Shown piece after piece: positions 1-64,000 of a DNA stretch of 64,000 nt. The translations under genes and the position numbers were made by a program. The notes below the pieces were generated by a model, which saw only the letters and a list, made by a program, of their open reading frames with translations, was not told the DNA's origin and searched no databases. The stretch's first letter is position 1. Every line of letters starts with the position of its first letter. The DNA comes from Clarkia xantiana subsp. parviflora (taxonomy: Eukaryota; Streptophyta; Magnoliopsida; Myrtales; Onagraceae), in NCBI GenBank assembly GCA_036873135.1, contig JAPTYO010000008.1, positions 34,250,761-34,314,760 of the forward strand, written 5' to 3'.

Positions 1-3
1 AAT

Positions 4-1536
4 TCATCCATTCAAATTGGAAAAATTCGAAACTTGAAACAATACTATCCTCCTAAACCCTACGCACCCAAAGCATTTTGACATGCTTTTCGAAAATTCC
101 CTGCGTAGTGGTTTAGTCAATGGGTCTGAAACTATATTTTCAGAGGACAAGTATTCTAATGTGATTAATTTGTCTTCTACCATAATCTTCACATAATTAT
201 ATTTAACATTAATGTGTTTCGTCCTACTATGGTACTTTGGATTCTTAACCGCCTCTATCGCTGCTTGACTGTCAGAGTAAATCCTCACAGGTTTACTCCC
301 GTTCTCGACGTCAAGCAGGGCAGTTAAGAGTCGTTTAAGCGAGACAGCTTCCTATGCATTCTTAGAGAGGCCACAAAATCAGATTCCATGTTGGACAGCG
401 CGACCCAGGATTGCTTCTTGCTCATCCATGAAATGGCAGCATCAGCAAGGAAAAATACTCTTCTTGATGTGGACTTACGATCATCCGGATCACCACTATG
501 GTCGGCGTCACTGAACCCAGAAAATTCTAATTTCTTACTCCCAATACACAGTTTGTAGTCGGCGGTACCTTTTAGGTATCGAATAATTTGTTTTAACGAC
601 TCGTAAATGTTGATATCCAGGGTCTGATTTGAAACGCGCTACTAAGCCAGATATCCAGACGAGTGCATTGCATGACGTACATCAGACTACCAACCATACT
701 GAGGTACTCTCCACTCTTCATCTGTTCACGCTCCGCCTGGTCTTTTGGGCCCTCACGCTTCGACAGCGCGCATCCAAACACTACCGGTGTATCTATGAAT
801 TTGGCAACTTGGAGATTAAACCTTCTCAACAATTTGTTGATATAGGCTTGTTGGGAAAGACATAATTTACGAGGAGCCCAATACCTAGCAATCTAATGCC
901 TAGGATGTACATGGCTTCTCTCATCTCAAATACAGATGCAAGCCAGGACTTTGATTCATTCATGTAACTTACATCATTCGCGGCAATAAGTATGTCATCG
1001 ACGTACAACGTCAAGATAACCTACTTTGACCTAGAGGTCTTTGTGTACACACAAGGATCCTCGTGAAGATTCGCGAATCCAATGCCAACGATTTCCTCGT
1101 GGAACCTGCGGTACCATTGCCGAGATGATTGTTTAAGACCATAGATCGATCTTTGGAGTTTACAAACTTTACGTTCGTTTCCAGGGGTAATGAAACCTTC
1201 TGGCTATTCCATATAGATCTCTTCCTCCTGGTTTTCATGGAGGAACACGGTCTTAACATCCATTTGGTGCAGCTCCAAATCGAGGCATGCAACCAAGGCC
1301 AGGATGGCCCTGACTGTGGTGTAACGCAAAATCGGTGAGTACGTCTCATCAAAGTCCACTCCGTGAAGTTGGGTATATCCTTTCACAACTAATCGAGCTT
1401 TGTAACACTCAAAGTTTCCATCAGCACTGAGTTTCAGTTTTAGAACCCACTTAGCCTCAATTGCTATGCGGTTAGCAGTCAAATCAACTAACGACCATAC
1501 GGAATTGGCTTTCATAGAGGCGATCTCTTCCTCCAT
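4..1536 (-). pseudogene. Copia reverse transcriptase-RNase H, element A (broken)
   Basis: Remnant of the polyprotein end that copies element RNA into DNA and removes the RNA strand. From the N-terminus on the minus strand: an RT start with MEEEIASMKANSVW and KARLVVKGYTQ (1204-1536), the RT active-site motif YVDDILIAAND (826-1014), the RT tail (593-832), and RNase H ending in YHSRTKHINVKYNYV and ADPLTKPL-like residues (4-288). These pieces lie in different frames and are separated by stops, so no full protein can be made. Elements B, C, E and F carry closely similar copies. Confidence 0.9.
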
Positions 1537-1545
1537 TTCTTTCCT

Positions 1546-2135
1546 CTATTCCTTCGCTTGAGGTCCATCCAACGCTTGTTTAACCGTTACTGGTTCATTA
1601 ACCGAAGTCAGGGTGAACAATTCACCTGTTTTGATGGGATACTTCTTAGGAGACTGTCGGTGCCTTTGACTACGTCTAGGCTCAAGATTCCCATCTTGAT
1701 TTGAACTACACTCCCACTGGGAAAAATGCTCCCACTCGGAACAATACTCCCACTGGGAACAAGAGCGCTTCTTGAACATTCTCCTACAAACTTTTCTTTC
1801 ACGACCTCTTGGTCTCGGGTTTCTACCGCCGAGATTAATTTCATGGTTGCTAGGACCAGGAACCAAGGTGGTTGTACCATTCTCACTGTTTCCAACATGT
1901 AGTTAAGGAATTATAGGATTCTCATCCAACGGTTCAGCAGTGTGATGATCAGGTTCCAATTGATTCGCACCTGTAGCAATAGTGATCTACGTGGTTGGAT
2001 TGCCTCCTCCCACTGGATTTATTATGAAAATGTAACAATTCTCATTTACCATGTCCTTCACTGGTGTTGCCGCCTCAAATCTCCCACTCAAAGTAAGTGG
2101 GACCTGAACATCATCATCATTTTGTAGTTCAATTA
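1546..2135 (-). pseudogene. Integrase-RT spacer region of element A
   Basis: Variable, low-complexity polyprotein segment that in plant copia elements lies between integrase and RT. It contains NLVPGPSNH-like and RPRGR-like basic residues, repeats of SGS(I/V)VPSGS, and then the RRSQRHR-SPKKYPI stretch that leads into RT. The same order of words is seen at 5761-6480, 36954-37547 and 43984-44472. Several frameshifts break it here. Its role in the element is unknown. Confidence 0.75.
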
Positions 2136-2700
2136 AGACTTCATTCGTTTTGATGTTTCCAAGCGTCGGAAATTCGTCCTCAAGGAACGTAACGTCTCAT
2201 GTTCGACCATGCCATCATCTTCTAGAGATATCCTTAACATGTGTCCCGTATATTTCGTTGCATCATTAAAGATCATTTTCAGTCATGTAGGTTCCAACTA
2301 GCCGAATCGGATGTTGGTCGACACGTGTGTGGTGCGCTACCCTTAGGGTTGCAGCTTGGTAAGATCCATCTCTTTACCATCTTAGAGCTCATATCGTTTC
2401 GTTTAACCTATTTTATATGAACTAGGTTCACCACATGATTTGCGGTCAGCTACATATCATCCTCAAAGGGAATCGGAAGTTGAGCAAGCAATACTGACCA
2501 CGTCCTGGAAGTGTGTGATTATGATGCTCCGCCAATCTGATTCGTTAGAGGCGATATTCAGAGCGTCGTTTAACATACAATTAATTTTGTTGCATACTCA
2601 ATTTCTGAGGCTTTGTCCACCTCAGCTCGTGCAATAGGTTCTCACCTTTGCTCGTTTCACAATTCTCTACAAGAAGTTGTATGAGTACTATAAATCGAAA
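2136..2700 (-). pseudogene. Integrase 3' remnant, element A
   Basis: No long frame survives. The DNA still follows the integrase C-terminal half of element E (44480-45100): the GTTCGACCA stretch, the 'ccatctctttaccatct' run and the 'gaagttgagcaagcaatactgacca' analogue of E's 'gaagttgagcttgcgtcat' all occur in order. The N-terminal half of integrase and the protease are absent. Instead the sequence passes into a noncoding module that begins near 2700 and continues at 28424 beyond the nested elements. Confidence 0.6.
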
Positions 2701-2778
2701 TGGTTACATGTGCAATAAAAGTTTTATTTCGAGCATTAAATCATTCAAACAGTTCATATTAAATTTGTACTTTGAAAC

Positions 2779-3275
2779 TGTAGGATTATGGAGGGTAAAT
2801 ACTACGGAAATTATCAAGGTACATGCTAGTAAACACATTACACAGCGGAATAAGGGGCACATACCTATTCGAAATTTACCATAGTCCAGTACCTTCTAAG
2901 GGAGTTCATGATCTGCCGGACGGTTCCCATAAGGGTTCTTGTTAAGGAAGCCCTACGCAGATTTGTCTCCATAGCAAAGCCTCTTGTCGATTCTTCTACA
3001 GGGATGGATCTCCGGAGTAATTTGCTCGAAGCATTTGGCACCTCCTTTGGGTTATGTGGTTCGACCGAAACTTATAGGGAGGAGGGATTTATTTTTTCTC
3101 ATAACAAAAGTGATTATGGGATTAGCCTTTACATAAAACCTAACACTCCCTAATTATAAGAGGAGCAAAGGATAAGTCCACTTTGCCCCTAGTACGTTTC
3201 GGCCGACCATTTAGGTTCCACTTACTCATGTTAATGGGCTCCCTTTTACGGCGGCCAAATATCCAATTGCCAACA
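2779..3275 (-). repeat. 3' LTR of element B
   Basis: Begins TGTAGGATTA (degraded from TGTTGGATTA in its relatives) and ends GCCAACA. It contains the family's landmarks: GCGGAATA..GCACATACCT, the GTTCTTGTTAAGGAA block, CCTAACACTCCC..ATAAGAGGAG and GGGCTCCC near the end. At about 497 bp it is shorter than the roughly 590-600 bp copies because of internal deletions. Confidence 0.85.
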
Positions 3276-4357
3276 GCTCGCACTCGTCGGAATGGGAGAG
3301 TGCCTGTTGATGTTGTTGATCAAAACATCAACATTTGTTCTTCGATCCAGCCCTGCATCCGAATTGTTCATACGACGTTTTCTGTTCTACCGGCGGACAC
3401 GACGGGTATCGTGCTACTCATCTGCTAGGAGTGTTGTAGCGCCCACGGAACATTGATTCCCCATCTGCAATCAACCTGTGAAACAATAATATTGTGCCGC
3501 GCTGTATCCTTGGTCAACTTTCATTCTACAATTGCCTAGTTTCCACATATGAACACTTCTCCAAGGCATCCGTACAAGTATTCACAACCTTTCAACTAAT
3601 ATCAGGTTGGTGGACACCTAGTGAATACAAGAGTCGGAGAATTACAGGTGTACGTTTCCAAAGACGTGGTCACTGGGCCTTTTTGTTCAACACTGCGCTC
3701 GTACGCTGGGAAGCAAACATTGACCTTGACCTTAGGTATGAGTTCTGAATCCGTGAGGATACTTTGGATGCTTCTTCATAAAGAATCCGGGATCAATCAT
3801 ACGGTCAAGGTGAAGAAGTTTGTGCCCATCTGAATCTCGTGAATCCTATCTAGCGAACCGAGCTTGGCCCCATGGTCGAACATGGCACGCGTAGTACAAA
3901 GTGTGCGTCGATAGCATAACCTGAACTTACATATTGTCAGGAGTGGGAAATGTCATACGCTATCCCAGATTTGTCATCAGGCCCAGAATGTTTCTTTTGA
4001 TGAACAAAGTTCATCACGGCGATACGCAAGACTTAGATTATGTCGTGTTACCCCGAAACCAAATGATCGTCTTGCTTAACCGGGTCTATCTTTCGAAAAC
4101 ACCATGGTTCCTAGCCGGTCTTGACATGGTAGAGGTCCCCCTCTCCGCCAAGACGACTGACCCTGGGTGACTAGGCTTGTCCCACATTCGATATGTTTTA
4201 TTTAGGAGGATTGTCTCTCATATGACTAGTTTATAGACCGTAAAATCCGATGTAATTCAAACATTATGACGTCGCTAGATCATAAACTCAAATTGAAATT
4301 CCTTTTATTTAAACATTACTTAAAAACTCAAAATGTTATCATTAAAACACAAGCCTC
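3276..4357 (-). other. Polypurine tract and long 3' noncoding region of element B
   Basis: The first bases (GCTCGCACTCGTCGG on plus) are the complement of a purine-rich tract lying next to the 3' LTR. This is the usual start site for plus-strand DNA synthesis. About 1 kb follows before RNase H ends. The stretch is conserved in C (10464-11444), F (34143-34990) and E, including the blocks GTTCATACGA, CGTGCTACTCATC, TCTACAATTGCC and GGTTGGTGG. I see no reading frame worth calling in it on either strand. Confidence 0.7.
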
Positions 4358-5751
4358 TTAAACCCTTCGCAGTCCATGCATTTTGACGTGCTTTTCGAAA
4401 ACATCAACGCGTAAAAGTTTGGTGATTGGGTCCGCCACCATATTCTTAGAGGAAAAGTATTCTAATGTAATTAATTTATCTTCAACCATAATTTTAGAAT
4501 AATTATATTTCACATCAATGTGTTTAGTCCTACTATGGTACTTAGGATTCTTAACCGCTGCAATCGCTGCTTGACTGACAAAGTATACCTTCACAGGCTT
4601 ACTCCCGTCCTCGACGTCAATCAATGCAGTTAAGAGCCTCTTAAGCCAGACTTCTTCCTGTGCATTCTTAAAGAGGGTTACAAATTTGGATTCCATTGTA
4701 GACAGCGCGACACAGGATTGCTTCTTGCTCAATCATGAAATGGTGGCATTATCAAGGAGAAATACTCCTCCTGAGGTGGACTAACTATCATCCTGATCGC
4801 CACCGTGGTCGGTGTCACTAAACCCAGTCAATTCTAATTTTCCACCCCCATAGCACAGTCCAAAGTCGGCAGTACCTTTTAGGTACCGAATAATTTGTTT
4901 CACAACCTTTAACTGTTGATAGTCAGGGTCTGACTGGAATCGTGCTACTAAGCCCACAGCGTAACAGATGTCTAGACGAGAGCATGGCATGAAGTACATA
5001 AGACTGCCAACCATACTAAGGTATTCTGGACTTTTCATTTGTTCACGCTTAGCCTAGTCTTTTGGGCCCTCACGTTTCGACATCGCGCACCCAAACACAA
5101 CCGGTGTATCCACAGGTTTGGCATCTTGTAACCGAACCTTTTTCAACAGTTTGTTGATATAGGATTCTTGAGAGAGACATAATTTTCAAGCAGCCCGATC
5201 CCTAGCAATCTTAATGCCTAGGATGTACATGGCTTCTTCCATGTCCTTAATCTCGAATACAAATGCCAGCCAAGTCTTTGATCATTCATGTAACTCACAT
5301 CGTTCGCGGCAATTAAAATATAATGCAAGAGGACGTACTTTGACTTAGAGGTCTTAGTGTACACGCACGGATCCTTGTGAAGATTCACGAATCCGTTTCC
5401 AATGATTTCCTCGTGGAATCTACGGTACCATTGCCGGGACGATTATTTAAGACCATAGATCGATCTTTGGAGTTTACAAACTTTACGTTCGTTACCAAGA
5501 GTAATGAAACCCTCAGGTTTCTCCATATAGATCTCTTCCTCTAGGTTTCCGTGGAGGAATGCAGTCTTAACATCCATTTGGTGCAGCTCTAGATCGAGGC
5601 TTGCAATCAGGGGCAGAATAGCTCGAACTGTGGTGTAACGCACAGTCGGTGAGCATGTCTCATCAAAGTCCACTCCGTCAAGTTTGGTATATCCTTTCGC
5701 AACGAGTCGAGCCTTGTACCGGTCGACATTTCCATCAACAGTGAGTTTCAA
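4358..5751 (-). pseudogene. Copia RT-RNase H, element B (broken)
   Basis: Same enzyme pair as in A. RT begins at the high-coordinate end with the KARLVAKGYTKLDGV and MDVKTAFLHGNLEEEI stretches (5443-5751). The YVDD region (about 5270-5400) is disrupted, with 'ATAATGCAAGAGG' where the motif should lie. The RT tail with MKSPEYLSMVGSLMYF is at 4781-5038. RNase H (4358-4732) reads SCVALSTMESKF and runs to KHVKMHGLRRV, the family's usual C-terminus. At least four frame breaks separate these parts. Confidence 0.9.
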
Positions 5752-5760
5752 CTTCTGAAC

Positions 5761-6480
5761 CTACTTTGCCCCTATGACTCTGCGGTTAGTAGGTAAATCA
5801 ACTAAAGACCATACCGAATTGGCTTTCATAGAGGCGATCTCTTCCTCTATTGTGTTCCTCCATTCCTTCGCTTGAGGTCCTTCCAAGGCTTGTTTAACCA
5901 TTACTGGTTCATCAACCGAAGTAAGAGTGAATAACTCACCCTTTTTGATGGGATACTTCTTGGGAGAAGTTTGATGCCTTTGACTTCGTCTAGGCTCGTT
6001 AGTCCCATCTTGTGCTTGAAAAATGCTCCCACTAGGAATAATGCTTGTTATCGGAACAATACTCCCACTGGGAACAAGAGCGTTACTTGAACCTTCACCA
6101 ACAACTTTTCTTTGACGACTTCTTGGTCTCGGGATTTTACCTCCGAGATGAATTCCATGGTTGCTAGGACCAGGAACCAAGCTGGCACTGCCACTCCCAC
6201 TGTCACCAGTTGGTAGTTGAGGAATTATAGGATTTTCATCCAGCGGTTCAGCAACATGATTATCAGGTTCGACCTAATTCGCACCTGCAGCAACAGTGAT
6301 CTGTATGGTGATCTGTATGGTTGGATTGACTCCTCCCACTGGATTTATCATGAAAATGTCTCCATTCTCATTTACCATGTCATTCACCTGTGTTGCTGCC
6401 TCAAATCTCCCACTCGAATAATGTGGGACATGATTATCATATCCTGCTCTAGTTCAATCAAGACTTCATTTACGTTGATG
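5761..6480 (-). pseudogene. Integrase-RT spacer, element B
   Basis: Frame 5761-6180 encodes MVPGPSNHGIHLGGKIPRPR followed by SGSIVP-type repeats and RRSQRHQTSPKKYPI, then the MEEEIASMK-like start of RT. The DNA to about 6480 continues the spacer (ENPI, HVAE- and QVEPD-like codons) with small indels. It matches the corresponding regions of A, E and F. Confidence 0.75.
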
Positions 6481-6489
6481 TTATAAAGT

Positions 6490-7080
6490 TTAGGAATTCG
6501 TCCTCAAGTAACATAACGTCTCATGTTCGACCACGTCAGCAATATCCTGAGCTACTGCAAACATGTATGCCATAGAGTATTCAGAGTATCTTAGAAAGAC
6601 ACTTTTCAGTACTCTAAGTTCCAACTTTGCCTTTAACAGTTGTCTGTACAACGTATGTTTGCTTTTGCAACCGTGCAATCGTAATTTTGGTAAGATTCGT
6701 CTCATTATCAGTTAATAGCTCATATGGTGTCGCTTCAACCGATATTTTAGGAAAAAAGTTCTAGATAAGTGGAAATCAACTTCATATCGTCCTTGAAGGA
6801 GATCGGAAGTTGAATAATCGACACCATGTTTCAAACTATGTACTTGAAGTGTATGATTAAAAATGCTCTGCCAGTCTTATTGTTAGAGGCGTATTATAGG
6901 ATAGTCATTCGTCATACAATATCCTTTTTCATTGCATAATCATTTTCAGAGGTTTTGACTATCTCTGAGTTGTGCATTAGGTTTGCCACCTTATGCATTA
7001 ATTTTCTTTACCAGATCGTGGCAGCTTTTAAAGCAAACCTCTTCTCGATATGAGAAATCAATGAGTATAACTCGAAATGG
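6490..7080 (-). pseudogene. Integrase 3' remnant, element B
   Basis: Follows the spacer in the expected place. Blocks shared with element E's integrase can be seen, such as the GTTCGACCACG stretch, the 'aagattcgtctcatta' analogue and the GGAGATCGGAAGTTGA analogue of E's GATATTAGAAGTTGA. No catalytic core can be read. Near 7080 it gives way to the family's noncoding module. Confidence 0.55.
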
Positions 7081-7689
7081 GTGTTGAATGCAAATGAAAA
7101 TTTATAATGAGCACTAAATCATTCAAACACTTCATATTAAATTTGTACTTGGAATCGACGTGTCCCAACTACCGAGGAACATGCGTGTGGCGCGAATATC
7201 ACCAGCTGTCACCAATGGTGAAATCGTTTCGTTTCCAAAATTTAATTTAATCGGTTTCGCACATGTTCATTTTTACGATTTAATTATTTTAATGGAGTAC
7301 TAACAAATAAGGAATACTCAATCGCTCGATCCAGTTAGACAATCGATGGGTTATTAATGAATTGGAGTATGTGTTATCGTTTCATTTATTCGGCCTCTTG
7401 TCCTGGCCGAAATTTCGGTTCTTAACCCGTAGGTTTGGATTTTTGTATCGTAGTGTTCCCTTTGACCGGGGCGATTATTGATAAGTAAATTGTACTTCGA
7501 ATTGAATTGACTTCAATCTCAATTACCTTATTCAATCATCCGAAACTCAAATAACCAAAATCATCAATTCAAATGAACGATGAAAGATGAAACACCAATG
7601 ATAAGGTTCTTGATCTAAAGGTCACGTGTTCGATCAATGCTCATCGCACAGATAGGCGAGAACTCTGAATCATGTCGAACACCACATCT
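7081..7689 (-). other. Conserved noncoding module after gag, element B
   Basis: About 600 bp between the integrase remnant and gag that match 13520-14090 (C), 28424-28960 (A) and the first part of 38120-38570 (F). Shared blocks include TTCATATTAAATTTGTACTT, AATCGTTTCGTTTCC, AATTTAATTTAATCG and ATGGAGTACTAACAAATAAG. In A, B and C the gag-proximal end has, on the minus strand, GAATAA(A/G)G-GTAATTG, which resembles a plant polyadenylation signal. It replaces the protease and integrase N-terminus found here in element E. Confidence 0.65.
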
Positions 7690-8403
7690 AAACAAATTCA
7701 AGAGTGAATCACATCAGATGATCTATGTCTGAATAAAACCCTTAACAGCATACATACATGACAAATGAGGCGTATTAGGGACACACTTTCTTCGACGGTG
7801 TTTGTCACATTGGATATTAGTTTAGGACCTCTGTGGTCCGGTTCTCTCCGTGACATACGGAAATCATGGTTGACTTCCCATGATGTCATGTGTTGATTTG
7901 TGAAGTTGGTTCCCCTTTGTCTTGGTTACTGAGCTTGAGTAGACTCATGATATACTTAATTGATTCAATCAAGCGAGCCCCATCATCCTGAAACAACCAT
8001 GTAAGGGTATTCCTCTTCCATATGAGAAATATTCTCCTCCATGTTGACATTTCATCTTGAAAGTCTAGAGCGGCTTTTACACCAGCGTCCATGGAGAGGA
8101 AATCATCATACTCAACCATAATACTTCTAGCTTCTGTTTCCTTGCTTCCATGTAATGTTGTACGGTTGAGATTGAAGTGTCATTCAATCCCTTTTACCAA
8201 GGTTGTAAATATAACCACTAATGCTTTTAGATCATTACAGAACCTTCTCCCATTATTGGGATACGGATAAACATATCATCCGTAGATTTCCTCCCCGCTT
8301 TCGGGAATCACACCAGAGAGAAATTTAACGCATACTCATCCCATTCATCATATCACACGCCATCAAGATTGCGAGGAATATAGAAATGCACTCTACCAGC
8401 CAT
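7690..8403 (-). pseudogene. Divergent copia gag, element B (broken)
   Basis: The likely start is ATG at 8403 (MAGRVHFY), in the same place as MTDRKRFY in element A. Stops follow soon after. The longest surviving frame (7886-8119) contains DEMSTWRRIF, TWLFQDDGARLIESI and aligns with DEIDTWKMI and SWFSDNDGLTRLI of A's gag. Gag would form the particle that packages element RNA. No zinc knuckle is visible. The assignment as gag rests on position and on the NYDVW-type start in A. Confidence 0.55.
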
Positions 8404-9751
8404 TCGATATTAACACATTTATAATCATGCATAATCAGCTAGACAATATCATTTTGGAAAATGATTTGCATACATCAGATATCAATGAGATAGAAGGCGG
8501 CTAGTAATGATTCCTCGGACATTAAACCGAGGAAGGGGGTCGTGAAAGAGTTCACACCGTCTCCTTTCTAATAGATCAGTCTTTTAAAATGGTTTAATCG
8601 CTTTTACCCAAACGAGGAGTTTTTACATTCACCCGATCTTGGCTTTCCCAAGGCCAAAATTTAAAAACGTTATCGAGTATTTCACGCATGCATACACAAT
8701 TCTACTATACAAGTAAATCATCATACGCAGGCAACATCCATGAAACCAAACAACACTCATCATGCATACGCGTCATGTGTCTAATTTTCCGAGGAACTCA
8801 TGCTTGCATATATAATTCTACTAATTTAGTAAATTATCACATGCGGCTACATCTTCAACATTCATGCATACGCATCATGCGTGATCAGACCACTTCAAAC
8901 ATGCATATTTGGCGACTGATTTTCGGTTTTAAACCATTTGGGGCTGACCTGCAATTCATGCTATCAATCAACAAGCGTATTTCTGGACATGAATCCTAGG
9001 CATTTGCAACCATCACAACATGTCTATCCTAGTGCGCAACTCCAGGGCTCTGCCCCCAACATGCATTATCCAGCTAGTTTGACATAGTCAATAAGACAGT
9101 TCTAATCATGCAATACTATCAATTAAATAGCAATTGAAATTCTGCCCACTAAATGACTAGTCCCAAAGTCATGCATTTTCGAGATCCACCCCCATAATCG
9201 AAACTAGGCATTATAATAAATTAAGACGTTAAAACGTTAAATCTATAAGTACTCTCTAGGTAATTTTAAAGTTCGAAAACATTTGGATTTTAAAATTTGA
9301 CCTACCTATTTTCAGTTGACTCGGGTCGGTCCGATTTAAAGGTCCGATTCGGTCAAATTTTGGCCCGGTTCAATTCGGTCATGTCTAACCGGTTCAGTTC
9401 GGTCCGGTTTCAAAATAGGAATTCGGTTCGGTCCTTCACTCGAACCGGGTCGGTTCGAACCATTTTAGTTACCCGGTCCGACCCAAATGGGTCGGACCGA
9501 TGGAGAAAATCTGGTTTGGTTGACCCGCTCCGATCTTGACCCGTGGAACCCGACCCGGTTCGGTCCGGTTCGGGTTCCCTTGGTCCTCCGGGTCATTCTA
9601 CCCGACCCGGATATGTAAAATTGGATCGGCCCATTAACCCTAAAGGGTTGGGCCGAAACTATCAATTGTGGGCTAAGTAGTGTTTTAAAATCCACTAAAA
9701 ACTTAACTTACCACCAAGTAATAATTAATTATTAAATATTTTTCAATATTT

Positions 9752-9802
<51 letters not shown>

Positions 9803-9867
9803 AGATTCTATTTTTATTTATTGTTAAGATTCTATTTTAGGGTAAAATCTATCTACAATATATTTTA
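8404..9867 (-). other. Leader (5' untranslated) region of element B, first part
   Basis: Noncoding DNA between gag and the primer-binding site. It holds the family-wide block CCCGATCTTGGCTTTCCCA near 8635, repeated GCATGCATA-type words, a low-complexity zone of GGTTCGGTCCGGTTCGG-like words (about 9310-9620), and a TA microsatellite (9760-9796). It is cut at 9867 by element C and resumes at 28106. No gene is supported. Confidence 0.7.
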
Positions 9868-10463
9868 TGTTGGATTAAGAGGACGTAATACTACGGAGTG
9901 CTAAACGTGTACATGCAAGTAATCTAACTACGCAGCGGAATAATGTACACATACCTCAATAGTTTTCCTTCCCAAGAACGATGTAGAGGGAGTTCTGATC
10001 CTCCAGTCGGAACCCGTACAAGTTCTTCGTGAGAAGAAGTCCTACGCGGTATAAGCTCCACAGAAAATCCTCTGATCTGTTCTTCAACGGGGACAGAACC
10101 TCAGACTGATTGCTCGGAAGTAATTTGTCACACCAATAGTGGTGTTTCAGGGGCCGGCTGAAATAGCTATAGAGAGAAAAGGGATTTCTCTCAAATCACA
10201 ACTTAAGAGGAATTGTGATCAATGTGTGTTTTGGGAGTGACCCCAAGACCTCCTTATACAGTGGGAGGAGGAGAAAATCCTCCTCCCTATTAGGGTTTCG
10301 GCCGACTACCATGTGGGTGGGTGGCCCAATTTTGGGCCTCCCATGTCACATGGAAATTGGTTCGAGCCCAATTAGCCCAAATGTGAATTTTACCTAATTG
10401 TCTTAGGTAACCACATATATTAACGGGCTACCAATTACGGCGCCACGTCACCATATGCTAACA
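9868..10463 (-). repeat. 3' LTR of element C
   Basis: 596 bp, TGTTGGATTA to ATGCTAACA. It pairs with 27507-28105; differences include AAGAGG/ACGGGG near the start and a four-base gap near 10285. Direct contact with the polypurine tract at 10464 marks it as the 3' LTR of a minus-strand element. Confidence 0.95.
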
Positions 10464-11444
10464 GCTCCCACTCGCCGGAATGGGAGGGTGCCTGTTAATG
10501 TATTGTCATCCAATAGCATCATCATTTCACTCTTCAGTCATTGTCTCTGTCTCCGAATGGTTCATACAAGGTTTGCCGTGCGACCGGCGGATACGACGGG
10601 CATCGTGCTACTCATCTCCTAGGAGTATTGTAGCGCCCGCAGAACGTTGATTCCCTGTCGTAAATCAATCATGTCAAAAACAAAATATGTACCGCACTTT
10701 ATCCTTGGTCAACTGATAATTCTCCAATTTCCCAGTTTTCCACATAAGAATATTCACCAGGGCATCCGTACAAGTGTTCACAACCTTCAACTAATATCTG
10801 GTTGGTGGCCACCTAGTGAACACAAGATTCAGTGAATTATAGGTGAACATGACCATCCCCATCGCTTATACCCTTAGTCTAACTCAACCGGTTTCCAAAG
10901 ACGTGGTCACTTGGCCTTTTTCTGTGGCACTACACTCGTACGCCGGGAAGCGAACATTGAGCCAGACTTGGTATAAAATCTGAGTCCGAGAGGATACTTT
11001 GGGTGCCTCTTCATAAGACACCCGGGATCAATCACACGCTCAAGGTGAAGAAGTATGCGCCCTTTGAATCACAAGGATTCTAGCTAGCACAACCGAGCAT
11101 GACCCCGTGGTCGAACATGGCACGCAGTATGAAGCACGCGTCGACAGTACACTTGGACAAGCCAGGGATGGGATATGTCATTCATGCTATCGCATAATTT
11201 TTCATCTGGCCCTGAATGTGATTTTAATGATGGACATAGTCTAACACGGCGATTTTACAAAAAGAAGATCAAGTCATGCTTTTAGGCGTGACAAAGTTAT
11301 CGTTTCGTTCAACCAGGTTTATCCCCTGGTTCTTAGCCAATCATGTGGTGGTAGAGGTCCCCTTCTCCTACAAGATGACCGTGCCTGTGTGACGAGGCAT
11401 GGTTCACATTCGACATAATTTTGGTGGAAGAATTTTACCTCTTC
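10464..11444 (-). other. Polypurine tract and 3' noncoding region, element C
   Basis: GCTCCCACTCGCCGG (10464-10478) reads as a purine-rich tract on the minus strand, directly beside the LTR. The remainder is the family's long 3' noncoding segment, with the CGTGCTACTCATCTCCTAGG and GGTTGGTGGCCACCTAGTG blocks. I see no gene in it. Confidence 0.75.
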
Positions 11445-12630
11445 CTACGGCTTAGTCAATGGATAACCAACCATTTTATCTGTGGACAAGTATTCTAAAG
11501 TGATTATATTGTCTTCCATAACAGATTTAGCATAACTATATTTCACATCGATGTGTTTGGTCTTACTGTGGTACTTTGGATTCTTAACTGCTGCAATGGC
11601 TGCCTGACTGTCGGAGTATACCTTTACAGGTTTACTCTCCTTGCCAGTGTCAATTGATGCAGTAAGAAACCTTTTCAGCCAGACCGCTTCTTGTGCGTTT
11701 TTGGAGAGGGCAACGAATTCCGATTTCAAAGTGGAAAGCGCGACACATGATTGCTTCTTGCTTACCCATGATATGGCAGCATTGGCAAGGAGGAAAACCC
11801 CTCCTGTGGTGGACTTACGATTATCCGGATCGCCACCGTGGTCGGCGTCACTATAACCGGTCAATTCTATCTGTTTTCCCTCATAGCACAGAACATAGTC
11901 GGCAGTACCTTTCAGATATAATTCGTTTCACGGTCTTTAGATGTTGATAACTAGGATCTGATTGGAATCTTCCTACTAGGCCTACAGCGTAACAGATATC
12001 CGGCCGAGTACAGAGCATGTACATTAGACTTCATACCATGCTCAGATACTCTGCATTGTTCATATGTTCACGCTCCTGCTGGTTTTTTCGGGCCATCACG
12101 CTTTGACAGCGCGCACTCGAACACAACCGGCGTATCCACGGGTTTCGCATCGAGCATTCTGAATCTTTTCAACAGTTTGTTGATGTATGATTCTTGAGAC
12201 AGAAACAATCTCCGGGCGGCACGATCTCGGGCAATTTTAATGCCTAAGATGTATGTGGCCTCTCCCATGTCGTTCATCTCAAATGCTGATGCTAACCAGG
12301 AATTTGATTTGTTCATGAAACTCACATCGTTCGCAGTAATGAGTATGTCATCTACGTATAAGGTTATGATGACATATTTAGACCTGGAGGTCTTGGTGTA
12401 AACGCAGGGATCCTCGTGAAGGTTCACAAATCCTTTTCCAATGATTTCCTCGTGGAATCTGCGATACCATTGCCGAGACGACTGTTTAAGACCGCAAATA
12501 GACCTTTGGAGTTTTCAAACTTTACGTTCTTTGCCAGGAGTAATAAAAACCTCTGGCTGCTCCATATAGATCTCTTCCTCCAGGTTTCCATGGAGGAATG
12601 CGGTTTTAACATCCATTTGGTGCAGCTCCA
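11445..12630 (-). pseudogene. Copia RT-RNase H, element C (truncated)
   Basis: RNase H (11445-11864) is in good order: TGYSDADHGGDPDNRKSTTGG, AISWVSKKQSCVAL and SKTKHIDVKYSYAK. The end is altered. RT (12068-12427) has the active site TLYVDDILITAND and the segment LGIKIARDRAA. The RT start is missing: near 12630 the sequence jumps from the MDVKTAFLH region (12424-12612) straight into the spacer, so roughly 400 bp encoding the first RT motifs have been deleted. Confidence 0.9.
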
Positions 12631-13510
12631 GCTCCAGATCTTACAACTTTCTTAGAATGACCTCTTGGTCTCGGGATTTTACCTCCGAGATTTATTCTTT
12701 GATCACTCGGATCTGGAACCAAGTTAGTCGTTTCCCTCCCACTAGGAATAATGGGCAGTTGTATTAGCTCAGCATTATGATTATCAGGTCCAACTTGATT
12801 CGCATTAACATTTAGTGATGATTATGTGAGGGGGAGTGAGCCCTCCCACTGGATTTAATATGAGGACGTTTCCATCATCATTTACCATGCCATTCACTAA
12901 TGCATTCACTAATGTTATATTATTCTCCCACTCGAAGGAAGTGGGACCTGGGAATCTCCGTCATCCATTTTAATCCGATCAGTACTTTAGTTCGTTTCAT
13001 TCCGTAAAGCATTGGAAGTCCATCCTCAAATTTCCATAATGTGTCATGTTCGACCACGTTACCATTAATCCAAGCTAATTTTAAACTTGTATCTTTTAAG
13101 AGTAGACCGTACTCTTAATAAATACTTGTTTAATGCACAAATCAATGCTACTTTATGATAAGGTTTTACCCGTATCATTTGTTAGCTTTTATGGTAACGC
13201 GTCAACCGATCTTATTAGAACATAGTGTTACATTAATATGAATCAACATAATTTCATTCCGTAGGAACAATTAATGTTGAGTTCTAACATAATGTAATTT
13301 TAAACTATGTTTCTCGAAATATTTAATAATATGATTGCTTAGCCAAACTTTTCGTTAAAGGCTTATAGTAGGAGTGTCATTTTACTGACTACTTCCTTTC
13401 GTTTATTAACTCATCCAAAGACTTATCCACCTCATGGACTATGCATTTGATCTCTTGCTTAATGCTATAGTTGATGTACTACTCGATCGTAGTAGCATTA
13501 AAGCATACTT
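12631..13510 (-). pseudogene. Spacer and integrase remnant, element C
   Basis: 12640-12990 shows the spacer words of the family (the 'gacctcttggtctcgggatttt' run encodes RPRGR-like residues; CTCCCACTAGGAAT encodes the SGS repeats). 12990-13510 follows the integrase 3' part seen in F (37548-38000), with TCATGTTCGACCAC and TGTCATTTTACTGAC in common. No open frame remains. Confidence 0.55.
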
Positions 13511-14095
13511 CTAACCATGGTAGTCATCAATGGGTTATTTCCAAAGGATTACAAACGAAAATTCATCATTCATTTATTAAAACACTTCTTTATTAAATTT
13601 GTACTTCAAAACGATGTGTTCCGTCTCTCAAGGTACACGCGCGTACGGCGCATAAAACCAGTTTTATCCCGTGGTTTATATCGTTTCGTTTCCAAATTTA
13701 ATTTAATCGGTTTTGAGCATGTTTAATTATTACGCAAATAATCATTTTAAATGAAGTACTAAAAATAAGAATTACTAAATCTTTAGATCTAGCTACGCAA
13801 TCGATGGGTATGTTCAGTTCAGTTGTACCGACTGAGATGACGGAGTATGTGAGTCGTTTCGTTTTATTCGTCCACCTTTACCTGGTCAAAATTTTGGTCC
13901 TAACCCGTAGGTTTGTATTTTCGTTTCGGATCGTTCTCGTTCAACCGAGACGTTAAATTGATTAAGAAAATTGAGCTTCGAATCGAGCAACAATTACTTT
14001 ATTCAATAACTCTGAATCTCAAAATAACCAAAATTTTAGAAACGAACAACGAACGATAAATGACAATGGTATAGTTCTTGATCTGAAGTTTGCAT
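13511..14095 (-). other. Conserved noncoding module after gag, element C
   Basis: Copy of the module described for B, with TTTATTAAATTTGTACTTC, ATCGTTTCGTTTCC and ATGAAGTACTAAAAATAAG. On the minus strand the gag-proximal part contains ATTGAATAAAGTAATTG (about 13990-14006), a clear AATAAA. Confidence 0.65.
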
Positions 14096-14895
14096 ATTTG
14101 ATCCATGATTCTGGCGCATATAGTCAAGAACTTTGAGTCATGTTGAACATCTCGTCTGAGTAAATTCACGAGTGAATCACTTCAAATGATTTGTGTCCGT
14201 ATAAAACATTTTACAACTTCATACACATGACCTACGAGGCGTATTTGAGATGCACTTAATCAACGGGGATTAACCCACTGGATTATCGTATAGGACTTAC
14301 TCGGTCCAGTTCTCTTCTTGCTATGCGGATCATGGTTCACTTCTTTCGAACTCACTATGGTGAGCAGATAAGGTTTCCATTTCACTGCTGTGGTTACTGT
14401 ATTTGATTAGGCTCAAGGTTATTGAGTCATGTCAATATCAGACAACCATGTACATCCTTTCCATGTTGACCTTTCTTCCTGAAGACCCGATGCGGGTTTT
14501 ACGCCGACATCCATGGAAAGAGAGAAGATCATCTCATTCAACCGAAACATTTCTAGCGTTTGCATCCTTGCTTCCACCGAGGCGGATGCGAAGGAATACT
14601 AAGCTATATCATTATCTGGTTTCAATTGAAGTCTTCTTCAACCCCTTTTTACCAAGGTCGAATGTATCACCATATATGCGTTCAGATCAACAAAGAACCT
14701 ACTCCAAATCATGGGGAAAGAAATTATCACATTCATTTCTCATTGTCAAAATCATAGAGATTACTATATTCATATGTAGTTGTCCTCTCCACTTTTCAGA
14801 ATCGTAGTGGAGAGTTCAACAAACACTCCAGTTTTATTCATCATAATTAATACCATCAAGATTGCGAGTAATATCGAATCGCACTAATTGAGCCA
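14096..14895 (-). pseudogene. Divergent copia gag, element C (broken)
   Basis: Nucleotide blocks match the gag of B: the 'gcgggttttacgccgacatccatgg' run corresponds to 'gcggcttttacaccagcgtccatgg', and both sit before 'catcattctcgcaatcttgatgg'-type start regions. Stops and indels in all minus-strand frames rule out expression. The plus-strand frame at 14403-14807 is only its mirror. Confidence 0.5.
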
Positions 14896-16275
14896 ACTCA
14901 CACATTGATGATTATGCAAATTAGGAAGACAATAACATTTTGACAGAATTGCAAACATCGGATTATCTATTAAGATGGAACACAACAAATAGTGATCCCT
15001 CAGTCATCTAGACAAAACCGACCGCCAGTAAACCGAGGGAATGGGGTCCGTGAAAAAGTTCACACTACCGTCGTGTTCAATCTAATAGATCAGTCTTTTG
15101 AAAACGGTTATTATATTGCAAATTACCAGAACGGAAAAATAAGCATACCCGATCTTGGCTTTCCCAAGGCCCTTTTGATTTAAAATAATTATCCGAAAAT
15201 TTTACGCATGCATAACACTATATCACGCCATAAATATTTAACAAACGTAAAAACATGCTTACGCTTCATGTGTCTAATGTTCCTAGCATACATAATTCTA
15301 CGTAAAGTAAATTATCACATGCTTTTAGTTTGAACATTCTAGCATACGTGTCAAAACATGCAACTTCCGCACACATCATGCATAATTGGCGACTGGAATT
15401 TTCGGTTTAAAAGACGTTTGGAAAATATTAGGGGCTGTTTTGCAATTCATGCTTACAATCAATCATGCGAAATTTCTAGACATGGATTCTAGGCACTTTC
15501 AATCAGAATAGCATGTCTATCCTATTACACAATAAATATTTTTAAATCCCAGAGCTCAGCGCTCACAATATATATTATCCAGCTAGCTTGACTAAGTCAA
15601 GGCGACAATCCTAATATATGTTGCAGAAAGTAAACAATTGCAATTCAGCCCACTAATTTAATCCAGTCCAAAAAACATGCATATCCGAGATCCATCCCCA
15701 TAATCGTAACCAGGCATTAGGGGTTTAACCGAAAACGTATTAAAAACGCAAACCCTAAGAGCACTGTTTAGGCTAATTTTAAGGTTCGTAAAACGTTTTG
15801 GATTTAAAATTTGACATCCTATTTTATTGAACATTTTAAAATTTCCGAAATTTTTTAAAAATTTGGTTCGGTCCATTTTAAAAATCCGGTTTGAGTCGGT
15901 CCGATTTAAAATCCGGTTTGGTCCGAAACGGTTCAATAAAATAAGATAGCGGCTCGGTTCATCACTCAAAACCAGCTTGGTTAGGTTCTACTTAATTGCT
16001 CCAGTTCGATCCGACCCAAAAAGGTCCACCCGATTAAGAAAACCCGGATTGGTTTAACCCTATCCGGTTTTGCAAATTGGACCGGCCCAATAAACCCATA
16101 GGGTTCGGCCGAAATATATCTTGTGGGCTAAGTAGGGTTTTAAAATACACTAAAAACTTAACTTAGCCACCAAGAAATATTAATTATATAAAATAATTTC
16201 CAATATTGCTAATATATATATATATATATATATATATTGTCAAGCTTTTATCTATAAGATGTAAATCAATCAACA

Positions 16276-16313
<38 letters not shown>

Positions 16314-16542
16314 TTCGGCACATATATATATATAATTATTGTCAAATATATCTTTAGGGATTAAAATATATATAGACAATATATTTTCTTAATCTTTTAT
16401 AGCAATTAAATCTATCAATATATATTAACCCTATCTTTATCTATATATATTGATAGTTAATATATATTTTTCAATATTATATTGTGAACCTATCCATATT
16501 TTCCAATTGTAGATATATAGTTACCTTTTAAAATATGGCTAC
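14896..16542 (-). other. Leader region of element C, first part
   Basis: Noncoding. It contains CCCGATCTTGGCTTTCCCA (about 15149-15167), a zone of GGTTCGGTCC/CCGGTTTG words (15840-16090) and TA microsatellites (about 16206-16237 and 16272-16309). It ends at the GCTAC target duplication of D and resumes at 27096. Confidence 0.7.
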
Positions 16543-16698
16543 TGATGGATATACGCCCAATTTGAACCCGTTGACTTCCAAACCGTTGTATTTTTATCGT
16601 CCCATTTATGATTGCGAATCGAAACTTCAACCCGGACACTTCGCGATAACATCGACGGCTCGGACGGGGCCGAAGCGCCCGTCCGACAGAGGCGAACT

Positions 16699-16873
16699 CA
16701 CCTAGGTGAGGTTGGGTGGCCACACCCGACCTCCCCTAGGGGAAATCGGGTCGGCCAACCCGATCCCTCCTAGGAGGGATGGGGTTGGCCAACCCCACCC
16801 TCCCTAGGAGGGGTTGGGTGTCCTCACCCAACCCCTACCCTTGGGGGTCGGATTTCTCCCCCCCCCCCAAGGG
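16699..16873 (+). repeat. Array of perfect palindromes in U3 of D's 5' LTR
   Basis: Back-to-back inverted repeats with alternating CCTAGG and GGCC centres: CACCTAGGTG, GGTTGGGTG/CACCCGACC, TCCCCTAGGGGA, ATCGGGT/ACCCGAT, ATCCCTCCTAGGAGGGAT, GGGGTTGGCCAACCCC, GGGTTGGGTG/CACCCAACCC, and CCTTGGGGG/CCCCCAAGG. The arms differ from unit to unit but nearly all pair completely. The array lies upstream of the TATA box, where enhancer or silencer sites would be expected. Confidence 0.9.
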
Positions 16874-17018
16874 TCCCGGCACCCCTTTCAGACGCCCATG
16901 CTCGGTCCACTCCGCCTGCCTCATCCGAATCCTAAAGTCTTAATTATACGCTTAAAGGTTAATTAATTGTATTTAGGGGCTAACGATGTCATTAAGCCAC
17001 CTTAATGACACCGTTGCC

Positions 17019-17026
17019 TATAAATA
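17019..17026 (+). promoter_or_regulatory. TATA box of D's 5' LTR
   Basis: TATAAATA in the context CCTATAAATACCCC. It lies about 330 bp before the LTR end, so transcription would start some 30 bp downstream. The same box is at 26764-26771 in the 3' LTR. Confidence 0.7.
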
Positions 17027-17351
17027 CCCCATCTTCACAACTCATTTGGAGATCTTGGCTATTTGAACAATTTAGCTCTGACATCTCTCTAGCTTTATCT
17101 CTCTAGAAATATAGTTCTGACTTAGGCATCGGAGAGGGTTCACCAGGCACCACCCCCCCTCCTCCGTGTCTGGTACTGCCCCTTTTGCAGGGCAAAGGGA
17201 GAGAAGAAGAGAAGGAACCAAGGGAAGAAGGAAAGGAAGAAGGACATAGGCAAAGGCAAGGTGACTCGAGAAGACCGGATCATACACATCCCCCGTAAGG
17301 AGTGAGATCAAAGCCGACACCCCGTTGACCTAGATCCCATAACTTAACACT

Positions 17352-17368
17352 TGGCGCCGTCTGTAGGC
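17352..17368 (+). other. Primer-binding site of element D
   Basis: TGGCGCCGTCTGTAGGC, two bases after the LTR. TGGCGCC-starting sites are typical of plant Ty3/gypsy elements and would pair with the 3' end of a cellular tRNA. I do not assign the tRNA. Confidence 0.85.
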
Positions 17369-17400
17369 TTCGGACAGAAAGCCTGGCTATCACACGAGCT

Positions 17401-20400
17401 ATGACAAACAGTAGGGTGTCCAGGCCCCAACACCCACCCGGGGGCAATGGGCGGAGAAGAGAACCCATACCCCCAGGGAGGCGGCCTGACCCTGGGAAGC
17501 AGCCAATGCACCCAGAGCCCCAAGAAATACCACAACCTCCTCAGCAACAGAACAACCAGGAGGGAGGACCTTCACGCCCAGCTGGGGCTGAGTCCTCCAC
17601 AGCCTCCACCCCCCGGGCAAGAAGGCCACAGAGAGCAAGAGGACAACAGGGAGTGCCTTCCCACAACACGGCACCCCCTGAGGGATACTACTATGAAGAG
17701 CAACCCCAAGGGTACCCGTATGGGATGCCAACACAGAGAGGTGGCAACCGCGCCCACACAGCATATGCAAGGCAGGCATACACCCAAGGGACTTACACTG
17801 AAGCTCAGAGGAGGAGCAGATCCCAGCAGAAGAGTACTACTCGCACCCTCGAGCAGGGCAGCGAGAGGAACAAAGAAGTTATCACCAGGAGCCACCCCCA
17901 GAGGGCAGGCAACAATTTGTGCCTCCTAGGCAACAGCAGAACAACAGGGCTTACACCCCGCTTGGGGAGGAAAGACAAACAAGACCTCCAAGGAGGCAGG
18001 ACTTCTATGAAGCACCCCAGCAGGCGTATCAAGAGCACACCTACAGTCCATACCAGCAGGGACAAAGGAACCCAGTAAGCCCAGTCTACAACTACAATGG
18101 ATATCAGAGGGATTATACTCCGGCACAGGTAGTGATCACCCCGGAGGAAATAGAAGCAATGATAACCCGGAAATTGAATGAGTCAAAGAAACCCAGCCTG
18201 CATTGTCTAAGTGACAAGACGAACCACCCTTTCACAAGGGAACTGGAGATGAACAGGGTGCCAGACTCCCTGCACACTGTGCAAATTGCAAAGTACAATG
18301 GGAAGGGAGACCCCCTAGAGCATATCCAACAGCATGAGGCCTCTCTATTCGGGAGGACAACTGACGAAAGATACAAGGCACTCCTTTTCCCAAACACCCT
18401 ATCAGGGGTGGCCTCACATTGGTTCTTCAGCCTGCCCTCTGAGAGCATTCACTCATGGGAGCAGCTAAAAGCTAAGTTTCTGCAGAGATACCTAGGGGAG
18501 AGGAAACTCCTCAAGGGAACAGGCTCCATTGATGACGTAAAACAAGAATACGATGAAACCCTGGCCAGCTACTACACTAGGTTCAACCAGAATATTGCAG
18601 ACATCCAGGGAGACATCACTGAAGGGGAGATAATCCGAGCCTTTATCAGAAACTTAGGTCGCTTTGGGTCAACATTGGCTGAAAAGATGGCCAAAAAGCC
18701 AGCAAGCACCTTGGAGGAGCTTGCAGGGAGAGTTAAAACGCATATTGACCTTGAGAGACACAGGGCAAGCAAGAAGGCCAAAATTCAGGCAGCCAAGGAG
18801 GATAATCAAAGGCCAAACAAAGGCAAGCCACCCCAGGCACCACAGCATGCAAGGCAGCAGGAGTGGCGTCCGCCACAGCAGGAGTGGCGTCCACCACAGC
18901 AAAGAAACCAAATGGGTGAACCCTTAAAGGCCAGAGAAATAAACGTCATTAAGTTCATCCCACTGAACGCCACTCCAGCCACCGTACTTAGAGAGATGCG
19001 GAACCAAAAGCTATGGTCACCCCCTGCAAGGTGGAGAGCCCCAATGGTAGGAAATCACAAGGATAGATGGTGTGACAACCACGAGGCTTATGGTCACGAC
19101 ACAAATGAATGCTTTAGCTTAAAGCTAAGCATAAACAACATCGTCCAGAGGGGAGAACTGAAGCAATTCGTAGACCATGAGGGCAATAGTACGCAACTGG
19201 GGCCACCACAGAAAGACAAGGGCAAGGGAAAGGTAGACCATAACCCTCCACCCAACAAAAGAGGAGTCATCAACATGATACATGGAGGAGCAGCATCAGG
19301 AGGCCCAACTGCTAATGCAAGAGAGGTCTATGCATCCAAGCTAAGCTCAGTGCCAAGGTGGAGAAAAAGACCAAGAGAAGGAGAAGAAGTGAAGATAGAG
19401 TTCTCGGAGAAGGACAAGAGCCACATCGTCTTTCCACATGACGATGCTCTAGTTATTACTTTAGATATTGATAATTTTGATGTAAAGAGAATTTTGGTGG
19501 ATGGGGGCAGCTCAGCTGACCTCCTAAGCCCGAGAGTGTTGGAAGAGATAGGGAAAACCAAAGCAGACATCAATCCGGTCAACTTCCCCCTAGTTGGCTT
19601 CTCAGGGGCAACAAGCTACCCCCTGGGGATGATAACATTGCCAGTGACCATGGGCCAAGGATGGACCCAGCTGAAGGTAAATGTCAATTTCTTGGTGGTT
19701 GAAAGCCTGGGAGCCTACAATGGGATCCTAGGAAGGACAACCATAAATCCATATGAAATAGTGCCATCCACTGTTCACCAGAAGCTGAAGTACATCACGG
19801 AGAACGGAGTTGGAGAGGTCTTGGGTGATCAACGCACTGCAAGACAATGCTATGTCAATTCAATGAGACATGGATCACACAGGACAGATACAGTGGCTAT
19901 GGTCATGGCAGGAGCCAACCAGGAAAGAAGAAAGAGGGGAGGGAGACAAAGGCAAAGAAGGAGGAGGAGTGGGGTGACACTCCGTTTGAGCAGGCAGCTT
20001 TTTCAAACAGTGCCTACAAGGAAACACAGGAGCAAGGCTGTGAAGGTGACATCCATACCTTGGCAGCCGGACACCATAATAGGGAGCAGGACAAGGGACT
20101 CCATCCTAAGAGGCTTCCGCCACATAGATGATATCAAGCAAATGCCGCAGGAGCCCATATCAAGCTATTTCCAGAGATTCTTCAATTATGGTGCCAACAT
20201 GGACATCACAAGGGGAGAAGCAGTCAGAGCATTCATCAGACACATGCATCCAAGCTCATTCGAGGCCTATGGAGGGCTCTATGAGATGGTCATGACGAGC
20301 ACAATGAGAGAGCTCAAGGCGAAACTGGACAGGGCATTTGAACAAGAGGCGGAACAGTTGGATGAAGTTCCAGAGAAAGGAAGAGAAGCAGACACATTGG

Positions 20401-20669
20401 GAGGAGGTGTCAATTTCACATTCACACCCCTCACGCTCAGCATAGAAGAAATTTTCCACAAACGCCTCAAGCAAGAGCTGCCAGCATGCAGGGAGGAAGG
20501 CAAGGCCTTCCTAGGTAGAGATGCACAGGGTTGGTGTGAGTACCATGGGACCTGGGGGCATCAAACCAACAACTGCATGGTGTTGAAGGTGGAAGTGGAA
20601 GAAATGATCTACAATGGAAGCTTCAAAGAGTACGTGGCAACAGACACAGTGACCACCCCATATCCTTAG
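17401..20669 (+). pseudogene. Gag-protease-second gag polyprotein of element D (frameshifted)
   Basis: ATG at 17401 opens a Pro/Gln-rich N-terminus. Near 17805 the reading switches frame by one base (the downstream frame has TGA at 17799) and then stays open to 20669. The downstream part shows a gag core (VQIAKYNGKGDPLEHIQ, WEQLKAKFLQRYLGER), a Cys/His knuckle-like segment (WCDNHEAYGHDTNEC), and a retropepsin active site (ILVDGGSSADLL, about 19490). It then reaches GEVLGDQRTARQCY, which in Tat elements precedes RT. Instead of RT there is a second gag-like segment (SSYFQRFFNYGANMDITRGE) with its own WCEYHGTWGHQTNNC. Frame choice between 19870 and 20100 is uncertain. Function: particle formation and processing, if expressed by frameshifting or from an intact sister copy. 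Confidence 0.85.
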
Positions 20670-20933
20670 TTTCATATCTAGCATTTCGCATGTTTTAGCT
20701 TTACAAGCTTTTCAAAAAACAACTCTTGAGAAGGAGAACTCACGAAGTTACTCCAACTCTACAACTATCTTTGATTTCCTACAAAGGATGTCTTGGTGCA
20801 CCAAGGCATCCCGAGTGTACCAAAACATGAATGCTCCTAAGAGAGTAGTAGTTATTCAAAAGTATTTACCAGTGAATGTGATGTTACAATCACCAAGTTA
20901 TCCTTACACAGATATGACTTCAAGTCAACAACC
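20670..20933 (+). other. Short unique stretch after gag of D
   Basis: 264 bp between the gag stop and the tandem arrays. It includes TCTTGAGAAGGAGAACTCACGA, which resembles a degraded array unit. I see no gene. Confidence 0.5.
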
Positions 20934-21453
20934 TTCGACGCCCCCAAGAGCGTATCTTGAGAGTAGTCTTCGTACTACGACATTCGACGCCCCCAAGAGC
21001 GTATCTTGAGAGTAGTGTTCATACTACGACCTTCGACGCCCCCAAGAGCGTATCTTGAGAGTAGTTATTATACTACGACCTTCGACGCACCAAGAGCGTA
21101 TCTTGAGAGTGGTTTCCAAAAACTACGAACTTCGACGCCCCCAAGAGCGTATCTTGAGAGTAGTGTTCATACTACAACCTTCGACGCCCCCAAGAGCGTA
21201 TCTTGAGAGTAGTTAATACACTACGACTTCGACGCACCAAGAGCGTATCTTGAGAGTGGTTTCCAAAAACTACGAATTCGACGCCCCCAGGAGCGTATCT
21301 TGAGGTAGATTTGCAACCTACCAGATTCGACGCCCCCAAGAGCGTATCTTGAGGTAGAAAAAACACTACCAGTTCGACGCCCCCAAGAGCGTATCTTGAG
21401 GTAGATTTCAAACTACCAGTTCGACGCCCACCAGGAGCGTATCTTTGGTCTAA
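20934..21453 (+). repeat. Tandem array of about 48-bp units, each with two hairpins (element D)
   Basis: About eleven units beginning TTCGACGCCC; a twelfth, detached copy is near 21724. Hairpin one is CAAGA-GCGTA-TCTTG, or CAGGA-GCGTA-TCTTG in one unit. Hairpin two is GTAGT..ACTAC in early units, GTGGTTT..AAACTAC in two units and GGTAG..CTACC in the last three full units. The stems change but keep pairing, with G-T pairs on the plus strand. Plus-strand frames through the array are open by chance of the repeat and are not genes. Confidence 0.95.
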
Positions 21454-21765
21454 CCTGAGCCCTCCGGGAGCCTATCCTGCGAAACGTTAAGTGCCGTCCG
21501 AGAGCCTGTCTCGTGAACAGTTTGACACCCGTCAAGAAGGTATCGGTGGACTAACCTGTGCCCTCCGGGAGCCTATCCTGCGAAACGTTAAGTGCCGTCC
21601 GAGAGCCTGTCTCGTGAACAGTTTGACACCCGTCAAGAAGGTATCGGTGGACTAACCTGTGCCCTCCGGGAGCCTATCCTGTGAAACGTTAAGTGCCGTC
21701 CGAGAGCCTGTCTCGTGAAAAGATTTCGACGCCCACCAAGAGCGTATCTTTGGTCTAACAGTACA
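21454..21765 (+). repeat. Tandem array of about 101-bp units with covarying hairpins (element D)
   Basis: Nearly three copies of a unit starting GCCCTCCGGGAGCC. Each holds CGGGA-GCCTA-TCCTG and CGAGA-GCCTG-TCTCG, which are the same 15-base hairpin shape as CAAGA-GCGTA-TCTTG in the preceding array, with different but paired stems. A weaker third fold (CACC..GGTG) surrounds AAGAAGGTATC. Confidence 0.9.
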
Positions 21766-22321
21766 ACGTATACCGTGTAAGGGGTATCAGAAGAGATCAT
21801 CACACCATGTTTAAAAGGATACCATGCTTAGAAGGATACCATGCTCGGAAGGGTAACATGAGAAAGAAATTTCTAAGTAAAGTAATGTGAAGAACAAGTA
21901 ATGTTTTTTCTTTATGAAATGGCAGGTAAGACATGAAGGAAAACACGAAAGAAGGATAAGTAAAGGAAACACACCAAGTAAAGAGTCCATACCCAAAGAG
22001 CCATACACAAGGCATAGGGAGCCATCATGAGAAGAGATATATACAAAAGCATGAGAAGCACTAATGTAAAGGCAAACAAACCACGTAGTCAACAACATAA
22101 TGCGGCAAAGGAAAGTAACAACAAACACCATCACAATCTCAAAGGACACTCAACCCATGCAATGGGAGAAGAAGTGTAATTATATACAAGGATAGTATGA
22201 GATAAACAAGTCAGTCAGAACCCTCGGGGGACTCACCCTCACCCCCTGAAGCTGAACCGCCAACGGAAATAGATGAGGAAGAGGAATCTGAGGTACCAAT
22301 CTCCACAGGTGTAGCATCCAC
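21766..22321 (+). other. Spacer between hairpin arrays and antisense gene (element D)
   Basis: Purine-rich DNA with three short repeats of CCATGCTTAGAAGGATA-like words (21800-21850). It would be the 3' untranslated part of the antisense gene. No frame on either strand looks real. Confidence 0.5.
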
Positions 22322-24451
22322 CTAGGCAGGGGCAGGCTCGTCTGCAACGGCAGCCTGACCCATCAGAACAGTCGCGTAGCCAGTGGCATATGGCCCAAAG
22401 TCACCAAGGTCACCAAAGGGGAACTGAGGATCAATCCGGTATATGTGATCAACCAGATACTCACCGAACTGGTTCATCTCCTGGGTGAGACGCGTGCTAT
22501 AGTCGGCGGTGAAGGCAGAGGAGGCCTTGTATTCAGATACCGCGACAGCCCTCTCCTCCGCCCGACACTTAGTCTCCAACCTCCGCAGCTCCTCAGAATG
22601 GACAGACGCGGCAACCTCAGCTTCCCGGCGCAAACTGCCCACAGTGGTTTCAAGCAAGGACACCTGGTCCTGGAGCTCCTGCAGTCTCAAATCAGATATA
22701 CGCGCCTTCTCGGCAGCAGTGGCGACCTCCGCCTTGAGAGAAACCTGGCTGTCCTCAAGGGTCTTCCTCTCGTCAGATAACTCGAGTACGAGCGAGGACA
22801 TGTTCACCATGTCAGATATGCCCTAACAATTCAAACAAGGGATGAATAACCGAAAGATAGACATTATGAAAGAAATAAGAGGAAAGCAGAGAACAACTTA
22901 CAGGTGCATAACGAGAGAGTACCCCTTGAACAAAGCGCCGAGTCTCCCCAGGAGACTTGGGCGGAGCAACACGATCCCCAGGGGGAACGGCACCGCGAAG
23001 GACGCGGACACCAACCTCAGGAGTCCGCAAAGAGGAAGTGCTATCGAGGTGGAACTCCTTCAGACCAGCGAAGGGAGTCCACTCAGACCCAATAACATCT
23101 TCATCAGTGAGCCGTGCGAAATCCTTCCGACTTAAAGTCGGAGGCCCACCTACACAAGCAAAGCAAGTCAAAGGAGAGTATAAACATACAAGGATCAGCA
23201 CAAGGTAGAGATCATACCTGAGGACCGTGCCCTCGGCTGGGGGGCAGGGGAACCACCACCAGCAGGTCGCTTCCCTTTGTCAGCCAGGGAAGGCACCTCT
23301 TCGACCACCATCTCCTTATCACGAGATAGGGTCGGAGGACGAGCAGTAGGCGAAGCAGGATCCACAGCCTTCTTCCTCTTAGCAGCCGAGGCCCCGGCCT
23401 CAGAATCAGATCGCCGCGGCTTGGACTTGGAAGGTCCAGAATCTCTGCCAACGGAGACGACCCTCTCAGTCACCAAGGGGGAGCGCACTAGCAAGGTAAG
23501 AAAAACAAGATAAGGAAAACATAAGTTACATCATAAAGAAGCAAATAGGAGAAAGCATACCAGAGGCCCCAGCCTTCTTCCCAGGCAGAGGGGATTTCTT
23601 CAAAGCAGAACTAGAAGGAGCCTTCCTCTTGCTCAGATCAACAGGGGCTCCCTGCATGTTATAGGTTTTTCCATGAAACCAACCTACAAAGGAAGAGCAG
23701 AAGGTAAATAAAGATGGAAAGACCAAGTGACATACCGAACCCCCGGAGTCAGGAGTCAGACTGATCCCGGCCTCGTAAAGATCCGTCTCAGTTATTAAAG
23801 ACACGGGGCAGTAAGACCGGGTCCTGTTGCTCTCGTGAATGATCTTCATAGTCTTCAAATCATCCGAAGAGAACTCTCCAAAAGCAGGCCAACCATCGGA
23901 CCGATCCTCATTCAGGACCGACCAAGTGACGTATCGGTCCGTAATGAAGAAGTAGTGCTTAGCCCAGTGACTGGCCGAATTGTCAATCTGGGTCACAAAA
24001 CGGAGAGAGGTATCCCACTCGACCCCACTCAACCCGAAATCAGAGAATCGGGGATCTTTGAAGGTCGGATGGCGAGTTACGAAACTCGCAAACCCCACCC
24101 TCGTCCGGTACTGGAACCGATAGAAACATCGGAATAGAACGAGAGAGTACTTCCAGGAGTACCAATGGCACAATACCCGGAAGCCCACCCAGACGCGGAG
24201 GGCACTGGGGGCAAGGTTCACAGGAGAAATCCTGAAAAACCTGCTCAACTCTATAAGCTCGTCACAGTAAGGCAGTCTCAGCCCGAATCGGATCTGAGAG
24301 GGGTACACGGCGACCTTCCCTATAGGAGGCTCCGTCGCCGTCCCGCGAGTATTCCCCAAGGAGGGGAGAAAAGGATACAGAGGCTCATCTAGGGGACTGA
24401 TATCTCCTAGGGTGACATGTTCGTTGTAATCGGACCTAGTGATATGGTTCT
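22322..24451 (-). CDS. Spliced antisense-strand gene of element D (putative gypsy-type transposon protein with coiled coil)
   Basis: Runs opposite to gag. Four coding exons join in phase: 24451-23561, 23487-23218, 23149-22902 and 22822-22322, with introns of 73, 68 and 79 nt, all GT-AG. The first exon encodes a domain with YPSQIRFGLRLPYCDELIEL and APSALRVWVGFRVL, which I recognise as the plant 'putative gypsy type transposon' family (Transposase_28-like). A basic low-complexity segment follows (RKKA, KPRR), then SSLRTPEVGVRVLR, then a coiled coil (LELSDERKTLEDSQ on) ending at DPQFPFGDLG. A further 57-nt intron-like piece (23684-23740) is in frame either way. Extra antisense genes are known in Tat-lineage elements; the biochemical role is unknown. 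The true start lies upstream, perhaps at 24759. Confidence 0.8.
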
Positions 24452-25139
24452 CTGACAGAATAGCAAGACCTAAGGCAAAGATAGCAAGAAACCCCAAAGC
24501 ACGAATCAAATTTCGACTAACACCCCAATGAAGGTCACGATACTAAGCTAGCAATAGGAAAGGAAGTAACGCAACCGAAAAGGAAGAGAAAAAGGAACTC
24601 ACTCATCCTTCGGAGAATACGGCGTCTCTGAAGAGTCTGCGTACGTGGACACCACCAGGAGTATAGTACCTGCCACGACACGACGAATATCAAGATAAGA
24701 GAAATTTCCGAGGAACCGGAAATACCCCGACACTCAACCAACCACAACAACCGAGTCAAATAGTTTTATCCAAGCCTAAGGTCGGGTTTTGGAAAAAATT
24801 ACCATTATACCCTCCAACAAAGATTAACACACCAACGGCGGTACGACATCAAATTCAAGACCGGGATAGCCCAATCGGACAAGAAACCATATCCGGACAA
24901 TCGACAAACATTTTTCCCAAAATCCACAACTACCAACGGCTATCTACGGCAATCCCACATTCAATCAAATTTCGGCAATCAAGCATCGGCGATCAAGCAT
25001 CGGCGATCAAGCATCGGCAATCAAATATCAACGATTCAAAAATCAACGTTTTACGCGGTAATGGAAAGGAAAAGAACGGACCTTCGGAAAACCCGACCCG
25101 ATGTGGTAAACGGGTCCGGAATTCGAATTTCGAAGCCGA
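24452..25139 (-). other. Upstream part of the antisense gene: possible first exon and short repeats
   Basis: A frame from ATG 24759 reaches a good donor (GA|GTGAGT, near 24600). It would join in phase to the acceptor CTGTCAG|AGAACC at 24452, but its protein looks unremarkable, so this exon is tentative. At about 24970-25030 a 15-base word ATCAAGCATCGGCG is repeated about four times with small changes. Confidence 0.4.
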
Positions 25140-25650
25140 TTGAAATCAGCCCCTCGCCGGAGTTCTAATCCCGCCGTCGCCGGAGTCGTTCCCGACCGTC
25201 TCCCCGTCGCCGGAGATGGCTCCAGAACACGCCGGAGCTCCCTGTCCCGCCGTCGACTACTCTGGCCGAAGCTAGCGCTGCCGTCGCCGGAGGTAACCTC
25301 GCCGTCGAAGCCTCCCGACGCCGCTGCTCGTCTGGTCGCCGCCCTCCGTCGACCAAGCCCGTACCGCGTCGCCTTCGTCCGTCAGCCGCCGGAAGTCACG
25401 TCGCCGTCGACCGCCAATGCCGGACCAGGTTCCACCTCCGTCAGCAGCAGCCTCGACGTCGCCCTGGTCTGCCGGTCCGTCCCGCCTCCACGTCGCCGTC
25501 CGCCTGGGGCTGTGCCGTCGTCCTCAGCCACACCTCCTATCGCCGGAATTGCTGGCCGGAATTTCGTGTCGCTCACCGGAATTCTGGCCGGCCCTAACCT
25601 TGGGGGTGCTCTCAAAACTTTTCTTGCTCTCCAAGGGTTAGTGAAGTGAG
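25140..25650 (-). other. GC-rich CGCCGG-repeat region upstream of the antisense gene
   Basis: About 500 bp dominated by CGCCGGA and GTCGCCG words, a sharp change from the AT-rich surroundings. The long frames on both strands (for example 169 codons on plus) follow from the lack of AT-rich stops and have no domain. Position suggests a 5' leader or promoter-proximal CpG-rich segment of the antisense gene. A smaller GC-rich patch stands in the same place in G (52280-52430). Confidence 0.5.
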
Positions 25651-26253
25651 AAGATGGTGGCTATGGTGATTCTTTGAGGTATTTTTCTAACTCCTTTCTA
25701 TGTTAAAAGGATGATAGGGTTTCTTAGGGGTTTTAATCATCACCATCCATCTAGCCTTAAATAAAATCTAAGGGCCAAGGAAAAACCATTATTTTTATCC
25801 TTTTCACCTATAGCTAAGTATATTCCCATACTTAGAAAAATTATCAGGTTAGTTTTATTTTTTGAGCATTCCATACTTAGGAAAATTTTTGGCCAGAATT
25901 AAAATTTTCCCTCACTTAGATAAAATCCCGGCACGAAATTGAAGCGTAAGTTATTTAGTTGCATTCGTATCACATCCCTGTGCAAGTTTGTATTTTTTGA
26001 GTATACACCTGTAGCAGAGATAAGTTTATTACTCCCGCCTCAGACGGACGTATGCCTAGGCACACGTCCGTGCTACTCTGACGTTTACAATTCCTCTATC
26101 TCATTAGACAGGGGGCAGAGTCAGAGGCACGCATCCATAGGTAAGCAGGCATTCAGACAAAGAAGGTAAAATCCCGGTTTCAAATTGCGCGTGTCATACC
26201 ATCCTAAAATAGAGTCAATCAAGGGTTAGGCCATTGGTTGACTCGGGGGCATG
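25651..26253 (+). other. 3' noncoding region and polypurine tract of element D
   Basis: Contains three related words (CCATACTTAGAAAAATT, CCATACTTAGGAAAATT, CCTCACTTAGATAAAAT). It ends in GACTCGGGGGCATG (26240-26253) directly before the 3' LTR; this purine-rich run is the likely plus-strand primer. I see no gene. Confidence 0.7.
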
Positions 26254-27095
26254 TGATGGATATACGCCCAATTTGAACCCGTTGACTTCCAAACCGTTGT
26301 ATTTTTATCGTCCCATTTATGATTGCGAATCGAAACTTCAACCCGGACACTTCGCGAGAACATCGACGGCTCGGACGGGGCCGAAGCGCCCGTCCGACAG
26401 AGGCGAACTCACCTAGGTGAGGTTGGGTGGCCACACCCGACCTCCCCTAGGGGAAATCGGGTCAGCTGACCCGATCTCCCCTAGGGGAGATCGGGTCGGC
26501 CAACCCGATCCCTCCTAGGAGGGATGGGGTTGGCCAACCCCACCCTCCCTAGGAGGGGTTGGGTGTCCTCACCCAACCCCTACCCTTGGGGGTCGGATTT
26601 CTCCCCCCCCCCCAAGGGTCCCGGCACCCCTTTCAGACGCCCATGCTCGGTCCACTCCGCCTGCCTCATCCGAATCCTAAAGTCTTAATTATACGCTTAA
26701 AGGTTAATTAATTGTATTTAGGGGCTAACGATGTCATTAAGCCACCTTAATGACACCGTTGCCTATAAATACCCCATCTTCACAACTCATTTGGAGATCT
26801 TGGCTATTTGAACAATTTAGCTCTGACATCTCTCTAGCTTTATCTCTCTAGAAATATAGTTCTGACTTAGGCATCGGAGAGGGTTCACCAGGCACCACCC
26901 CCCCCTCCTCCGTGTCTGGTACTGCCCCTTTTGCAGGGCAAAGGGAGAGAAGAAGAGAAGGAACCAAGGGAAGAAGGAAAGGAAGAAGGACATAGGCAAA
27001 GGCAAGGTGACTCGAGAAGACCGGATCATACACATCCCCCGTAAGGAGTGAGATCAAAGCCGACACCCCGTTGACCTAGATCCCATAACTTAACA
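26254..27095 (+). repeat. 3' LTR of element D
   Basis: 842 bp. It matches the 5' LTR except for G at 26358, one extra C in the CACCACCCC run, and a 34-bp addition in the palindrome array (26410-26618). The added unit brings two more perfect palindromes, GGGTCAGCTGACCC and GATCTCCCCTAGGGGAGATC. Confidence 0.95.
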
Positions 27096-27493
27096 GCTAC
27101 TATATACATAGGGTGGCCGGCCGAATTTTGCTTACTTGGACCCTAAGAAATTAAAAAAATTACCTAATAATTCACTAGGGTTATCGGCCAAAACACAAAA
27201 ATTTGGAAAATTTGTCAAATTTTAAGATCAAAGACTACTATGATCATTAATCCAAATATTATTCTTGATAGAACTTATCGTGTTCATGAAGATCATGAAC
27301 ATCAAACTTAAATTTAAATCAAAAATATCGGCACCAATCCTTAAAAACATGTATAATCCGAAAATTTTAAGTTTTAAAGATCAAAGTCATGAAATTAAGT
27401 TTAAAAATTTCGGTGTTCATAATGTATAAAATTCGGTTTTTATAAAATTTCAAGAACATCAGTTTGTCAAAAAATTTAAGAACTCCTAAACCT
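27096..27493 (-). other. Leader of element C, second part
   Basis: Starts with the second copy of GCTAC and continues the AT-rich leader up to the primer-binding site. Similar sequence lies before the primer sites of A (31470-31750) and E (48190-48450), with AAATTTTACTAAGATCA and GAAGATCATGAACATCA in common. Noncoding. Confidence 0.75.
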
Positions 27494-27505
27494 GCTCTGA
27501 TACCA
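27494..27505 (-). other. Primer-binding site of element C
   Basis: GCTCTGATACCA on plus is TGGTATCAGAGC on minus. This is the initiator-methionine tRNA-type site usual in plant copia elements. It lies one base from the LTR. Confidence 0.95.
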
Positions 27506-27506
27506 C

Positions 27507-28105
27507 TGTTGGATTACGGGGACGTAATACTACAGAATGCTAAACGTGTACATTCAAGTAATCTAACTACGTAGCGGAATAATGTACACATACCTCAGTA
27601 GCTTTCCTGCCCAAGAACGATGTGGAGGGAGTTCTGATCCTCCGGTCGGAACCCGTACAAGTTCTTCGTGAGAAGAAGTCCTACGCGGTATAAGCTCCAC
27701 AGAAAATCCTCTGATCGGTTCTTCAACGGGGACAGAACCTCGGTTTGATTGCTCGGTAGCAATTTGGCACACCAAAAGTGGTGTTTCAGGGGCCGACCGA
27801 AATAGCTATAGAGAGAAAAGGGATTTCTCTCAAATCACAACTTAAGAGGAATTGTGATCAAGGTGTGTTTTGGGGGTGACCCCAAGACCTCCTTATATAG
27901 TGGGAGGAGGAGAAAATCCTCCTCCAGAATATTAGGGTTTCGGCCGACTATCATGTGGGTGGGAGGCTCAATTTTGGGCCTCCCATGTCACATGGAAATT
28001 GGGTCGAGCCTAATTAGTCCAAATGTGACTTTTACCTAATTGTCTTAGGTAACCACATATATTAACGGGCTACCAATTACGACGCCACGTCACCATATGC
28101 TAACA
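27507..28105 (-). repeat. 5' LTR of element C
   Basis: 599 bp from TGTTGGATTACGGGG to ATGCTAACA, adjoining the primer-binding site on its left. It pairs with 9868-10463. As on the other LTRs, TATA-like and GGAGGAGGAGAAAATCC segments lie in the middle. Confidence 0.95.
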
Positions 28106-28418
28106 TTTTCTCCATCTTAGGCAACCAAAATATCTATTTACAATATTTAATATTCATAAAATCATGCTAGGATATTATTAGATAGAAACCTAACACTCCC
28201 TATTTATAAGAGGAGTAAAGCGGAAAAAATTCCACTTTGCCCCTAGTATGTTTCGGCCGGCCATTTGAGTTAGGGAGGCCCAAATTTGGGCCTCTCATGT
28301 CAATTGGGATTTTAGACTAGGCCCAAAATTCCTAATGTGACATTACCCAATTGTCTCAAGTAACTAACTCATATTAATGGGCTCCCTTTTACGGCGGTTT
28401 AATCCCCAAATGCTAACA
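28106..28418 (-). repeat. Leader remnant and truncated 5' LTR of element B
   Basis: 28106-28185 completes B's leader after element C (TTTTCTCCATCTTAGGCAAC). At about 28186 it jumps into the middle of an LTR at CCTAACACTCCC and runs to ATGCTAACA at 28418. The primer-binding site and roughly the first 60 percent of the LTR are therefore deleted. GAAAC follows at once, matching 2774-2778. Confidence 0.8.
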
Positions 28419-28423
28419 GAAAC

Positions 28424-29050
28424 GATGTGTCCCATCTTTTGAGCGACATGCGCGTCGCGCGCGCCACCAGCTTTTACCCATGGTGAAATCGTTTCGTTTC
28501 CAAAATTTAATTTAATCGATTTCGTACATGTTCGTCGTTACGATTTTATTAATTACATGGAGTTCTAACAAATAAGGAATTATAAATATATTCGCGTTCT
28601 TACTACATAAATCGATGGACTTATAGAAATTGGGATGGACTATGTTAATATTCGACTTATTCGACCAGTTGACCTAGCCGAAGGCTTTGGTTCCTAAACC
28701 GTAGGTTTATATTTTTGTTTCAGATCGTTCCCTTTGATCGGGCCGATAATTGATAAGTAAATAGCATTTCGAATCGAATAACAATTACTTTATTCAATAA
28801 TTATGAATCATAAATTGACCAAAATTCATTAATTCAAGCAAACAAGTAAACAAGTTACAACTATAACAGCTTGGTTCCAGAAATAAAGAAGCAGATAGGA
28901 AAGCGATAAAACAGACGAGCAGTCCTTTCCATACTGAGCACCACACCTAAAAATAATTCACAAGTGAATCACATTAGATGTTATGTGTCTGATAAAGCGT
29001 TTTACAACTTTATATGGCAAACGAGGCGTACCTGAGACGCGTTTTCATCA
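28424..29050 (-). other. Conserved noncoding module after gag, element A
   Basis: Shares ATGGTGAAATCGTTTCGTTT and TTTAATTTAATCGATTTCG with B and C. The minus strand has AATTATTGAATAAAGTAATT (about 28787-28806), a strong AATAAA in the same place as in C. No coding potential is seen. Confidence 0.65.
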
Positions 29051-29070
29051 ATGGTGTTTGTCGCACCGGA

Positions 29071-29695
29071 TCATCGCTTAAACCTTTTTTTGCTAGATTT
29101 ACCCATCAACCCGCGAATACGGTCATACATGTCTATCGATTTGTCGGATTCATTGGAGGAACACTCATCCTTATGGTCGGTTTCAAATAGCTCAATGGTA
29201 GTCCTTATTGAATTAATCAAACGTGTGAGCCCATCGTTGTCAGAAAACCATGAAAGGAGAAACATCCTCATCACCTTTTGAATCATTTTCCATGTGTCTA
29301 TTTCATCATTGGGATCATGAACGGATGTCACACCTCCATCTGTGCAAAGAATACTGTGATACTTAATCATCATGTATCTTGCTTTTGCAGCCTTTCCTTC
29401 GCCGTAGCGAAGGCGTATGGCAAACCAGAGATGTAACGTGTTGACGTTCAAGTATCCCTCATCTACTTCTTGTGTCAAGGTCGCACGGATTAAATCACGT
29501 GCTATCTAATCTTTCTGAGACCTTCCACCGCAGGTTGTAGTTTGGACTACCATATTCATCCATGTTTACCCTCCCTGCTGTTGGGTCTATTTGATCATCA
29601 ACATTTGTAGAAAAGAGGATGTCCTTAACATAATCATCCCATACATCATAATTTCTACCATCAAGTGCAGTGTAGAAACGCTTTCGATCTGTCAT
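29071..29695 (-). pseudogene. Divergent copia gag, element A
   Basis: Best preserved of the A/B/C gag type. ATG at 29695 gives MTDRKRFYTALDGRNYDVWD, whose NYDVW resembles the NY..W start of other copia gags. A stop near 29495 and a small frame change split it from 29071-29478 (LHLWFAIRLRYGEGKAAKAR, then an acidic and basic tail ending KSSKKRFKR). It has no CCHC knuckle. It differs strongly from the gags of E and F, although the RT regions of all these elements are nearly alike. Confidence 0.65.
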
Positions 29696-31116
29696 CTATA
29701 CTAAAACACACTTTGATAATTATGCGACAACCAGGGAGACAACAACATTTTGGAAAAAAAAAAAGAATTGCATACATCGGATATCTGTAAGATAGAAGGG
29801 GACAAGCAATGATTCCTCAGACATCTAGCCAACCCGACCACCAGTAAACCAATGGAAGGAGGCTGTGAAAGAGTTCACATTACTGACGACTCTTTTCTAA
29901 TAGATCAGTCTTTTAAAAAGCGGTTTGATCGCTCTCACCGGAACGGGGAATAAGAACATACACCCGATCTTGGCTTTCCCAAGGCCCTTTTGAAACCTTT
30001 CGAGGAATTATGCATACATACACAAGTCTACTACACAAGCAAATTATCATACGTAGCCACATCCATTAAACACACCAATCATCATGCATACACGTCATGG
30101 GTCTAATGTTCTGAGGAATTCATGCTAGCATATATAATTCTACTATCCAAGTAAATTATCATATACGGCTACATCCTCCACATTCATGCATACGTATCAT
30201 GCGTGATCACTGCACAACAAACATGCATATTTGGCGACTGATTTTCGATTTTAAAACTTTTGGGGCTGAAATTCAATTCAGGCTTATAGTCAATCATGCG
30301 AACTTCTAGCATGGATTCTAGGCAGTATCAACCATCACGACATGTCTATCCTAGTGCGCAACTTATTAATTAAAATCCAGGGATTTGCCCACAACATGGA
30401 ATATCCAACTAGCTTAACATAGTCAAGACGCAATTCTAATCATGCAATAATACCAATTAATGAAAAATTGCAATTCAGCCCACTAAATGATTCAGTCTCA
30501 AAATCATCCATTTCCGAGATCCATCCCCATAATCGACAACAGGTATCAGATTTACTAAAACGTAAAAATTTCAAACTGATTCGTGCTGTGTAGGTAATTT
30601 TAAAGTTCGAAAAAAATTTGGATTTTAAAATTTGACCATCCTATTTTCAGTTGACTCGGGTCGGTCCGACCAAAACGGTTTGGTTCATGTCAATTTGGTA
30701 TGACTGGTCCGGTCCGGTGAAAACCAGTCCGACCGGTCCGGTTCGGTTCAATAGGAATTCTGTTCGGTTGGGTCCTTCACTCAAACCAGGTCAATTTGGT
30801 TTGACCCATTAGTTACCCGGTCCAACTCGACCCAGATGGGTCGAACCGATTGAGAAAATCCGGATTGGTTGACCCGCTCCGGTTTGACCTGTGGAACCCC
30901 ACCCGGTTCGGTTCGGTTGACCCGGTTCGGTCTGGTTCGCGTTCCCTTTGGTCTTCCGGGTCACCGACCCGGATGTGCAAAATTGGACCGGCCCATGACC
31001 CACTAGTGCTCTAGCCGAAATAATTACTTGTGGCCTAAATACGGTTTTAAAATCTGCTAAAAACTTAACTTAGCCACCAATTAATATTAATTATAGATAT
31101 AATTTCCAATATTTGC

Positions 31117-31150
<34 letters not shown>

Positions 31151-31755
31151 CGGCGCATATATATATTTATTTATTTATTGTCAAGATTCTATATTTGGGA
31201 TATAAACCTATCAATAATATACATATATAATTTGACACAATCATATATATATTGTCAAGATTCTATATTAGAGATATAAATCTATCAAAAATATATTTTT
31301 CTCAATCTTTAGGCAACTAATATCTATCAATATTATCAATATCCATAATATTGTGCTAAAATATTTTGATAGTTTATATCCATAATTATCATGTGAATCT
31401 AGCCTTAATTGGGACCTTATACACTTGTTAAAAATTCAGTCATCAATTAATTTTTAATTAAAAAATTCGGTTTTGGCCGAAACCTTAGGTTACTTTGAGA
31501 CTAAGAAATTAAAATTTTCACTTTGTAAACCTACTTTTGGTTCGGCCGAAATATGTTTTTTAGGGCTAGTGGTCAAATTTCAGGATCAGATTTTACTAAG
31601 ATCATTAGTCCAATGTTTGATTTTGATAAAAGTCACGTTTTTCTTGAAGATCATGAACATCAGTTTTACCGAAAGCACTCAATTTCATGATTATCAGTTT
31701 TACTAAAAACTCAACAACACCAATTTATAAAAAAATCAGGACCTCCCTTACACAG
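29696..31755 (-). other. Leader region of element A, with a probable intron
   Basis: About 2 kb of noncoding DNA. On the minus strand AAGATCGG|GTGTATG (29963) and TGTGTTTTAG|TATAG (29701) could be splice sites placing gag's ATG a few bases inside the next exon; both are conserved in sister elements. It also holds GGTTCGG/CCGGTCC words (30650-30980) and a TA microsatellite (about 31122-31146). Confidence 0.6.
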
Positions 31756-31767
31756 GCTCTGATACCA
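31756..31767 (-). other. Primer-binding site of element A
   Basis: GCTCTGATACCA on plus (TGGTATCAGAGC on minus), one base from the LTR. Perfect copy of the plant copia primer site. Confidence 0.95.
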
Positions 31768-31768
31768 C

Positions 31769-32268
31769 TGTTGGATTTAGGGGGAGATTCAAAACAAGCG
31801 TACATTCTAGGTAATCTAATTACGCAACGAAATAGAGACACATACCAGTAATTGCTTTCCTTTAGTCCCAAGATCTTCAAGGGGAGTTTCGATCCGCCGG
31901 ACGGCTCCTGTAAGGATTCTTGTTAAGGAATCACCCACACGGAATGGTCTCCAAACCAAATCCTCTTGTCGATTCCTAGCAGGGACGGATCTCTGGGGTA
32001 AATTGCTCAAAGCAATTTGGCACCTAGAACCCTAGGGGTTCGGCCGAAACTGATGAGAGAGTGGGAAGGATTTCTTTGGTCTCAAAACTTAGAAGAAGAG
32101 AGTGAATAGATTCTAATAAATCCCCGACAACCCCTAATTATAGAAGAGGTGGGATAAATCCTACCTCCTTAACCATAAAGTAATTCGGCCGGCCTACGAG
32201 ATTGAGCATGCCCAATTTTGGGCCTGTTATGTTAATTGGGATTTTAGGTCTAGTCCAAAATCCCTAAT
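31769..32268 (-). repeat. 5' LTR of element A, end lost
   Basis: Starts TGTTGGATTTAGGGGGAG. It follows the family to CCAAAATCCCTAAT (32268), then breaks into unrelated AT-rich repeat. About 90 bp of the LTR are missing, so no target duplication can be read here. Confidence 0.85.
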
Positions 32269-32359
32269 AAGTTGTAGTTTTATGCTAGTGCATCTTGTAT
32301 GCGCTAACTTCAAAAAAAAAAACATTTTAGGAAACCGTAGTTCCATCTTTAGCTATTAG
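32269..32359. repeat. Left fragment of an AT-rich GCATC..TATGC repeat, target of E
   Basis: TGCATCTTGTATGCGCTAAC, an A-run and ATTTTAGG resemble the units at 49080-49560 (for example TTGCATCGTATATGCATTAC, then an A-run). Element E inserted here, with ATTAG at 32355-32359 and 49057-49061. Confidence 0.6.
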
Positions 32360-32946
32360 TGTTGGAATTAGGGGATAAACAGTACAGAAACAAAAACGAG
32401 GTACACACTATGTAACTAATTACGCAATGGATAGGATGAACATACCTACAACGCTTTCTGTAGCCTAAGATCGTGACAAGGAGTTCGCGGTCCGCCGGAC
32501 GGCTTCTGTAGGAACTCTGATCAAAGAATCACCTACGAGGAATTGTCTCCACATCAAAGCCTCTTTTCAGTTCGTCAGCAGGATGGATCTCTGGGGTAAT
32601 TGCTCGAAGTAATTTGGCACCTCCTTACTATAGGGGTTCGGCCGAAACTAGCTATTAGAGATGAGAGATTCTTTTGTCTCAACACTAATGAGGAAGAGTG
32701 ATTATTAACCCTGAATAAATCCCTGACATCCTCTATTTATTAGAGGAGGTGGAGAAAACTCTCCTTGGGTGCCCACCATAAGTTTCAGCCGGCCAAGCAT
32801 TAGGGAGGCCCAATTTTGGGCCTCTCATGGCAATTGGGATTTTAGGCCTAGCCCAAAATCCCTAATGTGAGATTACCCAATTACTTAGGTGTTGGGCTTA
32901 TATTAAAGGGCTCCTATTACAGCGGCCCATTCACCAAATGCCAACA
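32360..32946 (-). repeat. 3' LTR of element E
   Basis: TGTTGGAATTAGGGG to AATGCCAACA, 587 bp, the same length as 48470-49056 and differing at scattered sites. The polypurine complement GCTCCCACTCAAC begins at 32947. Confidence 0.95.
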
Positions 32947-33541
32947 GCTCCCACTCAACATTTATTCTTCGATCCAGTCCAGCTTCTGAATTGTTCATAC
33001 GAGGTTTGTCGTGCGACCGACAGATACAACGCACATCGTGCTACTCATCGGTTAAGAGTGTTGTAACGTCCGCGGAATGTTGATTCCTAACCAGTTATCA
33101 AACTGTTACTTCTTTGTGCCGCGTTGTATCCCTGGTCAACTGTTATTCTCCAATTGCCTAGTTTCTACATAGGAACATTTCTCCAAGGCATCCGTACAAC
33201 AAGACTTCAACTAATATCTGGTTGGTGGCAACCTAGTGAATACAAGAGTCGGAGAATTACAAATGTACATGACCATCCCCATTGCTCATATCCTTAGTCA
33301 AACTCAATCGGTTTCCAGTACGTGGTCACTGGACCTTTTTGTTCGGGCACTGTGTTCGTACACTTGGAGGAAAACATTGAGCCCAACCTTAGATATAAGT
33401 TGTAAGTGGTAATGATACTTCAGGTACTCCTTCATTAAGCACCCGGGATCAATCACACTCAAGGTGAAAAAGTTTGCGCCCATCAGAATCTCAAAAGATT
33501 CCACCTAGCACAACCGAGCCTGACCCCATGGTCGAACATGG
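32947..33541 (-). other. Polypurine tract and 3' noncoding region of E, first part
   Basis: Begins GCTCCCACTCAAC and continues the family's long 3' noncoding segment. It stops at GTCGAACATGG, where F entered, and resumes at 41978. No gene. Confidence 0.75.
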
Positions 33542-34142
33542 TGTTGGATTACGGGGCTAAATACTACGGAAACATAAACATGGTACAGGCTAGTAATCAC
33601 TATTACGCGGCGAAATATGCGCACATACCTTAATCGCTTTCCGTAGTCCCAAGATCTTGCTGAAAGGAGTTCTCGATCCACCGGACGGAACCCACAGAGG
33701 TTCTTGTTAAGGAATCCCTACGCGATATAGTCTCCACAGCAAAGCCTCTGATCGATTCTTGGCAGGGACGGATCTCCGGAGTGTTTGCTCAAAGAAAATT
33801 GGCACACCCTTGGTGGTTGTGTAGGTTCGGCCAAAGTAGTAGTATTTAGAGTGGAGGGTTTTTCTCTCAAATCACCACAAAGAAAGAATTGTGAATTACA
33901 TAAATAAAATCCCTAACACTCCCTATTTATAGGAGGAGTAAAGTGGACAAAAGTACACTTTGCCCACTCCAATAATTCGGCCGGCCTAGTGTATAAGGGA
34001 GGCCCAATTTTGGGCCTATCATGTCAATTAGGATTTGGGTCAAGCCCAATTTCCCTAATGTGACATTTACCCAATTGTATTAGGTAACATATACATATTA
34101 ATGGGCTTCCATTTACGATGCCCAATCACCATATGCTAACAG
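33542..34142 (-). repeat. 3' LTR of element F
   Basis: 601 bp, TGTTGGATTACGGGG to TATGCTAACA. GCTCCCACTCGCCGG (polypurine complement) follows directly. Confidence 0.95.
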
Positions 34143-34990
34143 CTCCCACTCGCCGGAATGGGAGGGTGCCTGTTAATGTATTGTTGTCCAAATCGCAGCA
34201 ACATTTCAGTCTTCTGATCTTGCCCCTGCCTCCGAATAGCTCATAGGAGGTTTGCCGTGCGACCGGCGGATACAACAAGCATTGTGCTACTCATCTGTTA
34301 GGAGTGTTGTAGCGCCCGCGGAACGTTGATTCCCTATCTCAAATCAACCTGTTAAAAACATCAAATTGTATTGCGCTGTATCCTGGGTAACCTGTTAATT
34401 CTCCAATTGCCTAGTTTCCACATAGGAATACTTCTCCAAGGCATCTGTACAATTATTCCCAACCTTCAATTAATATCCGTTTGGTGGCCACCTAGCACAA
34501 CCGAGCATGACCCCATGGTCGAACATGGCACGCGTAGTATGAAGCACGCGTCAAAAGCATACCCGAACATCGTCAGGTGTGGGATATGTCAATAATGCTA
34601 TCGCATATTTCATCTGGCCCAGAATGTGGTTAATGACGAACAGAGTTCATCACGACGATGTGCAAAACGAAGATCATCTCGTGTTACTCCGAAACCAAAT
34701 GATCGTTTTTGCGTAACCAAGTTTGTCTCCCTGGTTCTTAGCCAGTCTCGTTACAGTAGAGGTCCCCCTCTCCTACAAGACGACCGTGCCCGTGTGGCAA
34801 GGCAAGGCCCACATTCAACATAATTTAGGCAGAGGATTGCGTCCTCCTACGACTTAGTTTATAGACCGTAAAATCCGATGTAATCAAACATTATGACGTC
34901 GATGAATCATAAACTCGAATTGCAATTCTCTCATTTATCAAAAATGTAACTTTCAAATATCAAAATGTTATCAAAGATACACGCCCACAT
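34143..34990 (-). other. Polypurine tract and 3' noncoding region of F
   Basis: Same organisation as in C, somewhat shortened near 34490 (GGTGGCCACCTAG runs straight into CACAACCGAGC). No gene. Confidence 0.75.
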
Positions 34991-37547
34991 TTAAACCCTA
35001 CGTAATCCATGCATTTTAACATGCTTTTCAAATGTCTCCTTGTGTAATGGTTTAGTTAATGGGTCCGCTACCATGTCATCAGTGGGCGAGTATTCTAAAG
35101 TGATTATATTATCTTCTACCATTGATTTAGCATAATTATATTTCACATCAATGTGTTTAGTCCTACTATGGTACTTTGGATTCCTTACTGCCGCAATAGC
35201 TGCCTGACTCTCAGAGTACACCTTCACAGTCTTACTCCCGACATCGTCACCAAGCAGTGTAGTAGGAAGCCTTTTTGGCTAGGAATTATGATTCCATCAT
35301 AGACAGCGCGACACATGATTGATTATTGCTCGTCCATGAAATGGCGGCATTAGAAATGAGAAACACTCCTCCTGTGGTGGACTGGCGATCGCCTGGATCG
35401 CCGGCATGGTCGGCGTCACTGAATCCGGTCAATTGTAATTTCCAGCCCTCATAGCACAGTATGTATTTAGCAGTACCTTTCAGATATTGTATTATCCGCT
35501 TTACCGCTTTTAAATGTTGATAGCCAGGGTCTGATAGGAATCTTGCTACTAGGCCCACAGCGTAACAGATGTCCGGACGAGTGCAAAGCATGGCATAGAT
35601 GAGACTTCTGACCATGCTTAAATACTCTGCACTCCTCATCTGTTCACGCTCTTGCTGGTTCTTCGGGCCGTCACACTTTGACAATGCACACACGAATACT
35701 TCCGGCGTCTCCACGGGTTTGGCATCTTGTAATCTAAACATTTTCAACAGTTTGTTGATGTAGGCTTCATGAGATAGACATAACCTCCGGGTGGCACGAT
35801 CTCTAGCAATTTTAATGCCCAAGATGTACGTAGCATCTCCCATTTCTTTCATCTCAAATACAAATGCCAACCAGGACTTTGATTCATGCATGAAACTCAC
35901 ATCGTTCGCAGCAATGAGTATGTCATCCACGTATAAAGTTAAGATGACGTACTTAGACTCAGAGGTCTTTGTATACACGCATGGATCCTCGTGGAGATTC
36001 ATGAATCCGTTTCCAAGGATTTCCTCTTGGAATCTGCGGTACCACTGCCGAGACGATCGTTTAAGACCGTAAATGGATCCTTGGAGTTTACAAACTTTAA
36101 GTTCGTTACCAGGATTAGTGAACCCCTTCGGTTGCTCCATATAGATCTCTTCCTCCAGGTTTCCATGGAGGAATGCAGTCTTAACATCCATTTGGTGCAG
36201 CTCTAGATCAAGGCTTGCAACCAGGGCTAGTATTGCCCTGAATGTGGTGTACCGCACAGTAGGGTTGTCAACGGGGCGGGGCGGGTATCGCTAGCCCCGT
36301 ACCCGCCCCGCGGGTCGAGATGGTCGAACCGTACCCGCCCCACACAGTTCGCTTGGCGGGGCGGGTCGACCCGCGAGTCACCTATTAGTGGTACATAATA
36401 TATTATTAGCAATTTAAACCCTAAATTCTATATTTACCATATACAAATTCAATTAAATTTTAAATCACAAATAATAAATTTAACTTCAAATCCAAATACA
36501 AGTCACAAATCCTAATTATTTTAACTATGTATTATATTACACCTATATAGTTTTATATAAATACGTGTAATATATATATAAATTATCCACATACGGGGCG
36601 GGTCGGGTCAACGGGGCAGGGCGACCCCAAAACCGTACCTGCTCCACGGGTCACGGATCGCGGGTCAACGGGTCAAAATCGGGGCAGGGCCCCGCGGGTC
36701 ACGGATTACCCGTGACCCGTTGCCACCCCTACCGCACAGTCGATGAGTATATTTCATCAAAGTCCACTACGTGAAGCTGGGTGTATCCTTTCGCAACTAG
36801 TCGGGCTTTGTATCGCTCGACATTTCCATCAGCAGTGAGTTTCAGTTTCAGAACCCACTTAGCCCCTATGGCCCTACGATTAGCAGGTAAATCAACTAAA
36901 GACCATACAGAATTGGCTTTCATTGAGGCGATCTCTTCCTCCATTGCTTTACTTCATTCCTTCGCTTGAGGTCTTTTCAACGCTTGTTGAACCGTTATCG
37001 GTTCGTCAACAGAAGTTAGGGTGAATATCTTACCCTTCTCGATGGGATACTTCTTGGGAGAAGTTCGATGCCTTTGACATCGTCTAGGTTCGTTAGTCCC
37101 ATTTTGAGTCTGAACGTTGCTCCCACTCGGGATAATGCTTTCTATCGGAGCATTACTCCCACTAGGTACAAGGGCAGTGCTAGGACCTTGACCTACAACT
37201 TTTCTTGGACGACCTCTTGGTCTCGGGATTGTACCTCCGAGATTAATTCCTTGATCATTAGGACCTGGAACCAAGTTGGTTGATCCACTCCCACTAGGAA
37301 CAATGGATAGTTGTGGTATTATTGGATTTTCATCCAGCGGTCCGGCTACGTGATTATCAGGTTCAACTTGATTCGCACCTGCAACAACAGTGATTTGTAT
37401 GGTAGGATTGTCTCCTCCCATTGGATTTACTATGAAAACGTCTCCATCCTCATTTACCATTTCATTCACTTGCGTTGCTGCCTCAAATCTCCCACTCGAA
37501 ATAAGTGGGACCTGACCATCATCGTTATTCTGCTCCAATTCGATCAA
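34991..37547 (-). pseudogene. Copia spacer-RT-RNase H, element F (interrupted by a transposon)
   Basis: Spacer 36954-37547 (RPRGRPRKVVGQG, RRCQRHRTSPKKYPI); an in-frame TGA near 36952 stands where TGG would be expected; RT from MEEEIASMKANSVW to YVDDILIAAND (35286-36944); RNase H end 34991-35227 (YHSRTKHIDVKYNYAKSM..KHVKMHGLRRV). The RT is split at 36260-36731 by a 472-bp insert plus an 8-bp duplication (480 nt, a multiple of three), and the reading frame matches on both sides. A deletion near 35283 removes part of RNase H. Apart from the insert, this is the best preserved RT of the family here. Confidence 0.9.
36260..36731. mobile_element. hAT-type miniature inverted-repeat element in the RT of F
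   Basis: 472 bp, flanked by the exact 8-bp repeat CCGCACAG (36252-36259, 36732-36739). The ends are TAGGGTTGTCAACGGG and, reversed, TAGGGGTGGCAACGGG. Next to each end are GC-rich arms (GGGGCGGGGCGGGT and its counterpart); the centre is AT-rich with no frame. An 8-bp duplication and (T/C)AGGGGTGGCAA-like ends fit the hAT superfamily. It needs a transposase from elsewhere. Confidence 0.9.
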
Positions 37548-38120
37548 GACTTTGTCTGTTTTGATTTAACCAAGCATTTGAAAATTCTTCCTCAAGGAAT
37601 GTAACATCTCATGTTCGACCACAGCACCATTAACCCAAGATAATTTAAACATGTATCCTCTAAGAGTAGTTATCGTACTCTCGGTTCGAATACTTGTTTA
37701 ATGCGCAAATTAATTTTGCATGATGATAAGCTTTACCTCGCTATCATTCCCTTTTAGCTTTTATGGTGTCGTGTTTGACCAATTTTTTTGGAACATAGTT
37801 CTACATTGTTGTGAGTCAACTTCTTTTCATCCCATAGGGAATGTCGGTGGTAGAACTCTGACATTATGTTTTCAAACCATGCCAGTTGAAGTGTGTTATC
37901 GATATGAGTGTCTTGCCAAACTACCCGTTCAAGGCGTTTAGTGGGAGAGTCATTTTACCGACATCATCCTTTTTCATTTGCTAATTCATCTCAAAGACTT
38001 ATCCATCTCTAAACTGTGCATTGGCCTTTTGGCTTATGCGTCAGTTGATACTTTACGAGTTCGTGGTAGCTTGTGAAGTATACCTCTTTTCGCCGTATAA
38101 ATATTAAATGAATTATTCCC
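37548..38120 (-). pseudogene. Integrase 3' remnant, element F
   Basis: Follows C (12990-13510) block by block (TCATGTTCGACCACAGCACC, TGGGAGAGTCATTTTACCG) and E's integrase more distantly. There is no open frame and no catalytic residues. Confidence 0.55.
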
Positions 38121-38686
38121 AAAGGGAGGAAAATAAAAATATCGGCATTCATTCATTAAAACACTTTATCATTAAATTCATACTCTGAAACGATGTGTTC
38201 CGTCTTTCGAGGTACAAGCGCCCGTGGCACCTATTCCAGGATTAACCCATGGTATAAATCGTTTTGTTTCCAAAACTCAATTTAATTTAATCCAATCGGT
38301 GTCGCACATGTTCATCATTACGTAATTTATCATATAATGGAGTACTAACAAATAAGAAAGATATAAATGTTAATTTAAAGCAATTCATCGAACAGCAATA
38401 ACGAGATCAAACAGCTCAGTGAATATGGATAATCAATACTCGGTCCAAGCATTTGTTATATGCTTAAAAAGAAACGGTTCCATTGTATCAAATAACTTAT
38501 CATCTTAAACTGAAAAATTGAAAGGTTCTAGCAAGTAAACACAAAGACTATCGTCTAATCTTTATTATTCCGGGGCATCCTCCTTCAGGTCTGCGTCGAT
38601 TCTGCTTCTCGGTTCTGTAATTCAAAAGGGTGAATTGAATTACTCTCGAGTAAGAAGAACCCAAGGAGAATTTATGTCTTTAATTA
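38121..38686 (-). other. Noncoding module after gag, element F
   Basis: The first 250 bp match A, B and C (ACTCTGAAACGATGTGTTCC, ATGGAGTACTAACAAATAAG). The gag-proximal part is different. On minus, gag's last codons run into CCTAAG|GTACGC, a splice-donor-like site; TTGAATTACAG (near 38620) could be an acceptor. An AATAATAAAG stretch lies near 38560. Confidence 0.6.
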
Positions 38687-39559
38687 TTATTTCTCAGTGC
38701 GTACCTTAGGAGGATTGGTACAGGCAGCAGCCAGGTGGCCTTTCACACCACACCAGAAACACGTTCGAGATTCCTCTATACGTGTCTGTTTTGCTTGTCT
38801 TTTATTGCCACCAGACTGCTTGCGTTTGAACTTTCTCTGAGGTTTCAGAGTCATAGACTTTTCAGCCTTATTCTGAAAGCCTTTGCTTTTCCTCTTGTGC
38901 TTACCCTTTTGCTCAACTGGTGTGGAGGATGCAATATGCATTTTCGTTTTAAGCTTTTCAGCCCTGAGACGATCCTCCTCCAGCTCGAGATGAACTCGCA
39001 CCTTATCGAGGTTATCGAGTTGAGTGGCATGGGTAAGGTGCATTTTCATGCTATTCCAAGAGTCAGGCAAAGAACGGATCACACATTGGACTTTCTGTTC
39101 CTCAGACAGGTTTTCTCCTGCCTCCTTTAGTTCAGCAATCATGTTAGACATATGCCTGATATGCTCCTTCATCGTATGCTTGGGGTTCATCTTATAGGTT
39201 TCTAAAGCTATGTTTAATGACCGCTTATGGGCTGTGGTGTATACACCAAACCCTGCCTTAAGACCGTCCCACAGGTCTATGGCAGACTCCAAGTGATCAT
39301 ACCTGTAGAGTATGCCATCCTCCAGCATCGACAACAAGGCGGAATGGATTTCCTGATCCTTAGCATCCCATTCATCGTGGAATTTCTTCAGATCGGTCGT
39401 AAGGTCTCCCTCCGGCCTAGCATGTTTTGTAGTCAGATGCTCCAAACCTCTCATTTCAGTAATTACCATCTTCGCGCGCTTGTACCATATCTTATAATTA
39501 TTGTTATTCAATCTAACTCCCTTGTTCATTTGGGAGATAACATTGCTGATCGCAGCCAT
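38687..39559 (-). CDS. gag: Intact copia gag of element F
   Basis: 290 codons from ATG 39559 (MAAISNVISQMNKG); the frame extends four codons upstream, but MAAIS is the more usual start. It shows the copia gag plan: NNNNYKIWYKRAK near the start, DLWDGLKAGFGVY in the middle, then RMK-type and SLPDSWNSM motifs, a Lys-rich stretch, and a CCHC zinc knuckle CFWCGVKGHLAAAC near the end for binding RNA. It is the only full-length frame among the copia elements here. No protease follows, so its product would not be processed by F itself. Splicing at AAG|GTACGC could alter the last residues. Confidence 0.85.
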   Translation of the reverse strand: MAAISNVISQMNKGVRLNNNNYKIWYKRAKMVITEMRGLEHLTTKHARPEGDLTTDLKKFHDEWDAKDQEIHSALLSMLEDGILYRYDHLESAIDLWDGLKAGFGVYTTAHKRSLNIALETYKMNPKHTMKEHIRHMSNMIAELKEAGENLSEEQKVQCVIRSLPDSWNSMKMHLTHATQLDNLDKVRVHLELEEDRLRAEKLKTKMHIASSTPVEQKGKHKRKSKGFQNKAEKSMTLKPQRKFKRKQSGGNKRQAKQTRIEESRTCFWCGVKGHLAAACTNPPKVRTEK

Positions 39560-41510
39560 CGATAAATACAATATTGATAATCATGCATAATCAGTGAGAC
39601 AGTAACATTTTGAGAAAGAATTGCATACATCGGATATCTATTAAGATGGAATACGACTAATAATGATTCATCAGCCATCTAAACCAACCGACCGCAGTAA
39701 ACCGAGGGAAGGGGTTCGTGAAAGAGTTCACATTATTGTCGTCTTCAATCCAATAGATCAGTCTCTTAAAACGGTTTTATCCGCATATTAACGGAACGAG
39801 AATTTTAAAATAAGCATACCCGATCTTGGCTTTCCTAAGGCCCTTTTGTATTTGAAAAATATTTCGAACTTACGCATGCATATACAATTTTACTTCACAA
39901 GTAAATCATCATAGCAAGCCAAATTCATCATCCAAACCACACATCATGCACACGCGTCATGCGTCTAATGTTCCGAGGAACTCATGCTAGCATATACATA
40001 ATTCTACTTTCTAAGTAAACTATCGCATGCAGCTACATCCTCAACAGTCAAGCATGCGTGTCATACATGAAACTTCCACATCAAACATGCACATTTGGCG
40101 ACTGGCTTTTGTTTTTAAAATATTTAAAATAATAGGGGGCTGACTTGCAATTCATGCTTACAATTAATCATGCGCGTTTCTAGACATGAATCCTAGGCAA
40201 TCGCAACCATCATAACATGTCTGTCCTAGTGCGCAAACCATATATTTAACCAGGGCTCTGCCCCCAACATCCAGCTAGCTTGACATAGTCAAGACAACAT
40301 TTCTAATAAATATATGCGACGAAAAGTAAACAATTGCAATTCAGCCCTCTAATTAATCCAGTCACAAAATCATGCATTTCAGAGATCCATCCCCATAATC
40401 GAAACTAGGCATTAAGGTTTAATTAAAAAGTGATTTTAAACCTTCGAGCACTGTGTACACTATTTAAAGTTCGAAAACATTTGGATCATAAAACTTGACC
40501 ATCCCATTTTATTAATTGACTTGAATTCAATTTTGAAAAATCTGGTTCGTTTCAGTCAATTTCGATTCAATCCGGTTCAGTTCGGTTCCATAAAATCTTA
40601 TTCGGGTTCGGACCGGTTTTATTTAAAATCTTTTTCGGTCTGAGCCGGTTCAATAAAATAGGATTTTGGTTCGGTTCAACACTCAAAACCGGTTCGGTAA
40701 GATCCACTTGGTTACCCCGGTTTGACCCGACCCGACCCGACTAGGTCGAACCGATTAAGAAAACCCTGTTTGGTTCAATCCGCTCCGGTTTTGCAAATTG
40801 GACCGGCCCACTAAACCCATAGGGTTCAGCCGAAATAAATCTTGTGGGCTAAGTAAGGTTTTAAAGTCCACTAAAAACTTAACTTAACCATCAGTTAATA
40901 TTGACTATGTAAAATAATTTTCAATATTGCATATATATATATATAAAATTTCGGCCACATCTATATATATAAATTTATTGTCAAGATTCTATCTATAAGA
41001 TGTAAATCAATCAACAATATATATATTTATTTAGTTATTTATTTATTTTCAATATCTTTAATAAGGAAACAAATACACTGACAATATATTTTCTTAATCT
41101 TTTAGGTAACTAAATCTATCAATAATATCTTTATCCCTATAACTTAGCTAGATATATTGATAGTTATATATATTTCTATATATTAATGTGAACAAATCAA
41201 TATATTTCCAATTATAGATATATTGTCACCTTTAATAAAAATTAAAATATGGTAAACAATATTAATATATATTTCGACTGAAATATGTTAACTTGGGGCT
41301 TGAGAAATTAAAAAATTTACCTTGAAAGTCCCCTTGGAAATAAGTGGTCAAATTTCAAAATCAAATTTTACTAAGATCTACAATCCAATGTTTGATTTTG
41401 ATAAAAGTCACGTTTTCTTGAAGATCATAAACATCAAATTTTACTAAAAACATAATGAATATTTCGGCACAAACAATTATAAAAATAGGAAATTTTAAAT
41501 TTTCACTATT
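39560..41510 (-). other. Leader region of element F
   Basis: Noncoding. It contains CCCGATCTTGGCTTTCC (about 39820), GGTTCGG/CCGGTTT words (40510-40810) and short TA runs. The primer-binding site and the start of the LTR are deleted near 41510 (CACTATT|TCGATCCACC). Confidence 0.75.
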
Positions 41511-41977
41511 TCGATCCACCAGACGAAACCCGTAAAGGTTCTTGTTAAGGAAGCCCTACGCGGTATAGTCTCCACAGCAAAGCCTCGGATCGATTCTTGG
41601 CAGGGACGGATCTCCGGAGTGTTTGCTCAAAGCAAATTGGCACACCTTTGGTGGTGGTGTAGGTTCAGCCGAAGTTGTAGTATTTAGGAGGAGGGTTTTT
41701 CTCTCAAATCACCACAAAGGAGGAATTGTGAATTACCTTAATAAAATCCCTAACACTCCATATGTATAGGAGGTGCAAACTTGACATAGTCTACTTTGCC
41801 CACTCCCATAATTCAGCCGGCCTAGTGTATAAGGGAGGCTAAATTTTGGGCCACTCTTGTCAATTGGGATTTGGGTCAAGCCTAATTTCCTTATTGTGAC
41901 ATTTACCCAATTGTCTTAGGTAACATATACATATTAATGGGCTTCCATTTACGGTGCCCAATCACCATATGCTAACA
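41511..41977 (-). repeat. Partial 5' LTR of element F
   Basis: Matches 33675-34142 of the 3' LTR from TCGATCCACC to ATGCTAACA; about 130 bp at the primer-site end are missing. Confidence 0.85.
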
Positions 41978-42421
41978 TGTGGCGCCCGCAGTAAGAAGTG
42001 CGCGTCGATAGCATAACCTGAGCTTACATATTGTCAGGAGTGGGAAATGTCATACAAAATCGCAAATTTTCATCTGGCCCAGAATGTGGTTGTTGACGAA
42101 GAGAGATCATCACGGCGATCCGCAAAACAATGATCATGTCGTGTAACCCCGAAACCAAATGATCGTTTTGCTTAACCAGGTTTATCTTTTGAAACACCAT
42201 GGTTCTCAGCCGATCTTGACATGCTAGAGGTTCCCTCTCCATCAAGAAGACTGTTCTTGTGTGACGAGGTAAGGCCCACATTCAACATATTTTATTCGGA
42301 GGTTAACACTCCAACGACTAGTTTGTAGACCGTAAATCCGATGTAATTCAGCCATTATGACGTCGTAAAATCATAAAATCAAATTGCAATTCTTTTATTT
42401 AAAATTTCAAAGCTCAAAATG
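41978..42421 (-). other. 3' noncoding region of element E, second part
   Basis: Continues from 33541 (TGTGGCGCCCGCAGTAAG corresponds to CATGGCACGCGTAGTA elsewhere). It ends near the RNase H stop. No gene. Confidence 0.7.
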
Positions 42422-44472
42422 TTATTGACACAATACAAGAATCCTAAACCCTGCACACTCCAAGCATTTTGACATGTTTTTTGTTTCGAAAACTTCCATA
42501 TGTAAAGGTTTTGTCAATGGGTCTGCCAACATACTCTCAGAGGACAAGTATTTAGATGTGATCAGTTTGTCTTCTACAATACTCTTCGCATAATTATATT
42601 TAACATCTATATGTTTCGTCCTACTATGGTACTTCGGATTCTTAAATGCCACTATCGCTGCTTGAATGTCAGAGTAAATCCTCATAGCCTTACTCCCGTC
42701 CTCGACGTCGAGCAGAGCAGTCAAGAGTCTCATTAGCCAAACAACATCCTGTGCATTCATAGAGAGAGCTACAAATTCGGATTCCATCACAGACAGCGCG
42801 ACACAGGATTGCTTCTTGATCATCCATGAAATGAAAGCTTTAGCAAGGAGAAATACTCCTCTCTGAGGTGGACTTACGATCATTCGGGTCGCCACCATGG
42901 TCGGCGTTAGTGAACCCGTCAACTTAAGATTACTACCCTTATAGCACGGTCTGTATTCGGCAGTACCTTTCAGATATCGAATAATTCGTTTCACGGCTCG
43001 TAAATGTTGATATCCAGAGTCTTATGGAAACGTGCTACTAAGCCCACAATGTAACAGATATCCGGACGAGTGCATTGCATGGCGTACATCAGACCACCAA
43101 CCATACTGAGGTACTCTTCACTTTTCATCTATTCACGCTATGCCTAGTCTTTTGGGCCCTCACGCTTCGACAGCGCGCACCCAAACACTATCGGCGTATC
43201 CACGGGTTTGGCATCTTGGAGATCGAAAATTCTCAACATTTGTTGATATATGCTTCTTGAGAAAGACATAATTTACTAGCAGCCCGATCCCTAGCAATCT
43301 TAATGCCTAGGATGTACGTGGCTTCTCCCATATCCTTAATCTCGAATATAGATGCCAGTCAGGGCTTTGATTCATTCAAATAGCTCACGTCGTTCGCGGC
43401 AATGAGTATGTCATCGACGTAAAATGTAAAGATAACATACTTCGACTCAGAGGTCTTCGTGTACACGCAGGGATCCTCGTGAAGATTCACGAATCTGTTG
43501 CCAACGATTTCCTCGTGGAACCTGCGGTACCATTGCCGAGACGATTGTTTAAGACCATATATCGATCTTTGGAGTTTACAAACTTTACATTCGTTCCCAG
43601 GGGTTACGAAACAATCTGGTTGCTCCATGTAGATCTCTTCCCCATGTTCCCATGAAGGAATGCAGTCTTAAAATCCATTAGGTGCAGCTCCAGATTGAGG
43701 CTCACAACCAGGGCCAGGATGGCCCGGACTGTGGTGTAACGCACAGTCGGTGAGTTTGTCTCATCAAAGTTCACTCTTTGGAGTTGGGTATATCCTTTCG
43801 CAACCAATCGAGCTTTGTAGTGCTCAACGCTTCCATAAGTGGTGAGTTTCAATTTCAGAACCCACTTTGCCCCTATAGCTATACGGTTAGCAAGCAAATC
43901 AACTAACGACCATACCGAATTGGCTTTCATAGAGGCGATCTCTTCCTCCATTGATTTCATCCATTCCTTAGCTTGAGTTCCTTTCAACGCTTGTTTAACC
44001 GTTGTCGGTTCATCAACCCAAGTCGGGGTGAAAAATTCACCCTTCTCGATGGGATATTTTTTGGAGAACTTCGGTGCCTTTGAGTACGTCTAGGCTCAAT
44101 ATTCTCATCTTGAACTTTAACTACACTCCCACTAGGAACAATGCTCCCACTGGGAACAAGAGCGTTTCTTGAACCTTCACCTACAAATTTTATTGGACGA
44201 CCTCTTGGTCTCGGGATTCTACCTCTGAAATGAATTCCACGGTTACTAGGACCAGGAACCAAGTTGGTTGTCCCACTCCCACTATTACCAGCAGGTAGTT
44301 GAGGAATTATAGGATTCTCATCCAACAGTTCAGCAACATGATGATCAGGCTCCACTTGATTTGCACCCGCAACAACAGTGATCTGTGTGGTTGGATTGAC
44401 TCCTACCACTGGATTTATTGAGAAAATGTCTCCATTCTCATTTACCATGTCGTTCACTGGTGTTGCCGCCAC
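42422..44472 (-). pseudogene. Copia spacer-RT-RNase H, element E (broken)
   Basis: Spacer 43984-44472 (NLVPGPSNRGIHFRGR, SGSIVPSGS). RT 43604-43987 carries MEEEIASMKANSVW and KARLVAKGYTQLQ, and RT 43359-43628 carries SIYGLKQSSRQWYRRF and FYVDDILIAANDVSY. RNase H is at 42422-42994, with an indel where TGFSDADHGGD should be and an otherwise good C-terminus (YHSRTKHIDVKYNYAKSI). At least three frame changes prevent a complete enzyme. Confidence 0.9.
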
Positions 44473-44479
44473 AAATCTC

Positions 44480-45690
44480 CCACTTGAAGTAAGTGGGACC
44501 TGACTATCATCATCCTATTCTAGCTCAATTAAGACTTCATTCTTTTTTATGTTACCAAACTTAGAAAATTCGTCCTCAAGGAACGTAACGTCTCTGAACT
44601 CATGTTCGACCACTTCACAATTCTCCTGAGCCACCACAAACACGTATCCTTAGAGTTCTCGGAGTACCTTATAAAGATACTTTTCAGGCCTCTAGGTCAC
44701 AACTTGCTGAATCGGCTGTCGGTTTGATGCGTGTCTGCTGCGCACCCCCAAGGTTGCAGCCTGGTAAGATCCATCTCTTTACCAGTCCACATCTCATATT
44801 GTGTTGTGTCCACCGATTTTGAAAGAACAAGGTTTACTACATGAGTGGCAGTCAACAACGCATCACCCCATAAGGATATTAGAAGTTGAGCTTGCGTCAT
44901 CATGGTTCTAACCATGTCCAAGAGTGTACGATTACGTCGGGCCGCCACACCATTATGTTGTGGCGTATTAGGAATCGTCGTTTGACAGAAAATCCCATTT
45001 TCTTTGCATAACTTGTTGAACTCATTAGAGAGATACTCTCCACCTCTATTAGTGTGCAGGGTTTTCACATTTCGCTCCTGTTGATTCTCTACCAGGTTGA
45101 GAAAGCTTTTCAAGCAACCAATGACCTCAGATTTACAAGTAATCAAATGAGTAAACCCGAAACGGGTAAAGTCTTCAATGAAAGTTACAAAGTAACGTTT
45201 ACCACCCCTAGCGGTTATATTCATGGGTCCACATACGTCGGAATGAATTAAATGAAATGGGTACTTGGCGCAACGTGCTTCGCCGAATGGTTTGCGGGTA
45301 GACTTTCCGGCTAGACAGTCCTCACAAATGGTTTTCACCACATGAATTGCTCCTGGCAGAAGCCCTCTCTGAGCTAGAGTTTGTACTCGGTCATAGCCTA
45401 TATGTCCTAACCTCACATGCCATCCGGCCGCATCAGTTTCTGCTTCCCTATATGATACTGAATACATTATATGTGAATTTTCATTTCCATTCAAATCCAT
45501 AACAGTGAGACCATTAGAGGAAAATGCATGCCCATAAACGACACTGCCTTTATTTATCTGAACAAGGGATTTCTCAAACGATAAAGCTAATTCATTATTC
45601 ATGAGAAAAGTAACAAAAAAAGGCATTCCTTCGAATTCTATGAGCAAAAAGGACATTTTCAAGAAGTAAGGTCTTGCCATTGCGCATTGA
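44480..45690 (-). pseudogene. Copia integrase, element E (open but catalytically dead)
   Basis: Open from 45680 to 44697. It has the pre-integrase HHCC knuckle (WHVRLGHIGYDR..CEDCLAGK), then the first catalytic Asp in IHSDVCGPM. The second should be TD(R/N)GGEY but reads TNRGGEY (Asp to Asn). The third should be GVAERRNRT but reads GVAARRNRT (Glu to Ala). Both acidic metal ligands are therefore lost. Downstream coding to 44480 decays with stops. Intact, it would insert the DNA copy into the chromosome. Confidence 0.85.
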
Positions 45691-45970
45691 AAATTTACAG
45701 TTCCCTACTCCTTCGACTTCAACTTGTGAGTTGTCGGCAATGTATATCATTTTCGAATCATTCGGCATACGTCTGAACATTGCAAATAATCCATGTCATT
45801 GGTTATGTGGTCCGTCTCACCTGAGTCCAGAATCCAAGAAGGATTTGAATCAGTTAACATGATAATTGAGGAAACTAAAGCTTCCATAACATATCCAATG
45901 TCGCATACCTTGGCAGTACGCTTTTTGCTGGAACTAGCTCCGTCACCGATACGGCGAGGGCTGGAGTTCC
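45691..45970 (-). pseudogene. Copia protease region, element E
   Basis: A continuous frame reads NPSWILDSGETDHITND near 45790-45850. DSG-TDH is the retropepsin-like active site of copia protease, here with Glu in place of the usual Ala after DSG. A one-base shift separates it from the following protease segment (45595-45780: RMPNDSKMIYIADNSQVEVEG), which joins integrase. A, B, C and F lack this region. Confidence 0.75.
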
Positions 45971-46050
45971 TGCAAACTATCTCTGATTTTAACTGGAGAT
46001 TGCCTTGTTTATACTTTGTCGACGTTTTACGGTCAACGGCCTATTGCTTC

Positions 46051-46704
46051 TTACTCATGTTCCTCCATTTTCCAATTCCGTCCAACAGGTTGTCCTGGCA
46101 CTTTGGTTTCTCTCGTAACCGTTGCCAATCGAGCTTCTTCCATCTCGATTAGTTTTAGGACTGATGCAAGATCCAGCATGGAATTACTGACAGTCAGCAG
46201 TGTCATGGTTTCTCTCCGGGACTTAGGGAGAATCCCGATTGTGGCTTGAATTTTGTCACATTCAACCATCTGTCTCTCATCCTCAAGCAGTTTGATCATG
46301 CTGAGGAGTTGATATAGTTTCTCAAGTACACTGATGTTATCGATCTTTAGACATTCATCCAAAGAGGGTATAAGTGGGTGCAGGTGAACTGCAATGCCGT
46401 TTCCATATTTCAGGAACAATGCATCCCAGATGTCCTTTGTAACCGGAACATCCTTATACTCATCCTTAAAGTCTGAAGACATTTCAGATAGCAAAATTTC
46501 CTTAGCTCTCTTTTCATCCTGCTCCCACTTGAAGTGGGTATATACTAGCCTTTTGGTCAGACTTGCTTAGGGACAGCTCATCGTCTTCCGAATGTGGTCT
46601 ATCAGACCCTTATCATCAAGCAGCTCATTGATGTGTTTGCACCACAAGTCATAGTTCGTCTCATTTATAAGCTCATTAGCACATGATGAGTCCATCGGTG
46701 CCAT
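46051..46704 (-). pseudogene. Copia gag, element E
   Basis: ATG at 46704 (MAPMDSSCANELINETNYDL) in frame with the open part 46494-46051, broken by one TAA after about 46 codons. The central DIWDALFLKYGNG is the standard copia gag motif, followed by LLSMIKLLEDERQMVE. No CCHC knuckle is seen; beyond 46051 the frame shifts. It is unlike both the F gag and the A/B/C gag in sequence. Confidence 0.8.
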
Positions 46705-48455
46705 TAGATACTAATACATTGATAATCATTCGACAATCAGGGAGACAATAACATTTTGAAAAAGAATTGCATACATCGGATATCTATGAGATAGAAGGCG
46801 ACAAGCAATGATTCATCAGACATCTAACCAACCCGACCACCCGTAAACAAATGGAAGGAGGTCGTGAAAGAGTTCACATTACTGACTTCTTCTTTCTAGT
46901 AGATCAGTCTTTTAAAAACGGTTTAATCGCTTTCACCGGAACGGGGAGTTTTAACATACACCCGATCTTGGCTTTCCCAAGGCCCTTTTTAAAACGTTTC
47001 GAGGAATTCATGCAAGCATATATAATTCTACTACACAAGTAAATTATCACATGCAGCCATATCTTCAAACAATCATCCATACGCGTCATGCGTCTAATGT
47101 TCCGAGGAACTCATGCAAGCACATATAATTCTACTACATAAGTAAATTATATGCGGCCACATCATGAACATGCATGCATACTCATCATGCGCGATCACGC
47201 CACTTCAAACATACATATTTGGCGACTGAAATTTGATTTTAAAAATTTGGGGCTGAGTTGCAATTCATGCTAACAATCAATCATGCAAACTTCTAGACAT
47301 GGATTCTAAGCAATAGCAACCATCATATCATGTCTATCCTAGTGCACAACTCATTAATTGAAATTCAGGGCTCTGCCCACAACATGCAATATCCAGCTAG
47401 CTTTAAATAGTCTTGACGCAATTCTAATCATGCAATAATATCAATTTATATAGCAGTTGCAATTCAGCCCACTAAATGATTCAGTCTCGTAATCATACAT
47501 TTTTGAGATTCATCCCCATAATTGAAACTAGGCATCAAGTTTGATTAAAACGTGAAAATATAAAACATATTAGCGATGTGTATGTAATTTTAAAATTTTG
47601 AAAACATTTGAATTTTAAAATTTGACCATCTTATTTTCAATTGACTCGGGTCGGTCCGAGCAAAACGGTCTGGTTCATGTCAATTCGGGCCGACTGGTCC
47701 GGTCTGGTAAAACCGGTCCGGTTCGATTTTGAATAGGAATTTGGTTCGGTTTTTCACGCCAAAAGGGTCGTTTGGTTCGACCCATTAGTTACTCGTTCCG
47801 ACCCGACCTGGATGGGTCGGACCGATTGAGAAAACCCGGGTCGGTTGACTCGTCCGGGTTGAACCCGTGGAACCCGACCCGGTTCAATTGACCCGGTTGG
47901 ACCGTTCGGGTTCCCATGGTTATTCGGGTCGGTCGACCCGACCAATATGTGCAAATTGGACCGGCCCACTACCCTATGGGTTCGTCCGAAATAAAACTTG
48001 TTGGCTAAGTAGAGTTTTAAAATCCTAAAAAATTAACTAAGCCACCAAGTAATATTAATTATCAACAATATATTTTCTCAATCTTTAGCCAACTAATATT
48101 TATCAATAATATCCAACATCCCTAAAATCATGCTAGAACATATCGATAATTAATGTCACAATTATCATGTGAATGCAACCCTAATTTCGACCAGATACAT
48201 AACCATAGAGGCCGTAACTTTTGTAAAAAATTCAACATATAATTCGGCCAAAAACATAAATTTTAGGGTTAGTTGTCAAATTTCTAGATCAAATTTTACT
48301 AAGATCAATAATCCAATGTTCAATTTTGATAAATGTCAAGTTTTTCTTGAAGATCCTGAACTCTAGTTTTACCAAAAACACTCAATTTCATGAATATCAG
48401 TTTTACTAAAAACTCAAGAACACCAATTTTATCAAAATCTTGAACTCCCTACATA
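46705..48455 (-). other. Leader region of element E
   Basis: Noncoding. Conserved CCCGATCTTGGCTTTCCCA (about 46960-46980), with minus-strand AAGATCGG|GTGTATG and TGTATTAG|TATCTA just before gag's ATG as possible splice sites. GGTTCGG words lie at 47640-47960. No gene. Confidence 0.7.
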
Positions 48456-48468
48456 GACTCTGATACAA
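48456..48468 (-). other. Primer-binding site of element E (mutated)
   Basis: GACTCTGATACAA on plus; the consensus is GCTCTGATACCA, so at least two bases have changed. It adjoins the LTR at 48470. Confidence 0.85.
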
Positions 48469-48469
48469 C

Positions 48470-49056
48470 TGTTGGAATTAGGGGATAATCACTACGAAAA
48501 CAAAAACGAGGTACATGCTATGTAACTAATTACGCAACGAATATGGTGCACATACCTACAATGATTTCAATAGCCCAAGATCGTGACGGGGAGTTCGCAG
48601 TCCGCCGGATGGCTCTTGTAGGAACTCTGATCAAAGAATCACCAACGAGGAATGGTCTCCACAGCAAAGCCTTTTTTCAATTCGTCGGTAAGATGGATCT
48701 CTGGGTTAATTGCTTAAGGCAATTTGGCACCTCCTTGCTATAGGGGTTCGGCCGAAACTAGCTATTAGGGAGGAGGGATTTTTTTGTCTCAGCACTAAGG
48801 AGGAAGAGTGGTTATTAACCCTGAATAAATCCATGACATCATCTATTTATAAGAGGAGGTGGGCAAAACTCTCCTAGGGTGCCCACTTTAAGTTTCGGCC
48901 GGCCAAGCATTAGGGAGGCCCAATTTTGGGCCTCTCATGTCAATTGGGATTCTAGGCCTAGCCCAAAATCACTAATGTGACATTACCCAATTACTTACGT
49001 GTTGGGCTTATATTAAAGGGCTCCTATTACAGCGGCCCATTCACCAAATGCCAACA
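48470..49056 (-). repeat. 5' LTR of element E
   Basis: 587 bp, TGTTGGAATTAGGGG to AATGCCAACA; ATTAG follows. Mate of 32360-32946. Confidence 0.95.
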
Positions 49057-49560
49057 ATTAGAGCTTCTAATTTCAAACACCATGTGCATCATTTCAAAAA
49101 ATAAATTACATGGATTGTTTTATTCTTAGCAGTTCATCCAATATGCATGAATATAAAAAAAAAAATTAGGTAAATCGTAAGTTCTCTTAGTTTTTGAACT
49201 TTTAGGTTCAAACTTGCATCGTATATGCATTACTTTCAAAAAAATATTTTTACCTGAAGTTTTAATTAAAGAAATGCATCTCATACGCATTATTTTCAGA
49301 AAAATATTTCAGGTAAATTATAATTTTTCTTAATTGTAGAACCTTTATTTTTAAGTTTGCATCTTATATTTATTTTTGTGCATCCCATATGCATTAATTC
49401 CAAAAATAATTTTTCTCTTGTTACTTGCAAGCCATTTTTAATTCCAAACATGCATCACACATTTATTCTTTTCAAAAAGAGTTACCTATGTATCATTCAG
49501 GTAAACTGTTGTAAATTGTAAAAAAAAAATCAACAGGAGAATTTTAACTTTCAAGCATCC
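49057..49560. repeat. AT-rich degenerate tandem repeat, right of E
   Basis: Four to five loosely similar units of roughly 100 bp with GCATC..TATGCATTA, an A-run and TTTCAGGTAAA. The left continuation is at 32269-32354. Origin unknown; it predates E. Confidence 0.6.
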
Positions 49561-49996
49561 ATGACATTTCTATAAAAACTTAAAGTGTCATTCAATTTGG
49601 TAATATCATTTCAACACTCGCATGAGCCAGGGTTTTAAAAAAAGAGTTCATTCTGATTTTTGAAGAAACGACTTATTTGTTTAGTTGAGCGTGGCTATGC
49701 AAGTTGAAACAAATGAAAAGAATTTTTTAAAAAAACTTTGTTTTTAGCATTTGTCATGTGTTCAAGTCTGTTAGTAAGCACTCAATGAACTCAATTAACT
49801 CTATGAAGGTGTAAAACCCTTAGATCATAAATTTTGATTCTTTGTGAAAAGTAATCAAAATTATGAAGCAAATGACATTTAAGTTTACGCAAAAAATGCA
49901 TGAATGACATCTCTCGTCATTTATACTAATTTTCTTATTTGGTATTTTCAGGTACATTTGATTTCCTGTCTCGCATATACAAGTTGCGTCTGCTAG
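49561..49996. other. AT-rich stretch before a small spliced frame
   Basis: No gene seen. A strong acceptor-like site TTTGGTATTTTCAG ends near 49950 and may begin a noncoding exon for the next feature. Confidence 0.4.
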
Positions 49997-50336
49997 ATGG
50001 AGAAGAGATATCAGAACATGCACCTCAAGTCACATACGGAACAAAGTGCCCACTCGAGAAATCCAATACCGAGGTATGATAAGTTGTGATTAACTTTATT
50101 CTCGAAATTTAAACGTTACTCACTCTTATTGCAGCTCGGACAATCATATCAATCAAGGCCCTTGCCGCGCATATCCCGCGCACGGTTATTTTCTCGCCGA
50201 CCATTCTGATGTCAACGTCGAGTTTGTCCCGGATACTTCAGACAATTTTCATACCTTTGAAGCTTCACTTTCCATTTGTGGCATGCCTATCCAAATTCTA
50301 CATCCATGTGTGTTCATCTACCAGTTTATTCATTAA
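49997..50336 (+). CDS. Small two-exon frame of unknown function
   Basis: ATG 49997, exon to 50073, a 61-nt GT-AG intron (donor CCGAG|GTATGA, acceptor TTATTGCAG), exon 50135-50336 ending TAA; 92 residues. The join is in phase and gives residues such as MEKRYQNMHLKSH, NQGPCRAYPAHGYFLADH and VEFVPDTSDNFHTF. I do not recognise the family. It runs on the same strand as the antisense gene of G and stands just before a hairpin array. The splice signals are good, but the frame could be chance. Confidence 0.35.
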
Positions 50337-50570
50337 GCATGACAAGAGCATTTGAGAAGCAGGGAAAACATTATTGTCATTGGGTTCCATCAAAGGGTAC
50401 TCAACCCAAGACGTCGACACGATCAACATATTTTGAATCAATTGGCCAAGTCCTTTTCCAGAAGAAGTTCTGAGAATTCAAAATTTTCAATCTACCACAA
50501 GGGGCATGTCAATAATTTTTGTTGTTGATTACTTTCTACAAATGTTCTTTTCAATAAAAAAAATATTCCC

Positions 50571-51455
50571 GCTAGGTTGAAAACTTGTAAAGGCGACCTA
50601 GGCAAAAGTTAGGAAACGAGGGAGATTATTGAAAATCCACAAGGGCAATCATGACAAAAGGTAAGGACGGGAAATTATTTGAAAGGGCCACAACCACCCT
50701 CAAAAATGGCTACATATACATCCGTAAATCTTGTGAGGCCGAGAAATTATTTGAAAGGGTCACAACCACCCTTAAAATGGCTACATACAAAGAGTGTTCC
50801 CTGAATCCTGTGAGGAGGAGAGATTGTTGAAAGGGCCACAACCACCCTCAAAATGGCTACATATAAAGAGTATTCCCGTGAATCTTATGATACTGGGAAA
50901 TTATTTGAAAGGGCTACAGCCACCCTTAAATGGCTATAAATATAGAGTGTTCCTGTGATTCGTGTGAGGCCGGGAAAAAATTTGAAAGAGCCACAGCCAC
51001 CATTAAATGGCTACACATAAAGAGTGACCCCGCGAACCCTGTGAGGGAGGGAAAATAAACGAAAAGGTCTCAGCCACCCTCCAAATGGCTACAAATTAGA
51101 GGTGCTCCCGCAACTTCGAATGCGTGAAATAAATGAACGGGTCACAGTCAACCCGAAATTGACTATTCAAAAGAAGAGCTTACGCAATGGAAAATGCGGA
51201 AAATATTTGAGAGGGTCACAGCCACCCTTTAATTGGCTACCAAATAAAGATGGCTTCCGCTAGGTTGAAAACCCGAGAGGGCGGCCTAAACAAAATTAGT
51301 AAATGAGGGGCATGATCGCAAATTCAAAAATCGCAATCATTGCAAAATGAGAGAAAATAAAATCCCGATGGAATGAAAACCTCAAGGGGCATTCCATGCA
51401 AAAATTAGGGAAACCGAGGGGCACGGTCGAAAGTCTCTCAAAGTCGACCGTGGCA
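50571..51455 (+). repeat. Hairpin array with exchanged stems (element G region)
   Basis: Three dimers of stem-loops with loops of about 14 bases (AAAAC..AGGG-like in most) frame an inner array. Odd hairpins: CTAGGTTG/CGACCTAG (50572-50601), TAGGTTG/CGGCCTA (51261-51288), ATGGAATG/CATTCCAT (51368-51397). Even hairpins: ATTATTG/CAATCAT, ATGATCG/CAATCAT, CACGGTCG/CGACCGTG (51422-51452). Inner units of about 75-80 bp carry AGCCA..TGGCT, in one unit AGTCA..TGACT, plus TTCCCG..CGGGAA. Each odd hairpin is followed by a GCAAAAGTTAGGAAACGAGG-like linker. Confidence 0.9.
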
Positions 51456-53200
51456 AAAGGAGAGAATATGAGAGATAAAAAAAAAAAAAAAAAAGGATCC
51501 CGCTAAGTTGTCGCGTCATGTGCAGTTTAGGCAAATTAGGACATGCATTGCCACTAAAAGCTCTTCACCAATTTGAGCTTGACGCTAACCTTCCGGTTTT
51601 GCTCGTCGGTTGGACGTAGACGTCTCGATTTCGTCCGTCCCTTGATTTTTTGACCGAGTGACTTTTTTCCTGTCATCACGGTTAGTGCAATAGAGAATGG
51701 GCGTATATAACGTATAAACATGATTACCGCTAGGGATATAAGCGATTGGTAATATGTCATGCAGATATGCTTTTTATCAACATTGATGCACAAGTAACGG
51801 TCATGGCAAGAACGTAATTACGTGATGCTAGAAATATAACCTGTATACCCTAAAATGACTTAGCGATTAATAAATCATGAATCATGCGGTATGCAAACAT
51901 GCATGTAAAATGATGAATTTGATATGCGTAATACCAAGATAATCATACGCGTAGAGATTGGTAAATACTTAGAAGAGGGTGGAGTATACCGTAAGCACTT
52001 AGGCATGGGTGTAGATGAATCACTCATTTGGTCCTTATAATCAAGGAATCTTTTGGGATATGTGATTACACTAATCCCCAATCATTCTTCCAGCTTTTTT
52101 GGAATTCATTCTTCATCCTTCTTTGCAGGTAATTGCTCCACCATTTCTAGAAACCATTTGCTTGTTCATAGTTTCTTCACCGTCGTAAACTTTACGTGCA
52201 TCCTGAAAGTTACGTGTTTGATTCATGACTTGTTTTCAGAAATTGACACCACCAATCGACTCAGATCATCGCGAGGATTCCGGCGCCGCCTTCAGAATCG
52301 CCAACCGACGCCGGACGCGCCCTCACGCGCCGTCGTGTGTGTGTTGTCCTCCCGACGCGTGTAACCCACGCGCCGCCTTCCCGTGCTCTGTTCGCCGCGG
52401 TCTTTACCTTTCTGAAATCGTCTCGACGAGTGGAGTCCATTGTGATACTTTTTGTCACATTTTGAGGTAGTCTGAAAACTCGATTTTACAGAACAGCTTC
52501 GTCTTGATTTTTGGATGTTGCCGTGTTGTTGTTCCTTTGAACTATTTGTCGTTGTTGTTGCATAGAGCTGCTCATTGGTGTTCGTATGTTGAATAATTTT
52601 CGGTTGGTTGTTGTTGCTATCATCGTTAGCTCATGCCTTAGACGATTTTTTACCTCCGTGCATCGTTGTGGTAAAATTCCGCTATTTTGTATATTGCCAC
52701 CATCCCTTCGCGTAACGGTCTTTTGATCGGCACGTGTTGTTTTTCCCTTAACGGGTTTGTTGGTTGCCAGAAGTTGCTAAACTTCTTTGGGAGTAGTCGC
52801 TGGTTGTTTTGATGTCTTAGAAAAATATTTTTCCTAAGTGTTGTCGTGTTCGCTTCTTCGCGGTTTGTCACGTTAGTCGTGCCGCTTGCATGATGGTTTC
52901 TTGGGACGTTGGCCACTTTTGTTCTACGCATTAACTTTGCTATGCACGTTGACTTTGCAACACGTATGTTGTTATGTGTATTGGCGCTTTATGATCGCAT
53001 GACTTTGACGTGTAGACTCCTTGTTTGGTTCTTGCAGATTGTGACGTTGCAGTAACCTTTTGTGGAACTCCTTTCTTTTTTATCGAATAACCACTATGAG
53101 TAAGTCCTTCATTCCTACTTTGCAAATTTTGAGCATCTTGGTACTCATGATGGATAGCCTATTGATCGGTTTTATGTCTTTCATGGAACTTGTACTGCAG
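51456..53200 (+). other. Region upstream of the antisense gene of G
   Basis: Holds an 18-base A-run (51477-51494), a decayed hairpin (CTAAG..TTTAG), AT-rich DNA and a short GC-rich patch (52280-52430) like that upstream of D's antisense gene. I find no trace of D's RFGLRLP domain here. Frames in the GC-rich patch are not convincing. Confidence 0.45.
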
Positions 53201-54530
53201 GTTGGTTTGCCGGAAAGAGCTCGTCTCTCCACGCAGCGGCTTCACGCGCTGATCAGGCTTTAGCGGCCCCTGCCCCCATCACTGCTGCCAATTCGGGGCA
53301 TGGTCCTGGCAAAAGGGTCTTCTGAACATGTGACCGGGGATACTCCCCAAGTGTCTGATTCTCGCGTTTCTTCCAAGCGGACTGACACAGTGGCGCATGG
53401 CCCGACTTCCCAAGCGCTTGAAGCCAAATGCGGCTACTTCAACTCATTGTAACAAAGGCAAGGAAGTTGCGAGTCGCAATGTAGCGCCATCTGCCCCCCA
53501 GTCGGGAGATCGACTTGTGGAAGTCCGCGGACTCTGTTAGTATGCTTTTGATGAGTATATGTCGTGGTTTTGCTATTTGTTGTTAACCGCTTTCCTTCTT
53601 TGTTGTAGCGGTTCCTCCTCTTAGGCGCGACCATCTGGTCTGCCCAGTTGGATTGGATATTACTGGGGACACTTGGGCACCTTTTGGTAATGGTGGTGTC
53701 TATTTTCCCAAGGAGTCTTCTCTTCGTACTCCAGAGGTTGGAGTTCGCGTATTGCGCAGATGTGTTCCCCCGGGTGATAGGCATTCTTGTCCATCAATGA
53801 GGAGGCCGAGGCTTATGCGCAGAGCGCCTTGTCTCGGTTTGCTCCTGTAAGTATTTTGTTTCTTTTTGCCAAGTTTGCTGTTTTTGCGATTTATGTTTTG
53901 CTAATTGCATTGATGTGTGAAGGTTGTTGCCGACATGGTGAACATGTCGTCCTTTGTTATGGAGCTGGTAAGCGCCAAGCTGCTATGGACAAGTGTGATG
54001 GTCTTTGTCAAGAGTTGTCACGAACCAAGGAGAAGGCGCGATTGATGAGTTCGAAAGTCACCGCTTCTGAGGGCCGTTATAAGGCGCGCCATATTCGCTT
54101 ATCCAAGCTTGAATCTGAGATGATTGCTCTTGAGAAGAAGGTCACAGACGATCTTCATGCGCAGGGAGCGGAATTACTTGCTCTCGTTTAGGAGAGTCGG
54201 GAGAAAGGTGTACAAATGGGCTTTACCAAGTACATGGGTACTTCTGAATTCGAAGTTGCTGTTGAGGAGAAGGTGAACAAGTTGATGAGTGAGCGTTCCG
54301 AAGATTACTTCACTAGGGTTAAGGATCTTGACCCTGAGTTCCCCTTCGGCGAGCTAGGGCCTTATGCGAGTTATGCCCTTTCTCATATTGCGGCGTTAAG
54401 CCTTTTGGAGCGTGGACTTCCCAACTATGAGATGTCGGTTGATGACAGTGGAGGCGTAAATGTCGTTGTTACCTCTCCTGAATATATGGAGGTTGCCCCC
54501 GAGCCTTCTGCAGGTGGTGCCACTATTTGA
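53201..54530 (+). pseudogene. Antisense-strand gene of element G, C-terminal part (decayed)
   Basis: Homologous to D's antisense gene, opposite to G's pol. The acceptor TACTGCAG|GTTGGTTT (53200) equals D's TTTGTAG|GTTGGTTT; the exon gives GWFAGKSSSLH against GWFHGKTYNMQ. The exon 53609-53846 holds SSLRTPEVGVRVLR and ends at GCTCCT|GTAAGT, as in D. A 76-nt intron (D: 79 nt) is followed at 53923 by ADMVNMSSFVMEL, then a coiled coil and DLDPEFPFGELG. Frameshifts near 53790 and 53970 and a TAG at 54187 inactivate it. The N-terminal domain is missing. Confidence 0.75.
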
Positions 54531-55250
54531 GCTGCACTTTGATGTTTATTTTGAGCATGTTTGGCTCTTTTCCACTTTGCTTCTGGCTTTTGTGTTTGGA
54601 ACTTTGTTGGAGTTGTTCCTTGGTTGTTGCTTGTGACTTGTTCGCTTTGAACTATGTCGTTTTAACCTGCTTTATGCATAGCAGTTTGCATGATAACTTG
54701 TTAGTAATATTTCATACCGTTATCACTTACTGTTTTTGTTGAATGTGGATGACTAGTAACGTAGACATAGTCCCCGCAGCCGTGACCGATAGCCACTTCT
54801 TGATTAATGACTTGAGATGTACTCAAGATTGCTTGCATTACGTATGTTGCCCTTCTTTCCTGAATAGCTTGCCGTTAAATATGTTGTAACCTGTCAAGTA
54901 TTTCGCGTATAGCGACTTTTCTTAACAAATAGTATATTTGAAAGGTGTTATCTTGTCTAAGCAAGATACTAGTTTATACCGTCTCTTAGTTCCACTCTAA
55001 GGCGACGTTGTACAAGACTCGACTTGTAAATTTTATGAGTTTTATAAACAGGGTGCGCACCTGCCAGCGTGTATCAACCCGCGTTGGGGAAGCATTCGTA
55101 AAAACATTTTGGTTTTTGAAAAAATATTTGTGATACATGATTCCTGCATCCAGGGATCACGTAACACTTTTTGAAAATATGTATTGTGATGCATGCTTTC
55201 TGCGTCCAGGAACCATGGAACACGGTTTGAAAATCTGTAGTACGGAATTG
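54531..55250 (+). other. 3' region of G's antisense gene with single hairpins
   Basis: No gene. Several stem-loops occur: ATCTTG..CAAGAT near 54950, CTTAG..CTAAG near 54987-55001, and GTGAT..ATCAC enclosing TCCTG..CAGGGA near 55131-55156, with a second, altered copy about 60 bp later. Confidence 0.55.
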
Positions 55251-55690
55251 TCATCTAACAAGAGGACTTTTGCCGTAATGTGTGAACCCTTAAGCAGGAA
55301 TTCATAGTACGGGATTGTCATCTAACAAGAGGACGTTCGCCGTGTAGAGTGAACCCTTAAACAGGAATTCATAGTATGGGATTGTCGCCTAACAAGAGGA
55401 TATTCGCCATAAAGAGTGAACCCTTAAGCAGGAATTCATAGTACGGGATTGTCATCTAAGAAGAGGACGTTCGCCGTGTAGAGTGAACCCTTAAACAGGA
55501 ATTCATAGTATGGGATTTTCACCTAACAAGAGGACATTCGCCATAAAGAGTGAACCCTTAGCAGGAATTCATAGTACGGGATTGTCATCTAACAAGAGGA
55601 CGTTCGCCGTATAGAGTGAATCCTTAAACAGGATATACACACTTGTTGTAGCGTGGGGTCGTTGTCTAACAAGAGAACTTCCGCCATTTA
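55251..55690 (+). repeat. Tandem array of about 63-bp units with covarying stem (element G)
   Basis: About seven units beginning GTA(C/T)GGGATTGTCA and containing CTAACAAGAGGA and AGTGAACCCTTAA. Where the left arm is TACGG the right is CCGTA or CCGTGTA; where it is TATGG (units near 55371 and 55503) the right is CCATA. It lies between the ends of the antisense gene and pol, as in D. Confidence 0.95.
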
Positions 55691-55796
55691 TGGGGTGATC
55701 AGTCCCGTATTGTATTTGCCCGTCCTGTTCTGAATCCAGGGAATGGCGATGAACATGAGGATTTGCCTCTAACCAGAGATGTCACAGCATGTCATT

Positions 55797-56045
55797 TGTA
55801 TGTCATCAATAGGACATTTGTAGATAGAACGTCATTAATATGACGTTTGTAGCAGGGCGTCGTTGGTATAACGCTTTGAAGTAGAAAGATTGCAAGTATG
55901 TCCTTGCAAATATGTTGTTGCAACATGCTAACTTTGAATATATCTTGGGTTTAATTCCAAGTTGTTGATTCCTTGATGACGCCTTTTGATATAGTCGTCA
56001 ATATGAGTAAGTTGTTGTAGATGATAAGCGTTGCCATAACGCGTA
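55797..56045 (+). repeat. Row of distinct short hairpins downstream of G integrase
   Basis: Successive stem-loops: ATGTC..GACAT, ACGTC..GACGT, GCGT..ACGC (each followed by TTTGTAG or TTTGAAG), TTGCAAG..CTTGCAA, ATGTTG..CAACAT, CTTGG..CCAAG, TGACG..CGTCA, GCGTT..AACGC. The first three are diverged repeats of one unit. The remaining DNA to 56310 shows no gene. Confidence 0.8.
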
Positions 56046-56310
56046 GTAGATTTTTGTTTGCACATAGCATAATATCTTGAATTGTTGATGTAGATAATAG
56101 TTGTTGTAGGTACTTTGCTTTGCTTCCAAGTAACGTATATAGAATAGTGATGTTCCTACAAAGATAGAACAACTTCATTAGGTTCATGCGATTATTACAA
56201 AGATGCCACTTTATTTGAGAGTGTGGACTTTTCAACAAGTAGATGCATTATGAAAATAAGAGCAAAATTGCTTGATACGACAGCTCCTTTTGTGACAGAA
56301 GATTATCCTT

Positions 56311-57450
56311 TCATCCATGGAATTTCTTCAAGTGTCCTCCACTAAACGTGTTCGTAGAGGCATTGCCGTTTGCATCTTCAAGGCGATATGCGTTGATATA
56401 CGGGATGGATATGACCTTGTAAGGGCATTCCCATTTTGGAGACATTTTGTTGATTTGATCGAGATGTGAGAACTCATTCTTTCTCCACACCATTTCTCCG
56501 ACATGGAATTGTCTTTCTTTCACCTTCCTGTTGTAATATCTTGCAGTTATCAAACGCATGCGTGCCTGATTATGTTCCGAGTTACGCCTTTTTTCTTCAG
56601 CCAAGTCTAGGTCTAGACGCATGTCTACTTCGTTGGCTTGGGCGTCAAAATGGGTTGTGCGGTAGGATGAGACAGCAATTTCGATGGGAGCGACTGCTTC
56701 CGTTCCATACACCAGACTGAATGGTGTTTGTCCGGTTGACTCCTTTGGAGTTGTTCGTAGTGCCCACAACACACTGCTAAGCTCTTCTGCCCACCCTCCT
56801 TTTAGTGCATGCACTCTCTTCTTGAGACCGTCTAGGACGGTCTTGTTGGCGGCTTCGACTTGTCTGTTGGTTTGAGCATGGCGGAATGATGCGAAACGGT
56901 GGTTAATGTTGAGCCTTTCGCAAAATGTTTGAAGCCTTGAACTCTTGAATCGTGGTCCATTGTCGCTGATTAGCACCTTTGAACTCCGTATCGTGAGATG
57001 ATGTGATTTCGGATGAAATCCATTATTTGTGCATCGGTTGTTTGTGCCAATGCATTTGCCTCGATCCACTTTGAAAAGTAGTCGATTGCGACGACAATGT
57101 ACTTGGTTTGGCCTTTTGATTTTGGAAGTGGGCCCACCAAGTCGATCCCCCATTGTGCGAATGGCCAGGAACTTGCAATTGGGCTTAGCTCCGCGGCTGG
57201 TGCCGTGATACTTCTTGAATAAAGTTGGCAAGATTCGCATTCTGCGACCAAGTGCGTAGCTTGGTTCTTCATGGTTGGCCAATAGTATCCTAAGCTCAAC
57301 GTCTTGCGTATTAGAGATCTCGCACCTTCATGGCAGGCCGCTTGGCCTTTATGCAAATCTTCTAACACTTTCTAGCCTTCTCGGAAGGTGATGCACTTTA
57401 GGTATAGGGTTGAAAATCCTCTCTTGTATAGTTGGTCATGTCATCTATCA
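56311..57450 (-). pseudogene. Ty3/gypsy integrase, element G (frameshifted)
   Basis: Inserts element DNA in intact relatives. From the N-terminus: a zinc-binding part (CHEGARSLIRKTLSLGYYWP, CESCQ), the first Asp in WGIDLVGPLP, a frame break near 56975-56990 after ISRYGVQ, then the second Asp in LISDNGPRF and Glu in NRQVEAANKTV, and a C-terminal GPYKV-like end (ECPYKVISI..GGHLKKFHG). The upstream link to RNase H has a TAA after HKPKK and further stops. The catalytic triad is still visible. Confidence 0.9.
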
Positions 57451-57474
57451 ACGCGTAGTTGAAAACTTGTCTCT

Positions 57475-59568
57475 TTATTTTTTGGGCTTGTGGTCTTTGA
57501 GATATGCCAATATTGGGGTCATCCAATCCGGATCTGGACTGATGCATAAGACTTCGAATTTTTCAATTACTGACAAGATTCTGTTTTCCACGAAGTGCGT
57601 TTCTTTGCCCTGTTCATTGCCCTGTGCGAACTTGCTCAAGGCATCGGCTTCTTGATTTTCTTCTCTAGGCACCGAAATGATGTCTAAGGAATCGAAGCTT
57701 GTGATGAGGTCTTTTGCTTGCCCCAGGTATTTTTGCATATTTTCTGACTTTGCCGCGTATTCGCCTTTAACTTGATTGACGACTAACTGCTAATCGCACT
57801 TCACTCTTAGGTGCTTAACTCCAACACCTTTTGCAATTCTTAAGCCAGTTATCAATGCCTCGTACTCCGCCTCGTTGTTTGTTGCTCTAAATGTTAAGTT
57901 TAGAGCATATTTCAATGGATTGTATCCGTCGGGTGGTATTAGGAGGAATCTGACGCCTGATCCTCCTACATTTGAAGATCCGTCGGTGTACATTTGCCAT
58001 ACTTCGGTACGTTCTTCAATTCGTTGAGGTCTGTCTTGGACATCTGTCTCGGGTGTTATCCCGGTGAACTCTGCAATGAAGTCTGCCAATGCTTGCCCCT
58101 TGATTGCCGTTCGAGGAGCGAAATGAATGCGGAATTCACTTAATTCCACCGACCACTTCGTTAACTTTCCTGACATGTTTGGCTTTGACAGGATGTGCTT
58201 CAGGGGTTGGTCTGTTAAGACTGTTACTGCGTGTGCGTGGAAGTATGGCCTCAGTTTCCTTGCTGCTATTATAAGCGCGTACAGGTATTTCTCGATTGGC
58301 ATGTAGTTTATCTCGTACTTTGCGAGTATCTTGCTTACGTAGTATACTGGGAGCTGGGTAGTCCCTTTTTGTTTGACAAGTACTGAACTGACTGCCGTGT
58401 TGCTCACTGATATGTACAGGTAAAGGGGCTCGCCTTTTATCGGTTTTGCCAATGCTGGCAATGTGCGCAGGTGTTGCTTTAATTGTTGGAAGGCCTCTTC
58501 ACACACTGGTGTCCATTCAAACTTCTTGTTTGCACGCAAGACTTCAAAGAAGGGGAGTGCCTTGTCACCTATCCTGGCAAGGAATCTGTTTAAAGCTGCT
58601 AGGCGGCCATTTAGTTGCTGAATTTCCTTATGTTTCTTTGGGGATTCCATTTCTTCAATTGCCCGAACCTTCTCTGGGTTAGCCTCTATCCCTCTCTGGC
58701 TCACCATGAATCCCAGGATTTTTCCTGATTGTACACCGAAGGCGCACTTTGCTGGATTTAGGCGGACTTGATATTCACGCATTCTTTTGAAGATTGCTCG
58801 TAAGTCATCAACATGTTTGCACCTTTTTGTTGACTTCACGACCATGTCATCCACGTATGCCGCCATTTTCTTCCCGATTAAATCACCGAAGATTGTATTG
58901 ACCATTCGCTGGTATGTTGCTCCCGCATTGATCAAGCCAAATGGCATCACCGTGTAGTTGTATATTTCGTTATCTACATAGAATGCAATGTGCGGTGCAT
59001 CATCTTTGAACATCGGGATCTGGTTGTATCCTGAGTATGCATCCATTACGGACATTAACTCATGGCCGGCGGTGGCATCGACTAGTTGGTCGATTCTTGG
59101 GAGAGGATATGAATCCTTGGGGCATGCGTTGTTGAGATCTCTGTAATCAATGCACATTCTCAATTTGCCACTTGATTTAGGTACCAATACCGGGTTTTCC
59201 ACCCATGTTTGGTATCTTGACTCTTCAATGAATCATGCGTCAAGCAGTCTTCCTACTTCTTCTCTAATTGCCAGTTTCTTATTGCCCCCGAAGGGTCGAA
59301 GTTTCTGGGCTATTGCCCGAGTTCCCGGCTTGATGTTGAGCTTATGGGAGATGACGTCTGCGCTTATTCCGGGCATGTCGCTTGGTGACCATGCGAATAA
59401 CTCTTTGTACTCTTTGAGGAGTGCTGTGATTTCTATCACTTCATCTCCTGACAAGGATGCTCCAATTTGGACCATTCTGTCTGGCTCTTCGATCTTTATT
59501 TGCTTTAATTCTTCTACTGGGGCTGGTCGGGCACGACCTTCTCTTGGATCATTATCGATGATGGGCAC
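57475..59568 (-). pseudogene. Ty3/gypsy reverse transcriptase-RNase H, element G (two stops)
   Basis: One frame from 59568 to 57475 interrupted only by TGA at 59233-59235 (where GGA for Gly is usual, before FIEESRY) and TAG at 57790-57792 (after VKCD, within the RNase H SDSQLVV-like motif). RT motifs: MDAYSGYNQI, MPFGLINAGATYQ, AYVDDMVVKS. RNase H: MYTDGSSNVGG and NNEAEYEALITG. The GATYQR form supports the Tat lineage. The start of pol and all of gag are missing at 59604. Confidence 0.95.
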
Positions 59569-59604
59569 GTCGTCCTTGTTTGGCTTGACGTTATTCTAGA
59601 TTGC

Positions 59605-60512
59605 TGTCGGACCTAAAATCTGACTTACGGCGTTTTACGTTTTAAAAAACGTGCAATTTTATGTCGCAACTAATTAATTATTAGGCTAAATAGAATCCTA
59701 AATTACCTAAGCGAATAACGAATTAAACACCTAGGTGTTAAATCAGTCTACGATCAGAAATACGAGTTCGGGGGTTCTGTTACGAATTAAAATTCATGGA
59801 ATTAATCACGCCCTTTCGGTACTCAATTCACAAATTTTCCAATTTTATTGCTTATACATACATTACACTAAATTAATCTAACAATGTCAAAATTAATCAA
59901 ATTTCGTCATATGCAAAAGATATTACCAAAAGTAAATCTAAAAATTAATTATAACCTATAACTCCTATTAAAATGAAGTCTAAAATACTAAAAAAACTTT
60001 TAACATGCTATCAAATTAAACTTAGTCACTTTAAATTAAACTATTACTTGAATTTTACCAAATACATTTAAACTATTAAATCTAACTAATTACATTTAAA
60101 TTATTAATTGTAATATAATAACAATAATATAAAACAGAAAATACAATAACAAAATAATAATAATAAATTAAAAAAAATTGAACTCTACAGCAATGGTGGA
60201 CTCACCTGCAGGCAACCATGGAGGAGCTCGCCGGCACCGGGGCAGCGAGATCGACGGCAGAACGGAGGGGCAGCAGAATGGGAGTCGACCGCAGACCGGG
60301 CTTCCAGCGGTGATGGTGACAGCGACAGCAGGGGCTCCGGCGGACGAAGGGGTCGCAGTCATGGCGAGTTGCGGTGGTCCCGGGTCAGATCTCGGAACTG
60401 GCTAACGACGAGAGTGTGGTGGCCGGGATCGTGTGGCAGGAGATTGGCGGTGGAATGGACGAGCGTGGTCACCGGCCGGTGTCTAGCAGCAGGAAGGATG
60501 ATATGAAAGTTG

Positions 60513-60553
<41 letters not shown>

Positions 60554-61096
60554 GGTCGCCGGAACAAACCGAAGGGGCCACCGGCGTGGCCGGAGGTGGC
60601 CGCCAGAGTGGCCGGAGGTGGCCGTTGGCGTGGCCGGAGGTGGCTGCCGGCGTGGCCGGAAGGCCGGAGGTGGCTGTCGGGCGTGCCAAGAAGACGGTAC
60701 AATGGACCAATAAAAAAAATAATTAATTAATCACTAGAAGACGAAATATCACTGTTTTCGAGAACTGGTGTATTATTGTTGATGTGTGTGTTTTTTACAT
60801 GTAAAGGACCCTATTTATAGCTAAACTAGGACCCCTAAACTAGGAAAATAAAATCTGAAAAATATATGCATTTAATATTCCGAAAATATACATATATATT
60901 TATGTATTTCACCATAAATACACATAATATATTTTCTAAATATTTTACAATAAATAATGCATATACACTATCCTACTTTAAGCCAGTCCTATCTTTAGAA
61001 ACTTCGCGACATTCCATATTTAAATACTTCCTTTTTTGACGTGTCACATATGACATTTTGAACGTGCTACGCGCGGACCAAAATTAGGTGTTTACA
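59605..61096 (-). repeat. 3' LTR of an otherwise missing element
   Basis: Starts TGTCGGACC and ends GGTGTTTACA. On minus it is preceded by the purine-rich AAAGAGGGGCAAGC, as a 3' LTR should be. It holds an AT-rich half, a GC-rich part (60180-60715) with CCGGAGGTGGC repeats, and an AG microsatellite (about 60514-60550). No mate LTR is in the window and the flanks share no 5-bp duplication. Frames in the GC-rich part have no domain and are not called. Confidence 0.7.
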
Positions 61097-61300
61097 GCTT
61101 GCCCCTCTTTGGGCGAATTCCCGTAGAACAAGTTCGAGGGGATTTGTCCAAAGACGAGTAAACACTAATTTTGGTTGGGAAGTATATCTTCTTTCGAGTC
61201 TTCGAATCTTCAAGGAAACTCCTGGCTTATTTCGGAAAGTGCAAAAAAAGTAGAGCCTCTGTCGGCGGTGCCCCTGTTGGCGGTGCCTTTATTAGCGTGC
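61097..61300 (-). other. Polypurine tract and 3' noncoding stub of the missing element
   Basis: GCTTGCCCCTCTTTGGGCG on plus is the complement of the polypurine tract. About 200 bp of noncoding DNA follow, ending in a short GGCGGTGCCCCTGTTGGCGG repeat at the junction with copia element H. Confidence 0.65.
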
Positions 61301-61304
61301 GGAG

Positions 61305-62486
61305 AAATACTCTATCCTTACCATTTACCTTGGTGAACAAGGAATGATCAGAAGCACTTTGAGTATATCCATTATTCAACAAGGTATTGGTGAGTTTGAT
61401 GTTCCATTGCCTAGAAGCTTGTTTCAACCCATAAAGAGACTTTAAAAGCTTGCATACACGCCTTGGAGAGCCTAGATCAGACTTTGTAGAATCAAAGCCT
61501 TGTGGAATATCCATATAGACCTCCTCATGCAAGTCACCCTGAAGGAAAGCATTGTTCACATCCATGTGAAACAAGCCCCAAGAATATGAGGCTGCCATTG
61601 CCAAAACAATCCTTACAGTTGTCATTTTCACCACAGGGGAAAAGGTTTCATTGAAGTCAGTCCCTTCTACTTGAGTGAAGCCTTTAGCAACCAGCCTTGC
61701 TTTGTATCTCTCAATAGAACCATCAGAATTGTACTTCACCCTAAACACCCATTTACAACCAATAGATGACTTACCATGAGGCAGATCCACAATCCTCCAT
61801 GTGTTGTTATCTTGCAAAGCTTTGATCTCATCCTTCATTGCCACCACCCAATTTGAATCCTTGACTGCTTGCTTGTAAGTAGAAGGCTCCCTAACTTTGT
61901 CAATGGAGGCCAAGAAGCAAGTAAAGTTAGGATTCAGATGATCATATGAGATATACTTCTCTAAAGCAAATACAGCATTGGAAGTAGAAGCTCCTCTAAG
62001 TTGAGCAATCCTTGCACTCCTTCTTAAGGTTGGGATTTGTGGAGGCATGACTTCAACCATTGGTGGCTGAGAAGGTGGCTGAGGAGGTGGCTGAGGAGCA
62101 ATGAATTCATCAAGAATAGGTGGAGAAACCAAAGGAGCTCTATCAAGAGAGCTTTGATCATTAGAAGAAGACTCTTCAATCAATAACTTGGACTCCAAGC
62201 AAGTAGGCAACAGAGATCTCAGCTCTGCTTTAGACATGCCAAATGGAAAGATGTGCTCATGGAAAGCAACATCTCTTGATACATGGAAAGTTGAATTAGA
62301 TATCTTCATCACAAGATAACCTTTTTGTGAAGTGGAATATCCCATTAGAATGCAAGGCTCAGCTCTTGAACCAAATTTATCCAAGTTGTTCAAGTTGGTG
62401 GCAAAACACAGACATCCAATGATTCTTAGATGGTTGATGGAAGGTTGCTTGCCATATAACACCTCCATTGGAGATTTGAATTGCAA
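61305..62486 (-). pseudogene. Copia RT, element H (C-terminus replaced)
   Basis: Open from the integrase C-terminal region (PSINHLRIIGCLCFATN, GYSTSQKGYLVM) through the spacer (PPQPPSQPP) to RT: NNTWRIVDLPHGKSSIGCKW, KARLVAKGFTQVEG, MDVNNAFLQGDLHEEVYM, LYGLKQASRQWN. After FTKVNGKDRVFL the frame enters unrelated DNA (about 24 codons) and stops at 61227. YVDD and RNase H are missing, so the enzyme cannot work. Confidence 0.95.
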
Positions 62487-63031
62487 AGAGGATGAAGTAT
62501 GCTATTGATCAAGTAACAAGCAGTGAGCACACAATAACCCCAATATTTGATTGGCATAGAAGCCTGAAAACGCAATGCCCTTGCTATATTCAAAATTTGT
62601 CTATGCTTGCGCTCCACTCTTCCATTCTGCTCAGGAGTGTAAGGACAACTAGTTTGGTGTTGAATTCCCAAAAGAAGGAAATGATCCTTGCAAATGGAAT
62701 TTATGAACTCAGATCCATTGTCACTCCTAGAATTCTTGACCATAGTCCCAAACTGGTTCTGAACCATCAATAAAAAACTTTGGATGTGGATGAAAGTATC
62801 ACTCTTATGCTTCATTAAGAAAACCCAAGTAGCCCTTGAGAAGTCATCCACAATTGTAAGGAAATATTGGTAGCCTTGGATGGTTGGAACTTTGTATGGA
62901 CCCCAAAGATCCAAATGTATTAAGGCAAAAGGAGTAGAGGCATGTGATTGACTAATAGGAAATGATAATCTGGTTTGCTTGGCCAAAAGGGCAGATGGTA
63001 CATTGTTTGACACAACTTCTAGAAGAATCAC
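62426..63031 (-). pseudogene. Copia integrase core, element H
   Basis: All three catalytic residues can be read: Asp in IHLDLWGPY, Asp in SRSDNGSEFI and Glu in TPEQNGRVERKHR. A one-base frame change separates it from the gag-protease frame to its right (overlap 62952-63031), and another joins it to the RT frame near 62430-62486. Confidence 0.9.
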
Positions 63032-63999
63032 TTAAACACAACACATTATTCAAATGACTCAAATGTGTAGCTGAAATGTGTCCCAAACGCCTATGCCAGG
63101 TCCAAGCATTCTCCTTATTTGTTTTAGAAATGGTATGAGCTGCCACCACCTTGCTTGAGCTTGAAGGTACTGAATCCCTGAGTGTATAAAGCCCCTTAGA
63201 TCTCTCACCAATCACCATTGGCTTCCCAACATGGCCCTGAATCAACACATTGGCAAAAGTGAATATAACTTTGCAATTCAATTGAGTTGGGAGTTTAGAC
63301 ACTGAAATCAAGTTGAACTTGAAATCAGGCACATAGAGGATGTCATCCAAGGTGAAACCAGAAGAGAAGGAGCAGCTCCCAATATGAGTAATCCTACATT
63401 TGTTACCATTAGGCAAATGAACAAATTGATGATTGGAATCAGTCTTTCTCAAGTTGTGTAGCCAGCTCAAATGATGAGTGATGTGGTTTGTAGCACCTGA
63501 GTTTACAATCCATATCATAGAAGAAGATGGATTGGATATACCTGCCATGTTCACATGTACAAGCTCATCTTCTTCATTAGAAAGAGGCTCAAAATCATCT
63601 TGAATTGCCACATGTTGAACCCTTCTATCCAAACCAGTGTGCAAAATCCTTTTCTCACATGTCCCATGAAAAATCCTCTTATCCCCAGCAGCTACATGCT
63701 CAACCAAGTTAGATTGAGGACTCTCATCAATGCTAACATTAGCTGAATTCCATGGACGTTTCAAAGCAGAAGAAGGTGCAAGTTGTGGATGCTTCTTCCA
63801 ACATGTCTCCACTTTGTGCCCCATCTTGCCACAATAGGTGCATAACCAATTAGACTTATCAATCTTGCCTGTTTTCCCAGTTGAAGCATTAGAAGCCCCA
63901 TTGAAACCTCCATAAGATGAAATCCCTCCATTGGAATTGTAGTTTCTTGGAAAAGAAGCATTAGGCCTTGAACCATTACCTCCATTGCCTGAGCCATTG
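62952..63999 (-). pseudogene. Copia gag end and protease, element H
   Basis: Open from the window edge. It has a Gly/Asn/Ser-rich stretch, then a CCHC knuckle CTYCGKMGHKVETC (about 63800-63845), then the protease region with WIVNSGATNHITHH (about 63475-63515). The copia active site is normally DSG; here the catalytic Asp is Asn (AAC), so the protease should be inactive. Pre-integrase WTWHRRLGHISATH and CTICPFGQ follow. The N-terminus lies outside the window. Confidence 0.9.
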
Positions 64000-64000
64000 C

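What the first reader, a model, noticed from the sequence alone, without database searches (positions are those of the whole stretch)
50571..51455. Array of stem-loops whose stems are wholly exchanged while loop size and linkers are kept
Six hairpins form three dimers. Within the odd set the stem goes from CTAGGTTG/CGACCTAG to TAGGTTG/CGGCCTA to ATGGAATG/CATTCCAT. Within the even set it goes from ATTATTG/CAATCAT to ATGATCG/CAATCAT to CACGGTCG/CGACCGTG. Loops of 13-15 bases (AAAACCTCAAGGGG-like) and linkers (GCAAAAGTTAGG..CGAGG-like) stay recognisable. Inner units change AGCCA/TGGCT to AGTCA/TGACT, and TTCCCG/CGGGAA to TTCCTG/CGGGAA. Conserved loops with freely changing but paired stems are the mark of selection on shape. 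Most wobble pairs favour the plus-strand RNA, but the AACCA/TGGCT units favour minus.
Basis: seen in the sequence. Interest (0 to 1): 0.85.

Follow-up and report, generated by a model that had tools for sequence, protein, structure and literature searches.

The report
Hairpin array with co-changing arms
A stretch of non-coding plant DNA, probably left by a retrotransposon, holds a row of small hairpins whose two arms have changed together so that they still pair, which suggests that the fold is kept either by selection or by an unusual copying error.

Summary
Aligned in register, 43 of 48 arm cells still pair although arms differ at 49% of sites; 6 of 8 pairs changed on both sides, one taking all four Watson-Crick types. 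Of 28,545 neutral-decay simulations kept, none reached both the observed pairing and covariation.

Corrections: a decayed seventh hairpin lies at 51503-51530. Loops are not better kept than stems (0.45 against 0.49); the closing G-C pair, first loop A's and CAAAA tail are. The eight inner units show no covariation beyond shuffles. Strand is unresolved. No Tat pol was detected upstream on this strand; the one in the window is on the other strand.

No relative was found, but the DNA collections searched hold no plant genomes. Tandem arrays 3' of pol in Tat/Retand elements are known; pairing-preserving stem turnover was not mentioned in the passages read. Selection on RNA shape is slightly favoured over template-switch correction.

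The parts
50572..50601 (+). outer hairpin O1 (8-bp stem, 1 G-U; 14-base loop)
50624..50653 (+). outer hairpin E1 (6 of 8 arm positions pair)
50661..51250 (+). eight inner units of about 77 bp; local inverted repeats, no covariation beyond shuffles
51146..51164 (+). AGTCAA/TTGACT in inner unit 7, the one both-sided change of the AGCCA/TGGCT helix
51260..51289 (+). outer hairpin O2 (7 of 8 pairs, 2 G-U)
51311..51341 (+). outer hairpin E2 (6 of 8 pairs on plus; folds far better on minus)
51368..51397 (+). outer hairpin O3 (8 Watson-Crick pairs, new stem); held-out test case
51422..51452 (+). outer hairpin E3 (9 Watson-Crick pairs, new stem)
51503..51530 (+). probable decayed seventh hairpin O4 (8 pairs with 2 G-U in odd register), outside the reported range; weakly scored by the model (7.7 bits, E 2.6)

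Best explanation
The feature is a row of about seven related hairpins, in odd/even dimers, with a block of ~77-bp tandem units between dimers 1 and 2, most likely left from the non-coding 3' part of a plant LTR retrotransposon. Shown: the arms of the outer hairpins changed together so that pairing was kept; the register of about 8 bp, the closing G-C pair, the first A's of the loop and the CAAAA tail stayed. Inferred: pairing was kept by selection on the folded RNA because the hairpins act together as a multivalent binding platform in the element's genomic RNA. A protein would read the shape plus the A-rich loop edge and tail; the element's Gag (packaging) or an export receptor, in the way retroviral constitutive transport elements recruit TAP/NXF1, are the likeliest readers. 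Stem sequence is then free to drift, so neighbouring repeats become unlike without losing function.
For: Pairing and covariation above shuffles, slid partners and neutral decay. Held-out hairpin found only when pairs are modelled. Changes include transversions: one pair is A-U, U-A, C-G and G-C, another A-U and U-A, so cytosine deamination alone does not explain them. Pairwise: O1 to O3, 9 substitutions in 16 arm positions with all 8 pairs kept, P 0.001 to 0.027 by transition bias; E1 to E3 about 0.0005. Arm length stays near 8 while sequence turns over, and the tail is kept. A stem-loop bound by TAP/NXF1 exports unspliced RNA in simple retroviruses (PMC3856414, passages).
Against: Only seven hairpins in one locus and no outside copy; hairpins were noticed because they pair. 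Strand unresolved. Inner units do not covary. Loops, the usual recognition part, vary as much as stems. O1 to O2 is uninformative (P 0.44 to 0.88). Similar arm coupling occurs in loopless DNA palindromes of a neighbouring LTR, which RNA binding need not explain. Parent element and transcription not shown.
Confidence: 0.38

Rival explanations
1. No function: template switching within imperfect inverted repeats, during reverse transcription or DNA replication, copies one arm onto the other, so stems become perfect again and change in multi-base jumps without selection.
For: The mechanism is described and gives multi-base compensatory changes (PMC8794818, abstract and passages). O3 and E3 are perfect and differ at many positions at once. 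Coupled arms also occur in LTR palindromes without a loop. Abnormal strand transfer is already proposed for the origin of Tat 3' arrays (PMC7004042, passages).
Against: Constant stem length and register, and G-U states in O1, O2 and O4, fit stepwise change under constraint; no inverted loop was noticed on inspection (not tested by script).
Confidence: 0.32
2. Duplex-DNA recognition sites: the inverted repeats are palindromic sites for a dimeric protein, of the host or encoded by the element (for instance the TRP28-type antisense product), regulating transcription or silencing.
For: Sirevirus LTRs carry arrays of palindromic motifs upstream of the TATA box (PMC2829016, passages); VANC proteins bind fast-evolving tandem repeats (PMC5735166, passages); Retand antisense TRP28 products are predicted to bind DNA (PMC11963269, abstract).
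Against: Whole stems are exchanged, so no arm sequence is left for a duplex-binding protein to read, and 13-15-base spacers are long for a dimer.
Confidence: 0.12
3. The modules are not homologous hairpins: unrelated short palindromes were placed between common spacer sequences by recombination, so stems never changed together.
For: O3/E3 match the other dimers only in loop edge, flank and tail; the sequence-only model covers just positions 7-36 of O3.
Against: O1/E1 and O2/E2 align over 92 bases at 75%; the 12-position stretch after the 3' arm differs at 1 of 12 between O1 and O3; same register and size throughout.
Confidence: 0.11
4. Independent point mutation (with cytosine deamination) and picking of hairpins by eye.
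For: E2 and E3 arms differ by transitions at 5 of 6 positions; the inner units behave like this.
Against: Of 28,545 kept neutral-decay runs with transition bias 1, 4 or 10, 3 reach the pairing, 1 the covariation, none both.
Confidence: 0.04
5. Small-RNA precursor or silencing hairpins.
For: Short hairpins in repeat DNA.
Against: Stems of 8-9 bp are too short for plant miRNA-like precursors (established knowledge); no Rfam family.
Confidence: 0.03

Closest known systems
Tandem-repeat arrays between pol and 3' LTR of plant Tat/Retand/Ogre elements (PMC11963269 abstract and passages; PMC7004042 passages; Macas 2009 and Kejnovsky 2006 cited there, not read)
   Same: Non-coding tandem array of 49-150-bp-scale units in a window with two Retand-like elements
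   Different: 'hairpin' and 'secondary structure' occur 0 times in both texts; coupled stem change not described there; this array is not shown to follow a pol
Palindromic repeated motifs of Sirevirus LTRs (PMC2829016, passages)
   Same: Arrays of dyad-symmetric motifs in plant LTR retrotransposons; close match to the U3 palindromes of element (a) here
   Different: Ty1/copia; short palindromes with a shared CGG-CCG core in most; here the core is exchanged and a 13-15-base loop separates the arms
Retroviral constitutive transport element (PMC3856414, passages)
   Same: Works-like model: structured stem-loop in retroelement RNA read by an export receptor
   Different: Animal retroviruses; no sequence or binding evidence here
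VANDAL/VANC target repeats (PMC5735166, passages)
   Same: Fast-evolving tandem repeats in non-coding parts of a plant transposon
   Different: Short sequence motifs bound by a TE-encoded protein; 'hairpin' and 'inverted' occur 0 times in that text

Membership tests
Tat/Retand POL-3'LTR tandem array | tandem repeats of family-specific sequence | tested here: met
   77/154-bp repeats at 50670-51093
Tat/Retand POL-3'LTR tandem array | lies downstream of pol (or gag) on the same strand and before a 3' LTR | tested here: not met
   no Tat pol match on the plus strand upstream; no LTR pair found round the array; integrase C-terminus poorly covered, so a decayed end could be missed
Tat/Retand POL-3'LTR tandem array | antisense ORF, usually TRP28, in the same region | tested here: inconclusive
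   an antisense-type ORF lies 2.3 kb away (53781-54530) but belongs to minus-strand element (b); no PF04195 in it
Structured RNA under selection | covariation above shuffles and above neutral decay | tested here: met
   outer hairpins; not met for inner units
Structured RNA under selection | structured model beats sequence profile on held-out members | tested here: met
   one held-out hairpin, O3: 31.6 against 9.7 bits; a second, O4, is not recognised (7.7 bits, E 2.6)
Structured RNA under selection | conserved in other genomes | not testable with these tools
   no plant DNA collection; searches found nothing
Constitutive transport element | exports unspliced RNA through TAP/NXF1 | not testable with these tools
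   needs a bench assay

The most novel reading that the evidence does not exclude
Plant gypsy retroelements carry arrays of shape-only RNA hairpins: fold, stem length, loop edge and tail are kept by selection while stem sequences are turned over completely, perhaps to keep neighbouring repeats unlike and so avoid recombination or silencing. The 'hypervariable' repeats 3' of pol would then be a functional, covarying RNA element rather than only a seed of satellite DNA.
Probability: 0.22. Interest if true: 0.72.

Novelty: new variant of a known kind. Interest (0 to 1): 0.5.

Why it matters
Repeat arrays 3' of pol in plant gypsy elements have unknown function and seed satellite DNA (PMC11963269 and PMC7004042, passages). 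If such arrays are covarying hairpins, their function becomes testable with covariance models and chemical probing. If template switching is the cause, they are a natural record of coupled arm mutation, and a warning that covariation alone does not prove RNA function.

Tried and rejected
Relatives: stem-agnostic patterns found 0 in viral contigs and 0 in genome contigs. The array DNA has no match in plasmids or E. coli genomes; Rfam gives one match below its gathering score, 23.1 of 48 bits, E 0.76. A 65-aa reading of inner units had no candidate in the protein collection, which does hold plant proteins. RT-based look-ups: viral contigs none; genome contigs 1 locus out of 51 pattern stretches, a contig end without a 3' region. 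Six short words of the array gave 1 unrelated paper. By their descriptions the DNA collections searched hold no plant genomes, so this absence says little.

Rejected or unsupported: the whole array as one folded RNA; covarying inner units; an apical mini-stem in the loops (covariation reached by 38 of 500 shuffles, pairing by 62 of 500); significance of the GC[GC]T[AG]-loop hairpins of element (a) (91 of 500); a solo-LTR boundary round the array: 9 candidate boundary pairs with a 5-base repeat, none compelling; a host exon at 49954-50073 (no solved relative).

Rows dropped: O4 was left out of A8 and A9 after MAFFT misaligned it in A7, so searches use 5 or 6 of 7 outer hairpins; include it. A6 was not counted because E2 was one base off. 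LTR palindromes were tested on the 3' LTR copy only.

Full report
WHAT IS THERE. The window is plant-type DNA with several LTR-retrotransposon pieces. The array on the plus strand has two layers. The outer layer is three odd/even hairpin dimers (O1/E1, O2/E2, O3/E3) and a probable decayed seventh hairpin O4. Between dimers 1 and 2 lie eight inner units of about 77 bp. Odd hairpins start after CCG, have an 8-base arm, a 14-base loop (12 in O4), an 8-base arm and a CAAA-TTAG tail. Even hairpins start after a GAGGG-like run and end in CAAAA.

IS IT MORE THAN CHANCE. Hairpin counts in 50560-51560 exceed dinucleotide shuffles for long stems, not for 6-bp Watson-Crick stems. The stronger test aligns the hairpins in register and asks whether arms vary together. 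Odd set (4 hairpins): 96.9% of 32 cells paired, 5 of 8 pairs changed on both sides, 0 of 500 shuffles as high in pairing, both-sided change and covariation, 12 of 500 in further pair types. Six of the seven outer hairpins (O4 left out for alignment reasons): 43 of 48 cells paired, 6 of 8 pairs with a both-sided change, covariation 0.750; 0 of 500 shuffles for pairing and covariation, 17 of 500 for the number of both-sided pairs, 38 of 500 for pair types; sliding the partner by 1-3 columns gives at most 0.175. One pair takes A-U, U-A, C-G and G-C. All seven by arm swap: 51 of 56 paired, 10 of 5040 permutations as good, 4 of 5040 for Watson-Crick pairs only. Shuffles ignore descent, so I simulated neutral decay of a perfect hairpin on a tree ((O1,O2),O3),((E1,E2),E3) with transition bias 1, 4 and 10 and three sets of branch lengths. 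Of 54,000 runs, 28,545 had a mean arm distance no more than 0.05 below the data. Three reached the observed pairing, one the covariation, none both. The tree shape is assumed, not inferred.

A covariance model from five hairpins (O1, O2, E1, E2, E3) finds O3 in the whole window with 31.6 bits, E 2.6e-5. The same alignment without pairs gives 9.7 bits, E 0.14. O4 is not recognised: 7.7 bits, E 2.6 with pairs, and absent from the sequence-only list. E-values are rough. The hairpins were noticed because they pair, which favours them. Against that, the sequence-only model lists six hits in the window and all six are these hairpins, none an unpaired place; but five of the six trained it.

WHAT DOES NOT HOLD. 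Loops are not better kept than stems (0.45 against 0.49 mean pairwise difference); the tail is (0.09). Inner units do not covary beyond shuffles in the three helices tested. The whole array does not fold clearly better than shuffles on either strand. Strand is open: O1-O4 and E3 fold better on plus, E2 much better on minus, E1 is a tie.

CONTEXT. Element (a), 16543-27095 plus: LTRs 95.6% identical, 5-base repeat GCTAC on both sides, gag ORF, antisense ORF with Transposase_28 at 26.5 bits against a cut-off of 26.2. Its only matches to 120 Tat-like pol proteins are to their first ~220 residues, upstream of RT. It is Retand-like by these marks and lacks a detected RT. Element (b), minus: RT-RNaseH 59202-57790, 50-61% identical to the 120 best-listed plant-type proteins; integrase-like frames down to 56311; antisense ORF 53781-54530 related to that of (a) (tblastn 4e-10). 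The array lies beyond that antisense ORF. Its AT skew on plus is 0.30, like the sense strands of (a) gag and (b) pol, but its flanks have none. Neither parent nor sense strand is settled. That such hairpins follow pol in sense orientation in other plants is my recollection and comes from no call.

SAME LOGIC NEARBY. In (a), 3' of gag, 18 copies of a 15-base hairpin keep a GC[GC]T[AG] loop with arms CAAGA/TCTTG, CGGGA/TCCTG and CGAGA/TCTCG; on 6 distinct rows the coupling is not significant (91 of 500). In the U3 part of its 3' LTR, five palindromes with GGG/CCC arms are 37 of 40 paired (2 of 120 arm permutations as good); five with CCTAGG centres are 34 of 40 paired (8 of 120; 2 of 120 for Watson-Crick pairs). 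This widens the phenomenon and cuts both ways: U3 is in the 3' end of genomic RNA (established knowledge), but loopless DNA palindromes are also what template switching or dimeric DNA-binding proteins would leave.

MECHANISM. Shown: coupled arm change. Not shown: its cause. I favour selection on the folded RNA as a multivalent platform for Gag or an export receptor (0.38) because register and stem length stay while sequence turns over, and because transversions and G-U states occur. Template switching is nearly as good (0.32).

LITERATURE SEEN. PMC11963269: outline, abstract, passages. PMC8794818: outline with abstract, passages. PMC2829016, PMC7004042, PMC6317226, PMC5735166, PMC3856414: passages only. 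Other papers: listings only. Searches joining such retroelements with hairpin, stem-loop, palindromic or compensatory listed no title on stem-exchanging hairpins in these arrays; the lists were capped (15 of 263 and 10 of 284), and Macas 2009 and Kejnovsky 2006 were not seen.

Noticed in passing
window 16543-27095 (+): Retand-like element without detected RT: LTRs 95.6% identical, target repeat GCTAC at 16538-16542 and 27096-27100, gag ORF 17919-20669, antisense Transposase_28 ORF 24509-23526.
   Followed up: partly
window 16697-16836 and 26408-26581: U3 array of palindromes (34-bp period) upstream of a TATA-like site near 17019; arms change together (3' LTR copy). The 3' LTR has one unit more than the 5' LTR.
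   Followed up: partly
window 20934-21759 (+): 49- and 101-bp repeats made of short hairpins with loop GC[GC]T[AG] and three stem types, plus a second GTAG/CTAC hairpin per 49-bp unit with changing loops.
   Followed up: partly
window 55238-55633 (-): 67/134-bp array 3' of the minus-strand pol; seen by eye, alternate units carry ACGG/CCGT and ATGG/CCAT, possibly one event.
   Followed up: no
window 53781-54530 (+): ORF antisense to the minus-strand Tat-like pol, one stop inside, related to the second antisense ORF of element (a).
   Followed up: partly
L001 (BMWJ01000029.1, 4661 bases): A contig filed under Streptomyces clavifer encodes a 42%-identical relative of the Tat-like RT; probably plant contamination.
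   Followed up: no
plasmid records NZ_CP087956.1, NZ_CP065944.1, NZ_CP065945.1: Plasmid records of Wolbachia and Bacillus licheniformis with gypsy-like RT matches (21-33% identity); possibly eukaryotic contamination.
   Followed up: no
window 50500-50508 and 26245-26251: AGGGGCATG upstream of the array resembles the purine run just before the 3' LTR of element (a); it might mark a polypurine tract, which would put the array inside an LTR.
   Followed up: no
window 49082-49369: Two diverged copies (71%) of an AT-rich unit of about 145 bases side by side.
   Followed up: no
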